Part shown: piece by piece, positions 1-41,978 of the stretch
Numbering within the stretch: the stretch's first letter is position 1
Layout: each line of letters opens with the position of its first letter
DNA from: a virus
Reading direction: 5' to 3' (one strand)
IMG/VR virus record: IMGVR_UViG_3300020469_000090
Location: 1-41,978 of that record
DNA: 41,978 nt
The notes under the pieces: model-generated
The model's database searches: none
The model's input: the letters and a program-made list of their open reading frames with translations, nothing else
Told to the model about the DNA's origin: nothing
Program-made: the position numbers and the translations under genes

Positions 1-615
1 GCTGTATTCTTAGTGTATCCTTTCGGTCAGGGATCTTTCTCAGACGGTATGCCTTTAGGTATCTCAGGTACATTTAACTTTATGTTTGTATTCCAAGCAG
101 AGCACAACATTCTTATGCACCCATTCCATATGGCAGGTGTAGCAGGTATGTTTGGTGGAGCACTCTTCGCTGCTATGCATGGATCACTAGTCACATCTTC
201 TCTAATCAGAGAAACATCTGGACTAGAGTCTCAAAACTATGGTTATAAGTTTGGACAAGAAGAAGAAACATACAACATCGTAGCTGCACACGGTTACTTT
301 GGTAGACTTATCTTCCAGTATGCTTCCTTCAACAACTCAAGAAGTTTACACTTCTTCCTTGGAGCATTCCCAGTCATCTGTATTTGGTTGACATCAATGG
401 GTATCTGCACAATGGCATTCAACCTTAACGGTTTCAACTTCAACCAGTCTGTCGTAGACGCATCTGGTAAGGTAGTTCCTACATGGGGTGACGTGCTTAA
501 CAGAGCAAACCTTGGTATGGAAGTAATGCATGAAAGAAATGCACACAACTTCCCACTTGACTTAGCATCTGCTGAGACATCACAAGTTGCACTAGTTGCA
601 CCTGCTGTTGGCTAA
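1..615 (+). CDS. psbA: Photosystem II reaction-centre protein D1, 3' part (5' end outside window)
   Basis: The frame is open from base 1, so the gene begins before the window. The 204 visible residues correspond to residues 156-359 of a 359-aa D1. With that numbering I see E189-H190 (redox tyrosine partner), H198 (P680 chlorophyll ligand), H215 and H272 (non-haem iron), S264 in the QB pocket, and H332, E333, D342 and A344 for the Mn cluster. The C-terminus follows LDLA with a 15-residue extension, as expected for CtpA cleavage after A344. It is a cyanophage copy of the host gene, placed in the thylakoid to replace photodamaged D1 during infection. No frameshift or intron is visible in this part. 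A hairpin terminator follows. Confidence 0.98.
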
Positions 616-638
616 CGCTAATTTATATGATATAATAG

Positions 639-663
639 GAGGGTCTAACGACCCTCTTTTTTT
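639..663 (+). terminator. Rho-independent terminator of psbA
   Basis: A perfect 7-bp stem GAGGGTC/GACCCTC closes a TAAC loop and runs into seven T residues, 23 bp after the psbA stop. The stem resembles the terminator at 7445-7471 (GGGTC/GACCC core). Confidence 0.9.
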
Positions 664-741
664 ATGCATATTATTACACTAATAACAATCGTTATTATTT
701 CGTCAGCAATCATTGTACTTAAGGTTTATAACCCCCACTAA
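664..741 (+). CDS. Candidate 25-aa single-span membrane peptide
   Basis: An ATG right after the psbA terminator T-tract opens a 25-codon frame ending TAA. The peptide is almost wholly hydrophobic (residues 2-20, rich in I, V, L and T) with a polar C-terminus (KVYNPH). Its size and shape recall the tiny single-helix subunits of photosystem II or cytochrome b6f, but I cannot match it to any of them. No Shine-Dalgarno is visible and it could be chance coding in an A+T-rich gap. Its stop codon is part of the late-promoter-like box at 738-744. Confidence 0.3.
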   Translation: MHIITLITIVIISSAIIVLKVYNPH

Positions 742-744
742 ATA
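738..744 (+). promoter_or_regulatory. T4-type late promoter box CTAAATA
   Basis: CTAAATA begins 28 bp before the ATG at 766. The same box and spacing recur before many virion genes in this window, matching the gp55/gp33-type late promoter of T4 relatives. Confidence 0.6.
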
Positions 745-765
745 AAGTGTAGGTGAATACAAAGA

Positions 766-3700
766 ATGTCTGCTGAGGCGATAAGAAATATAGTTGATAG
801 GTGTTATGCAACACCGACTGGTATCCTAATGCCTAACACATTAGACCAGTTAAATCCTTTTGTACCATCAACATCATCACAAGGACCACAGCAACCTCAA
901 GTAGATCCTGGAGATGTTGTAAGAAATTTAGTTGGTAGATGTTATAGTGATCCAATACCTAACAAACCCAACCCATTAGACCCAGTAAATCCACCTCCAA
1001 CTGGTCCACCACCAGAGACAGCTGATCCACAACCAACTCCTCCAGAGATTATAAGGAGGTTGGTTGAGAGATGTTATCCAGATCTACCACCATTAGAACC
1101 AGTACCAGATGATCCTGATATACCTGATCTAACTACGCATATAGATTTTCCTTGGATACCTTGGCTTACTACTTGGCATTATGGACCACCTCCAGAGATA
1201 ACTATAACGATTCATCCTCCAACTCCACCTGGTACACCAATTATCAGGAAGATAACGAAGGACGGGGATGATTGTGCTTTAGTTGCGAAGTTTTTTAGAG
1301 AAGATCCACCACCAACAGGTCCACTTAGAGATCTTCCTGACTATGAAGAGATGAGGAATGGTAGACTATTAAAGTCACCTGGATGGTGGGAGCACACAGG
1401 GACTGGTGAAAAATATTATTGTGATCTTTCTGAACCATTCGATCCAGATTGGAGTGAGTGTGTAAGGAAGGCACAAGAGTGTATGTTCAGACAGTATGTG
1501 GGTGGAGGATGGAGACCACCCAAGGCAGACTGTAGTGCTTACTGGCCTAATGGATGGAGTGGTAACACTGGTGAAGTATGTGTAGAGAATTGTTACCCAG
1601 ATCGTATACCTATCTACGAGTCATACTATGGCACAGGCAATCTTAATGTGCAGTTTGATTCCTCTGGAAATATAGTTACCACTGGTAGTGGTACAGCTAC
1701 TGTCACATTAAAACTACAATGGAATGATAGACCGTCAACTTATGGTACTGCTGTCGATACTATATCAGTAGGAGGTAAGACATTTACTAGAGTTGGTAGA
1801 TCTGGAGAGCAGGTAGAGACTATTCAAATTACTACTGCTGGTACTCTTACTACTACCTTTACAGGATTACACGCAGCAAATAGCACTTTAAATATTGTAG
1901 ATAATAATACTAGGATCTGCATGAAGGATGGTGGTGGTAATGATTGTAATGCTAACTTCATAATAGTATCTACTAACAGTGCTTCTGACCATGCATACTA
2001 TTCTACTGGTGCTAAGGCAGGTTATACATTAACTGATAGTCAAGCAGTATTTTACATACTAAGGGAGGAGATAGCAAATGTAACTGTCCCATTGTTTAGA
2101 TTCTTTTCTACAAGCAACACAGATACATTCCTGACTACTAATCCAGGTCAACCTGATTCTCCTGGCGTAGGTGAGAGAGCAACCATGAATGCTTCTGGTC
2201 AGGGTGGAGGTGAAGTCATCGGACATATCTTCCCCACTGCAGCTAGCATGGCCAGCTATCTTGCTGAGGATGAGCAAGCAGAAGCATTGCATAGATTGTG
2301 GTCACCCAATCCATTTGATCACAAGTATACTATTGATGGTGACTATGCTGGTGGTTTTCCTGTGAAGTTACCAGATTATTTTGCATATCGTATACCCAAG
2401 TCACCTACAGCAGACGTTAGTATCCAAATGGATATTGAGAAAGGAGGAGCAGGATATGATAATGCTGTTGGATTCTACCTAGCAGATGAGACTGGACCCA
2501 AGTATGGAAGGATGGTATGTAACAGTGCTAGGAGTGGTACTGAAATGTATCATGCATACGTACCTTCTGCTAAACTAAACAACTATGCAGGAGGGACAAT
2601 GGGATTCTTCCTTATCCCTAATGGTGGTAATGATAATACACTTGTTTCCAATCAGGAAATAGTATTTGAGCAACTTAATGCTCCTTACAGTGGAGGATTC
2701 AGAGGCACAGGTATTCTTTCAGGACAGAGTAACTACATTCTCTTTAGTGATAGAAGATGGAATCCTAATGATAAAGACCAGACTAGGTGGCAAGGTAAAG
2801 ATATTCAGATGTGGGAAGACCTCATCGCAGGTGATGATGACTATGATGATCTAAGATTCTGGCATAAACTTTCTTACACCTTTGGTGGGTATACTTATGA
2901 GGGTATACAGGGTTATGTTTACTCGAAACTTCCACCACCTAAAGTGATGAGGAAGATAGATCCTCATGTTAAATGTGAGACTAGAATACTAGAGCGATCC
3001 TTTAAGGATGTGATGGTAAGACGCATGGACTGTGGTGTTAAGTTACCTACCATGCAACCAGGTAATGATCAGGACTGGGAGTGTGCTGCATGTAAGGATG
3101 ATAATAGGTGGTATGTAAACCCAGCAACATTAGCATGGCGTATTACTGACGGTGGAGGTACACAACTTACCAATTCAGTTTTGGAGAAGGGTAGTTGGGT
3201 ACAGGTAGGTGCATCAAATAATCCTGGTAATCCTTGGTCGCAGCACATGATTGACTATGGTATCTACCCAGTTGTACCACTAGATGATCAGACGGATCCA
3301 CACATAGGCACATGGCAAGTGCATACTTCAACATTCACTAGTGCTGGTGGTGATTACTATTTAAAAATAGAAACTGATAACTATGGATACGTTAAGATCA
3401 CGAATCCTAGTGGCAGTGTTATTGTAAACACTGAGATCAATTACTCTAATGGTTTTGGTAGTGAGACTCTTTATCTACAAAGTCTTAGTGCAGGTAATTA
3501 TACTCTAGAGACTAGGGTTATGAATTATAAGTGGGGCAATTATAATATTAGGTTAAATACTGAGCAGACTATAAAAGCAACAGCAATGGGTGGTACCATG
3601 AGATTCATCTCTATGGGTGGTATCACTGGTGGTATCTTTGGATCCTGTATGACCTTTACTCTTCAGATGAAGAAGAAGGATTCTACTGGTACTATTACAA

Positions 3701-5691
3701 CTTTATTCACCAAACAATACGAAGCAGACCATTGGCCTCGCATAGGAGGAGATTTATATGATCAGGACATTGTAATTTCAGGTGGAAATGCTACTGCTGA
3801 TCCTGTAGTACCACCAGATGAATTAATCTTTGAGTTTGTTAGTATTGATTCTGGTCCTGTTACTGGTGACATATCATTGGATTGTGGTTTCTATGATACT
3901 GAGCAGAAAACATTTGATGGAGTATTCAAACTGCATATTGGTACCCATTCAGGTGACATGTATATTGGAAAGAATCAAGGTAACCCAACTAATAACCCAG
4001 AGCCTAAAGAGGGTGGAGAGGTAGAAGGATTTGCATTATCATTCCGTCCTACTAATAGAGGAGAGTGGGAGTGGGAGCCTGGTTCTAAGTACAACGATTC
4101 ACTACCTAACCCTGCTGCTTACGATGATACTATTGACTATCTTATTAATGATACTGTTACTAATGCATCTAAGATTTATAGGGCTACTAGTAGTATATCT
4201 TCTGGTGGTGGAGCACCAACACATAGCTCAGGTACCAGTAGTAACTGGCAGTATGTGTCTGGTTTGAATGTTTCATGGGCAGAGGATAACGTACCTGATC
4301 CTGGATATCCATACACATATGTCTGGTATAATAATCAGATAGTATTAATGCATGGGTCACAGCAGTTAGAACCTGATGTTCCTGGTAATACTAGACTGTT
4401 TAATAATCCATTGCTTCCTAACATACAAGGTGGATACATAGACACTGGTTACCTGTATGATAAGAGTGATTATTTCTCTGAGACTATATTTAATGGCCAG
4501 CTTCCATCATACAACTATAGAAAACTAACTGGGTGTTACAACCACCTGGTAGAGGACTTCCTTATTACTAAGATAGACACCTTGAGTGGTACCACTATTT
4601 CAGAGGCACAGAATATTGTGCTGTCTGAATTCGCACCTAGTACCTTCGCACTAGGATCAAAATCTTGGTATGTTTTGGGAAGCGATGGCCAGATGAATAA
4701 ATGGTATGTTAACCCAGCATGTATAGCATGGCGTATCACTGAAGGATCCACTCAGGTTGCTACTTCTGTTGAGCATAAGGGTGACTGGGTAGTGATAGGT
4801 GAGCCAAATAATCCTGGTAATGGTTGGACACAGCACATGATTGACTATGGTATCTACAGAGTCAAACCAGATGATGATCAGATAGATCCTTACATAGGTG
4901 AGTGGCAGACACATACTGCTACTGTTAACTTCCCTAACTCAACCTCATACTCTATGAGAATAGAGTCTGATAACTGGGGATGGTTGAAGATTACAAACTC
5001 TAGTAACTCAGTAATATATGATGCTGAGATTACCTATACTGCTGGTGCAGGTGGTCAGACTATCCCCTTGACATTAGCGTCGGGAGACTATACTATAGAG
5101 ACTAGGGTCAAGAATAGGAATGTCCAAGGTGGTACGTATCAGGAAACAGTTGATGCCATATGGAATGGTAACGATCAGTCTCCAGTCAGGGATACCTACT
5201 ACTCACCAACGACATTCATACATGACTATACTCTGGATAATTATCATGGCACTGGTGGATCAAACTATGCAGATGCATGTAAGATTCGTATCGGTATCAC
5301 ATTCTATCCAATAACCTTTGATAAGACTACAGGATCTAAGCAGGTGCACTACTGGCAAGCACTAATTAATGTGATAGATGTTATAGATAAAGGCAAAGGG
5401 TATGCAAAGGGGTCAGAGTTTGTGCTAACATGGCCTCCTATGAGAGATAAAGCGGTAGAAGATCCAGCAACTACACCTTACTATCCTGATCAGGAATCAG
5501 GTTTTGCATTACCATCTAACAAGTTACTTGCGTGGTGGGAGAATGAAGACCTAGTAAGACGTAGTGTTAAGGAAGCATTCTATCAAGAGTCTCACAACAA
5601 AGACTCTGTAGTATGGTATAGTGCTACAGACAAAGCAAGATTCCGAGTTAAATTTAAGTTAACTCTTACACAAGTAACAGATCCACCTTAA
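766..5691 (+). CDS. Very large virion-type structural protein (1641 aa)
   Basis: I do not recognise a named family for the whole protein. The first ~130 residues are proline-rich and carry three copies of an R-x-(I/L)-V-x-R-C-Y motif at about residues 7-14, 53-60 and 97-104. Around residues 430-530 a RFF...TFLTT...LHRLW pattern resembles DUF5648-type repeats. Around 555-640 a YDNAVGFYLAD...GTMGFFLIPNGG pattern resembles DUF4114. A ~145-residue module occurs twice (about 780-925 and 1310-1452), sharing WYVNPA...AWRIT, NNPGN.W.QHMIDYGIY and IETD/IESD blocks. There is no signal peptide. Size, Gly/Ser/Thr-rich beta character and a late-promoter box upstream suggest a tail- or capsid-associated appendage. 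The role is inferred, not shown. Confidence 0.6.
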   Translation: MSAEAIRNIVDRCYATPTGILMPNTLDQLNPFVPSTSSQGPQQPQVDPGDVVRNLVGRCYSDPIPNKPNPLDPVNPPPTGPPPETADPQPTPPEIIRRLVERCYPDLPPLEPVPDDPDIPDLTTHIDFPWIPWLTTWHYGPPPEITITIHPPTPPGTPIIRKITKDGDDCALVAKFFREDPPPTGPLRDLPDYEEMRNGRLLKSPGWWEHTGTGEKYYCDLSEPFDPDWSECVRKAQECMFRQYVGGGWRPPKADCSAYWPNGWSGNTGEVCVENCYPDRIPIYESYYGTGNLNVQFDSSGNIVTTGSGTATVTLKLQWNDRPSTYGTAVDTISVGGKTFTRVGRSGEQVETIQITTAGTLTTTFTGLHAANSTLNIVDNNTRICMKDGGGNDCNANFIIVSTNSASDHAYYSTGAKAGYTLTDSQAVFYILREEIANVTVPLFRFFSTSNTDTFLTTNPGQPDSPGVGERATMNASGQGGGEVIGHIFPTAASMASYLAEDEQAEALHRLWSPNPFDHKYTIDGDYAGGFPVKLPDYFAYRIPKSPTADVSIQMDIEKGGAGYDNAVGFYLADETGPKYGRMVCNSARSGTEMYHAYVPSAKLNNYAGGTMGFFLIPNGGNDNTLVSNQEIVFEQLNAPYSGGFRGTGILSGQSNYILFSDRRWNPNDKDQTRWQGKDIQMWEDLIAGDDDYDDLRFWHKLSYTFGGYTYEGIQGYVYSKLPPPKVMRKIDPHVKCETRILERSFKDVMVRRMDCGVKLPTMQPGNDQDWECAACKDDNRWYVNPATLAWRITDGGGTQLTNSVLEKGSWVQVGASNNPGNPWSQHMIDYGIYPVVPLDDQTDPHIGTWQVHTSTFTSAGGDYYLKIETDNYGYVKITNPSGSVIVNTEINYSNGFGSETLYLQSLSAGNYTLETRVMNYKWGNYNIRLNTEQTIKATAMGGTMRFISMGGITGGIFGSCMTFTLQMKKKDSTGTITTLFTKQYEADHWPRIGGDLYDQDIVISGGNATADPVVPPDELIFEFVSIDSGPVTGDISLDCGFYDTEQKTFDGVFKLHIGTHSGDMYIGKNQGNPTNNPEPKEGGEVEGFALSFRPTNRGEWEWEPGSKYNDSLPNPAAYDDTIDYLINDTVTNASKIYRATSSISSGGGAPTHSSGTSSNWQYVSGLNVSWAEDNVPDPGYPYTYVWYNNQIVLMHGSQQLEPDVPGNTRLFNNPLLPNIQGGYIDTGYLYDKSDYFSETIFNGQLPSYNYRKLTGCYNHLVEDFLITKIDTLSGTTISEAQNIVLSEFAPSTFALGSKSWYVLGSDGQMNKWYVNPACIAWRITEGSTQVATSVEHKGDWVVIGEPNNPGNGWTQHMIDYGIYRVKPDDDQIDPYIGEWQTHTATVNFPNSTSYSMRIESDNWGWLKITNSSNSVIYDAEITYTAGAGGQTIPLTLASGDYTIETRVKNRNVQGGTYQETVDAIWNGNDQSPVRDTYYSPTTFIHDYTLDNYHGTGGSNYADACKIRIGITFYPITFDKTTGSKQVHYWQALINVIDVIDKGKGYAKGSEFVLTWPPMRDKAVEDPATTPYYPDQESGFALPSNKLLAWWENEDLVRRSVKEAFYQESHNKDSVVWYSATDKARFRVKFKLTLTQVTDPP
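781..1077 (+). repeat. Threefold RxxVxRCY peptide repeat in the 1641-aa protein
   Basis: Codons for IRNIVDRCY (781-807), VRNLVGRCY (919-945) and IRRLVERCY (1051-1077) recur every 44-46 residues, separated by proline-rich linkers. The spacing suggests three equivalent docking peptides or an N-terminal attachment region. Confidence 0.8.
3103..3540 (+). repeat. Internal module copy 1 of the 1641-aa protein
   Basis: Residues ~780-925. It shares WYVNPA, AWRIT, NNPGN, QHMIDYGIY and a C-terminal LETRV block in the same order with copy 2 at 4693-5121. This is an old internal duplication at clearly diverged identity. Confidence 0.85.
4693..5121 (+). repeat. Internal module copy 2 of the 1641-aa protein
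   Basis: Residues ~1310-1452. This is the second copy of the module at 3103-3540, with WYVNPA, AWRIT, NNPGN, QHMIDYGIY and IETRV in the same order. Confidence 0.85.
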
Positions 5692-5695
5692 TATT

Positions 5696-6064
5696 ATGGC
5701 AGGTTTTAACCCACGAGAGACAGCAGCAGAGAGATCTCTAGAGAAATCTTCTAGAGAGTTGAGGACTCTTAAGAATATCATCGAGAAATATAAGGATGAT
5801 CCGAAGGGCAAGAAGAAGATGCTCAAGAAGATGCAGAAGTATTGGAAGAGTCCTATCGCAGAGATAAAGGGACTCGACTACAAACCGAAGGGAGTTGACT
5901 GGACACCCCCTGAAGATTTGCAGCAGAATTTGGAAGCAATGGCCGAATATGTGGACCCACGTGAAGAGTGTGTTGATTCCGAGATAAATAACAGTTCGTT
6001 AACAGAGGCACAGGAAACTGAGCTTCGTGATAGACTTACTAAAAACAGCAAAACTAATGATTAA
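5696..6064 (+). CDS. Conserved-type hypothetical protein, Lys-rich coiled-coil N-terminus
   Basis: A 122-aa protein starting 5 bp after the stop of the giant structural gene, so probably co-transcribed with it. Residues 1-50 are charged and helical, with a very basic stretch (KGKKKMLKKMQKYW). The C-terminal third is acidic and polar (EECVDSEINN, EAQETELRD). No membrane segment or signal peptide is visible. I do not recognise the family. Its position suggests a small partner or chaperone of the preceding virion protein, which is inference only. Confidence 0.65.
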   Translation: MAGFNPRETAAERSLEKSSRELRTLKNIIEKYKDDPKGKKKMLKKMQKYWKSPIAEIKGLDYKPKGVDWTPPEDLQQNLEAMAEYVDPREECVDSEINNSSLTEAQETELRDRLTKNSKTND

Positions 6065-6308
6065 TCTGGAGGAAAAGTTTGGGTCTTACATTAATAGTAG
6101 TAAGACTTTTAGAATCGATGGAGTAAATGAATCAGTAACAGGGTATGGATACCACTGTGATGGATCAGATATTAAAGGTTACTGGGTCAATACCACTCAC
6201 TTTAAACTCTTTTATAATTTGAATGAACAATTTATCAGAATGGTACCGTTGAATGACTTGGAAGACACAACCACTGTTTCCCCATCCCCTATCAGAGTCG
6301 AGCATTAA
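6057..6308 (+). CDS. Hypothetical protein, 83 aa
   Basis: The ATG at 6057 overlaps the preceding stop by 8 bp. A GTG at 6027 is also in frame but would overlap by 38 bp, so I prefer the ATG. The protein is small, with an aromatic and glycine-rich middle (GYGYHCDGSDIKGYWVN, then LFYNLNEQFIRMVPL) that looks like a compact beta fold. It overlaps the next gene by 56 bp in another frame, unusual even for this packed genome, so either the end of this gene or the start of the next may be shorter. No family recognised. Confidence 0.5.
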   Translation: MINLEEKFGSYINSSKTFRIDGVNESVTGYGYHCDGSDIKGYWVNTTHFKLFYNLNEQFIRMVPLNDLEDTTTVSPSPIRVEH

Positions 6309-6846
6309 CCCAGAAGTCTGTGATATTCTCACAGATATGTTACAGGAGTATGATTTCTCTGAGGATGAAGACGGACTGAGTGCTGTCACTATTAACAAGC
6401 ATGTGTTACATAACAAGTCGGCAGTGCTGGACTACCTTACTAGGAAAGTAAGGCAGGCTATTTGTGACTTGGGATACCATTGTGATGTCCAGATTACTAC
6501 CTCATGGTTCACTGCTACACTAAATGGTGGGTCAGCAGATGAGCATGCACATTGCAACTCTTGGTTTAGTGCCATAGTATATTTCGACGAGTATGATATA
6601 GATTCTGCTCCAATACAGTTTGTAAACCCTCCACAAGGGGTCTACGTGAGTCCTAGCACAGATAATGAATATAATGCTACCGATCACGTTATAGTGCCTT
6701 CTAAGGGCACTATCCTATTGTTCCCAAGTAGTATAAGACACCGAGTGTTAAAGAATTACTCTCAGTATGAGAGATACTCACTAGCATTCAACGTTTTACC
6801 TAAAGGTATGATAGATGTCGGTGACTCCTCTTACCTATACCAGTGA
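6253..6846 (+). CDS. 2OG-Fe(II) oxygenase-like protein (copy 1)
   Basis: A 197-aa protein with the double-stranded beta-helix signature of 2-oxoglutarate/iron dioxygenases: H98-A-H100-C-N near the metal site, a PSKGTILLFPSSIRH block ending in H163, and R174 in RYSLAFN that would bind 2-oxoglutarate. This matches the small phage and bacterial group typified by TIGR02466. It shares its C-terminal layout (FP..IRHR, then P.G.ID.G..S.L) with the gene at 12968, so the two look paralogous. Substrate unknown. Candidates are protein side chains or DNA bases. Lengths and spacing look intact. Confidence 0.75.
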   Translation: MTWKTQPLFPHPLSESSINPEVCDILTDMLQEYDFSEDEDGLSAVTINKHVLHNKSAVLDYLTRKVRQAICDLGYHCDVQITTSWFTATLNGGSADEHAHCNSWFSAIVYFDEYDIDSAPIQFVNPPQGVYVSPSTDNEYNATDHVIVPSKGTILLFPSSIRHRVLKNYSQYERYSLAFNVLPKGMIDVGDSSYLYQ

Positions 6847-6866
6847 GGGAACTGTCACAAGGGGGG

Positions 6867-6893
6867 TTGACGCTTATGCAAATCTGGTATAGT
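6867..6893 (+). promoter_or_regulatory. Sigma-70-like promoter (TTGACG...TATAGT)
   Basis: TTGACG at 6867-6872 is followed after 15 bp by TATAGT at 6888-6893. Spacing is short, but it overlaps the late box at 6893-6900, so the leader may be transcribed by both modified and unmodified host polymerase. Confidence 0.45.
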
Positions 6894-6900
6894 ATAAATA
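6893..6900 (+). promoter_or_regulatory. T4-type late promoter box TATAAATA
   Basis: An exact TATAAATA box in the 176-bp gap before the exported-protein gene at 7023. A transcript from here would begin near 6905-6908 and carry the hairpin leader at 6932-6992. Confidence 0.65.
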
Positions 6901-6931
6901 CTTCTTAACAAAGGACTCGAAAATATCGTAC

Positions 6932-6992
6932 CCCTGTGTTGAATGAAAAACAGATCCCATGTCGGGGGTCTTATCATCCGCAGGGTTTTTTT
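6932..6992 (+). ncRNA. Structured leader or small RNA ending in a terminator-like hairpin
   Basis: CCCTGTG (6932-6938) pairs with CGCAGGG (6979-6985), directly followed by seven T. An inner stem GATCCC (6953-6958)/GGGGTC (6965-6970) fits inside. ACCCC at 6930-6934 could instead pair with GGGGT at 6965-6969, competing with both stems. With a promoter at 6893 this gives an ~85-nt terminated RNA, or an attenuator before the gene at 7023. No function is shown by sequence alone. Confidence 0.45.
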
Positions 6993-7022
6993 AATGCCCG
7001 TGCGAGACACTTAAACACAATC

Positions 7023-7418
7023 ATGTCAATCAAATCAACAATCGCTGCTGTAGCAGCATCACCTTTCCTCTTCGCTGGAGCCGCTTTTGCTGGTCCTTAC
7101 GTGAACGTTGAGAGCAACTTATCTTATCCTGATGGAGAGTACTCCGCAGCAACTACCGATGTCCATCTTGGATATGAAGGTACAGCAGGTGCTGAAGGTA
7201 AAATTGCATACTACGTACAAGGTGGTCCTTCACTAGTACACAGCGAAACTGCTGACGATACAGAGACAGAAATCTCTGCAAAGATCGGTGCTTCTTACCC
7301 TGTATCAGATTCAACTGGCGTTTATGCTGAGTTATCTGGTGCTACTGCTGGAGAAGACAGCGATGGCGATACCATCCGTAACTACGGTGCTAAAGCAGGC
7401 GTTAAGTTTACTTTCTAA
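7023..7418 (+). CDS. Small exported outer-membrane beta-barrel-like protein (131 aa)
   Basis: I chose the ATG at 7023 because it gives a clean signal peptide: MSIKS, a hydrophobic Ala-rich core, then AGAAFA with cleavage before GPYVN. An upstream in-frame start at 6936 would put the leader hairpin in the coding region. The mature chain shows alternating strands (VNVESNLSY, VHLGYEG, KIAYYVQGG, VYAELSGA, YGAKAGVKFTF) and ends in phenylalanine, the outer-membrane barrel signal. It is acidic in the loops. At ~108 mature residues it is too small for a general porin, so it may oligomerise. Terminated by 7445-7471. Confidence 0.7.
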   Translation: MSIKSTIAAVAASPFLFAGAAFAGPYVNVESNLSYPDGEYSAATTDVHLGYEGTAGAEGKIAYYVQGGPSLVHSETADDTETEISAKIGASYPVSDSTGVYAELSGATAGEDSDGDTIRNYGAKAGVKFTF

Positions 7419-7444
7419 AACAGAGAGTTAACGCTTTACTATAT

Positions 7445-7471
7445 AAAGGGTCTCTAATGAGACCCTTTTTT
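7445..7471 (+). terminator. Rho-independent terminator
   Basis: AAAGGGTCTC pairs perfectly with GAGACCCTTT around a TAAT loop and ends in a T-run. It closes the exported-protein transcript before the glutaredoxin gene. Confidence 0.9.
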
Positions 7472-7489
7472 CTTTCCACTATTATTAAT

Positions 7490-7741
7490 ATGGCCAAACA
7501 ACCAGGAAACACCGCCATCTATACTCGTGAAGGGTGTGGATTCTGCACAAAGATTAAGGAAGTTTACAAATCTAAGGCATGGGGCTTTGCAGAATACAAA
7601 TTAGATGTTAACTTTACTAGAGAGCAGTTTAAAAAAGAATTTGGACCTGCTGCTACCTTCCCTCAAGTTATAATTGCAGGTTATAAGATAGGTGGTTGCA
7701 CCGAAACTGTTAAATACCTCCGAGAAAACACTTACTTATGA
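7490..7741 (+). CDS. Glutaredoxin
   Basis: An 83-aa thioredoxin-fold protein with the dithiol active site C16-G-F-C19, a TFPQVII segment carrying the cis-proline, and the GG(C/S)TE glutathione-binding turn near residue 70. I use the ATG at 7490. The longer in-frame start at 7457 lies in the terminator hairpin. Expected role: glutathione-dependent reduction of phage or host ribonucleotide reductase and other thiols in the cytoplasm, supporting dNTP synthesis. It overlaps the next gene by 4 bp (ATGA). A third Cys follows the GG turn. Confidence 0.92.
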   Translation: MAKQPGNTAIYTREGCGFCTKIKEVYKSKAWGFAEYKLDVNFTREQFKKEFGPAATFPQVIIAGYKIGGCTETVKYLRENTYL

Positions 7742-8094
7742 CATACATGGACACCAACTCCGAAGAGCTTTATACTATTATTGATCGAGCAATCGATGAA
7801 GCGATGCTCAATGGTAGGTTCCTCTTTAATATGAAGTCGTATCTAACTGGTAACAAGTGGACACGCAAACAGACAAAAGAATTAATAGACTCATCCTCTA
7901 TGGTTGAGTTGAATCAAGCAGTGGATGAGTTATCTCAATACATTGCACGTGACAAATATATGTCTGAGGCATACAGTAACGTGCCCAAACCACAGGCAAG
8001 GAAGATCAGAAAATATTTCGAGACGGTTATAAATGATGCCAAAGATTATTATGAGTCACGTAGACCAGGCAGACCAAAGAAGAGTGCTAAATAA
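7738..8094 (+). CDS. Hypothetical protein with C-terminal AT-hook-like motif
   Basis: A 118-aa, mostly helical, charged protein whose start overlaps the glutaredoxin stop (ATGA). The last residues, SRRPGRPKKSAK, contain the R-P-G-R-P-K core typical of AT-hooks, which bind the minor groove of A+T-rich DNA. The rest has no recognised domain. Helices around residues 8-40, 45-75 and 85-108 are suggested by composition. A DNA-binding accessory role in this A+T-rich genome is plausible but inferred. A second in-frame ATG at residue 4 is possible. Confidence 0.65.
   Translation: MTYMDTNSEELYTIIDRAIDEAMLNGRFLFNMKSYLTGNKWTRKQTKELIDSSSMVELNQAVDELSQYIARDKYMSEAYSNVPKPQARKIRKYFETVINDAKDYYESRRPGRPKKSAK
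8087..8093 (+). promoter_or_regulatory. Late promoter-like box CTAAATA
   Basis: It lies 32 bp before the ATG at 8119, within the spacing seen for the other boxes, but falls inside Ala-Lys-stop codons and could be coincidental. Confidence 0.35.
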
Positions 8095-8118
8095 AAATGA
8101 CATAGTTAGGAGGCTTCC

Positions 8119-8361
8119 ATGACGGATATAAGTTTTATTTACATTGCTTTCTTTCTAACTATAGGTAGTTTTCTTTTAGGTTTTGTGGTATCATGGAACC
8201 TAAAAGATGTCTTCGATACGTGGAGAGACAACGCAGAGTATGCTCAAATTGTTATGCATCCTGAGATGCAGACCGAAGATGGACCTATTGATCCATCTGA
8301 GTTGATATACTTGCGTATTCATAACGAAGATGATATACTGTACGATGATGAGACTGAGTAA
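8119..8361 (+). CDS. Small membrane-anchored hypothetical protein
   Basis: An 80-aa protein with a strong AGGAGG ribosome-binding site at 8108-8113, one of the clearest in the window. Residues ~5-26 form a hydrophobic membrane helix (FIYIAFFLTIGSFLLGFVV), followed by an acidic cytoplasmic or periplasmic tail with HPEM and a DDETE C-terminus. No enzyme motif is visible. It is followed 2 bp later by the next gene, so they are translationally coupled. Function unknown; it resembles the short membrane proteins common in cyanomyovirus genomes. Confidence 0.7.
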   Translation: MTDISFIYIAFFLTIGSFLLGFVVSWNLKDVFDTWRDNAEYAQIVMHPEMQTEDGPIDPSELIYLRIHNEDDILYDDETE

Positions 8362-8363
8362 CT

Positions 8364-8804
8364 ATGAGACTAATGATTTCTGAAGTGCTTCAGAAGGCTC
8401 ACAATGCCAAGACGAAAGCACAAAAGATCAAGATCCTACAGGACAATAATAGTCCTGGTTTAAGATCTATCTTTATTGTAAACTTTGATGAGAGTTTAAC
8501 ACCACGTGTACCTTTAGGTGAGGACGTACCTTATCGTAAGAATGATGCACCTAAAGGCACAGAGCACACACTACTAGAGAAGGAGTCTAAGAAACTCTAT
8601 AGATTCTTCAGAGGTGGTGATGATACACTGAAACCTATGAAGGTAGAGAGTATGTTTATACAACTACTTGAAGGACTACATGAGAGTGAGGCAGAGGTGT
8701 TAGTAAAAGCAATTAACAAGACACTGCATAAGAAATATCGTGTCACTAAGGCAGCAGTGCAAGAAGCATTCCCTTCTATAGAATGGGGTGGCAGAGGTAG
8801 ATGA
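8364..8804 (+). CDS. Conserved cyanophage hypothetical protein (DUF6433-like)
   Basis: A 146-aa soluble protein. The layout (helical start with SEVLQKAHNAKTKAQKIKIL, a central strand LRSIFIVNFDE, a VPYRKNDAPKGTEHT block, then helical FIQLLEGLHESEAEVL and KYRVTKAAVQEAFP) matches what I recall of a family found in T4-like cyanophages and annotated DUF6433. The family name is from memory. An ATG at 8373 is an alternative start. It overlaps the next gene by 4 bp. The QLLEGLHESEAEVLVKAI helix pair suggests protein or nucleic-acid binding, but function is unknown. Confidence 0.65.
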   Translation: MRLMISEVLQKAHNAKTKAQKIKILQDNNSPGLRSIFIVNFDESLTPRVPLGEDVPYRKNDAPKGTEHTLLEKESKKLYRFFRGGDDTLKPMKVESMFIQLLEGLHESEAEVLVKAINKTLHKKYRVTKAAVQEAFPSIEWGGRGR

Positions 8805-9112
8805 AATTAACTGACGAGCAGATCGTTGACATTAACAACGCTGGAAGAGGGTGCAATATTATTGCTACTGGTGTCACTCCTGATGCAGCAGACGATAAGA
8901 CGTTGCCAAGCAATGCATATCTGCTAGAGTTAAAGAAGGGTGACGATACTTGGTTTGATCTAGTAATGGGTGAAGCAGTAGGTGTCTTTGACACATACTA
9001 CGATCTATTCGGTGATGTAATGCAAAAAATGTCATGGACTAGCGGTACTAGACAACCAAGTACATATGATAATCCTTTAATGCCAATCAAACCTAAGAAG
9101 AGGAAGAAATGA
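8801..9112 (+). CDS. Hypothetical protein, 103 aa
   Basis: The start overlaps the preceding stop (ATGA) and its own stop overlaps pyrE, so it sits in a translationally coupled chain. The protein begins acidic (LTDEQIVDINNAGRG), has a middle beta region (YLLELKKGDDTWFDLVMG, then GVFDTYYDLFGDVM), and ends in a very basic tail PIKPKKRKK. The basic tail could touch nucleic acid. I do not recognise the family and see no catalytic motif. Confidence 0.65.
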   Translation: MKLTDEQIVDINNAGRGCNIIATGVTPDAADDKTLPSNAYLLELKKGDDTWFDLVMGEAVGVFDTYYDLFGDVMQKMSWTSGTRQPSTYDNPLMPIKPKKRKK

Positions 9113-9687
9113 AACTCGATTCACAGTTTGCTGTACCTCATGAGGATGTAAAACATAAAGATACGTTGCTCAAGCTTCTAAAGGAGAAAGCATACAGACG
9201 TGGAGAATATACATTATCATCTGGTGTAAAGTCAGAGCATTATATTAATTGTAAACCTGTGACTCTATCATGTGAGGGTAATGCACTCCTATCACATCTA
9301 TTAATAGAGAAGGTAGAGGATAATGCAGTAGCAGTTGCTGGTCTAACATTGGGTGCTGACCCATTAGTCTGTGGTATTGCACAGAAGGCATACTATAACA
9401 ATCACAAACCTCTTGATGCACTCATCATAAGGAAGAATGTTAAAGGATATGGTACAAAGGATCGCATTGAAGGTCCAAAACCTCCAAAAGGATCAGTTGT
9501 AACAGTCCTAGAGGATGTCACAACAACAGGTAGCAGTGCTATCTCAGCAGTCAAGGTGCTACGTGATGCAGGTTACGTTGTAAATAGAGTAGTCGCTATC
9601 GTTGATAGGATGGAGTGTCATTCCACGTGGGTGGAGAATGATCTAGAATTTGTATCATTGTTTACGTTAGAGGATATAATTGACTGA
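9109..9687 (+). CDS. pyrE: Orotate phosphoribosyltransferase-like protein
   Basis: A 192-aa type I phosphoribosyltransferase. The PRPP-binding motif VLEDVTTTGSS starts at residue 133. Before it lies the OPRTase flexible-loop pattern IRKNVKGYGTK with the expected lysines. The N-terminal GEYTLSSGVKSEHYINCK segment matches the (S)G..S..Y.D/N..K pattern of PyrE. It would convert orotate plus PRPP to OMP in pyrimidine synthesis, complementing ThyX downstream. Length is near the bacterial norm (~210). It overlaps neighbours on both sides, so it is part of one operon. A related purine phosphoribosyltransferase is less likely. Confidence 0.88.
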   Translation: MKLDSQFAVPHEDVKHKDTLLKLLKEKAYRRGEYTLSSGVKSEHYINCKPVTLSCEGNALLSHLLIEKVEDNAVAVAGLTLGADPLVCGIAQKAYYNNHKPLDALIIRKNVKGYGTKDRIEGPKPPKGSVVTVLEDVTTTGSSAISAVKVLRDAGYVVNRVVAIVDRMECHSTWVENDLEFVSLFTLEDIID

Positions 9688-10201
9688 CATCAAGGTAACT
9701 GATAATTTCTTAGATAAGGAATATTTTACTGATATACAGGGTCATTTGTTAGGACCAAATTTCCCTTGGTTTTTTAACGATGGGATTAATTATGACTTCC
9801 CACCCCATCCTACTCAGTATCAACTCATCCATATCTTTTATGATAATGGTAATGAGTTGCCTTATTTTCAGTTAATTGGTGATATGTGTCGGAAGATAGG
9901 TTACAAAGAGATACTAGATGATCCTATGAGGTGTGGTATCAAAGGTAATATGAATCCGAGGCAACCAGAGCATGAGATGTGGGGATTTCATATTGATTTA
10001 GAACCTGGTAAGACAGAAGGATGGACTACAAGTATATTTCATGTCAATACAAATAATGGGTGGACAGAATTTGAATCAGGTGATAAGATAGATTGTGTAG
10101 GGAATAGATTGATATCATTTCCATCACATATTCAACACTCTGGTGTTAGTTGTACTGATGTTAAGAGAAGGGTAGTGATCAACATGAATGGAAAACTATG
10201 A
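9680..10201 (+). CDS. 2OG-Fe(II) oxygenase-like protein (copy 2, prolyl-hydroxylase type)
   Basis: A 173-aa protein carrying a clear H104-I-D106 metal pair, the distal H153 in FPSHIQHSGV, and R163/R164 in KRRVVINMN for 2-oxoglutarate. These are the canonical HxD...H...R residues of the prolyl-4-hydroxylase-like superfamily. The start appears to be TTG at 9680, overlapping pyrE's stop by 8 bp. No upstream ATG exists in frame and the next ATG lies far inside. Substrate unknown; it differs from the copies at 6253 and 12968, which share an HxH-N pattern. Its stop overlaps the next start. Confidence 0.78.
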   Translation: MTDIKVTDNFLDKEYFTDIQGHLLGPNFPWFFNDGINYDFPPHPTQYQLIHIFYDNGNELPYFQLIGDMCRKIGYKEILDDPMRCGIKGNMNPRQPEHEMWGFHIDLEPGKTEGWTTSIFHVNTNNGWTEFESGDKIDCVGNRLISFPSHIQHSGVSCTDVKRRVVINMNGKL

Positions 10202-10443
10202 CAGTATATTTTGATCCTCGGAAGGCAAAGAAGCCTGTCGAGGAGATGACAGAAGATGAAAAGAATCTGGAGACAGGTAAGCAGGTTGTGACAGCAATCA
10301 GTAACTTGACTCTCTCACCCTTGGTTCTTATGTTAGTATGGAATGCATGTATACCAGGTATATTTGGGTTAGCAACCCTAGGTTACTGGTCTGCAATGGG
10401 ACTATATGTAATCTCTCGTATATTATTGAAGAAGAATGACTAA
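10198..10443 (+). CDS. Two-helix membrane protein, hypothetical
   Basis: An 81-aa protein with a charged N-terminus (residues 1-32, FDPRKAKKPVEEMTEDEKNL) and two hydrophobic segments at about 38-58 and 61-77, ending KKND. The start overlaps the preceding stop (ATGA) and its own end overlaps the next small gene. Probably an inner-membrane protein of unknown role. It and the following 55-aa protein form a pair of small membrane proteins just before thyX. Confidence 0.65.
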   Translation: MTVYFDPRKAKKPVEEMTEDEKNLETGKQVVTAISNLTLSPLVLMLVWNACIPGIFGLATLGYWSAMGLYVISRILLKKND

Positions 10444-10603
10444 ATTATGGAGGATATGGAAGTATGCACTGGGTAGTTTCGGTGATGAGAAGACTAGACG
10501 CTACGACAACCACATTGTTATCGTACGTAGTACTATTTTCCTTTCTTATCTCATCACTAACGGTTTTATTATTAGCGGAGTAATCAGACACTGGAATGAC
10601 TAA
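10436..10603 (+). CDS. Small membrane-associated hypothetical protein (55 aa)
   Basis: A short gene in the gap between 10198-10443 and thyX. The ATG at 10436 overlaps the previous stop by 8 bp, and its stop TAA overlaps the thyX start by 8 bp, so both junctions fit the coupled layout. The sequence starts MTKLWRIWKYALGSFGDEKT, then R-R-Y-D-N, a hydrophobic segment at ~32-50 and the ending RHWND. I recall a GSFxDEKT small protein recurring in cyanomyoviruses. Role unknown. Confidence 0.75.
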   Translation: MTKLWRIWKYALGSFGDEKTRRYDNHIVIVRSTIFLSYLITNGFIISGVIRHWND

Positions 10604-11306
10604 AGTATGTCTCGTCACGGTAACACCTGACGCTGAAAAAACTATAGGATACATCGCAAGAGTATCCAATCCTAACAACCAAGACAACCCAAAGGTTGCT
10701 GGTCTGTTAAAGTATTGTATCGAGCATGGACACTGGTCTATCTTTGAGCAAGCACATATGACCTTGCAGATAGAAACTACTCGTGGTATTGCAGCACAGA
10801 TACTAAGGCATCGTAGCTTCACATTCCAAGAGTTTAGTCAGAGATATGCTGACACCAACCTTCTTGATCCACCAGTGATACCTGAGTTGAGGAGACAAGA
10901 CACCAAAAATAGACAGAATAGTATAGATGACATCCCAGAAACCGAGCGAGCATTTTTACAAGGCCGAATTAAACAATACTTTGATGAAGGACAAGCCCTC
11001 TACGATGACTTACTTTCTAGCGGGATTGCAAAAGAGTGTGCGAGATTTGTGCTCCCCTTGGCTACTCCTACTCGTATCTATATGTCTGGTTCTGTGAGAT
11101 CATGGATGCACTACATACAGTTACGCACTGCCAATGGCACACAGAAGGAGCACATGGACATAGCAAACCTATGTCGTGACCACTTCATCTGCAACTTCCC
11201 AATCATTTCTAAGGCACTAGACTGGTGTCCTGATGTAGAAGACGACTGTGATTGTCGTTATGATACTGATTGGGGTGACACACAACCTTGTTTACGGATA
11301 GACTAA
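10596..11306 (+). CDS. thyX: Flavin-dependent thymidylate synthase
   Basis: A 236-aa protein with the ThyX signature RHRSFTFQEFSQRY at residues 71-84 (RHRx7-8SxRY). A C-terminal block SVRSWMHYIQLRT carries the arginines that bind dUMP. It converts dUMP to dTMP using methylene-tetrahydrofolate, NADPH and FAD. The length is typical of the family. It is cytoplasmic and fits with pyrE and glutaredoxin in one nucleotide-supply block. The acidic Cys-rich tail (DVEDDCDCRYDTDWGD) is longer and more acidic than I expect. The stop shares bases with the next start (TAATG). Confidence 0.96.
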   Translation: MTKVCLVTVTPDAEKTIGYIARVSNPNNQDNPKVAGLLKYCIEHGHWSIFEQAHMTLQIETTRGIAAQILRHRSFTFQEFSQRYADTNLLDPPVIPELRRQDTKNRQNSIDDIPETERAFLQGRIKQYFDEGQALYDDLLSSGIAKECARFVLPLATPTRIYMSGSVRSWMHYIQLRTANGTQKEHMDIANLCRDHFICNFPIISKALDWCPDVEDDCDCRYDTDWGDTQPCLRID

Positions 11307-11536
11307 TGCCTACATACCCTGTTATAAATAAATCCACAGGAGAGAAACAAGAACTCTCTATGTCCATGGCTTCTTACGATAAGTGGCGAAAGGACAATCC
11401 CGATTGGGATAAAGACTGGTCTGAAGGGACTGGTGGAGTTACTTACGGAGATCCTAAACAATCAGATGGATTTAAAGAAGTGATGTCCAAGATCCAAGAT
11501 CATCATCCACGTGCTAACCTTTCAAGGTTTACTTAA
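11306..11536 (+). CDS. Hypothetical protein (FmdB-like start, no zinc cysteines)
   Basis: A 76-aa protein. I chose the ATG at 11306, which overlaps the thyX TAA (TAATG), over an in-frame start at 11288 inside thyX. The opening MPTYPVINKSTGEKQELS resembles the MPTY.. start of FmdB-type zinc-ribbon proteins, but no cysteine is present, so a metal ribbon is excluded. A KWRKDNPDWDKDW motif follows. The tail is basic and polar (DHHPRANLSRFT). Function unknown. It sits just before phoH. Confidence 0.7.
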   Translation: MPTYPVINKSTGEKQELSMSMASYDKWRKDNPDWDKDWSEGTGGVTYGDPKQSDGFKEVMSKIQDHHPRANLSRFT

Positions 11537-11538
11537 TT

Positions 11539-12303
11539 ATGCCAGTAAAGAAAAGAGTTAAGGAGAGAAAGAATGGTAACGGAAACGGTACCGTGTCAAG
11601 GACAATGAAAAGAAAACCACCAATAAATCTTGATCATCTCAGGACTATTGAACCTCTGACACCAAGTCAAGAGGATGTTTTTAATGCGTTCGCTGAAGGA
11701 AAGAATTTAGTATTACATGGTGCTGCTGGTACTGGTAAGACATATGTTAGTCTCTACCTAGCACTACAAGCAGTATTAGATCCCCAGACACCTTACAATA
11801 AGGTATACATGGTCAGATCTCTAGTCCCTACAAGAGAGATAGGATTCTTACCAGGTGATGCAGAAGATAAGTCTGACTTGTATCAAACACCATACAGAAA
11901 TATGGTACGATACATGTTTAACATGCCTGACGAAGGAGCATTCAGGATATTATATGACAACCTAAGAGGTCAGGGATCTATAGATTTCTGGTCTACATCA
12001 TTCTTACGTGGAGTAACACTTGACAGGGCGATTATAATAGTAGATGAGTTCTCTAACCTAAACTTTCATGAGTTGGATTCAATCACTACTCGTGTTGGTC
12101 AGGATAGTAGAATCATATTCTCTGGAGATTATACACAGTCTGACTTGGTTAAGTCTCACGAAAAGACTGGTGTGCTAGACTTTATGAAGATCACACAAGC
12201 TATGGAATCATTTACTTGTGTTGAGTTCGGTATCAATGATATCGTGAGGTCTGGATTCATAAGAGAATACCTCATCAGCAAACATGAAATGGGATTTAGT
12301 TAA
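11539..12303 (+). CDS. phoH: PhoH-like P-loop ATPase
   Basis: A 254-aa ATPase with Walker A G61-AAGTGKT-68, Walker B IIIVDE at 165-170, and the PhoH-typical PSQEDVFNAF start of the ATPase core near residue 42 and a FSGDYTQSD sensor segment. A basic 25-residue N-terminal tail (KKRVKERKNGNGNG) precedes it. PhoH proteins are widespread in cyanophages and often linked to phosphate starvation, although an RNA-helicase-like or nuclease-associated role is also proposed. It shares TAATG with the exonuclease start. No pho-box was identified upstream. Confidence 0.95.
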   Translation: MPVKKRVKERKNGNGNGTVSRTMKRKPPINLDHLRTIEPLTPSQEDVFNAFAEGKNLVLHGAAGTGKTYVSLYLALQAVLDPQTPYNKVYMVRSLVPTREIGFLPGDAEDKSDLYQTPYRNMVRYMFNMPDEGAFRILYDNLRGQGSIDFWSTSFLRGVTLDRAIIIVDEFSNLNFHELDSITTRVGQDSRIIFSGDYTQSDLVKSHEKTGVLDFMKITQAMESFTCVEFGINDIVRSGFIREYLISKHEMGFS

Positions 12304-12971
12304 TGTTTAATTATGTTGGTCCTGCTAAGCCTCTTGAGGAGGTTACTAGTAGGACTTTAGAGACTGGTCGTTTCTATAAGATTGATGACCAATGGATGCC
12401 TAGTATCACTACAGTGGTGGGCAACCAGAGTAAGCATGGTATACTACAGTGGCAGAAGCGAGTTGGTTTCGCTGAAGCAGAGAAGGTCCGACGTGCATCA
12501 GCATGGCGAGGCACACAGTACCATAATTTAGTGGAGAAGTATCTTAAAAATGAATTGGAGGAAGATAAGGAGAGCAAGGGTCTTCCCACTTACCTTTTTA
12601 GGTCTGCTCGTGAGACTCTTAATCGTATTGGTAATATTCACGCTATTGAAGCCCCTCTTTTTTCTAGGACTCTGGGCGTTGCTGGTCGTGTTGATTGCAT
12701 TGCTGAGTTTGATGGGGAGCTTGCTATAATTGACTTCAAGACCACCAAGAATCTTAAGAAGGTAGAACACCTAAAGAAATTCTTTGTGCAAGAAGCAGCA
12801 TATGCTTACATGTATTATGAGTTGACTGGAATTGAAGTAGATAAACTTGTAACATTATCCGTTGCTGAAGATGGAAGCATGCAAGTTGAGCAAAGATATG
12901 ACAAGGATACTTACATCGATACACTTATCGAATGGATCAGACAGTATCATAATGAGAAGGCAGTAGCATGA
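12303..12971 (+). CDS. PD-(D/E)XK (RecB/Cas4-type) exonuclease
   Basis: A 222-aa nuclease with the core GVAGRVD131...IIDFK, that is D131 and D144-x-K146, followed by a Q-x2-AYAYMYYEL helix (the RecB-family QxxxY motif). An N-terminal SITTVVG and RGTQYHNLVE block supplies the conserved His. This matches the single-strand exonuclease group that includes MGME1-like and phage exonucleases. Likely role: degradation of host DNA or processing of recombination intermediates. It neighbours phoH and gp32. Both ends overlap adjacent genes. Confidence 0.85.
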   Translation: MFNYVGPAKPLEEVTSRTLETGRFYKIDDQWMPSITTVVGNQSKHGILQWQKRVGFAEAEKVRRASAWRGTQYHNLVEKYLKNELEEDKESKGLPTYLFRSARETLNRIGNIHAIEAPLFSRTLGVAGRVDCIAEFDGELAIIDFKTTKNLKKVEHLKKFFVQEAAYAYMYYELTGIEVDKLVTLSVAEDGSMQVEQRYDKDTYIDTLIEWIRQYHNEKAVA

Positions 12972-13669
12972 CAGGGTGGGTAGCACCAAAGTACAAAGGA
13001 GGTCCAAAAGATAGTTGGATGTTTCGTGAGGTCTTAGGTATACCTTTTTATAGGTTTGATTTGGGTTACTCTAATGAGGATAAGGTTGAAGAGATTGATA
13101 AGATACTCTCATCATTACCTTGGAGTGACAACAGTACAAATCAGATCTGGGGTGGTGTTAAACATGAAGGTGGAGGGGGAAGCGACCTCTACAATCACGA
13201 ACCCCTACGTTATCTTTTCGAGTGGATGCAAGACTGCATGGCCGAAGTTTGTGATAGGATGAAGATCCCTAACGAGATGATATGTAATGCAGCATGGGCA
13301 AATAAAAATAGACCAGATGAATGGTTTTTTGATCACACTCATTTTAATTGCTTCTTAAGTAGTAACTATTATTCATCTGGTGACTCTAATGCAGTTACTA
13401 AGTGGTATTATCCGAATCCTTATTTTGATAAAACTAATATATTTCCTGTTAAATATTCAGGACAAGATGAATATGATAATATTTACAACTTAACTCATGA
13501 AGAACCTACTGTTCCTGGTAGGTTTATAGTTTTCCCACCTACTATTCGTCACAGAGCTACCCCAAATCAGGAAGAATGTGATAGAATAACAGTAGCAGCA
13601 AATTGGTTCCCAACTGGACTGATTGATGCTGGTGGAGTTTCCCACCTCAATGTAAAGGTTATACAATGA
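12968..13669 (+). CDS. 2OG-Fe(II) oxygenase-like protein (copy 3)
   Basis: A 233-aa protein with H123-T-H125-F-N, distal H195 in FPPTIRHRA, and R206 in DRITVAAN, the same arrangement as the 197-aa protein at 6253. Both end with an N..P.GLID.G..S.L block, so they look like diverged paralogues. The N-terminal ~115 residues include the GIPFYRFDLGY segment and are longer than in copy 1. Substrate unknown. It lies between the exonuclease and gp33 with 4-bp overlaps on each side. Confidence 0.75.
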   Translation: MTGWVAPKYKGGPKDSWMFREVLGIPFYRFDLGYSNEDKVEEIDKILSSLPWSDNSTNQIWGGVKHEGGGGSDLYNHEPLRYLFEWMQDCMAEVCDRMKIPNEMICNAAWANKNRPDEWFFDHTHFNCFLSSNYYSSGDSNAVTKWYYPNPYFDKTNIFPVKYSGQDEYDNIYNLTHEEPTVPGRFIVFPPTIRHRATPNQEECDRITVAANWFPTGLIDAGGVSHLNVKVIQ

Positions 13670-13911
13670 AAGAAATTGAAGAGAAATTTATGACACAAGG
13701 TAAGTTTACCTCCCTAGTTGAAGAAAGGGTGAAAGACAGTCAAGGTCTTATAAATTATATTGAGGGAGTCGCCTCAGTATGTGAAGAGTTTGAGATAGAG
13801 GTAGAGACAGTAAATAAATTGATCTCTAAACCATTAAAGGATAAGATCAAGTGGGATGCACAACAATTAAATTACATTAAACGTACAAGTAAAGCAATTT
13901 TAAACCTATGA
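13666..13911 (+). CDS. gp33: Late transcription coactivator, gp33-like
   Basis: An 81-aa, mostly helical protein with the KFTSLVEERVK, YIEGVASVCEEFEIEVE and LSKPLKDKIKWDAQQLNYIKRTS-type layout I associate with cyanophage gp33. (The exact residues here read ISKPLKDKIKWDAQQLNYIK.) In T4, gp33 binds the RNA polymerase beta flap and links it to the sliding clamp and gp55 at late promoters. Order here (gp33, small gene, gp32) mirrors T4's 33-dsbA-32. It is shorter than T4 gp33 (112 aa). No sigma-like DNA-binding residues are apparent. Confidence 0.75.
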   Translation: MKEIEEKFMTQGKFTSLVEERVKDSQGLINYIEGVASVCEEFEIEVETVNKLISKPLKDKIKWDAQQLNYIKRTSKAILNL

Positions 13912-14270
13912 CTGACAATTTCTTCCAATCAGAAGTAGTACAAGAGGAGTTAGAGGCAATACAAGAGTGTTATACAGAGCTCTTGAAAATGTCTGCTGGT
14001 CTGAAAGATTTTAACCCACATGAAAGGTTAGAGCACATCGAAAAGACTCTAGAGTTAGTAGCAAAGCAAAAGGTATTCTATGCACGGTTACAACTTGCAG
14101 CTAACGAGTTACAAGATGACGACTCAGCAAAGGAAATTAAAAGTAAAATTGAGATGATGTCAACAGAGTTTTCTGGTGGTATGAATCTCACTATGGTACT
14201 AGATCAGATGGAAGATAAGTTAAGGGTGTGGAGAAAGGAACTTAAAGAAGAGGGCGTTGACAAGGCATAA
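13908..14270 (+). CDS. DUF1825-like protein, at the T4 dsbA position
   Basis: A 120-aa helical protein. The opening FFQSEVVQEELEAIQECY and the HIEKTLELVAKQKVFYARLQLA helix match the cyanobacterial DUF1825 pattern (FF.SE.VQ.E..., I..M..L...Y..F..R..LS), with a final MVLDQMEDKLRVWRKEL helix. It occupies the slot of T4 dsbA, between gp33 and gp32, but shows no dsbA similarity that I can see. Host-like origin is plausible. Function unknown. Its start overlaps gp33's stop (ATGA), so they are co-translated. Confidence 0.75.
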   Translation: MTDNFFQSEVVQEELEAIQECYTELLKMSAGLKDFNPHERLEHIEKTLELVAKQKVFYARLQLAANELQDDDSAKEIKSKIEMMSTEFSGGMNLTMVLDQMEDKLRVWRKELKEEGVDKA

Positions 14271-14288
14271 ATAGTATGCTACTATAAT
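14257..14288 (+). promoter_or_regulatory. Composite promoter before gp32
   Basis: TTGACA at 14257-14262 is followed by TACTAT at 14280 (17 bp) and by TATAAT at 14283-14288 (20 bp). A late-type CATAAATA box lies between them at 14266-14273. Transcription by host-type and late-modified polymerase is therefore possible. Confidence 0.5.
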
Positions 14289-14329
14289 CCAGTAGCAATA
14301 TCACAATACAAATTCGGAGACAAATACGA

Positions 14330-15247
14330 ATGTCATTTGCAAGTCTAAAGAGTAAGTCAGGCAAGTTTGCACAGCTTACAAAAGAGATAGAAAACCTTTC
14401 CAAACCTCAAGGAAGGGGTCCAGACGAAAGACTCTGGAAACCAGAGGTAGATAAGAGTGGTAACGGTTATGCCGTTATTCGTTTCCTACCAGAGCCAGAT
14501 GGAGAAGATCTCCCTTGGGCACAGGTATGGAGTCATGCATTCCAAGGCACTGGAGGTTGGTATATAGAGAATTCTCTTACCACACTCAACCAGAAAGACC
14601 CTGTTGGAGAATTGAATAGGACACTATGGAATAGTGGACTAGACGCAGATAAAGATACTGCACGTAAGCAGAAGCGTAAGCTTTCTTACTATAGTAACAT
14701 CTACGTTGTTAAGGATCAACTTCATCCAGAAAATGAAGGTAAAGTATTCTTATATAAGTATGGTAAGAAGATTCATGACAAGATTGCATCAGCGATGCAA
14801 CCACAGTTTGAAGATGAAACTCCAATCAATCCTTTCGATCTATGGAAGGGTGCTAACTTTAAGATCAAGATCCAGACCATTGGTGGATACTGGAATTATG
14901 ACAAGAGTGAGTTTGATGCTCCCTCAGTGTTAGGTGGATTGGAAGATGATGCTCTTGAAGCAGTCTGGAAGTCTCAGCATTCTCTTAGTGAGTTTACTGA
15001 TCTTAAAAACTTCAAGTCTTATGAGGAGTTATCAGCACGTCTGAATGTAGTTCTTAACAAGTCATCAAGACCTGTTGTAAGGACTAACGAGGAAGATGAG
15101 CAACTCGCACCTCTTACTAGTCCAGTTGTTAAAGCGGACCCACCTGCTCCCACTAAGTCGGGGTTTGGTGCTAAAGTAGGAGAAATAGAAGAGTCGGGTG
15201 AATCACCAGATTTATCTTACTTCGCTGCTCTAGCTAATGAAGACTAA
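14330..15247 (+). CDS. gp32: Single-stranded DNA-binding protein gp32
   Basis: A 305-aa homologue of T4 gp32 (301 aa). Recognised blocks: basic N-terminus for cooperativity (SKSGKFAQLTKEI), VIRFLPEP, GWYIENS, SYYSNIYVVKD, PENEGKVFLYKYGKKI and KFK-type LWKGANFKIKI, then an acidic, Pro-rich tail (NEEDEQ, ending SYFAALANED) that in T4 contacts replication partners. The four zinc ligands of T4 gp32 are absent: the whole protein has no cysteine. GGAGA at 14316-14320 is the ribosome-binding site, within an A-rich, probably unstructured leader. It coats ssDNA at forks and in recombination. Confidence 0.93.
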   Translation: MSFASLKSKSGKFAQLTKEIENLSKPQGRGPDERLWKPEVDKSGNGYAVIRFLPEPDGEDLPWAQVWSHAFQGTGGWYIENSLTTLNQKDPVGELNRTLWNSGLDADKDTARKQKRKLSYYSNIYVVKDQLHPENEGKVFLYKYGKKIHDKIASAMQPQFEDETPINPFDLWKGANFKIKIQTIGGYWNYDKSEFDAPSVLGGLEDDALEAVWKSQHSLSEFTDLKNFKSYEELSARLNVVLNKSSRPVVRTNEEDEQLAPLTSPVVKADPPAPTKSGFGAKVGEIEESGESPDLSYFAALANED

Positions 15248-15568
15248 ATGAAGAAACTACTACTGCTCCCACTTCTACTCGCTGGTGTTATCACACCAGT
15301 TAAAGCAGAAGCATTAACTTGGAATGAATTCTGGGAGCCGTTTGTAGAGTCTTATCATTACGGTCACAGTCATGGGTCTCCCCATTGGCAAGACTGGCAC
15401 TATGATCATCATCATTCACCCTATCGTAGACAAAGACCTAGAAGGTGTGAGGTTACGATTACCAAGAAGTATTGGGTACCAGGTTATTACCTAGGTCGCA
15501 GCAATACATGGATACCAGGTTATTATGAGCATCGTGATGTTATAGAGTGGGAAAGATGTAGACGTTAG
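15248..15568 (+). CDS. Exported His-rich protein with W(V/I)PGYY repeats
   Basis: A 106-aa protein starting right after the gp32 stop. A classic signal peptide (MKKLLLLPLLLAGVITPVKA) predicts cleavage before EALTW. The mature chain has a histidine- and aromatic-rich stretch at ~36-58 (HYGHSHG, HWQDWHYDHHHS), which could bind metal, then a basic RRQRPRR patch, and two repeats YWVPGYY and TWIPGYY like the W-x-P/G-G-Y/W repeats of some envelope proteins. Two cysteines (in RRCEV and ERCRR) could pair. Likely periplasmic or surface-located. Function unknown. Confidence 0.7.
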   Translation: MKKLLLLPLLLAGVITPVKAEALTWNEFWEPFVESYHYGHSHGSPHWQDWHYDHHHSPYRRQRPRRCEVTITKKYWVPGYYLGRSNTWIPGYYEHRDVIEWERCRR

Positions 15569-15602
15569 TTGCGTATATTATTTCAATGTTTGAACAAGCA
15601 AA

Positions 15603-15631
15603 ACCCCCGAAAAAATCGGGGGTATTTTTTT
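15603..15631. terminator. Bidirectional terminator between convergent operons
   Basis: ACCCCCGA pairs with TCGGGGGT around five A residues, followed on the plus strand by T-A-T7. On the minus strand it is followed by four T. It lies between the gene ending at 15568 (plus) and the one ending at 15647 (minus). Confidence 0.9.
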
Positions 15632-15646
15632 GTCTCTAGAGGTTTT

Positions 15647-16120
15647 TTAACATTTCCATTTTCTAAGTGCTAGTGCCTTACGAGTTGGTTTACCATCTTT
15701 CTTCATTGGTCCTTTAACACCACCCATACGAGCACAGAAAGATCTTTTACGAGGACCGCCTTCTGGTTGAGGTGCTTTTAAATCAGATCCAGGATTCTCT
15801 CTTTCGTAAGATTTTCTACCCTTCTCATTTAATCCACCTTCTTTATTCTTACCTTCTTTACGTTGCCAAGCAGCACCTTCAACATTTAATGTCTCTGGAT
15901 AGTCCTTATCACCTTTCTTTGCAGGTTTCTCTCCTCGTTTTCTCTTAGCATGGATGTTATCCCAGAGACCTTTCTTACCTTCATCTATCTCATTCTTTCT
16001 TACATATTCTTTACCACCAGGTCCGATATCAGTTACCTTAACTTTGATCTTTGATGGATCTTTAAGTTTAACTTTGACCTTTTTCTTTGCTTCTTCTATG
16101 AATTGTCTGTAAGTTGTCAT
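15647..16120 (-). CDS. Basic conserved hypothetical protein (DUF6321-like)
   Basis: A 157-aa, strongly basic protein. The block GLWDNIHAKRKRGEKPAKKG, then GGLNEKGRKSYERENPGS, LKAPQPEGGPRKRSFCARMGG and ALRKWKC matches a protein I recall from many phages, annotated as DUF6321 (name from memory). The N-terminal 25 residues (FIEEAKKKVKVKLK) are charged and helical. The two cysteines near the end are in CARMGG and KWKC. It follows gp53 by 2 bp in the minus-strand operon. A nucleic-acid-contacting virion or regulatory role is possible but not shown. Confidence 0.65.
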   Translation of the reverse strand: MTTYRQFIEEAKKKVKVKLKDPSKIKVKVTDIGPGGKEYVRKNEIDEGKKGLWDNIHAKRKRGEKPAKKGDKDYPETLNVEGAAWQRKEGKNKEGGLNEKGRKSYERENPGSDLKAPQPEGGPRKRSFCARMGGVKGPMKKDGKPTRKALALRKWKC

Positions 16121-16122
16121 TG

Positions 16123-17010
16123 TTAGTAACCTGATTGTGTTGTTGCTCCACCGTATTGGTTAGATGTGGATGTATTGTCTGTTGCACCTGCTGTAGAAGT
16201 GGTTGTTAATACTGTGGTACTACCATCTGCTAATAGATCACCCGCACTAATAGTTGGATCTGAGGTATCAAATGTCCTAGATGAGTAATCCGCTTCAGAA
16301 GCAAAATCAATAGAACTGGTTTGACCGATATTTGTGCTATAAGTCGGTTTAACTGTTTGAAACTGCTCTTGAGTAGTATTCAAGGATTTCTTAGTTTGGT
16401 TTTCACTGTCAATTTCGCTATTTGGAAGATATTGACATAAGTCTCTAAATTCTTCAATAAAGCTTCCAACGTATTGTTTCCTTAAAAGGTAAATATTGCG
16501 TTTTTGGTCATTTTTATCACTTTCAAATTCATAGACAGATATTGGTCTAACTAGATCATCTTTAGGAATTGCAGTTCCGTCAGGTTTGGTATATGACCAA
16601 TTTTCAGGCACTGTGCGTCCTTCTTTAACTATAATACGACCTTTGATATCTTTTATCTCTTGGGTAACCCAGTGATGGACAGAATCAGCATCTTCTTCAT
16701 ATACATTATCTATATAACGTTCTAACTCGTCTTCAGACATGGGCCACTCATCATACACATTAATGATATTATTGCATAGTAGCACTACCCAATCGAAACC
16801 CATATTTCCATATATGTCACCAGCAACTTGATCTGGTCTTTGGTTGTTTTTAATAGTATATTGAGAAAAACCAATAACAACGTCTTCTAACTCATCACGT
16901 ATTTTAATCCGTCTAAAGATATTTTTAGCTAGTTTATATGGATCAACATTATTTTGTCGATAACTGGATGTCCTTACAAAGACATCGGGTAGGGAAGAAA
17001 AGTATGCCAT
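16123..17010 (-). CDS. gp53: Baseplate wedge protein gp53
   Basis: A 295-aa protein matching T4 gp53 (196 aa) in its first ~190 residues: NIFRRIKIRDE, DIYGNMGFDWVVLLCNNII, NVYDEWPMSEDEL and a YLLRKQYVGSFIEEFR block near residue 175-190. gp53 joins wedges into the baseplate. The extra C-terminal ~100 residues are Ser/Thr/Asn-rich and low-complexity (TSNIGQT, STTVLTTTSTAGAT), absent from T4, and could be a surface-exposed or flexible tail. The start overlaps the gp48 stop by 1 bp, so they form one operon. Confidence 0.85.
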   Translation of the reverse strand: MAYFSSLPDVFVRTSSYRQNNVDPYKLAKNIFRRIKIRDELEDVVIGFSQYTIKNNQRPDQVAGDIYGNMGFDWVVLLCNNIINVYDEWPMSEDELERYIDNVYEEDADSVHHWVTQEIKDIKGRIIVKEGRTVPENWSYTKPDGTAIPKDDLVRPISVYEFESDKNDQKRNIYLLRKQYVGSFIEEFRDLCQYLPNSEIDSENQTKKSLNTTQEQFQTVKPTYSTNIGQTSSIDFASEADYSSRTFDTSDPTISAGDLLADGSTTVLTTTSTAGATDNTSTSNQYGGATTQSGY

Positions 17011-18044
17011 TATGCTATATCGTTAGTGCGGTCAGAGAAGAAGTCACCCCATCCAATACCACCAAGTCTACCACTTACCCAAGCTTCTAATTCTGATTCT
17101 GTAGGTTGTCCTCCAGGACCAGTCCCAACAATACCATCTCCTTCTCCAGGTTCGTAGGTGTCTTTCGTAAGGTATGCAGTTTCTTTCATTTGTAAGTTAA
17201 TGTTGTATACTAATGGTCCCATGTCTTGATAGTCATCATTTACGCATGATTTTAATGATGTCCTATCATCCATTGATACTTGGAATTTTTCCATTACAAG
17301 GTTAGTTGGGAATCTAACTATAGAACTTAAAAGTCCACCACTACCATTATCAGGATTACTGATTGATTCATTTCCACCACCTTTATCAGTATATCTAACT
17401 ATTTTCAATCTGAAGTATTCAGGTAATACTAACCAATTCTTACCATCCTTTTTAGGTAGCGTTGCTTGTCTGAATTGTCTAATAATTTTCATTATAGTGA
17501 CTACATCAGCACTACTTTTTGGTATTAATTGGAAAGTAAAATTATGTACTCTAAATCCAGTTGGACCTTCATATACTGCTTCAGCATATGGGTTAAATAT
17601 CTTTCCTTGAGTTAGTGATGATAATGTATTTCTATTGAGGTTTGGGTTTACTCCTGTAGCTCCCAATGCTGTATTAATTAATGAAGCTCCTGCTTTATAC
17701 CCAATTCCAGGCAATGCTGCTTTTGAGTATCTCTCAATTTCCTTACTAAAATCTTCCTTAGTTATATCATCACTACCTATCATTTTAGAAGCAGCATCTA
17801 ATGCTGCACCACCTTCTGGACCTAATTCTGCTTTACCCCACTTCTGCCCATATTCTTCAGTTAGTTTCTTGGGTAAATATAAGTATACTGATTCTCCAAA
17901 TTGTTTATTATCTTTATGATGGAACATATCAAACTTAAGATAGTCAATCACTTTTGTAGGAAATGCAGATTCACTACGAATTGCATCTTTACTACTAGTG
18001 GAGTTGACTCCTATTGGTTTAGCTTGAGGAAATACTAAGGTCAT
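17010..18044 (-). CDS. gp48: Baseplate tail-tube cap gp48
   Basis: A 344-aa protein (T4 gp48 is 364 aa) with tube-like fold signals: LIPKSSADVVTIMKIIRQFRQATLP, LPEYFRLKIVRY, FPTNLVMEKFQVSMD and DMGPLVYNINLQMKE. gp48 caps the baseplate and starts tail-tube polymerisation. The ATG at 18044 (MTLVFPQ) is preferred to an in-frame TTG at 18077. This start overlaps the gp4 start on the other strand (CATG). A minus-strand TATAAATA box lies inside gp4 at 18108-18115, a likely late promoter. Confidence 0.82.
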   Translation of the reverse strand: MTLVFPQAKPIGVNSTSSKDAIRSESAFPTKVIDYLKFDMFHHKDNKQFGESVYLYLPKKLTEEYGQKWGKAELGPEGGAALDAASKMIGSDDITKEDFSKEIERYSKAALPGIGYKAGASLINTALGATGVNPNLNRNTLSSLTQGKIFNPYAEAVYEGPTGFRVHNFTFQLIPKSSADVVTIMKIIRQFRQATLPKKDGKNWLVLPEYFRLKIVRYTDKGGGNESISNPDNGSGGLLSSIVRFPTNLVMEKFQVSMDDRTSLKSCVNDDYQDMGPLVYNINLQMKETAYLTKDTYEPGEGDGIVGTGPGGQPTESELEAWVSGRLGGIGWGDFFSDRTNDIA

Positions 18045-18477
18045 GGCATATAGCGGAAAATACCGACCATCAAACAAACATAAGTATAAAGGTGATCATA
18101 CCAATATTATTTATAGGAGTTTGTGGGAAAAGAAATTTATGCATTGGTGTGATCGTAATGTAAACGTATTGGAGTGGGGAAGTGAAACGATTATTATACC
18201 TTATAAGTCTCCCTTGGATAATAGGACTCACCGTTATTATCCTGATTTCTATGTCAGAGCAAGAACCAAGGATGGAAGAATCGCCAAATCGATCATCGAA
18301 ATTAAACCAGATGCACAGACTAAACCCCCTAAACGCAAATCGCAGAAAGCTAGGACTTTTCTAACAGAAGTTAAGACTTGGAATGTAAATAGTGCTAAGT
18401 GGAGGGCAGCAAGACAATTTTGTGCTCATAAGGGCATGTCATTTATTATATTGACCGAGAAACATTTAAACGTATGA
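18043..18477 (+). CDS. gp4: Head completion protein gp4 (TnsA-like nuclease fold)
   Basis: A 144-aa protein (T4 gp4, also called gp50, is ~150 aa). The layout YRSLWEKKFMHWCD, EWGSETIIIPY, RYYPDFY and SIIEIKPD places E29, D68 and E86-x-K88 as in TnsA-like endonucleases. In T4 it finishes packaged heads so that tails can attach. The start at 18043 has GAGGA 14 bp upstream and shares bases with the divergent gp48 start. The stop overlaps the next gene (ATGA). Confidence 0.88.
   Translation: MAYSGKYRPSNKHKYKGDHTNIIYRSLWEKKFMHWCDRNVNVLEWGSETIIIPYKSPLDNRTHRYYPDFYVRARTKDGRIAKSIIEIKPDAQTKPPKRKSQKARTFLTEVKTWNVNSAKWRAARQFCAHKGMSFIILTEKHLNV
18108..18115 (-). promoter_or_regulatory. Minus-strand late promoter box TATAAATA, inside gp4
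   Basis: TATTTATA on the plus strand reads TATAAATA on the minus strand, 64 bp before the gp48 start. It would drive the gp48-gp53 operon from within the gp4 coding sequence. Confidence 0.5.
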
Positions 18478-18953
18478 GTATCTTTACAGACGTAAAAGAC
18501 CTCGCATCAGGAGTAAAGCAGTCTAAACAATGGTATAGAGAGCAACTTCAGTATGGACTGGAGGAATATGCTGGTGCTTTTACCGTAGGTGATATAATCT
18601 TCTTTAACTATTCAGCACAGACACCAGACTTAAAGTGGTGGGATACCTTTCCTATGGTACTAATCACAGATGTAGACTATCAGAAACTGCAATTCTCTGG
18701 CGGGAATATGCATTATCTACGTCCAAACTCTCGTAAGAGTATGGCATCTACATGGTCTTCTGGTAGTATTTCATATCCTATGCGTTGCCATCATAAATAC
18801 TTTATGTCTAGTGTCACTAGTGCTTATAATGTACCTCAAGAAGAGTTGCGAGATATGACACCACTTCCAGTTGAACAGTTTGTTATAAGACCGAAAGGTT
18901 TAGGTAGGGTAATGGAAGTCCCTAGTAGTATAATTTGGAGTAGACTCAAATGA
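18474..18953 (+). CDS. Conserved virion-associated protein, unknown function
   Basis: A 159-aa protein. The pattern AFTVGDIIFFNYSAQTPDLKWWDTFPMVLITDV, then FSGGNMHYLRPNSRK, matches a conserved T4-like protein whose GD..FF.Y...P...D.FP...I......G.N.HYL blocks recur in myovirus tail or head-completion regions. I cannot assign a T4 gene number. It lies between gp4 and the gp54-like gene with 4-bp overlaps on both sides, which supports a role in neck or baseplate assembly. Confidence 0.6.
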   Translation: MSIFTDVKDLASGVKQSKQWYREQLQYGLEEYAGAFTVGDIIFFNYSAQTPDLKWWDTFPMVLITDVDYQKLQFSGGNMHYLRPNSRKSMASTWSSGSISYPMRCHHKYFMSSVTSAYNVPQEELRDMTPLPVEQFVIRPKGLGRVMEVPSSIIWSRLK

Positions 18954-19681
18954 GTGCTAATAGTTTTGATACCTTTAAGGAGCTGATAGTATCAGGTAAG
19001 AGAGAACCTGCTCGTTCTAACCTGTACGGTGTTAAGATATACTTACCACCATGTCTATATCAGAATATGCCTGAATTGAGGTCATCTAGGGATGTGCAGA
19101 TAGCAAATAATTATCTTGCTGACACTGTAACAGTACCTGGTAAGACTCTTACTGAAGCAACACATGATAATAGTTTTGGACAATCATTTAGATTAGCATC
19201 AGGTCAGCAGAGTAATAATGAATTGTCTGTAGAATTTGTCATGGACAAGAATTTGTTTCATCGTCAATTCTTTGAGAGATGGATGAATTATGCAGCACCA
19301 GACTCAGAACGGAGAGTTTCATTTTATGATGAGTATACTACTAATATAATGATAACTAAGTGGGAATTGGGATCCCCTGTTAATTGGACTGCTATAAGTG
19401 ATCAAGGTAGGGAGTATAGTCAAAGACTTAATAGTGTTACAGGAGTTTGGCAGTATTTCGCTTCATGGCCTAAGGATATGGCACAACTCACCTTTAATAA
19501 TGGTCCTACAAATTTAGTTAAGTTTGCTGTTAAATTTAATTACGAGAGATATAGATTCGATACAATTGGTGCTGACGAACTAGGAATAAACACCCCAGAT
19601 AGATATATTAACTCCTTCTCTGAGGGATTATCTTCGGTAGGACTTAGTGGTCAACCACAAGCAGCTCAATTTGGTGTCTAA
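18950..19681 (+). CDS. gp54: Baseplate tail-tube initiator, gp54-like
   Basis: A 243-aa protein with a tail-tube-type layout: TVTVPGKTLTEATHDNSFG, LSVEFVMDKNLFHRQFFERWMNY, RVSFYDEYTTNIMITKWE and TNLVKFAVKFNYERYRF. The P-G....G, F..W and Y.DEY.....I pattern is shared with gp19, gp48 and gp54. The position beside gp48/gp53 favours gp54 (T4: 320 aa), but a gp19-like tube protein paralogue cannot be excluded. The stop TAA is part of the late box at 19678. Confidence 0.65.
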   Translation: MSANSFDTFKELIVSGKREPARSNLYGVKIYLPPCLYQNMPELRSSRDVQIANNYLADTVTVPGKTLTEATHDNSFGQSFRLASGQQSNNELSVEFVMDKNLFHRQFFERWMNYAAPDSERRVSFYDEYTTNIMITKWELGSPVNWTAISDQGREYSQRLNSVTGVWQYFASWPKDMAQLTFNNGPTNLVKFAVKFNYERYRFDTIGADELGINTPDRYINSFSEGLSSVGLSGQPQAAQFGV

Positions 19682-19684
19682 ATA
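19678..19684 (+). promoter_or_regulatory. T4-type late promoter box CTAAATA
   Basis: It lies 29 bp before the gp26 start. Its TAA is the stop codon of the preceding gene. Confidence 0.6.
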
Positions 19685-19706
19685 GAAATATAATAATGCA
19701 ATCGTT

Positions 19707-20411
19707 ATGCCGTTACCTAAGTTAGCCATACCTGAGTATGAAGCGACCTTGCCTGTTACAGGTACTAAAATATCATATAGACCATTTCTAGTTAAGGAAG
19801 AGAAATTACTCTATCTTGCTATGGAGTCGCAAGACAATAAGCAGATGGTCAAAGCAGTGAAGACTATTATTAAAAACTGCACCAATTTAAAGTCTAAGGT
19901 TGAAGATCTCGCTACTTTCGAGATTGAATATATTTTCCTTAAGATCAGATCTGTTGCTGTTGGTGAGACAAGTGAATTTAAAGTCACATGTCCAGATGAT
20001 GAGAAGACCCAAGTTACTGTTAATATTCCTCTTGCAGATGTAGGAGTTGAAATACCAGAAGACCACAATGCTAAAATTCTATTAGATAGCAATGTTGGTG
20101 TGGTTATGAAGTATCCTTCATTGGATGTCTTTATTCAACAGAATCTTACTGATAACCCTAATATTGATGACATCTTTGAGTTAGCTGCTAGTTGTATTGG
20201 GCAGGTATATGACAAAGAAGAGGTTTATGATTCTTTCAGTAAGAAGGAAGCACTTGAATTTCTTGAGAATTTGAATTCTGAGCAGTTCCAGAAGGTGCAA
20301 GGTTTCTTTGAGACAATGCCTAAATTGTCTTATACGATAGAAGTCTTCAATCCTGAGACTAAAGTTAAGAGTGAAATGGTACTGGAAGGACTAGCAAGTT
20401 TTTTCGAGTAG
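19707..20411 (+). CDS. gp26: Baseplate hub protein gp26-like (chaperone-type)
   Basis: A 234-aa protein with the gp26 opening LP.......Y..TLPVTGTKISYRPFLVKEEKLLYLAMES, followed by FEIEYIFLKIRSVAVGE and, near the end, LSYTIEVFNPET. T4 gp26 is 208 aa and takes part in hub assembly. The last codons are AGT TTT TTC GAG TAG, which form a T-TTT-TTC slippery heptamer two codons before the stop. The downstream small gene is open in the -1 frame, so a fusion of about 298 aa is possible. Confidence 0.8.
   Translation: MPLPKLAIPEYEATLPVTGTKISYRPFLVKEEKLLYLAMESQDNKQMVKAVKTIIKNCTNLKSKVEDLATFEIEYIFLKIRSVAVGETSEFKVTCPDDEKTQVTVNIPLADVGVEIPEDHNAKILLDSNVGVVMKYPSLDVFIQQNLTDNPNIDDIFELAASCIGQVYDKEEVYDSFSKKEALEFLENLNSEQFQKVQGFFETMPKLSYTIEVFNPETKVKSEMVLEGLASFFE
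20399..20405 (+). other. Candidate -1 ribosomal frameshift site (T TTT TTC)
   Basis: Zero-frame codons TTT and TTC preceded by T match X-XXY-YYZ. After slipping back one base the codons are CGA GTA GCG TTA ATG, continuing into the 61-aa gene at 20417. The -1 frame is open from 20375 through 20602. Confidence 0.5.
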
Positions 20412-20416
20412 CGTTA

Positions 20417-20602
20417 ATGCATGACAGTCTTGAGAATTACTACAAGACTAACTTTGCGTTAATGCAACACCACAAATACTCTCTAACTGAGTTAGAAAAT
20501 ATGATACCGTGGGAACGTGATGTTTATGTGAATCTTCTTATTGCTCATATTCAAGAGGAAGAAAGGAGACAAAAACAAGAACAATCTGGTATGTCTTTAT
20601 GA
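20417..20602 (+). CDS. Small hub-assembly protein (gp51-like), possible C-terminal part of a gp26 fusion
   Basis: A 61-aa helical protein: LENYYKTNFALMQHHKYSLTELENMIPWERDVYVNLLIAH, then a charged QEEERRQKQEQ tail. The ENMIPWERDVYVNLL motif recurs in phage tail-assembly chaperones and in proteins annotated gp51 in cyanophages (from memory). No Shine-Dalgarno precedes the ATG at 20417, which fits translational coupling to gp26 or frameshift expression. It directly precedes the tape-measure-like genes, as the lambda GT chaperone does. The stop overlaps the next start. Confidence 0.6.
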   Translation: MHDSLENYYKTNFALMQHHKYSLTELENMIPWERDVYVNLLIAHIQEEERRQKQEQSGMSL

Positions 20603-22671
20603 CAATTAGAAGTTACGTTAAAATTAAACCATTAAAAGATGATGGTGCTTTTTCTGCAAATTTCAATGAAATCAGGAAGGGTATCAATCGTACTGGAGAA
20701 GTAGTAGAAAATATTGGTAGTAATTTAGTTGAGACACATAAACTAATAAGGTTTGAGAAAGAATGGTTAAGGGATGATCAGAAGAGAGAGGTAAAGGAAG
20801 ATAAGGTTGAGGCAAAGGAGAAACTTAGTACATTCCAAAAATGGTCTAAGGGATTCAAGAATATGTTCCGTCTCAAGCAAAGAGAGGAATTAGCTGAGGA
20901 TCCTAATGATAAACAAGAAGGTGATGAATTAGCACCAGAGGAAAGTGCAAAAGTTAAGGTAATGGGTAAAGCGATGGGCTGGTTGAAGTCTCTAGCTAAT
21001 TTTTTAATGCCTATATTTAAGTTTTTCCTACTAAGGGCAATGCTTAAGTGGTCATCAGATCCAGAGAATGCTAAGAGATTAAATAAAGTTTTTAGACTAG
21101 TAGTAGCTATAGGTAAGTTTGCATGGAATATTGGTAAATTTGGTGTAGGTCTTATTGTATCTGGACTTAATAATGTATTTGGTGCATTTGAGAATGGTGA
21201 TGGACCTATTAAGAAGGGATTTAGTTTCTTATTTGGTGCATTTAAACTATTTGCTGGTTTTAAGACTCTTCAATATCTATTGAATCCTCTTAAGATATTC
21301 ACTGATGGTAAGAGATTACTTGGACTATTCAATAATGTTAATGATAAGGAAGTAGAGTTTAAAAAGAATGAGCAGTGGCGTAAGTTTGGATATAAGGATA
21401 AGGAAACAGGTAAGATCTATACGGAGCAAGAATATAAGGCACAGAAGAAATCAGTAGAGAGACAACAGAGGAAGTTAAGAGCACAGGGTAAGAATGCACA
21501 AGCAGATAAGGTTGGGAAGGGTTTTAATAATAGGATAAAGAATCCTACCAGATTACAGAAGGGTAAGAATATAGGTAAAGGTTTAATGAAACCTGGTGCA
21601 CAGAAGGGTATTGCTGCTATTGGTGGTATAACTCGTATTGCATCAGGTATTGCAATGGGTGAGGATAAGACTACAGCAGTTGGTGCTGGTATTGGTCAGG
21701 CAGCAGGTGGTATGATAGGTGCTGCTGCTGGTACTGCATTATTGGGTCCATTCCTAGGTCCATTTGCACCTATTGTGGGTAATGCTATTGGTGGTTTCTT
21801 AGGTGAGTGGGTAGGTAAGACATTCTTACCAATGATTAAACCAATATTTGAACCTATCCAGAAGATGTTTAAGATGTTGGGCACAGTGGTTACTGACATT
21901 GCTGGACAGACTGGTATTACAGAATTCCTTGGCACATTCTTCCAGTTTGTAGGAGAGCTTGGTAAGGTATTATTTAATGTGCTTGGGTGGATAATGAAAC
22001 CAATAACGTGGTTGTTGGGTGGTGCAATTAAGGTACTTGGAGGTGTTATAGGTTTTATCATCAATTCTGCTAAGAAGATATGGGCAATAATATCAACGCC
22101 TGGTAAAGTAATAAGGCAGATTATATGGGATAGATCGTTAGAGAATGTAGGAAATGATATAGAACTTGAAGACGTTGGTAGCAATTCTGTTGGTGGACCT
22201 GTCAAGACTCCTGAGAAGAGGATGCGTGGTGGGATACTACCCATGAGGAAGGAACCAGATATAATTCAAAGGATGAGAGGTGGTTCTGTTGCCAATATTA
22301 CTAATAATAATATAGAGTATGCTGCTGGTGGTAAAGTTATTAAACAGATGTTTGCTACTGGTGGAGATGTTACGACTAATATTAGTAACACTGTTAACAA
22401 TACGAAAGAGAAATGGAATCCTACTGTTGGTAGGTTGAGTCGGACTATTCCTCAAGGACCAGACTTTGATATGCAATCAGTGAGTGATAAAAGAGATATG
22501 GTTATGAAGAGTATTCAAGAGAAGCAAAGGAGAGATACTCAGATGGATGACTTAATGATATTACCACCTAAACTTATTGTACAAAATAATACTCAGAAGG
22601 TAATAAATAATGTAGGTAGTGCTCCTGCCAAAGCAGTATATGTATCACCTAGTCCAATGTTTACCTGTTAA
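20599..22671 (+). CDS. Tape-measure-like tail protein A (paralogue pair)
   Basis: A 690-aa protein. It has a charged coiled-coil stretch at ~55-110 (KREVKEDKVEAKEKL), hydrophobic helices at ~132-195 (LMPIFKFFLLRAMLKW, VFRLVVAIGKFAWNIGKFGVGL), and a Gly/Ala-rich membrane-like block at ~363-420 ending in PMIKPIFEPIQKMFKMLG, then polar low-complexity C-terminus with GG-rich pieces (YAAGGKV, FATGGDV). Coiled coil plus hydrophobic segments fits a tape measure. In T4 the tape measure is gp29. The next gene is homologous. The start overlaps the previous stop. Confidence 0.65.
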   Translation: MTIRSYVKIKPLKDDGAFSANFNEIRKGINRTGEVVENIGSNLVETHKLIRFEKEWLRDDQKREVKEDKVEAKEKLSTFQKWSKGFKNMFRLKQREELAEDPNDKQEGDELAPEESAKVKVMGKAMGWLKSLANFLMPIFKFFLLRAMLKWSSDPENAKRLNKVFRLVVAIGKFAWNIGKFGVGLIVSGLNNVFGAFENGDGPIKKGFSFLFGAFKLFAGFKTLQYLLNPLKIFTDGKRLLGLFNNVNDKEVEFKKNEQWRKFGYKDKETGKIYTEQEYKAQKKSVERQQRKLRAQGKNAQADKVGKGFNNRIKNPTRLQKGKNIGKGLMKPGAQKGIAAIGGITRIASGIAMGEDKTTAVGAGIGQAAGGMIGAAAGTALLGPFLGPFAPIVGNAIGGFLGEWVGKTFLPMIKPIFEPIQKMFKMLGTVVTDIAGQTGITEFLGTFFQFVGELGKVLFNVLGWIMKPITWLLGGAIKVLGGVIGFIINSAKKIWAIISTPGKVIRQIIWDRSLENVGNDIELEDVGSNSVGGPVKTPEKRMRGGILPMRKEPDIIQRMRGGSVANITNNNIEYAAGGKVIKQMFATGGDVTTNISNTVNNTKEKWNPTVGRLSRTIPQGPDFDMQSVSDKRDMVMKSIQEKQRRDTQMDDLMILPPKLIVQNNTQKVINNVGSAPAKAVYVSPSPMFTC

Positions 22672-22674
22672 TAA

Positions 22675-24768
22675 ATGGCAGAAGTAAAAGCTAAGGTCAA
22701 TAAAGCAGTTGTTTATAAGATGATCTCTTATAAAGGGAAGACTGGTGCGAACAACTATACTCCTTTAACAGCAGCACAGAGATTACCTAAGCACGAGAGA
22801 AGTATATCTACAGGATTTACTACTCTTATTGCTGGTTTGAATGCACTTGGTGCTACTCTTAATAGTATTGCTAATAATGTGCAGAACATGTTAGAGTTCT
22901 GGAGAGATGCTATAAGCACCCAGATCAGAGGACAGACTGATGTATTAAAGCAAGAGAAGAAGACGGATGTACAGGAGAAGAAATTAGAGAAGAAGAAAGA
23001 GAAGCAGAAGTTTGATCAAAGGAAGCTAGGAGAGAGAGAAAAGGATATAGAGGCATTAAAACCTAAGAAAAAGAAGTTTAAATCTACCTTAGAGAAGAAG
23101 GAGACTAAGAAACCTTCATGGTTGCAAACTCTTTTTAATGCTTTAGGTACCTTGGTAACTATGGCAGTCCTCAAGGTTGTATCTGAGAACCCTGAGACTA
23201 TTAATAAGTTAGTTAAGGTAATACTTGCTATAGGATCATTTGCTGCTAAAGCTATTGAATTCCTTGGTGGTCTAGCACTTGATGGTATTATCGATTTCCT
23301 TGAGAATCCAATAAGTTTGAAAGGATTCTTTGGTATATTTAAGTTTCTACTTGGAGCAGTACCTTTATTTGCTGCATTTACCTTTCTAAAGAATCCTGCT
23401 GGATCTATTAAACTTGTTGGTAAGGTGATGGGTGGCATCATCAGTGGTCTCAAACGAATGTTTGGGATGAATAGTAAGGCAGATAAATTAAAACAATTCA
23501 AACTTAAGAAGTTGGGAGGACAGAAAGGTAACTTCTTTACTAGTAAAGCAGGTAAGATTGGTCTTGGTTTAGGTGCTGGATTTGCTACTGGTACAGCAAT
23601 TAAAGCTGCTGGAGGTACTAATGCTGAGGCAGTAGGCGGTGGTGTTGGAGCAGCAGGTGGTCAAATGGCAGGTGCAGCATTGGGTGCTGCTACTGGTATT
23701 CCAGGTATGGGTGTTGTTGGTGGTATGGTTGGTACCATGGCAGGTGGTGCTGTTGGTAAAGCGATAGGTCCTATGGTAGAACCGATCATTGAACCTATGA
23801 AAGAATGGTTTAGCATGGTTGGTAAGGTATTCAATGATGTATTAGCAGATATTAAGGAACCCCTAGAGGAATTCTTCACTACTCTTGGGAAGTTTATGAG
23901 TCAGATACTTGAAGTAGTAGAACCTCATCTACCAATGATTAGTAAGATAATCAGTGTAGGTCTACAAACAATGTTTGCACCTTTATTCTTAGGTATCAGA
24001 GCATTGACTGCGGTCATGAAATTATTTACAGGTGGGGACAAAAAGAAAGACGAGGATGTTAAACCTACTAAGGGTAAGATGGATGGTGGTAAGGTACCAC
24101 CTCTTGCTAAGGGTGGTTGGATAACTGGACCTCAGTCTGGATACCCAGTCTCAATGGATAGTGGTAAATCTATATCATTCATAGGACATGGTACTGAGTG
24201 GGTAGGTAGAAAGAGAGCGAGTGGTGGATTTGTTATACCATTTGATACTCCTGCTACTAGAACTAATAAGAGTCTAACTACTAGAAGATATAAAGAAGCA
24301 GCTAGAGGTGGATATACTTTACCAACTTATGCATGGGGTGGTAAATGGTTTAAGAATAAAGTAAGTCAGGTAAAGGATAGATTAGTTGATGAGCAGGGTA
24401 AACCAAAGGGTGCAATGGGATGGTTAGCTGGTGCTGCTGATCAGGCAACAGGAGGTTTCTTTGATTTTGATAAGCAAGGACATTCATTGTATCAAGCATC
24501 TGGGGTGCTTCAGAAGTCAGGTGATCTCATAGATAATCTTAAGCAGAAAAGAAATGAAGAAAGAAATAAGAGGTTGCAAGCTGCATTAGATGGTGCTCAA
24601 CCTACAGTAATTAATAATGAGTTGGATCCAATTAGTATGGGAGGTGGTACTCAAGATTCATTCCCAATTATAGTACCAAGTGATCATGACTTAGATCAAG
24701 ATAAGTATATAATGCCTAAGTTTGGTCTCATCGCTGAAATGAAAACAGATCCTGTGGAGTTAATGTAA
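22675..24768 (+). CDS. Tape-measure-like tail protein B (paralogue pair)
   Basis: A 697-aa protein homologous in layout to the preceding one: coiled coil at ~90-150 with many lysines and glutamates, hydrophobic helices at ~153-215 (LGTLVTMAVLKVVSENPETINKLVKVILAIGSF-type; the PEN/PET..NK-V...IG pattern is shared), and a Gly/Ala block at ~313-370 followed by PMVEPIIEPMKEWFSMVGKV. The C-terminal part has GGWITGPQSGYPVSMDSG, FIGHGTEWVGRKRASGG and PFDTPATR, a motif set I recall from cyanophage tail proteins. It starts 3 bp after the preceding stop. Confidence 0.65.
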   Translation: MAEVKAKVNKAVVYKMISYKGKTGANNYTPLTAAQRLPKHERSISTGFTTLIAGLNALGATLNSIANNVQNMLEFWRDAISTQIRGQTDVLKQEKKTDVQEKKLEKKKEKQKFDQRKLGEREKDIEALKPKKKKFKSTLEKKETKKPSWLQTLFNALGTLVTMAVLKVVSENPETINKLVKVILAIGSFAAKAIEFLGGLALDGIIDFLENPISLKGFFGIFKFLLGAVPLFAAFTFLKNPAGSIKLVGKVMGGIISGLKRMFGMNSKADKLKQFKLKKLGGQKGNFFTSKAGKIGLGLGAGFATGTAIKAAGGTNAEAVGGGVGAAGGQMAGAALGAATGIPGMGVVGGMVGTMAGGAVGKAIGPMVEPIIEPMKEWFSMVGKVFNDVLADIKEPLEEFFTTLGKFMSQILEVVEPHLPMISKIISVGLQTMFAPLFLGIRALTAVMKLFTGGDKKKDEDVKPTKGKMDGGKVPPLAKGGWITGPQSGYPVSMDSGKSISFIGHGTEWVGRKRASGGFVIPFDTPATRTNKSLTTRRYKEAARGGYTLPTYAWGGKWFKNKVSQVKDRLVDEQGKPKGAMGWLAGAADQATGGFFDFDKQGHSLYQASGVLQKSGDLIDNLKQKRNEERNKRLQAALDGAQPTVINNELDPISMGGGTQDSFPIIVPSDHDLDQDKYIMPKFGLIAEMKTDPVELM

Positions 24769-26307
24769 ATGGCAATAAAGAAGTTATTAGACGCTGTAAC
24801 AGGTGAGTGGAGAAACGTATCATACGGTCTCACTAGAGAGGATACCTTTCAGAGTGGATCTCCTAGAGAATATTTAATGAAGCAACTTGAGTTGGAAACT
24901 ATTCATGGTGAAACCTTTGACATTGAGAATATTGTAGTAGACGTTGCATATCATGAGTCTATTGAGTCAGCATTTCTTAGGGCTGATATTTCTGTTGTAG
25001 ATGCTTCTAATTTTTATCAGAGACTACAAGGTGGTGAGAAGATTCATATTAATTGTGTTACTGCTACTGCTCTTGATAAAGAACCATTGCAGACTACATT
25101 ACAGGTGTATAAGATTGGTAGTGTGATTAAAGCTGAGAGAGGACAGATGTATGTTTTACACTGCGTATCTCCAGAGATGTATCATGATGAGATGAATAAG
25201 GTATTTAAGGGATTCGGACCTGGTGAGAAGAGTAAAGCACCTAAAGAGAATTGTTTACCTAGAATGATATGTGAGGATTATCTTAAGTGTAAGGGTAATG
25301 CTAAGAAGGTTAAGGCGAAAAGTTTTGAGAATCATTCCCCATACAGTTTCATATCATGTAATTGGAAACCATCTGATGTAATTGCATATATCTCTGACAG
25401 AGTTAGTAGGATTGAAGCTAAAGGATCGTCTAAAGGATCCAATAAACAATCTGGTTTCTTATTCTGGGAGAATAGGAATGGATTTAATTTTAGATCTATT
25501 GATGGTATTGCTTCAGGTGGTGCTACTCAGGGTAATGTATATACCTACACATATCAGATGAAGGGTAACGAGGGTGTTGATGGTAGATATGCTATTGAAA
25601 CTGTTAGTTATCCAGATAAATCAAATCATCTGGAGAATATGAGGATGGGTACCTATAAGAATTCTGCTATAGGTATATCAATGGGTGAACAGAAGAATAG
25701 TTATGCACCTACTTCTGGTAAGAAAGAGCAAGCAGATGAATCTGAGGACTGGAGAGCAACTGCTACAGGTGGTGCTGGTAAAAATCCTGCACCAGGTGGT
25801 ACTATATCAGCACCTAGGATATTAACTTTGAATGATGTATATGGTAAGGCAAATAAGGTTACTGAGGCATATGGTGGAAGGGCAGAGATGCCTATACAGA
25901 TACCAGAATTCTTTGATATAGAGAAAGCAAAACCTACTAGGATGAAGATAAGAGTTTTGCCTGGATTGACAAAGCAACCTAACACATCAGCACCTAATAA
26001 TGGCACGAACCCTAACATAGATGCTATGGCAGTTGCACAATATGCAGCAGCGAGGTATAATTTACTTAAGGCAATTAAGTTGAATATTACCGTTCCTGGT
26101 AATACTGAACTTACAGCAGGTTCTTTGATTAAAGTAATCATACCTGCGTCTTTGCAAGACGGTGATAATGTCCAGACAGACGAACAGTTTAGTGGACTAT
26201 ATCTTATTGCTGGATTGACACACTTGTACCGAAGGACTGGCATAACTACCAAGTTGTATCTTGTTAGAGATTCCAAACCAGAGCGTCAAAAGAAGAAGAC
26301 CGCATAA
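24769..26307 (+). CDS. gp27: Baseplate hub subunit gp27-like
   Basis: A 512-aa protein starting directly after the previous stop. N-terminal half: IENIVVDVAYHESIESAFLRADISVVDASNFYQRL and IGSVIKAERGQMYVLHCVSPE, typical of hub beta domains. The C-terminal TAGSLIKVIIPASL...DEQFSGLYLIAGLTHLYRR...TKLYLVRDS pattern is the gp27/gpD-type hub ending. In T4, gp27 (391 aa) forms the trimeric ring that holds the gp5 needle. A ~110-residue Gly/Pro/Thr-rich insertion at ~305-400 accounts for the extra length. The stop forms part of the late box at 26303. Confidence 0.8.
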   Translation: MAIKKLLDAVTGEWRNVSYGLTREDTFQSGSPREYLMKQLELETIHGETFDIENIVVDVAYHESIESAFLRADISVVDASNFYQRLQGGEKIHINCVTATALDKEPLQTTLQVYKIGSVIKAERGQMYVLHCVSPEMYHDEMNKVFKGFGPGEKSKAPKENCLPRMICEDYLKCKGNAKKVKAKSFENHSPYSFISCNWKPSDVIAYISDRVSRIEAKGSSKGSNKQSGFLFWENRNGFNFRSIDGIASGGATQGNVYTYTYQMKGNEGVDGRYAIETVSYPDKSNHLENMRMGTYKNSAIGISMGEQKNSYAPTSGKKEQADESEDWRATATGGAGKNPAPGGTISAPRILTLNDVYGKANKVTEAYGGRAEMPIQIPEFFDIEKAKPTRMKIRVLPGLTKQPNTSAPNNGTNPNIDAMAVAQYAAARYNLLKAIKLNITVPGNTELTAGSLIKVIIPASLQDGDNVQTDEQFSGLYLIAGLTHLYRRTGITTKLYLVRDSKPERQKKKTA

Positions 26308-26310
26308 ATA
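26303..26310 (+). promoter_or_regulatory. T4-type late promoter box CATAAATA
   Basis: It lies 32 bp before the CP12-like gene. TAA is the stop codon of gp27. Confidence 0.6.
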
Positions 26311-26334
26311 ACTATACACTCTACAGAGACAAAC

Positions 26335-26562
26335 ATGACAACTATAGAGCAACACATACAGCATGATAAGGAAAAGATCGATGATCCAACAGTATCACCT
26401 GCTGCACGTCGCCACTTTAAAGAAGAATTACACGACCTTATCGACTATGCTGACCACCATAAAGCAGAGATAGATGCTGGTGATCATCATGATCCAAACT
26501 GCTTAGAACTATTCTGTGATCAGAACCCTGATGAACCTGAGTGCTTAGTCTACGACGATTAA
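26335..26562 (+). CDS. cp12: CP12-like Calvin-cycle inhibitor
   Basis: A 75-aa acidic protein whose C-terminus LELFCDQNPDEPECLVYDD matches the CP12 consensus (CDxNPxxxECxVYDD), with the C61-x8-C70 redox pair that binds GAPDH and the terminal YDD. The middle helix EELHDLIDYADHH fits the EEL...AAAAH region. The N-terminal cysteine pair of plant CP12, used for PRK, is missing; C56 is an extra cysteine. In host cells CP12 bridges GAPDH and PRK and inhibits the Calvin cycle. Here a late box precedes it. His-rich patches occur at 41-52. Confidence 0.85.
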   Translation: MTTIEQHIQHDKEKIDDPTVSPAARRHFKEELHDLIDYADHHKAEIDAGDHHDPNCLELFCDQNPDEPECLVYDD

Positions 26563-27024
26563 ATGAAATTCGAGGATGTAGTAGGTCACTACAGGAATAG
26601 AGATCAAGCATTTTCTAATCCAAGTACGTGGCCTCAGATCGATATTCGTATAGAGAAATGTGATAAATGTAATCACATGATTACCACTAAATCGTGGTAT
26701 AAGTATAAAGGAGAAGAAAGTCCATATAACTATATACAGTATGATTATGAGCAGATGGATGAAAGCATCGTCTATACTAAAACTCGCAATCTTCTCACTG
26801 ATACTGATTCCTGTCCTTTCATTTGGCACTGGGATGGAGTTTGGTGGAACGGTAATACTGATGGAGAGTGCATCCAAGGTAATACGAGGATGGTCTCCAA
26901 GATAAGATTCAATGGTAATGAGTATCGTGCTATTGATACTGGATATGATTTAGAGACAGGAAAGTTCCGATGGGGTAAAGAAGAATCGGAAGGAGAATTT
27001 CTCTTTAAAAGACTTGATAAATAA
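26563..27024 (+). CDS. cpeT: CpeT/CpcT-like phycobiliprotein lyase homologue
   Basis: A 153-aa protein directly after CP12. The features GHYRNRDQAFSNPSTWPQIDIRI near the N-terminus, SPYNYIQYDYEQMD, CPFIWHWDGVWWNGNTDGEC and the closing LETGKFRWGKEE...FLFKRL correspond to CpcT/CpeT (G.(Y/F).N..QA, Y.EQ, Y.R, D.GYD..T....WG...GP..F). CpeT-type lyases attach bilin chromophores to phycoerythrin beta-subunits. Phage versions occur in marine Synechococcus and Prochlorococcus viruses. The GP before the final F is changed to EGE. The stop codon region overlaps a late box. Confidence 0.85.
   Translation: MKFEDVVGHYRNRDQAFSNPSTWPQIDIRIEKCDKCNHMITTKSWYKYKGEESPYNYIQYDYEQMDESIVYTKTRNLLTDTDSCPFIWHWDGVWWNGNTDGECIQGNTRMVSKIRFNGNEYRAIDTGYDLETGKFRWGKEESEGEFLFKRLDK
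27016..27023 (+). promoter_or_regulatory. Late promoter-like box GATAAATA
   Basis: It lies 27 bp before the gp5 start, at the end of cpeT. The first base differs from the C/T of other boxes. Confidence 0.5.
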
Positions 27025-27042
27025 AAGAAAACTATATTAGTA

Positions 27043-29793
27043 ATGGCAGTACGTACTGATTACATTGGAAGAGACGGATACACCTGGTGGGTAGGAGAGG
27101 TCGAGGACATTGAAGACCCCTCTGAGATCGGGCGTGTCAAGGTGCGTATTCTTGGTTGGTATACTGGTAGTGGCGATTCTGAGGCATATTTAAAAGAAGT
27201 ACCTAGGGAAGTATTACCTTGGGCAACTGTTTTACTGCCTTGCGATCAACCACAAGTTAAGTCCAGTGGTACTTCAACAGAATTGCAATGTGGTGCATGG
27301 GTATTAGGTTTCTTCCTTGATGGTGAAGAAGGAAATATACCATGCGTGTTGGGTGCTTTTAGAGGATTCCAACAAGAGAAGAATGAGTCAATGACTACCA
27401 TTGCTGACCCAACGATTGCAGAGAAATTAAAGACTGCATCTCCGAAGCAAGATAATTTAAAAGGTGAATCACAATTTGATGGATCACCATTCCCTAAGAC
27501 ACCCCTATCACCTGCTAGTCCTAAAGGTGCAGTTGAAGAGTCAAGAGGTGCTGGTATTAATATGGCAGAGGTAGTAATACCAGGTCATCCTGTAACTAAC
27601 CCTTCTAAACCACCTGTAAATGCACAGAGTATTGGTGATGGTGTTGCTGGTCCTTCTGGTAAAGGATTTCAAACAGATATGAAGAGGATGCTCACTGAGT
27701 TGGGTGAGATGTCTGCTGCATTGGGATCTGGTCCTGGTGGATTTGTTTCTATTATCACTGGTAATCCAGTAGCAGGAGATAAGGTGAGACAACACCTAGG
27801 TAGGGTAATGAACTTCTTATCTAGTGGTATAGCAGGTATTCTTGCACCTCTTAAAGAGATGTTGGCGAAGTTAATTGCTGAGGTCGTAGCAATGCTTGTT
27901 AAGATTGTATCTCAGTTTGTACCAGTTATAGTTGTACAACTACTGATGACATTCTTAGAGCAAATCTTTGCTCTATTCTGTGCTAAGACACCAATGTGGT
28001 TAGGACTGGTGAAGAGTGCGCTATCGGATACGGCAAACTTTGCTAATCAAATGGCGAGCCTTGCTGTAGATAAAATTGCTAAGAGTGAGATTGCTGGTAA
28101 GGTTGATTCTGCTGTTAAAGGTTTAAGTAATCGTATCTTAGATGGTATCACCAGTGCAATGAATCGTGTTAAGGGTGTTGCTGGCGATGTGATATCTGCT
28201 ATTGGTAGTGCTAAGGGTGCTGCTGGTCTAGGTGAGATGGGTGAAACCGTCCAAGCAATATTTGAGTTTGACTTTTCCTCATTAGATTGGGGTAGTTTGA
28301 TGCAGATCCTTCTTGCTATTTTAGGAGCACTATTCAAAAAGAGTTGTAACAGGAAGATCAAGAGGCCGAAGTCTAAGGCATGGTTCCCTCTCATAGGTAC
28401 AACAGAATGTGATAACTTAGAAGATGCCATTAAAGGCACACCATATGAGAATGTGGATAACCTTTATAATCCAGGCACCTCTGATGAGACTGTAGTCAAT
28501 ATGGTAAGTAAGGTTGAATCAGTAAGTGGTAGTTATATTGACGGGATGTTTGAGAACACCAACCCTTACTTACAACAAACATATAGTGCATTAAATGGTA
28601 CAAGAATTATAGATGATGCCACTAAAGGTAAAGAGAAGAGGATGGTTACTGGTCCTGGTGGTGTTTCAACTTTTGAGGATAAGTTTGGTAATAGACATAC
28701 CAACGTACCTAATAATGATACTAAGATATGTGCTAGAGACGAGTGTAAGACTGTCAAAGGTAATCATGCTATGACAGTAGAAGGTGACTTCTATCTTAAG
28801 GTAATGGGTAACATGCATTTCGAGGTAGGTGGAGCATGGAATACACATGTATCTCAAGGACCACAGTCAGAGTCTTCTGGCGATTCTCAAAACCCTACAG
28901 AGACTTCTGATGCTGCTAGTCAACTTTCACAGGCAGATACTAATGTGACTTCTGGTCAGGTAGGAGCAGATATTGTAGAGCAAGCAAGGACAGGTCAGGT
29001 TAGTGATTCTGGACAATCACAGGTAACTGCTGCTGAAACCAGCGAGATGTATACTTCTGATCAGAAGAGGAGAGAAGATTTAAGAAAATTAAATGTAGGT
29101 GGTTTCTATCCAGTAAATGACATTCCATTTCCACCTGGATCTGATAGTATGGGTAGGACAACATTTGGACCACAGTTAGCTGGAGGATTAAGTGAGGAGA
29201 CTGAGCAGAAATCATCTGCTAGATTCGAGGGTGATCGTGATATATCAGTGGGTGGTGAGTATAAAGTCCAAGGTGCTAAAGTTAGTTACATTGGTATTGA
29301 GTCTTTAGCTATCAATGCTCAAGACGTTAAGATTGAAGGTAATGCTATTGAGTTGATTGCAGATGGTGAGATAATACAACAAGCAAACTGGATAACATCA
29401 TTCTTAAACTCTGGAAGATTTGAGTTTATTGCATTATTCAATCCCACTTCAGCATCCCTGACTGGTCAATTCAACATGGTTAAGGGTGCTATCGTTGATA
29501 TTACTACGGATTTACCATTCCCAGCAATTGCACCACCAGCACAAGTTAGAATCACAGTTGGTCAGACAATGCCTGGTAGTATGGCAGATGTGTTGACTGG
29601 ATCTCAGAATTGTTTCCATGCAACTTTCATCACTGCACCTACTGGTGTTATTGCTGAATTTGTGCCACAAGGTGCTATTATTAACCAGTGTAACAATGGT
29701 ATGGGAGCATACGTGGTCAACAGTGGTTACTTGGCAGTAGGTTGCTCTGCTGGTCCTTGTCAGGTCTTTGGCTTGCCAATTCTACTAAACTAG
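27043..29793 (+). CDS. gp5: Baseplate hub needle protein gp5-like
   Basis: A 916-aa protein. Residues 10-110 form the gp5 OB domain (WWVGEVEDIEDPSEIGRVKVRI, LPWATVLLP, GAWVLGFFLDGEEGNIPCVLG). Residues ~255-455 are hydrophobic, helical and Ala/Gly-rich (LAPLKEMLAKLIAEVV, VPVIVVQLLMTFLEQIF), not seen in T4. At 571-603 four VxGxxxxx octapeptides (VKGNHAMT, VEGDFYLK, VMGNMHFE, VGGAWNTH) give the triple-stranded beta-helix needle signature, interrupted by a Ser/Thr linker before VGGEYKVQG at ~730. No T4-lysozyme domain is evident. The needle pierces the outer membrane. Confidence 0.82.
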   Translation: MAVRTDYIGRDGYTWWVGEVEDIEDPSEIGRVKVRILGWYTGSGDSEAYLKEVPREVLPWATVLLPCDQPQVKSSGTSTELQCGAWVLGFFLDGEEGNIPCVLGAFRGFQQEKNESMTTIADPTIAEKLKTASPKQDNLKGESQFDGSPFPKTPLSPASPKGAVEESRGAGINMAEVVIPGHPVTNPSKPPVNAQSIGDGVAGPSGKGFQTDMKRMLTELGEMSAALGSGPGGFVSIITGNPVAGDKVRQHLGRVMNFLSSGIAGILAPLKEMLAKLIAEVVAMLVKIVSQFVPVIVVQLLMTFLEQIFALFCAKTPMWLGLVKSALSDTANFANQMASLAVDKIAKSEIAGKVDSAVKGLSNRILDGITSAMNRVKGVAGDVISAIGSAKGAAGLGEMGETVQAIFEFDFSSLDWGSLMQILLAILGALFKKSCNRKIKRPKSKAWFPLIGTTECDNLEDAIKGTPYENVDNLYNPGTSDETVVNMVSKVESVSGSYIDGMFENTNPYLQQTYSALNGTRIIDDATKGKEKRMVTGPGGVSTFEDKFGNRHTNVPNNDTKICARDECKTVKGNHAMTVEGDFYLKVMGNMHFEVGGAWNTHVSQGPQSESSGDSQNPTETSDAASQLSQADTNVTSGQVGADIVEQARTGQVSDSGQSQVTAAETSEMYTSDQKRREDLRKLNVGGFYPVNDIPFPPGSDSMGRTTFGPQLAGGLSEETEQKSSARFEGDRDISVGGEYKVQGAKVSYIGIESLAINAQDVKIEGNAIELIADGEIIQQANWITSFLNSGRFEFIALFNPTSASLTGQFNMVKGAIVDITTDLPFPAIAPPAQVRITVGQTMPGSMADVLTGSQNCFHATFITAPTGVIAEFVPQGAIINQCNNGMGAYVVNSGYLAVGCSAGPCQVFGLPILLN

Positions 29794-29801
29794 GGTATAA
29801 T
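29773..29801 (+). promoter_or_regulatory. Sigma-70-type promoter of the talC operon
   Basis: TTGCCA at 29773-29778 and a perfect TATAAT at 29796-29801 are separated by 17 bp. Transcription would start near 29808, before the ATG at 29823. The -35 lies in the gp5 coding end. No late box is present, so this operon should be readable early by host polymerase. Confidence 0.75.
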
Positions 29802-29822
29802 ATTTTCAGTGACCCATCTAAC

Positions 29823-30026
29823 ATGACAGAGATAACAGGAGACACAGACACATATCTAGAGCATATCTGGATTGATGTCAAGAAAAGAGAAGTGAAAATC
29901 ATGGACAATGAGGGATATGATGAGATAATTAATTGGGAGTTTACTGAAGACGGAGTAGATGGGTTTACTGAAACGATACAGCATTTCAAGAGACTGGTAC
30001 CAGATGACATGATTACATACTTATGA
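29823..30026 (+). CDS. Hypothetical acidic protein (67 aa)
   Basis: I use the ATG at 29823, just after the TATAAT promoter; a longer in-frame start at 29742 would lie inside gp5. Small and acidic, with a beta-strand-like start (YLEHIWIDVKKREVKIMDNE) and a helical end (TETIQHFKRLVPDD). First gene of the talC operon. It overlaps the next by 4 bp (ATGA). No recognised family; phage small proteins of this type often act as inhibitors, but nothing here shows that. Confidence 0.65.
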   Translation: MTEITGDTDTYLEHIWIDVKKREVKIMDNEGYDEIINWEFTEDGVDGFTETIQHFKRLVPDDMITYL

Positions 30027-30280
30027 ATATCATAGATTTAACACAGGCAGAGTTACAAGAGAACCTGCCTTTTTCATTGAATCTGGTGGAGAAGGGACAT
30101 ACCTTAAAAGTAACAACTGATAATGGTATTGTCTGTATTATATCACCAGTAGCATCAGTTGCTCAGGATCCAAAAGATCCAAAGCTAAATATTCCAACAC
30201 CTGATGAGTTTGTCCCAGATCCAGTGGGAACACGAGCATTTGTAGACGGAGCTCTAAGGGATATGACACAAGGGTTCTGA
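30023..30280 (+). CDS. Hypothetical protein with Phd/YefM antitoxin-like N-terminus
   Basis: An 85-aa protein. The first ~45 residues (MNIIDLTQAELQENLPFSLNLVEKG, then HTLKVTTDNGIVCIISP) follow the Phd/YefM pattern of an I.V.E....L..L...V..G....V....G..V..L.P. The C-terminal half (DPKDPKLNIPTPDEFVPDPVGTRAF) is Pro/Asp-rich and different from the usual toxin-binding tail. Possibly an orphan antitoxin-fold regulator that autoregulates or neutralises a host toxin. The resemblance is modest. It sits in the talC operon, 1 bp from the next gene. Confidence 0.45.
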   Translation: MNIIDLTQAELQENLPFSLNLVEKGHTLKVTTDNGIVCIISPVASVAQDPKDPKLNIPTPDEFVPDPVGTRAFVDGALRDMTQGF

Positions 30281-30281
30281 C

Positions 30282-30548
30282 ATGAAAGGACGTATCACAA
30301 GAAAATACTGTTACCTTGATGGTAAGATAGTTGATATGTGGTATATACAGGGTATTCCTTTCACATTTGAGGAGATACCACAACCAATGGCAGAATTGGA
30401 TGAAGTTGAGCACGAGGCAGAAGATGCCACTGGATATGACATGCAAGATATGATGAGATGGTCTGAATATCTAATAGCAGAGCAATGCCATCCTCTACTG
30501 TTTACAGTAGAAGAATTTATAGAAAATTATGAGGAAGTCCCTGAATGA
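30282..30548 (+). CDS. Hypothetical acidic protein (88 aa)
   Basis: Starts 1 bp after the preceding stop and overlaps talC (ATGA). The N-terminal KGRITRKYCYLDGKIVDMWYIQGIPFTFEE is beta-like. The rest is a strongly acidic helix region (ELDEVEHEAEDATGYDMQD) ending EEVPE. No membrane segment or known motif. It could pair with its neighbour, but I see no toxin signature. Confidence 0.65.
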   Translation: MKGRITRKYCYLDGKIVDMWYIQGIPFTFEEIPQPMAELDEVEHEAEDATGYDMQDMMRWSEYLIAEQCHPLLFTVEEFIENYEEVPE

Positions 30549-31246
30549 AATTATTTTTAGATACTGCTGATGTCCCGACCATTCTCAAACATTTTGAGAC
30601 TGGATTGATCGATGGTATCACAACTAACCCATCTCTCATTAAGAAGAGTGGTAGAGATCCATTAGATGTTTATCGTGAGTTGGTGATTGCTGGTGTCCCT
30701 GATATTAGCATGGAAGTTGTAGAAGACATGGAGTTTGAAGCAAGGAGACTTGCTGCTGAGTTTGGTGATGTTTGTACTGTTAAGGTACCTTGCACACCAG
30801 AAGGTTTAAATGTATGTAAAAAATTATCAGACGATGGAGTTAGAGTAAATGTTACGCTTATATTCAATGCTGCTCAGGCTATCTTATCTGCAAAGGCAGG
30901 TGCTACGTACGTCTCTCCTTTTATTGGGAGGTTGGACGATAATAGCGTTGCTGGGTTGGAGGTTATCAGATCTATAAGTGAAGTCTATAGGGTACAAGGT
31001 ATTCAGAAGACTAAGATACTTGCAGCATCTATTCGTGATGTGTATAAGGTATCAAGAGCATTCTGGAATGGTGCAAACATAGTTACCATGCCACCTAAAA
31101 TATTTGAAGGGATGTATAAACATATTCTTACAGATAAGGGACTAGAGATTTTTGATAAAGACTATCAAGATACTCAGAAGTCTGTATTCAATCCACCAGT
31201 CTCAACGATTGGTAGGCACGGAAAAGATCTGGATGTAATGCAATGA
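30545..31246 (+). CDS. talC: Transaldolase, TalC type
   Basis: A 233-aa TIM-barrel transaldolase. Start MKLFLDTAD, GITTNPSL (N and T conserved), catalytic Schiff-base lysine K80 in CTVKVP, and NVTLIFNAAQA, YVSPFIGRLDD and ILAASIRD blocks are all present. The length fits the compact TalC group (~215-235), not TalB. It transfers dihydroxyacetone in the pentose phosphate pathway and is a typical cyanophage gene that boosts NADPH and ribose-5-phosphate for nucleotides. Together with CP12 this redirects host carbon. It overlaps both neighbours. Expression would be from the promoter at 29773. Confidence 0.97.
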   Translation: MKLFLDTADVPTILKHFETGLIDGITTNPSLIKKSGRDPLDVYRELVIAGVPDISMEVVEDMEFEARRLAAEFGDVCTVKVPCTPEGLNVCKKLSDDGVRVNVTLIFNAAQAILSAKAGATYVSPFIGRLDDNSVAGLEVIRSISEVYRVQGIQKTKILAASIRDVYKVSRAFWNGANIVTMPPKIFEGMYKHILTDKGLEIFDKDYQDTQKSVFNPPVSTIGRHGKDLDVMQ

Positions 31247-31425
31247 GACTAACACAAAAAGTAATTGACGAGATCCAAGTTGCAATGCAGCACACCAAAA
31301 TGAATGGTGATGTTAATTGGGTAGATGGTGACGAGATAGACGTATGTCTCGGTGGTACATTTGCTGGTGATAAGTTTATTAGTATTATAAACAGAACACG
31401 CAGTAACACTACGAAGAATGGATGA
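31243..31425 (+). CDS. Hypothetical protein (60 aa)
   Basis: The start overlaps the talC stop (ATGA). The sequence MRLTQKVIDEIQVAMQHTKMN, then WVDGDEIDVCLGG, looks like a helix followed by strands. No recognised domain. It overlaps the next small gene by 8 bp, which suggests a continuous operon. Confidence 0.6.
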   Translation: MRLTQKVIDEIQVAMQHTKMNGDVNWVDGDEIDVCLGGTFAGDKFISIINRTRSNTTKNG

Positions 31426-31555
31426 AATCAAATGGGATTATGAAGATTTGAAAAAGGCACTGCTTGACAGTGCCTCAGATTATGATAGAATAGTTAAAAA
31501 TATGAATAAAGATGACTCTAAACACAGAGAAGAGGAGAGCCCAAGTAAAGAGTAG
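31418..31555 (+). CDS. Small charged hypothetical protein (45 aa)
   Basis: A short gene starting 8 bp inside the previous one (ATG at 31418) and ending TAG at 31553-31555. Highly charged: MDEIKWDYEDLKKALLDSAS, then DDSKHREEESPSKE. No SD is visible. It overlaps the next gene by 44 bp in another frame, so one of the two starts may be shorter. Support is positional and compositional only. Confidence 0.5.
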   Translation: MDEIKWDYEDLKKALLDSASDYDRIVKNMNKDDSKHREEESPSKE

Positions 31556-31703
31556 ATTTTATTATCTCTTCTGGGGTATTGCTACATTTTCAGTTGTAGC
31601 AGGTCAAGTATATGTTGGATCTGGTTATAGATCATTTGCAAATTCCTTAAATAGACTCTTCAATACTATTGAAGTTGAAGTGCAACAACCAAGATTTTAT
31701 TGA
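31512..31703 (+). CDS. Small membrane protein (63 aa)
   Basis: MTLNTEKRRAQVKSR, then a hydrophobic segment FYYLFWGIATFSVVAGQVYVG (about 16-36), then a polar tail ending QQPRFY. One membrane helix. I recall a similar G-T-Q/VYVGSGYR small protein in cyanomyoviruses. End of the talC operon. Function unknown. Confidence 0.6.
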   Translation: MTLNTEKRRAQVKSRFYYLFWGIATFSVVAGQVYVGSGYRSFANSLNRLFNTIEVEVQQPRFY

Positions 31704-31711
31704 ACATTAAA

Positions 31712-31731
31712 AATCCCCCTTGAGGGGGATT
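31712..31731 (-). terminator. Terminator of the minus-strand 56-aa gene
   Basis: AATCCCCC pairs with GGGGGATT around TTGA. On the minus strand the stem is followed by five T; on the plus strand it is followed by ATAAACC. It therefore fits a minus-strand transcript. Confidence 0.7.
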
Positions 31732-31743
31732 ATAAACCTTAGA

Positions 31744-31914
31744 TCAACATAAAAGATCTTGGCAGAGTCGTTGTTGTTCGTGTGAGTCGCTTTCAATAAG
31801 ACAGGCGAAGTAATCATCTATTAATTCATCCTGTGGGGTGTTTAAGCAACGGTCTTCTCCAACATGGGAGTGTTTCCACTCAGCTAATTGATTTTGTGGT
31901 CTTAAGTTGTGCAT
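31744..31914 (-). CDS. Small Cys-rich acidic hypothetical protein (56 aa)
   Basis: A short minus-strand gene in an otherwise gene-free gap. Opening MHNLRPQNQLAEWKHSHVGE, then D-R-C-L-N-T-P-Q-D-E-L-I-D-D-Y-F and C-L-I-E, ending QRLCQDLLC. Four cysteines at about 23, 38, 51 and 56. It is flanked by a minus-strand CATAAATA late box ~71 bp upstream and a minus-strand terminator 13 bp after the stop, which supports a real transcription unit. I recall a short ERCLNTPQDELIDDYF-type protein in cyanophages. Function unknown; Cys spacing suggests disulfide or metal binding. Confidence 0.65.
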   Translation of the reverse strand: MHNLRPQNQLAEWKHSHVGEDRCLNTPQDELIDDYFACLIESDSHEQQRLCQDLLC

Positions 31915-31984
31915 AGGTTTACAGAAGGGGGAATATAACGAAGTTGAAATTTCACTTCATCTTGTGGTTTCCTAATTCTACCAC

Positions 31985-31992
31985 TATTTATG
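31985..31992 (-). promoter_or_regulatory. Minus-strand late promoter box CATAAATA
   Basis: TATTTATG on the plus strand reads CATAAATA on the minus strand, 71 bp before the start of the 56-aa gene. It has the same core as the boxes before gp32, cp12 and 40157. Confidence 0.5.
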
Positions 31993-32061
31993 TCTTGGTA
32001 TCAACAAATACATCAGGAAGTTAACAAATATTATTGCCTACGAGATTATACCTAGTTGAAA

Positions 32062-32077
32062 AGTTACACCTGTAACT
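32062..32077 (+). repeat. Inverted repeat beside a late promoter
   Basis: AGTTAC and GTAACT flank ACCT, a 6-bp hairpin ending 2 bp before the TATAAATA box. It may be an operator or chance. Confidence 0.35.
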
Positions 32078-32079
32078 AG

Positions 32080-32087
32080 TATAAATA
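32080..32087 (+). promoter_or_regulatory. T4-type late promoter box TATAAATA
   Basis: It lies 35 bp before the GTG start at 32115 and is an exact match to the T4 consensus. Confidence 0.65.
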
Positions 32088-32114
32088 AAACTGTAAGAAT
32101 TGTACTGAAATTCT

Positions 32115-33461
32115 GTGGCAACTAAAAGAATATCCCAGTTAGAGACAATTGCAGACGATTTAGTAACTGGTGAAGCTATTCTGCCTATTGTCATCTCCGA
32201 TCCACTAATACCTAATAGGAAATCAAAAGTTAATCAACTTTTCCGTGGTGTCAGCGCAGGATCAGCGACAGCACCAGGTATAGCTTTCGACCTTGATCGA
32301 AACACTGGTGTATATCAGAGCTCTGTTGATGAAATTGGTTTGACATTTGGTACTGCTTCTCTCTACAATAGTAGAAGAGCAAATACTGATGGATCTTCCA
32401 CTCTCATAATAAGAGCTATTGACACAGGGTCTGCTATAACCAGTATTGAGATGCAACCACAAAGTAGTGGTTATTTCACTGTTGCTGGACAAATGATCCA
32501 GACAGATGCCAATTTTTATTTACAAGGTGATCAGAATACTGCTAAGAGAGCATATTTCAACGTAGATACTATCTCTACACAGTCAGGCACACGTAGATTT
32601 GACTTACCCAATGTGGGTGTCAATACCAGTACAACTATCGTTGCTAATGATACTTTCCAGACTTTAACTAATAAGACAATTATTATTAAAGACGCAGAAT
32701 TACAGATTACTGGATCTACTGATACTTCAAAGATCGCTAAGTTTGAGACTGATGCTTGGGAATCTCCAGGATCACACACTTATAAATTACCTGACTTTGG
32801 TGCTGCACAAACACAATCAACATTAATTGATGATATTACTGAGCAGAATTTATTTAATAAAAACTTAGTTAATCCTAAGTTTTCTAACACACCATCTGGT
32901 GATGAAGAGAATAACCCTACAAGGTATGCTATATTTGATCAGTCATTACTTACGCAGAATAGGACAGTTCAATGGCCTGACCTTAACATTAGGGTAGTTG
33001 GTGAAGCGTCAGCACAGACAGTAACAAATAAAGTTTACAGTGGGGCAGTCTTCAGTGATACTGATCCTACTGATGGTGCAGGTAGAAAGATACAGTTTGA
33101 TCTCTCTAATATAGAGAATAACCAAACATATACCTTTAGTTTCCCAGATAACGAACCAACAGCACCGTTAAATAATGGGTCAGATTCAAATATGCTTGTT
33201 GCTGAGAAGAAAACTCAGACCTTAGTCAATAAGACTATGGAAGCAATGAAGATAAATAACCCAGGCGACCTTGATGGTGTCATAAGTATTGATGCATCTA
33301 ATATAGATGGTCCCGTTTCAATTCAGTTTCCAAACGCTGATGCAACACTTCTTTCAACTAATAACATTAGTGACGTTGCTATTAGTTTCGGTGGAGCACT
33401 AGCAGCACCTGTATTAGGTGGGCAACTAAGGATTCAACAACATTTCATGTCAGGATGGTAA
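32115..33461 (+). CDS. Virion structural protein (fibre or baseplate-associated), 448 aa
   Basis: Starts at GTG (no upstream ATG in frame) 35 bp after a late box. Beta-rich: repeated segments such as ATAPGIAFDLDRNTGVYQS, LTNKTIIIKDAELQ and TLVNKTMEAMKI carry the TLTNKT pattern common in phage tail fibre stems. No catalytic motif. Next gene starts 7 bp later. Probably a virion fibre or connector component. The exact T4 counterpart is not visible. Confidence 0.6.
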   Translation: MATKRISQLETIADDLVTGEAILPIVISDPLIPNRKSKVNQLFRGVSAGSATAPGIAFDLDRNTGVYQSSVDEIGLTFGTASLYNSRRANTDGSSTLIIRAIDTGSAITSIEMQPQSSGYFTVAGQMIQTDANFYLQGDQNTAKRAYFNVDTISTQSGTRRFDLPNVGVNTSTTIVANDTFQTLTNKTIIIKDAELQITGSTDTSKIAKFETDAWESPGSHTYKLPDFGAAQTQSTLIDDITEQNLFNKNLVNPKFSNTPSGDEENNPTRYAIFDQSLLTQNRTVQWPDLNIRVVGEASAQTVTNKVYSGAVFSDTDPTDGAGRKIQFDLSNIENNQTYTFSFPDNEPTAPLNNGSDSNMLVAEKKTQTLVNKTMEAMKINNPGDLDGVISIDASNIDGPVSIQFPNADATLLSTNNISDVAISFGGALAAPVLGGQLRIQQHFMSGW

Positions 33462-33468
33462 CTAACAA

Positions 33469-35646
33469 ATGACCGCAGGAAGATTAGCCGCCACGAAACC
33501 TGGCGCAACAACAAATACAGTACTTTATAGGACACCTATAGATCGAAGTGCAAGCGCAGTATTAAACGTTTGCAATCAGTCAGCAGGTGCTTTGGCATAT
33601 AGGACTGCAATAAGAGATTACGAGCAAGTACTTCACCTAGATGGGTTGAATACTTCTGCATATAAGTTTGCCAAAGGTAATCCTTTATCAGGATATAAAA
33701 TTACTATAGCTCCTGGATTTCAGGATATACAAGCAGTACCTGGTACTACATTTACAACTACTAATGGTGCTACTGCTACCATCTTAGATGTATTTAAACC
33801 AACCACTGATGTGACTTACTATGGTAAAGTATTACCTATTAGTAGCACTGCATTAGCAGCAGACAGTCTCGCTGGCACTCCAACAAACGGAGAGACTCTT
33901 ACTGGTTCTACTTCTGGTTTTACTGCAACACTTAGGGGTAATCAGGGTGGTACAAGTTTTAACATAGAATATACTGATATAGCATCTGGAGCAACATCCA
34001 TTAAAGTTTCTAGGACAACTGGTCTTGCTGATGGAATGTATATCACTACTGGATATACTGGTACACTTGGTGGACAGATTGCAACCATCAACTCATCTGG
34101 TATTAATACTACTACTAATACTTTAACTGTCACTAGAGCTGCATTAGGATCTACTGCTGCTGCTATTCCTGGTGGACAAGCATCTATCGCTTGGTCTGCA
34201 TCTGCAACAGTTACAACCATAGCAGAAGGATCCACTTATATTACGGGTGATACAACTCTTACTGTTGCTAACTCTACTGGAATTACATCTGGTGGTATAG
34301 TATTGATTGATAATGAGTTAGTAGAAGTTAGTGAAGTTAATGGTAACGATCTTACTGTTGTAAGAGGACGTTATGGTACTGCTGATGTAGATCATAATGA
34401 TGGTGTTAACGTAACTTTATTAACTAATAACGGCACATATCTCTTAAACTACTGGAGTGAAGGTGAGACAGTTACTGGTGGTACTTCCAATGCTAGTGCT
34501 ACACTGGGATTTGATGCTAACCAATCTGCTACCATAGCAAATAAATATGTCTTTAGTACAACTGGTGTATCAGCAACTGATCACGCAATATTATTTCCAA
34601 ACCCAAACCTGAATATTGATAGGACTTATAAGTATGATCTAACAGATTCTACTTGTACTAACTATCCATTAAAATTCTCAGCAGATGATGCTGAAGGTCC
34701 TAATGGATCAGGTACTGAATACACTGCTGGAGTCAGCAAGGTTGGTACTGCTGGTCAGGCAGGTGCATATACTTCTATAGCTGTTACTATAGATACTATT
34801 CAAAGTCTTAACATATATGCTGATGGATCACCTGGTGGATCAACTACTGGAGTTGGTTTACAATTAAACGTAGAGCAGGATCCATCATATACAGATTTGT
34901 ATATCTATGATATTAAAGGTGAAGCACTTGCAGCAGCAGATACATTTACTATCGCTGCTATTACACAAACTATTGAGGCAAGTGGTGTTACTCCTGGTCC
35001 TTTTGGTTATGTGCATGATTGGGATCCAGCATTATGTCACTTAAAGGTTAGTATTGGGGAAGGATCACAGGCATTTGCTAATAATGATTCATTCTATGAT
35101 ACTCCAACACTGGTAAATGGCACACGTGTCATGACTACTGTTAGGACTGGTAAAGCATTATCATTAGGATCTCCTAGTGGTGCTGATGGATCAAGGACAC
35201 AAGGTACATACACTAACATATCACCTAATTCAACAGGTGGGTCTGGTGATTTAACCACAACTAAAGTTACTGTGGATGTTGATGGATCAGGTGCAGCGAC
35301 TGTCACACTATTGAATGGTGGATATGGTCATGCTGGATCAGATACCTTGACAATTAATGATGCTCAACTCGGTGGTGGAGGTGCTGCTAACCTAACAATT
35401 GATGTTAGCACAATTAGCACAGGTATTCACACAGATCAGACTGGAGTCTATTCAGCAGAAGATTATATCTTCTATGGTAATGCTCTAGGAGCAAATGTGA
35501 CAGATAAGAATAGTTCAATCATAGTGGGTCCTGGTCAAAACCTACTTGTATATTCATCAGCAGGTGATATTAGTTACGTCCTTAATGGATTTGAAACAGC
35601 ATCTGAGGACTATACAGTAGTCCAAGCGACCAAAGCACAAGTCTAA
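33469..35646 (+). CDS. Virion structural protein with repeated beta modules (725 aa)
   Basis: Thr/Ser/Gly-rich beta protein. Two related modules of ~65-70 residues occur at ~172-245 (TSIKVSRTTGLADGMYITTGYTG...LTVTRAALGST) and ~257-325 (TTLTVANSTGITSGGIVLIDNELVEV...LTVVRGRYGTA), sharing T.L.V....G...G.........V.....LTV.R...G. Such modules appear in phage baseplate and fibre proteins. Acidic C-terminus with no known enzyme. It sits between two other structural genes. Its stop TAA belongs to the late box at 35643. Confidence 0.6.
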   Translation: MTAGRLAATKPGATTNTVLYRTPIDRSASAVLNVCNQSAGALAYRTAIRDYEQVLHLDGLNTSAYKFAKGNPLSGYKITIAPGFQDIQAVPGTTFTTTNGATATILDVFKPTTDVTYYGKVLPISSTALAADSLAGTPTNGETLTGSTSGFTATLRGNQGGTSFNIEYTDIASGATSIKVSRTTGLADGMYITTGYTGTLGGQIATINSSGINTTTNTLTVTRAALGSTAAAIPGGQASIAWSASATVTTIAEGSTYITGDTTLTVANSTGITSGGIVLIDNELVEVSEVNGNDLTVVRGRYGTADVDHNDGVNVTLLTNNGTYLLNYWSEGETVTGGTSNASATLGFDANQSATIANKYVFSTTGVSATDHAILFPNPNLNIDRTYKYDLTDSTCTNYPLKFSADDAEGPNGSGTEYTAGVSKVGTAGQAGAYTSIAVTIDTIQSLNIYADGSPGGSTTGVGLQLNVEQDPSYTDLYIYDIKGEALAAADTFTIAAITQTIEASGVTPGPFGYVHDWDPALCHLKVSIGEGSQAFANNDSFYDTPTLVNGTRVMTTVRTGKALSLGSPSGADGSRTQGTYTNISPNSTGGSGDLTTTKVTVDVDGSGAATVTLLNGGYGHAGSDTLTINDAQLGGGGAANLTIDVSTISTGIHTDQTGVYSAEDYIFYGNALGANVTDKNSSIIVGPGQNLLVYSSAGDISYVLNGFETASEDYTVVQATKAQV

Positions 35647-35649
35647 ATA
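35643..35649 (+). promoter_or_regulatory. T4-type late promoter box CTAAATA
   Basis: It lies 28 bp before the 1189-aa gene; TAA is the stop of the preceding gene. Confidence 0.6.
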
Positions 35650-35670
35650 CTAGGTAAGGTTTAAAAATAA

Positions 35671-38600
35671 ATGGCACTTACTCGTCTTAAGAATATTATC
35701 ACGTCGAGGACGGGACGTATTATATACGTTAACCCCGACGACTTTGACGCATCGGATGCATTTGACAACCGAGGTAACTCAGCATTGCGTCCATTTAAGA
35801 CGTTGCAACGTGCTTTCCTTGAGGTAGCACGATTTTCATATAGAGTTGGACTTTCAAACGACGAGTTTGATGCCTTCTCGATTTATCTGTACCCTTCGGA
35901 GTACGTAATTGATAACAGACCTGGTATAGCAGACTATAACCAGATCCAACCATTTAATGAGAATACAAACTTTGATCTCACCTCTGCTTCTAACGAGCTT
36001 TATAAATTCAATTCAACTCGTGGTGGTATTATCGCACCAAGGGGTGTGTCTGTTATAGGATCTGACCTTAGAAGAACTAAGATTACTCCTAAGTATGTAC
36101 CGTATCCAACAGTACAAGGATCATTAGGTATTACTGCTGCTAACGAACCAGTTCCTGCTGGTATATTCAAACTAACTGGTGGATGTTACTTCTGGCAGAT
36201 GTCATTCTTTGATGGTGATAACACTGGTGTATACTATCGTGATGACTTAGCTCAGATAGCTCCAAACTTCTCACACCACAAACTTACTTGCTTTGAGTTT
36301 GCTAACATAGAAGATCTAGAGTTATATTATCAGAAGATATCAAAAGGATACGCAGTTATCCCAGATACCTCTGGTGTGGTTGCACAAGACCAGATGCAGA
36401 CAAGGGTTGAGGAAAACAGAATTGTTGGTCCTATATCTGATGAATTTGCAGTATCGCAGATCATCCGTAATGGCCAGACAGCAACTGCATTTACCGTGGA
36501 TGCTCTTGGAAACCCCAAGAACCACGGTTTCTCTGTGGGTGTGGCAGTTAACATCTCTGGTGTTACTGGTCCTACTGATCAGGATGCTCTCCTTTATAAC
36601 GGATCATTCCTAGTTACCTCAGCACAGGGTAACCAATTTACTTACCAGTTGTCTTCCGAGCCATCAGGTAATGCACTAGGTAGCAACATCCTAGTTAAGG
36701 TCGAGATTGATACAGTTGACTCTGCATCACCATATGTCTTCAACTGCTCATTAAGATCAGTATGGGGTATCAATGGTATGGCTGCTGATGGTAGTCAAGC
36801 AACTGGTTTCAAATCGATGGTTGTTGCCCAGTTTACAGGTATATCGCTACAGAAAGATGATAGAGCGTTCGTACTTTACAACCAAACTACTGGAGCATAT
36901 GAAGCTCAAGCTGCGGGCTCTGGTGCTCACATTAATGGACTCGCCAAATACCGAAAAGGGTGGCGACACAGACATATATTCGCAGCAAATGACGCATTCA
37001 TCCAAGTCGTTTCCGTCTTCGCAGTTGGATTCGGAGATCATTTCTTCGCTGACTCAGGAGGAGATCTCTCGATTACCAACTCGAACTCAAACTTTGGTAA
37101 CACTTCTCTTAGGTCTAAAGGATTTAAGAGTGCGTCATTCACGAAAGACAAAGCTGGACAGTTAACTCATGTTATACCACCTAAGTCTTTAGATGATGTT
37201 TCTGAAATATCAGTTAACTGGATTACTGTTGATATTACTAAGACACGAAGTGTTGCAGACCCAACGAAACTATACTTATATGGATATACTGTAGAGACAG
37301 GTAAACCACCAAGTAAGGTTCAGGGTTATACTGTGGGTGCTAGACGTGATGACGTTAATACTCCAGATAGACTCTACGTTCTCTTGATCGCTTCTGGTGC
37401 TAGTGAACCTACTACACACTATGCAGATGTATCACCTAGTGGTAGCACAGTAACAGGTACTAGTGCTGGTGATGATGAGTCACCACTCAAGTGGGATAGT
37501 ACTAATGGGCAGTGGTATTTACAGGTAGATGGTACTGCTAATACCATATACACTACACTACAAGCAAACAGTATCTACCAGAACTTAGGATTCACACCAA
37601 CAACATTTATCAGAAGGGTACCCGATGCACGTAACTTGGTTGATAGGGTTTACAGGTACCGCTATGTATTGGACAAAGATGCATTCCCCGTTCCTAGACC
37701 ACCTATTACAGGTTATGTCATACAACCCCGCAGTAGTGAGACAAATAGTCCAGCATACAGTAAAACCTATTACATATATGCTGTAGAGACACATCAAGTA
37801 TTTGTTAAGGGTGTTACCGACGGTATATATTATTTGACGTTACTTAATGCTAGTGTATCTCCATCAACATCTAACTTCAATGACTTTGCATTCTCGCAAC
37901 CAGTTGTTGATCTATATCCTGCATTTGATAGAGACAACCCAGTAGCAGATCCAGCAGCAGCAGTTTGTATTGCAAGCAATGAAACTCTTGGTGTTATTAC
38001 TACTACTGATGGTGCATCTCCTACTCCTAATGAGGATAAGCAGAGATCTCTTACTAAAGAAACCTCACAGTTTATTTTACTAGAGTCTGAAAATAACCTA
38101 GGATATAATACTACCAGTAACGTATTGAATAATATTAGTGTTACTGCAAGACTAGGTGATGCTGAAGAAAGAAAGATTGCACTCAAACTAAATGCTGATA
38201 ACTCAGTGCAACCTATACTCTGCGAGTTGAGACGTTACTCAATTCTAAGAGCATCAGGTCACACGTTTGAGTATCTTGGATTTGGTCCAGGTAACTATTC
38301 AACTGCATTCCCATCTACACAGGTGGAAGTGCTCACTCCTGCCCAAGTTAGACTATCACAGTCACTTAAGGAAGGTGCAGGTGTTGCATACTACTCTGGT
38401 GTTAACAGTGATGGTGAGTTATTTGTTGGTAACCAGGTTATTAACCCAGTTACAGGTCAGATCACTAATGAAGATATTGCTCAACTTAATGTGTTGGGTG
38501 AGGAAGGTACCACTATTGAGACCTTCAGTGAGGTTGTGCTTACCGATAAACTAACAGTTATTGGTGGTGCATCTAACCAGTTAGAATCAGTATTCTCTGG

Positions 38601-39240
38601 TCCTGTCACATTCCAGAAGAAGATGACAGCACAAGAGTTACAGACTCTAAACTTTACATTATCTAATGATGATGGTACTTATTTGAAGAAGACATTCCTT
38701 GCTGAGGATGATGGTACTGGTAATCCTACTGTGGTTGCTGGTACTGCATATAATAGTGGGGATATAGCATATAATGTAGATTGGACTCCAGGTACATACT
38801 TGGGATGGATCTATGATAATGGTGATTGGTATAAGTTTGGTCTAAGTGATACTGCACCTATTACCTCTAACAGGTACTCAGGTGTCACTCATTATGGTAT
38901 TGGTGAAGCACCAGACGCTGCTAATAGAATGAAGATCTCTGGTAATGTGAAAGTTACTGGTGATATTGATGTAACTGGTAAGTATGGTTGTGCTGATAAG
39001 TATGCTCTCGCAACGGGTGTTAGCTTAGGAAATAATGGTACAATGTATGCTGGTAATGGAGTAACAACTGCGTTTGCAATTTCTCCAGGTCATACTCCAT
39101 ATTCTGTAATGGTATTCTTAAATGGTGTTTGTCAGGTACCTGGCGTTGATTACACCGTTACTGGTAATGCTGTAGATTTCTCCATCTCGACTACTCCTGC
39201 GACTGGTGATAATGTGCAGATACGTGAGTTAGTTATCTAA
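35671..39240 (+). CDS. Large tail-fibre or tailspike-like protein (1189 aa)
   Basis: The N-terminus (TGRIIYVNPDDFDASDAFDNRGNSALRPFKTLQRAFLEVARFSY) has the YVNP....D...G......P.KTLQ.A pattern of parallel beta-helix tailspikes. The middle is beta-rich with no clear enzyme residues. Near the end, KISGNVKVTGDIDVTGKYG and GVTTAFAISPGHTPYSVMVFLNGVCQVPGVDYTV are recurring phage structural modules. The gene is by far the largest in the fibre cluster and probably a virion appendage or receptor-interacting component. It begins 28 bp after a late box. Confidence 0.65.
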   Translation: MALTRLKNIITSRTGRIIYVNPDDFDASDAFDNRGNSALRPFKTLQRAFLEVARFSYRVGLSNDEFDAFSIYLYPSEYVIDNRPGIADYNQIQPFNENTNFDLTSASNELYKFNSTRGGIIAPRGVSVIGSDLRRTKITPKYVPYPTVQGSLGITAANEPVPAGIFKLTGGCYFWQMSFFDGDNTGVYYRDDLAQIAPNFSHHKLTCFEFANIEDLELYYQKISKGYAVIPDTSGVVAQDQMQTRVEENRIVGPISDEFAVSQIIRNGQTATAFTVDALGNPKNHGFSVGVAVNISGVTGPTDQDALLYNGSFLVTSAQGNQFTYQLSSEPSGNALGSNILVKVEIDTVDSASPYVFNCSLRSVWGINGMAADGSQATGFKSMVVAQFTGISLQKDDRAFVLYNQTTGAYEAQAAGSGAHINGLAKYRKGWRHRHIFAANDAFIQVVSVFAVGFGDHFFADSGGDLSITNSNSNFGNTSLRSKGFKSASFTKDKAGQLTHVIPPKSLDDVSEISVNWITVDITKTRSVADPTKLYLYGYTVETGKPPSKVQGYTVGARRDDVNTPDRLYVLLIASGASEPTTHYADVSPSGSTVTGTSAGDDESPLKWDSTNGQWYLQVDGTANTIYTTLQANSIYQNLGFTPTTFIRRVPDARNLVDRVYRYRYVLDKDAFPVPRPPITGYVIQPRSSETNSPAYSKTYYIYAVETHQVFVKGVTDGIYYLTLLNASVSPSTSNFNDFAFSQPVVDLYPAFDRDNPVADPAAAVCIASNETLGVITTTDGASPTPNEDKQRSLTKETSQFILLESENNLGYNTTSNVLNNISVTARLGDAEERKIALKLNADNSVQPILCELRRYSILRASGHTFEYLGFGPGNYSTAFPSTQVEVLTPAQVRLSQSLKEGAGVAYYSGVNSDGELFVGNQVINPVTGQITNEDIAQLNVLGEEGTTIETFSEVVLTDKLTVIGGASNQLESVFSGPVTFQKKMTAQELQTLNFTLSNDDGTYLKKTFLAEDDGTGNPTVVAGTAYNSGDIAYNVDWTPGTYLGWIYDNGDWYKFGLSDTAPITSNRYSGVTHYGIGEAPDAANRMKISGNVKVTGDIDVTGKYGCADKYALATGVSLGNNGTMYAGNGVTTAFAISPGHTPYSVMVFLNGVCQVPGVDYTVTGNAVDFSISTTPATGDNVQIRELVI

Positions 39241-39243
39241 ATA
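39237..39243 (+). promoter_or_regulatory. T4-type late promoter box CTAAATA
   Basis: It lies 28 bp before the 288-aa gene; TAA is the stop of the 1189-aa gene. Confidence 0.6.
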
Positions 39244-39264
39244 GTAATAACATTGAGGTAATCC

Positions 39265-40131
39265 ATGTCCACCAAGATTATAGGAACCCAGATTGATCAA
39301 GCGACCAGAGCAATAATGACTGCTCTCTCGGTTACAGAGCAAATCAATCTACCTAGTCTAAACCAAACAGCAGTCAATGCTTTAGGCACACCTGCTTATG
39401 GTACTTTGGTGTACAATAGTACTGAAGATGCTGCCCAGATGTGGAAAGCAGACTCTGGTGGAGCACCAGGTTGGGCAAGTGTTGGAGGAGGTGGTCCTTC
39501 TATTGGTGAGAATAGCATCATCAGGACTAATGGTCCAACTATTTCTGAAAATTTATCAGTAGGTCCTACTGCCAATGCTGGTGCTGAGTTTACAAATGGT
39601 TTTAGTGCAGGTCCAATTACAATAGCAAATGGTTACACAGTAACTATTGAAAATGGAGCAACGTGGAACATACTTGGTGGTGATGATTATTCAACCTTTG
39701 AGGTTAATGACATCATTGCTAGTAATGGAATGATTCATAACCTTACATCTAAACGTAGAGAAGACGTAGTACATTCTGTTACTGATAATAGTACCGTAAC
39801 CCACTCATTAAATAATGGTAGTGTACTTTGGATTACTAGGGAATCTGGAGGAGACTTTAGTCTTTATATAAATGATGTACCTAGTGGTACTGGTAATGTT
39901 TATCATTTAAAAGTCTTTATGGAAGAGGCAGGTGCTAATGATAGACCTACTACCATTTATATAAATGGTAACCGTCATGATGTACAGTGGGAGAATGGTG
40001 GTCTGAATGGATCAGATTACAAATATCATATGACATGGTTTGAGATATTTGATAAACCAAACCCCGAAGGTGGTTATAATGATGATGATAATTATATCGT
40101 ATTTGGAACTGGCAACCGCTATCAACCATAA
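39265..40131 (+). CDS. Tail fibre-like virion protein (288 aa)
   Basis: Opening IGTQIDQATRAIMTALSVTEQINLPSLN, then GTPAYGTLVYNSTEDAAQMWK, the fibre module seen in many phages (Y...G.LVYN......Q.W). The remainder is Gly/Thr/Asn-rich beta, with DRPTTIYINGNRHDVQWENGG and a closing FGTGNRY. No cysteine-rich or enzymatic motif. It precedes the tandem Gly-rich genes; perhaps the shaft to which they attach. Confidence 0.6.
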   Translation: MSTKIIGTQIDQATRAIMTALSVTEQINLPSLNQTAVNALGTPAYGTLVYNSTEDAAQMWKADSGGAPGWASVGGGGPSIGENSIIRTNGPTISENLSVGPTANAGAEFTNGFSAGPITIANGYTVTIENGATWNILGGDDYSTFEVNDIIASNGMIHNLTSKRREDVVHSVTDNSTVTHSLNNGSVLWITRESGGDFSLYINDVPSGTGNVYHLKVFMEEAGANDRPTTIYINGNRHDVQWENGGLNGSDYKYHMTWFEIFDKPNPEGGYNDDDNYIVFGTGNRYQP

Positions 40132-40134
40132 ATA
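40127..40134 (+). promoter_or_regulatory. T4-type late promoter box CATAAATA
   Basis: It lies 30 bp before the first glycine-rich gene; TAA is the stop of the 288-aa gene. Confidence 0.6.
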
Positions 40135-40156
40135 ACATTATAGTAACCTACAGAAT

Positions 40157-40966
40157 ATGGCACAGTTAAACTTAGGAGCTATTAAAGATCTCGGAGGCAT
40201 TGGTGGATTTACTTTCTCAAGTGGAGGTATAACTGCTAATGGTACTCTTAATGTACAAGACATTGAGATAACAGGAAGTGTTTCTGGATCTTCTAGTTAC
40301 CTATTACCTAGTCCGTCTGGACATACAGATGAATATATTTCAACTAATGGATCATCATTGACATGGGGCAGTTTATCCTCTGCTTCTGGTGTAAGATCCA
40401 TGCAAGTATGGACTAACAATGGTACTTGGTATAGACCTAGTGGTGTAAAAACTATCATGGTTACTGTTACTGGTGCAGGTGGTGGTGGATCAGGATATGG
40501 TGAAGGAGGGGGTGCTGGAGGTACAGCACAACGTCAGTTAGATGTTACTAATATTTCTTCAGTTAACGTATCTGTAGGAAACCCAGGTAGTGGTACTAGT
40601 TACTCTGGATGTGGAGGCAGTGGTAATACGTCCTCATTTGGTAGTTATTGTAATGCTTCTGGTGGAATTGGTGCTAACTGTTCTCAAAACAGAGCAGGAG
40701 GATATGGTGGTAACGGATCTGGTGGAACATTAAATGTATATGGTGGTGGTGGATATGGTCACGCATCTCACTATTCATATGGTAACCTTTCAAGGGCAGC
40801 ATCTTATTGGGGTGGATCACAACCAAATAGTCATAACCAAAGCAGTTATGCCTATAACCATCAATCTCATTGTGCATGGGGATCAGGTGGATCTGGAGCA
40901 CAGCATAGTTCTAGAGGAGCAGGTGGTCGTGATGGTGTGATAGTCGTCCATGAATTCTACGGCTAA
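40157..40966 (+). CDS. Glycine-rich adhesin-like tail protein, copy 1 (269 aa)
   Basis: Residues 1-60 form a fibre-type N-terminus (GGFTFSSGGITANGTLNVQDIEITGS), residues ~80-100 are SMQVWTNNGTWYRPSGVKTI, and from ~105 the chain is Gly-rich with short polar blocks: GAGGGGSGYGEGGGAGG, SGCGGSGN, GGYGGNGSGG, YGGGGYGH. It ends GAGGRDGVIVVHEFYG. This Gly-motif pattern with variable inserts recalls the polyglycine-II sandwich of gp38-type adhesins. Likely a receptor-binding tip. Copy 2 is the same length, and a third copy follows. Confidence 0.7.
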   Translation: MAQLNLGAIKDLGGIGGFTFSSGGITANGTLNVQDIEITGSVSGSSSYLLPSPSGHTDEYISTNGSSLTWGSLSSASGVRSMQVWTNNGTWYRPSGVKTIMVTVTGAGGGGSGYGEGGGAGGTAQRQLDVTNISSVNVSVGNPGSGTSYSGCGGSGNTSSFGSYCNASGGIGANCSQNRAGGYGGNGSGGTLNVYGGGGYGHASHYSYGNLSRAASYWGGSQPNSHNQSSYAYNHQSHCAWGSGGSGAQHSSRGAGGRDGVIVVHEFYG

Positions 40967-40969
40967 ATA
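40963..40969 (+). promoter_or_regulatory. T4-type late promoter box CTAAATA
   Basis: It lies 28 bp before copy 2; TAA is the stop codon of copy 1. Confidence 0.6.
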
Positions 40970-40990
40970 ATAACAAGGATACATTAACTC

Positions 40991-41800
40991 ATGTCAAAAC
41001 TTAAAGTATCAGCATTAAAAGACTTAACAGGAGCACAGGGATTCATGCTCGCTGGTGGTGGTATCACTGCGTCTACGACATTAACAGTATCTAACATTGT
41101 TGTTAATGGTGAGATTAAAACCCAAAGTACCTACTTCGTACCACCTGTAGGTGGACATTCAGGTAAAGCACTCAAATCTACGGGTAGTGCTTTTGAATGG
41201 TCTGGAGTGTCTGGTGGTGGTGGAATACGAAGTATGCAATCATGGACCAACAACGGTACATGGTATAGACCTACTGGTGTAACAACTATTATTGTTACAG
41301 TTGTAGGTGCTGGTGGCGGGGGATCTGGATTCTGCGAGTCAGGTGGTGCTGGTGGAATGTCAGAGCGAGTTATTGATGTTACTAACGTATCATCAGTTAA
41401 CGTTAGTTGTGGAAATCCAGGTGGTGGTACAAACTACTCTGGATGTGGTGGTAACGGTAATACATCATCATTCGGATCATATTGCAATGCTTCTGGAGGA
41501 ATTGGTGCTAACTGTTCCCAAAACAGATGCGGAGGATATGGTGGAAATGGTTCAGGTGGTAACCTAAATGTATATGGTGGTGGTGGAAATGGTCATGGAT
41601 CTTACTGGTCATTTGGTAACCACACTGGTGGAACATCATTTATAGGAGGTAGTCAACCTTGTTCACATAACCAAAATAACTACGCATATAACCATCAATC
41701 TCATGCTGCATGGGGTGCTGGTGGAAATGGTACGAGACATGGATCTCGTGGTGCTGGTGGTCGTAATGGTTGCGTTATAGTTCAGGAGTTTTACGGATGA
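40991..41800 (+). CDS. Glycine-rich adhesin-like tail protein, copy 2 (269 aa)
   Basis: Same architecture as copy 1 with differences mostly in two regions: the N-terminal module (GAQGFMLAGGGITASTTLTV) and the inserts around residues 205-235 (GSYWSFGNHTGGTSFIGGSQPC against HASHYSYGNLSRAASYWGGSQP in copy 1). Conserved blocks are WTNNGTWYRP.GV.TI, NTSSFGSYCNASGGIGANCSQNR, NHQSH.AWG and GAGGR.G...V.EFYG. It carries additional cysteines (CESGG, VSCGNP, RCGGYG, QPCSHN). Its stop overlaps the start of copy 3 (ATGA). Confidence 0.7.
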   Translation: MSKLKVSALKDLTGAQGFMLAGGGITASTTLTVSNIVVNGEIKTQSTYFVPPVGGHSGKALKSTGSAFEWSGVSGGGGIRSMQSWTNNGTWYRPTGVTTIIVTVVGAGGGGSGFCESGGAGGMSERVIDVTNVSSVNVSCGNPGGGTNYSGCGGNGNTSSFGSYCNASGGIGANCSQNRCGGYGGNGSGGNLNVYGGGGNGHGSYWSFGNHTGGTSFIGGSQPCSHNQNNYAYNHQSHAAWGAGGNGTRHGSRGAGGRNGCVIVQEFYG

Positions 41801-41978
41801 GCGTTCTTAAAGTTAATCACGTTAGTGATATAGCAGGTCTTGGAGGATTTACTTTCTCTAGTGGATCTATTACCTGTAATGGTACATTAAAAGTTGGTAA
41901 CATAGCAATTAACGGTAGTATATCAGGATCATCATCCTATATTATTCCGTCTATGAGTGGTCAGTCAGGAAAATTCCT
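41797..41978 (+). CDS. Glycine-rich adhesin-like tail protein, copy 3 (5' part only)
   Basis: Starts at ATG 41797, overlapping the stop of copy 2 (TGA at 41798-41800), and is open to the window end (60 codons visible). The visible N-terminus MSVLKVNHVSDIAGLGGFTF, then SSGSIT, NGTLKV and SGSSSYIIPSMSG, is homologous to residues 1-60 of copies 1 and 2 and closer to copy 1. Unlike copies 1 and 2 it has no late box of its own. Confidence 0.75.
   Translation, partial: MSVLKVNHVSDIAGLGGFTFSSGSITCNGTLKVGNIAINGSISGSSSYIIPSMSGQSGKF

Follow-up and report, generated by a model that had tools for sequence, protein, structure and literature searches.

The question raised by this locus is whether gene gp26 of a cyanophage-like virus ends in a programmed −1 frameshift that joins its product to the 61 residues encoded just downstream, or whether it is followed by a small gene with a start codon of its own. 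The locus was analysed within a window of 41,978 nucleotides (the whole stretch of DNA), the source record of which is classed as a virus by IMG/VR. As judged from the nucleotide sequence and that of its relatives, programmed −1 frameshifting very probably yields two products here: a short gp26, similar to gpG of phage lambda, and a minority fusion of 298 amino acids, similar to gpGT.

Gene content and order

The genes and reading frames of the locus, with the evidence for each, are as follows.

18950–19681, plus strand: tail tube protein gene, the upstream neighbour (PHROG 45 'tail tube', E = 1.6e-32)
19707–20411, plus strand: gp26, short tail assembly chaperone (TAC-N, lambda gpG-like), 234 aa (PF12322, PHROG 150, AlphaFold)
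20405–20602, plus strand: −1-frame extension (T domain, gp51-like), 65 residues after the predicted slip (open −1 frame, profile matches)
20417–20602, plus strand: 61-aa ORF as defined by start codon, the ATG probably not being the true start (ATG conservation, predicted stem)
20599–22671, plus strand: tape-measure-like gene, 690 aa (PHROG 167 tape measure, E = 2.7e-7; better matches are labelled endolysin)
22675–24768, plus strand: second tape-measure-like gene, 697 aa (PHROG 167 tape measure, E = 2.1e-12; better matches are labelled endolysin)

The gp26 protein matches the Pfam family T4_baseplate (PF12322) with an E value of 3.6e-68 (230 bits, curated cut-off 24.5) and the PHROG 150 baseplate hub profile with an E value of 9.9e-75. 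It is the sole PF12322 match within the 41,978-base record; this record is probably a genome fragment, and a second copy may therefore sit elsewhere in the genome, outside the record. The 61-aa ORF matches PHROG 634 ('baseplate hub assembly catalyst') with an E value of 2e-30. It has a second match at the C-terminus of PHROG 150 (E = 2.5e-5), suggesting fusion of the gp26 and T parts elsewhere among phages. The gene order is tail tube, gp26, T region and tape-measure-like genes, so that the gp26 locus is placed between the tail tube and tape-measure-like genes as in the G/GT chaperones.

The adjacent proteins of 690 and 697 aa both show weak matches to tape measure PHROGs and stronger ones to 'endolysin' PHROGs, and either could be the tape measure protein. 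The stop codon of the T region overlaps the ATG of the 690-aa gene (ATGA, 20599–20602); translation of this gene may therefore be coupled to frameshifted ribosomes.

Sequence of the gp26 junction

The 3′ end of gp26 reads GCA AGT TTT TTC GAG TAG, with a single sense codon (GAG) between the heptamer and the stop codon. The elements of the junction are listed below.

20384–20390, plus strand: SD-like GGAAGGA, 8 nt 5′ of the heptamer, a possible stimulator (sequence)
20399–20405, plus strand: slippery heptamer T TTT TTC in zero-frame phase (sequence, conservation, codon constraint)
20409–20411, plus strand: gp26 zero-frame stop codon TAG, which a −1 shift would bypass (sequence)

The first-pass annotation had described a zero-frame T TTT TTC just before the gp26 stop codon, and it is present at 20399–20405. 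The −1 frame, described there as open from 20375 to 20602, is indeed open from 20375 to 20599 and closed by a stop codon at 20600–20602 (−34 to +191 around the gp26 stop). After the slip this frame begins R-V-A-L-M-H-D-S, in agreement with the RVAL and subsequent entry into the 61-aa ORF that had been proposed, and the predicted gp26–T fusion, previously put at about 298 aa, was computed to be 298 aa long. The peptide spanning the predicted fusion junction is ...ASFFRVALMHDS....

The heptamer alone is unremarkable, with five copies of TTTTTTC in the window against 6.8 expected by shuffling. This near-chance number is what would be expected if the heptamer and the open −1 frame were coincidental or functionless remnants. 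Of the five copies, however, only that at 20399 combines the slippery phase with a long open frame (241 codons from stop to stop) and an adjoining stop codon. A promoter scan of positions 19600–20700 found four promoter-like sites (3.9 expected, i.e. chance level), and the two terminator-like sites of the same region (0.6 expected) lie well to the 5′ side of the junction.

Conservation of the heptamer and of the −1 frame

Related loci were collected as the best 80 of at least 597 relatives, a further 97 found with other queries (78 + 1 + 18), ten T4-type loci and 18 stretches from named phage records, giving 205 loci plus the window. The 15 T4-type loci were set aside beforehand, and four of the remaining 191 (L139, L160, L161 and L176, fragments without a gp26 stop codon) were dropped. 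The resulting 187 loci comprise 85 of cyanophage type (window included), 81 more distant and 21 Ackermannviridae-like loci.

An in-phase TTTTTT followed by C (150 loci), T (15) or G (1) is present in all 166 of the collected loci outside the Ackermannviridae-like group, window included; from the slip on, the −1 frame is open in every one of them. These loci include duplicates; 143 of the junctions are distinct over 150 nt. Not one of the Ackermannviridae-like loci, 21 in number and 14 of them distinct over 120 nt, has the heptamer; these are treated separately below. The check proposed in the first-pass annotation, conservation of the heptamer and of the −1 frame in relatives, thus gave a positive answer for both outside that group. 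The signals are kept at gp26 identities down to 23–27% (RL38J1, 23.1%; Vibrio D486, 25.6%; Acidovorax, 26.7%; Stenotrophomonas, 27.2%). The cultured cyanophages P-TIM40, P-HM1 and S-SM2 also retain the site. In the related-locus scan, no relatives were returned with gp26 of Vibrio D486 as the query, and gp26 of Acidovorax ACP17 returned nothing beyond one record that was 100% identical. The signals for frameshifting at this locus are unusually well conserved.

Codon-level constraint

Codon identity was scored over 233 alignment columns of 84 distinct cyanophage-type gp26 genes. A value of 100% is confined to the Phe pair within the heptamer, the next-best columns reaching 95% and 93%. Elsewhere in these genes Phe is encoded by TTT 992 times versus 536 times by TTC. 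The codon preceding the Phe pair ends in T at all 143 distinct junctions, and the residues encoded by this T-ending codon are Ser, Ala, Asn, Asp, Thr, Gly and His. Constraint on the protein alone does not predict this pattern.

Conservation over such highly diverged phages, with constraint at the level of codons, is difficult to reconcile with coincidence or with remnants devoid of function, and this explanation is scarcely credible. A chance origin of the heptamer and of the −1 frame is ruled out by the 166/166 conservation together with the codon constraint, barring a fault in the framing of the loci. The SD-like GGAAGGA was considered separately as a stimulator. Its Glu and Gly codons show no constraint beyond the protein level (excess of 0.03 and −0.16, respectively), and an SD-type stimulator is therefore not claimed.

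Predicted RNA structure downstream of the heptamer

Folding of the sequence 3′ of the heptamer predicted one structured element.

20411–20465, plus strand: predicted RNA structure, putatively frameshift-stimulating, 5-nt spacer after the heptamer (folding, family-wide signal)

In the predicted fold, an outer stem of 11 bp pairs 20411–20421 with 20455–20465 and contains the ATG at 20417, and an inner helix pairs 20426–20434 with 20440–20449. For the 77 nt of the window that start at the heptamer, the minimum free energy is −24.2 kcal mol−1 (z = −5.07), and none of 200 shuffles was as stable. Over 129 distinct loci the mean folding z just 3′ of the heptamer is −2.33, whereas 20 further offsets within 300 nt gave values between −0.90 and +0.29. 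Against a synonymous-codon null the mean z is −1.95, with z below −2 in 72 of 133 loci; the corresponding values for a control segment in gp26 are −0.26 and six of 133. Dinucleotide shuffles of 65 nt (134 loci) gave a mean z of −1.80, with z below −2 in 49 loci and above 0 in 15. The mean pairing probability of the 5′ arm rises from 0.28 at nucleotide 5 to 0.53 at nucleotide 6 after the heptamer. Two relatives, L003 and L005, lack the fold (z = +0.9 and +0.4, respectively).

Base-pair counts were made over 13 relatives, in which helix 1 is paired in 79% of cells and helix 2 in 88%. Five pairs are changed on both sides, a number reached by no shuffle and by one slid control; in its variety of pair types the structure does not exceed the shuffles, 380 out of 500 of which show as many. 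The pair evidence is thus mixed and the covariation support for the predicted structure is modest. The outer stem is in part a consequence of two stretches that code for ALM. Inspection by eye of 46 loci and of the 40 strongest revealed no single family-wide fold; the folds differ by clade. The folding predictions suggest that the downstream structure may stimulate the slip. A conserved RNA structure at this place may be new: no paper on one at the site was among those listed by literature searches in which RNA structure was not itself a criterion.

The folding signal also bears on whether the two frames could be joined in the mRNA, by RNA polymerase slipping on the T run and producing transcripts with an extra U. 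Polymerase slippage on homopolymers is known, the run here comprises six T, and it is extended to TTTTTTT in 15 of the 166 loci. Transcriptional slippage usually needs runs of nine or more, for which six T is short, and the run ends in C or G in 151 loci. Moreover, all 166 loci hold the heptamer in one and the same codon phase, and the folding signal sits at the spacing expected for ribosomes. Polymerase slippage needs neither phase nor spacing, and these two features therefore argue against it; we regard it as very improbable.

Origin of the 61-residue ORF

Programmed frameshifting must also be weighed against a separate gene 51, in which the 61-aa ORF would be translated by re-initiation at the ATG at 20417 after termination at 20411. 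This ATG lies 5 nt past the gp26 stop, a separate small gene is annotated here in public records (S-SM2, P-HM1, phiN3 and Vibrio D486), and the stop and start codons overlap as TAATG in Vibrio D486 and TCU-VP04-AIR2. Start-type codons (ATG, GTG or TTG) were counted within the first ten post-slip codons of 141 distinct loci. Such a codon occurs at 104 loci (ATG at 86) and is missing from the other 37; a start with an SD core in reach is found at seven, and an ATG at the place of 20417 in the window at ten. The −1 frame, on the other hand, is conserved from the slip onwards and ahead of this ATG, with Arg at position 1 in 114 loci, Leu or Met at position 4 in 138, His at position 6 in 131 and Leu at position 9 in 135 of the 141. 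The zero frame past the slip is variable or stopped, unlike the −1 frame, and in seven of the 141 loci the slip is the very point at which the −1 frame opens. The invariance of the heptamer codons and the burial of the ATG at 20417 in a strong predicted stem also speak against a separate gene.

Because the ATG is kept at ten of 141 loci while the −1-frame residues before it are conserved, the 61-aa ORF is probably a −1-frame extension of gp26 and not an independent gene. Initiation at 20417 was rejected as the main route on the start-codon counts, and re-initiation without a frameshift is, on all of this evidence, an improbable account of the locus. What the first-pass annotation had called a 61-aa gene is accordingly better described as an extension without a start codon of its own. 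The same correction applies to the separate gp51-like gene annotated behind gp26 in public cyanophage records, for example those of S-SM2 and P-HM1. In the record of Acidovorax phage ACP17 the −1 frame beyond the heptamer encodes a T domain (L081:3761–3920) that is absent from the annotation. No joined gp26 feature was flagged in 13 stretches of non-T4-type named records.

Structural model of gp26

An AlphaFold model of gp26 calculated from an alignment of 26 sequences has a mean pLDDT of 85.5; the single-sequence model was poor (pLDDT 37). No solved structure was matched significantly by this model using Foldseek, in which the best relevant hit was the HK97 tail assembly chaperone at ranks 2 and 7 (E = 0.49 and 1.1, respectively). 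When 780 of the Foldseek candidates were re-aligned, the HK97 chaperone (PDB entry 2ob9) ranked first, with a Z score of 7.5 and an r.m.s.d. of 4.0 over 83 residues, the alignment covering residues 1–85 of the gp26 model. The second match was YqbN (PDB entry 3klu; Z = 7.1), which we take to be chaperone-like itself, and the next had a Z score of 4.9. With Z below 8, the similarity of the gp26 model to the HK97 chaperone gives moderate support to a chaperone fold. Sequence searches of the solved structures with T4 gp51 and with gp26 of the window returned nothing at E values up to 1.

Relation to T4 gp26 and gp51

Both gp26 (208 aa) and gp51 (249 aa) of T4 belong to PF12322 (215.6 and 177.5 bits, respectively), and of the two only gp51 matches PHROG 634. 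The aligned fusion (146 loci) was compared with the gp51 family by pairwise hhalign, which gave a probability of 99.6 and an E value of 9.6e-24 over most of the length; the T part alone matched the C-terminus of T4 gp51 with a probability of 95 and an E value of 3e-8. The gp51 side of these alignments consisted of 12 rows, one of which (L204) was truncated at 120 aa. In this locus (L204:1501–1860) the T4-type gp51 frame stops after 120 aa and the tblastn match spans query residues 1–247; the stop is possibly a sequencing error or the mark of a broken gene.

The T4 proteins thus share the PF12322 family with gp26 of the window, and the C-terminal extension of gp51 matches the −1 frame of the window. 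T4 differs in having two separate genes on opposite strands, and the end of its gene 26 is without a heptamer, whereas in the window the T region lies in the −1 frame of gp26 itself. Since both T4 proteins belong to PF12322 and gp51 carries the T extension, T4 has the short and long forms as two genes, its gp26 and gp51 being paralogs that look like these forms. Genes 26 and 51 are annotated back to back in T4 and in Aeromonas phage 31, and the same layout is found in SFHK24 and PhT2-v2, in which both genes are labelled 'baseplate hub'. The divergent 26/51 layout was not seen in the stretch of RB43 that was examined.

The Ackermannviridae-like loci

The Ackermannviridae-like loci (L087:4757–4962, L098, L178–L195 and L096) have a T domain in the −1 frame without a TTTTTT heptamer; the family is therefore not everywhere dependent on the heptamer. 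Their T region matches the T family with an E value of 5e-8, and no direct match to the C-terminus of T4 gp51 was obtained (probability 2%). The junction of the 20 loci other than L096 reads ATT TTC AT(T/C) TAA, and the bases that follow are strongly conserved. In L192–L194 an ATG overlaps the stop codon (TAATG) where the other loci of this group have ATT. From these sequences, re-initiation or a single-codon slip is possible at this junction. Neither Maynard nor IME250 has its T region annotated.

Proposed mechanism

What is observed here are the signals in the sequence and how well they are kept, the homology with both T4 proteins, gp26 and gp51, and the order of the genes; the slip itself, its frequency, any help from the stem and the partners of the two products are inferred, as follows. 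Most ribosomes would stop at 20411 and release gp26 as the short chaperone. A minority would slip back by one base on T TTT TTC (20399–20405), probably aided by the RNA stem that starts about 5 nt past the heptamer, and would then read the −1 frame to 20602 to give the 298-aa gp26–T fusion. By analogy with lambda, the short form would coat the tape measure protein and the T domain of the fusion would recruit tail tube subunits.

On balance we lean towards a wider reading for the cyanophages and other T4-like phages that keep the heptamer. In these, what is annotated as gp51, 'baseplate hub assembly catalyst', would be solely the frameshifted end of gp26, and the ratio of the two forms would be set by an RNA structure that evolves fast in sequence and keeps its place some 5 nt past a near-invariant UUUUUUC. 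T4 would presumably have replaced this control by its paralogs 26 and 51.

Comparison with known systems

The slippery sequence of lambda is GGGAAAG, which differs from the TTTTTTC of the window. The G/GT analogy drawn in the first-pass annotation is supported by the order of tail tube, gp26, T and tape-measure-like genes, and moderately by the HK97-chaperone-like model. The abstract of Vladimirov, Gautam and Davidson (Virology 566:9–15, 2022) reportedly names genes 26 and 51 of T4 and describes frameshifting as conserved in several T4-like groups. Lambda, according to a 2016 review, makes a short chaperone and a minority −1 fusion that binds the tape measure protein (PMC5009743). The same review describes the G–T frameshift as conserved among long-tailed phages, 'except T4' (PMC5009743); the T4 relatives collected here bear on this exception, in that they keep the frameshift signals.

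The paper on phage Adele credits Vladimirov et al. (2022) with polyT slippery sequences in T4-like TAC-N genes (PMC12846349), and the PRFect paper cites the same work for T4-like phages with a short gene and a long fusion gene (PMC10885494). As these two papers describe them, the T4-like TAC-N/TAC-NC genes of Vladimirov et al. (2022) are of the same kind as gp26 of the window. Adele (Vandenendeviridae, Pakpunavirus) resembles the present locus in its conserved poly-T slippery motif and in a −1 frame that is open ahead of the tape measure gene, and the paper makes the same comparative-genomics argument; it differs in belonging to another phage family and in its motif, GTTTTT (PMC12846349). Frameshift-made chaperones in T4-like phages are thus already in print, and the locus described here is a well-supported further case. 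The present analysis contributes the invariance of the heptamer codons, the lack of start codons and a predicted, position-specific RNA structure, the last of which makes the ratio of the two forms open to a simple reporter assay.

Follow-up and report, generated by a model that had tools for sequence, protein, structure and literature searches.

A conserved row of candidate tail-fiber tip genes with position-specific stems and matched glycine-rich domains in marine T4-like cyanophages

Results

Gene content of the locus

The stretch of DNA analyzed here (the window) spans the 41,978 bases of an IMG/VR virus record, for which no end repeats are reported. It represents part of the genome of a T4-like marine cyanophage and encodes structural proteins of T4-like type (single-strand binding protein, baseplate wedge, hub/lysozyme, and tail-fiber families); its nearest isolate over the fiber region is cyanophage P-TIM40, at ~73% identity with 64% of the last 5 kb covered. 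The window ends in a row of glycine-rich paralogues, two of them complete and a third cut off, directly downstream of two genes that are also neighbors of the row in relatives (Table 1); the start codon of the third overlaps the stop codon of the second in an ATGA. At the other end, positions 766-5691 encode a 1641-aa protein in which six stretches match phrog_26996 (unknown function) and part of which resembles a major head protein family.

Table 1. Features of the row, its neighbors and, from a related locus, the downstream block
Feature	Position	Strand	Remarks
1189-aa tail-fiber protein, conserved neighbor	35671..39240	+	phrog_529 tail fiber protein, 1738 bits
288-aa protein directly upstream of the row, conserved neighbor	39265..40131	+	phrog_29506
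Copy 1, complete paralogue	40157-40966	+	269 aa, Gly-rich
Copy 1 N-terminal part, aa 1-78, position-1 type	40157..40390	+	86% identity to relatives' position-1 copies, 37% to copy 2
Copy 1 beta-sandwich (TNF-like), glycine-rich domain and stop	40391..40966	+	PF21722
Copy 2, complete paralogue	40991-41800	+	269 aa, Gly-rich
Copy 2 N-terminal part, aa 1-78, position-2 type	40991..41224	+	76% identity to relatives' position-2 copies
Copy 2 beta-sandwich (TNF-like), glycine-rich domain and stop	41225..41800	+	PF21722; Pam3-fiber fold match
Copy 3, first 60 codons, position-3 type, cut by window end	41797..41978	+	
Downstream halogenase block, example from a relative	L003:10263-13356		

A sequence-only reading of this region had proposed three tandem paralogues that share fixed blocks and vary in inserts between the Gly-rich motifs. 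Copies 1 and 2 bear this out in that they lie in tandem and have WTNNGTWYRP, SFGSYCNASGG, NHQSH, and EFYG in common, but the window ends 60 codons into copy 3, before the blocks would be reached. Nor are the blocks all fixed across the family: among 148 aligned copies, WTNNGTWYRP is found in 3, and CNA/NASGG (CNASGG), SQNR, and YAYN are each found in 2, both from the window. There are no inserts, since copies 1 and 2 align without gaps over the same length and differ by substitutions.

Family and predicted fold

Both complete copies pass the curated cut-off (24.3 bits) of Pfam PF21722 (Gly_rich_2), copy 1 with 29.8 bits over residues 89-261 and copy 2 with 26.8 bits, and both match phrog_863 strongly; each of these families occurs in a tail context. 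A sequence search of solved structures gave no usable match, returning only linker-rich antibody chains that matched by composition. AlphaFold2, run on a 47-row alignment, produced one confident model out of five (mean pLDDT 79.9, versus 56-59 for the others), which is good beyond about residue 80 and leaves the first 50 residues unresolved; any comparison with an N-terminal helical docking domain rests on this low-confidence part. The best solved match of the copy 2 model, which we used for fold comparison, was the Pam3 tail fiber gp24 (7ypx_A; Z 20.1, 178 residues, rmsd 2.5, 29% identity), with further matches to the Bxb1 tail tip (Z 15.2) and to the TG domains of ALK/LTK (Z ~9). The complete copies are thus predicted to consist of a ~78-residue N-terminal part and a Gly_rich_2 domain folded like the distal half of Pam3 gp24, and the predicted model has both the beta-sandwich and the glycine-rich lattice that mark the distal domain of fibers of this type. 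The Gly_rich_2 family, the Pam3 fiber fold match, the tail-fiber neighbors, and the variation between the glycines support the tail-fiber tip or adhesin role that had been suggested from sequence.

That variation is pronounced. From residue 106 onward, 45 glycine columns are nearly invariant (mean 0.03 bits), whereas the other columns of the Gly-rich domain average 0.70 bits, with columns 212, 215, 227, and 229 the most variable; the earlier expectation that variable residues would be concentrated between the glycine motifs, a trait of gp38-type adhesins, is borne out.

Conservation of the row

Three scans of viral contigs (queried with copies 2 and 1 of the window and with copy 3 from a relative), together with annotated isolates, yielded 59 distinct loci, of which 38 have three members, 19 have two, and two have one when partial copies are counted. 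Counting complete sets only, there are 36 triplets (26 once near-identical ones are removed) and 15 doublets (9 on the same basis). Two copies are characteristic of a sister group, and other relatives carry exactly three, including the far more divergent isolates S-RIM44 and Sf-FP1. In each of the 38 non-redundant loci, homologues of the 1189-aa fiber protein and of the 288-aa protein precede the row, and in relatives the row is always placed between tail-fiber genes and tryptophan-halogenase genes. The three-gene row is of old origin and has stayed stable.

Some members of the family depart from the common form. In one group the middle copy (copy 2) has an extra C-terminal domain of ~260 aa (L042:8001-9590, L003:7415-9004, L027, L044, L051, and L040), which in L048, L049, L023, and L036 is a separate upstream gene; this domain matches fibrinogen-like folds weakly (COLFI, E 0.022; serum lectin, E 0.047), and folding it gave no confident model (pLDDT 33). 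In S-CREM1 (L008:7001-7369) the first tip gene is annotated to end at 122 residues, and family similarity runs on downstream, so that the end may be a true break or a sequencing error. The second tip gene of syn9 (L006:7807-9079) contains a long exact internal tandem repeat, with an offset of ~477 bases, that alters the reading frame and is not present in Syn10.

Separate histories of the two protein parts

Copies that share a position across phages resemble one another far more closely over the first 78 residues than paralogues do. In a tree of N-terminal parts, copy 1 clusters with position-1 rows and copy 2 falls in the clade of position-2 rows, and the 60 N-terminal residues of copy 3 reach 82% identity to third-position copies elsewhere, compared with 55% to copy 1 and 45% to copy 2. 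It had been noticed that copy 3 resembles copy 1 more than copy 2, and gene conversion or stepwise duplication had been offered as the reason. The resemblance is real, but the identities and trees indicate orthology and rule out a recent duplication of copy 1 into copy 3: copy 3 is, by its sequence, an old position-specific paralogue whose likeness to copy 1 reflects old paralogy, so that neither a recent conversion nor a stepwise duplication has to be invoked.

We assessed co-variation among the paralogues of a genome by permutation tests, with the N-terminal part as an internal control. Among triplets, paralogue identity in the N-terminal part was not higher within genomes than between them (z -0.7 to 0.9), whereas from residue 80 on, across the beta-sandwich and Gly-rich parts, within-genome amino acid identity exceeded between-genome identity for all three copy pairs (z 5.1-8.4). 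Doublets showed the same within-genome excess from residue 80 on (z 3.5-3.6). Position labels change 5 times in the N-terminal tree (minimum 4) and 15 times in the C-terminal tree. The tips of one genome are not identical, and some columns near 205-218 are still position-specific. At the level of sequence, then, N-terminal parts track array position and Gly-rich domains co-vary within a genome.

Recombination and selection

One contig, L074, lacks a copy, and its copy 1 tracks copy 1 of L014 to about column 159 and copy 2 of L014 from about column 167. This join of copies 1 and 2 is possibly the product expected of unequal crossing-over, although L074, like the other contigs, is a metagenome assembly, in which an assembly error or chimera is also possible. 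Runs of identical DNA between paralogues average 29 bases within genomes versus 19 between them, and synonymous identity in the beta-sandwich part is ~0.56 within genomes versus 0.47. These observations support recombination among the copies, as the sequence-only reading had proposed. In the Gly-rich part the within-genome synonymous excess is small (~0.52 versus 0.49), and there is a slight excess in the N-terminal part as well; because of this, gene conversion and co-selection are inseparable in the Gly-rich part, where selection for a single receptor may likewise keep the copies alike. The Gly-rich domain has a mean dN/dS of ~0.13, against 0.24 for the N-terminal part, and a comparison of these rates across copies and relatives, proposed earlier as a check on a receptor-binding repertoire, gave on average no sign of diversifying selection.

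A diversity-generating retroelement acting on these genes was ruled out by the lack of a reverse transcriptase: RVT_1 matched none of 10 records, five of them isolate genomes, but did match the control genomes.

Halogenase genes downstream of the row

Just downstream of the row, all 38 loci encode a small phrog_1787-type protein together with one or two tryptophan halogenases, and genes for 2OG-Fe oxygenases and cupins usually come next. These loci were retrieved via the row and have a common ancestry, so they do not count as independent cases. In the isolates, the row and a halogenase at least 37% identical to that of P-TIM40 occur in one and the same set of 20 records. Such a halogenase is found without the row in Sf-CH11 and Sf-CH1a, and in Sf-CH11 another PF21722 protein lies upstream of it, with two 2OG-oxygenase genes between. 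The Syn10 gene in this downstream block is VirX1 (solved structure 6QGM), a viral flavin-dependent halogenase that prefers iodide and was tested in vitro on synthetic aromatic substrates (PMC8407142).

Discussion

The different histories of the two protein parts raise the question of what the row is for. We consider it reasonably probable that its genes encode distal receptor-binding fiber tips that combine position-specific stems with mutually homogenized binding ends; their location at the fiber end, their binding of a receptor, and the single specificity are what we infer. The position-specific N-terminal part probably docks each copy at its own place on the fiber apparatus. Next would come a beta-sandwich and then a lattice built of glycine-rich strands, with the residues other than glycine turned, by analogy with Pam3 gp24, toward the host surface. 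Recombination between copies, with similarity starting at about residue 80, and shared selection would keep the binding domains of one genome alike, a cause of the co-variation that the present data show in part. In this way the phage would display a single binding specificity at several docking sites, and an alteration arising in one copy could pass to the others.

An alternative source of the co-variation is packing, with two or three paralogues forming one heteromeric tip whose C-terminal domains change together. The copy number, fixed at three or two, is consistent with such an assembly, as are the share of the beta-sandwich part in the co-variation and the trimeric state of Pam3 gp24 (PMC9608196). 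However, the N-terminal parts do not co-vary, even though the N-terminal part makes most of the trimer contacts in Pam3, two-copy genomes exist, and coordinated columns such as 171, 176, 183, 227, 229, and 248 sit in Gly-rich loops, all of which makes a mixed tip unlikely.

The sequence-only reading had favored a receptor repertoire, in which the three tips recognize different receptors and duplication and recombination shift the host range. The tips do differ at non-glycine columns, most at 205-218 and 227-229, and recombination among copies occurs. Against this, paralogues of one genome resemble each other in the Gly-rich part more closely than paralogues of different genomes do, more than expected and not diversified, and dN/dS points to purifying selection. 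We therefore do not favor a repertoire and judge it quite unlikely; the row looks like one specificity shown several times, from matched copies. That the proteins are tail-fiber assembly chaperones, as the phrog_863 label and RefSeq product names ('tail fiber assembly') have it, is rejected as barely credible, because the predicted fold is that of the Pam3 fiber gp24 and not of the Pam3 chaperone gp25, and because 'gp38' of syn9 (NC_008296.2) is a serial ORF number in the run gp35, gp36, gp37, gp38, gp39 and need not mean T4 gp38. The label is misleading, and the PHROGs/RefSeq product name may stem from confusion with T4 gp38.

These putative fiber tips, with matched ends on distinct stems, can be set beside several known glycine-rich proteins. 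The gp38 adhesins of S16, T2, and PP01 resemble them in having Gly-rich motifs with variable stretches between, in belonging to T4-like phages, and in being encoded after the tail-fiber genes. Membership in the S16/T2 gp38 family, which had been suggested from these motifs, is rejected at the family level with S16 gp38 as the yardstick: the copies match PF21722 only and neither PF05268 nor PF21721, the two families of S16 gp38, and comparison with S16 gp38 found no sequence relation (hhalign probability 1.4; BLASTP E 2.2). S16 gp38 also differs in being a single gene after gene 37. Its structure combines a beta-helix with a three-layer lattice (PMC9608196); 6F45, which represents the gp38-type fold of beta-helix and polyglycine-II sandwich, was absent among the matches listed by Foldseek/VIA, and this settles nothing. 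By analogy, the window proteins may function as gp38-type adhesins do while standing outside that family.

Pam3 gp24 (PDB 7YPX, 7YFW) is a closer likeness, with a beta-sandwich followed by a glycine-rich domain and variable residues between its glycine motifs, the variable distal ends of which are the proposed receptor sites (PMC9608196). Pam3, however, has one fiber protein whose N-terminal helical domain docks on the baseplate, whereas here there are three tandem paralogues with a different N-terminal part. The families PF21722 Gly_rich_2 and phrog_863, matched by both complete copies, are by their names silent on the three-gene row and on the division into stem and binding domain. The TG (glycine-rich) domain of ALK/LTK has the same overall fold as the model, but it belongs to an animal receptor and is only a distant fold match. 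In the haloarchaeal viruses of Hafunavirus, the glycine-rich tail-fiber adhesin lies in a hypervariable region and is inferred to set host range (PMC8651126); it is comparable to the window proteins by description and is encoded by one adhesin gene. We found no description of this tandem row in the literature searched. The row probably encodes a further form of glycine-rich fiber tip, itself a known kind of protein; what sets it apart is that stems specific to each position carry binding domains that match, all within a conserved row.

The halogenase genes next to the row invite a further speculation, which we regard as distinctly improbable. The adjacent halogenases and 2OG-Fe oxygenases could halogenate or hydroxylate Tyr, Trp, or His residues in the Gly-rich ends of the tips, which are rich in these three residues, and this would make the tips the natural substrate of VirX1. 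Protection from antibiotics was suggested earlier for cyanophage halogenases (PMC2984593), and the linkage may also reflect mere shared inheritance of a block of late genes.

For marine T4-like cyanophages, whose receptors and receptor-binding proteins are poorly known, these results name candidate tip genes in the culturable phages P-TIM40, Syn9/Syn10, and S-RIM44, predict the residues that set specificity, and correct a misleading annotation. The strict linkage of the row with VirX1-type halogenases makes the question of the substrate of those viral enzymes directly testable. More generally, the row offers a natural case in which paralogous tips are kept matched within a genome and their stems remain distinct.
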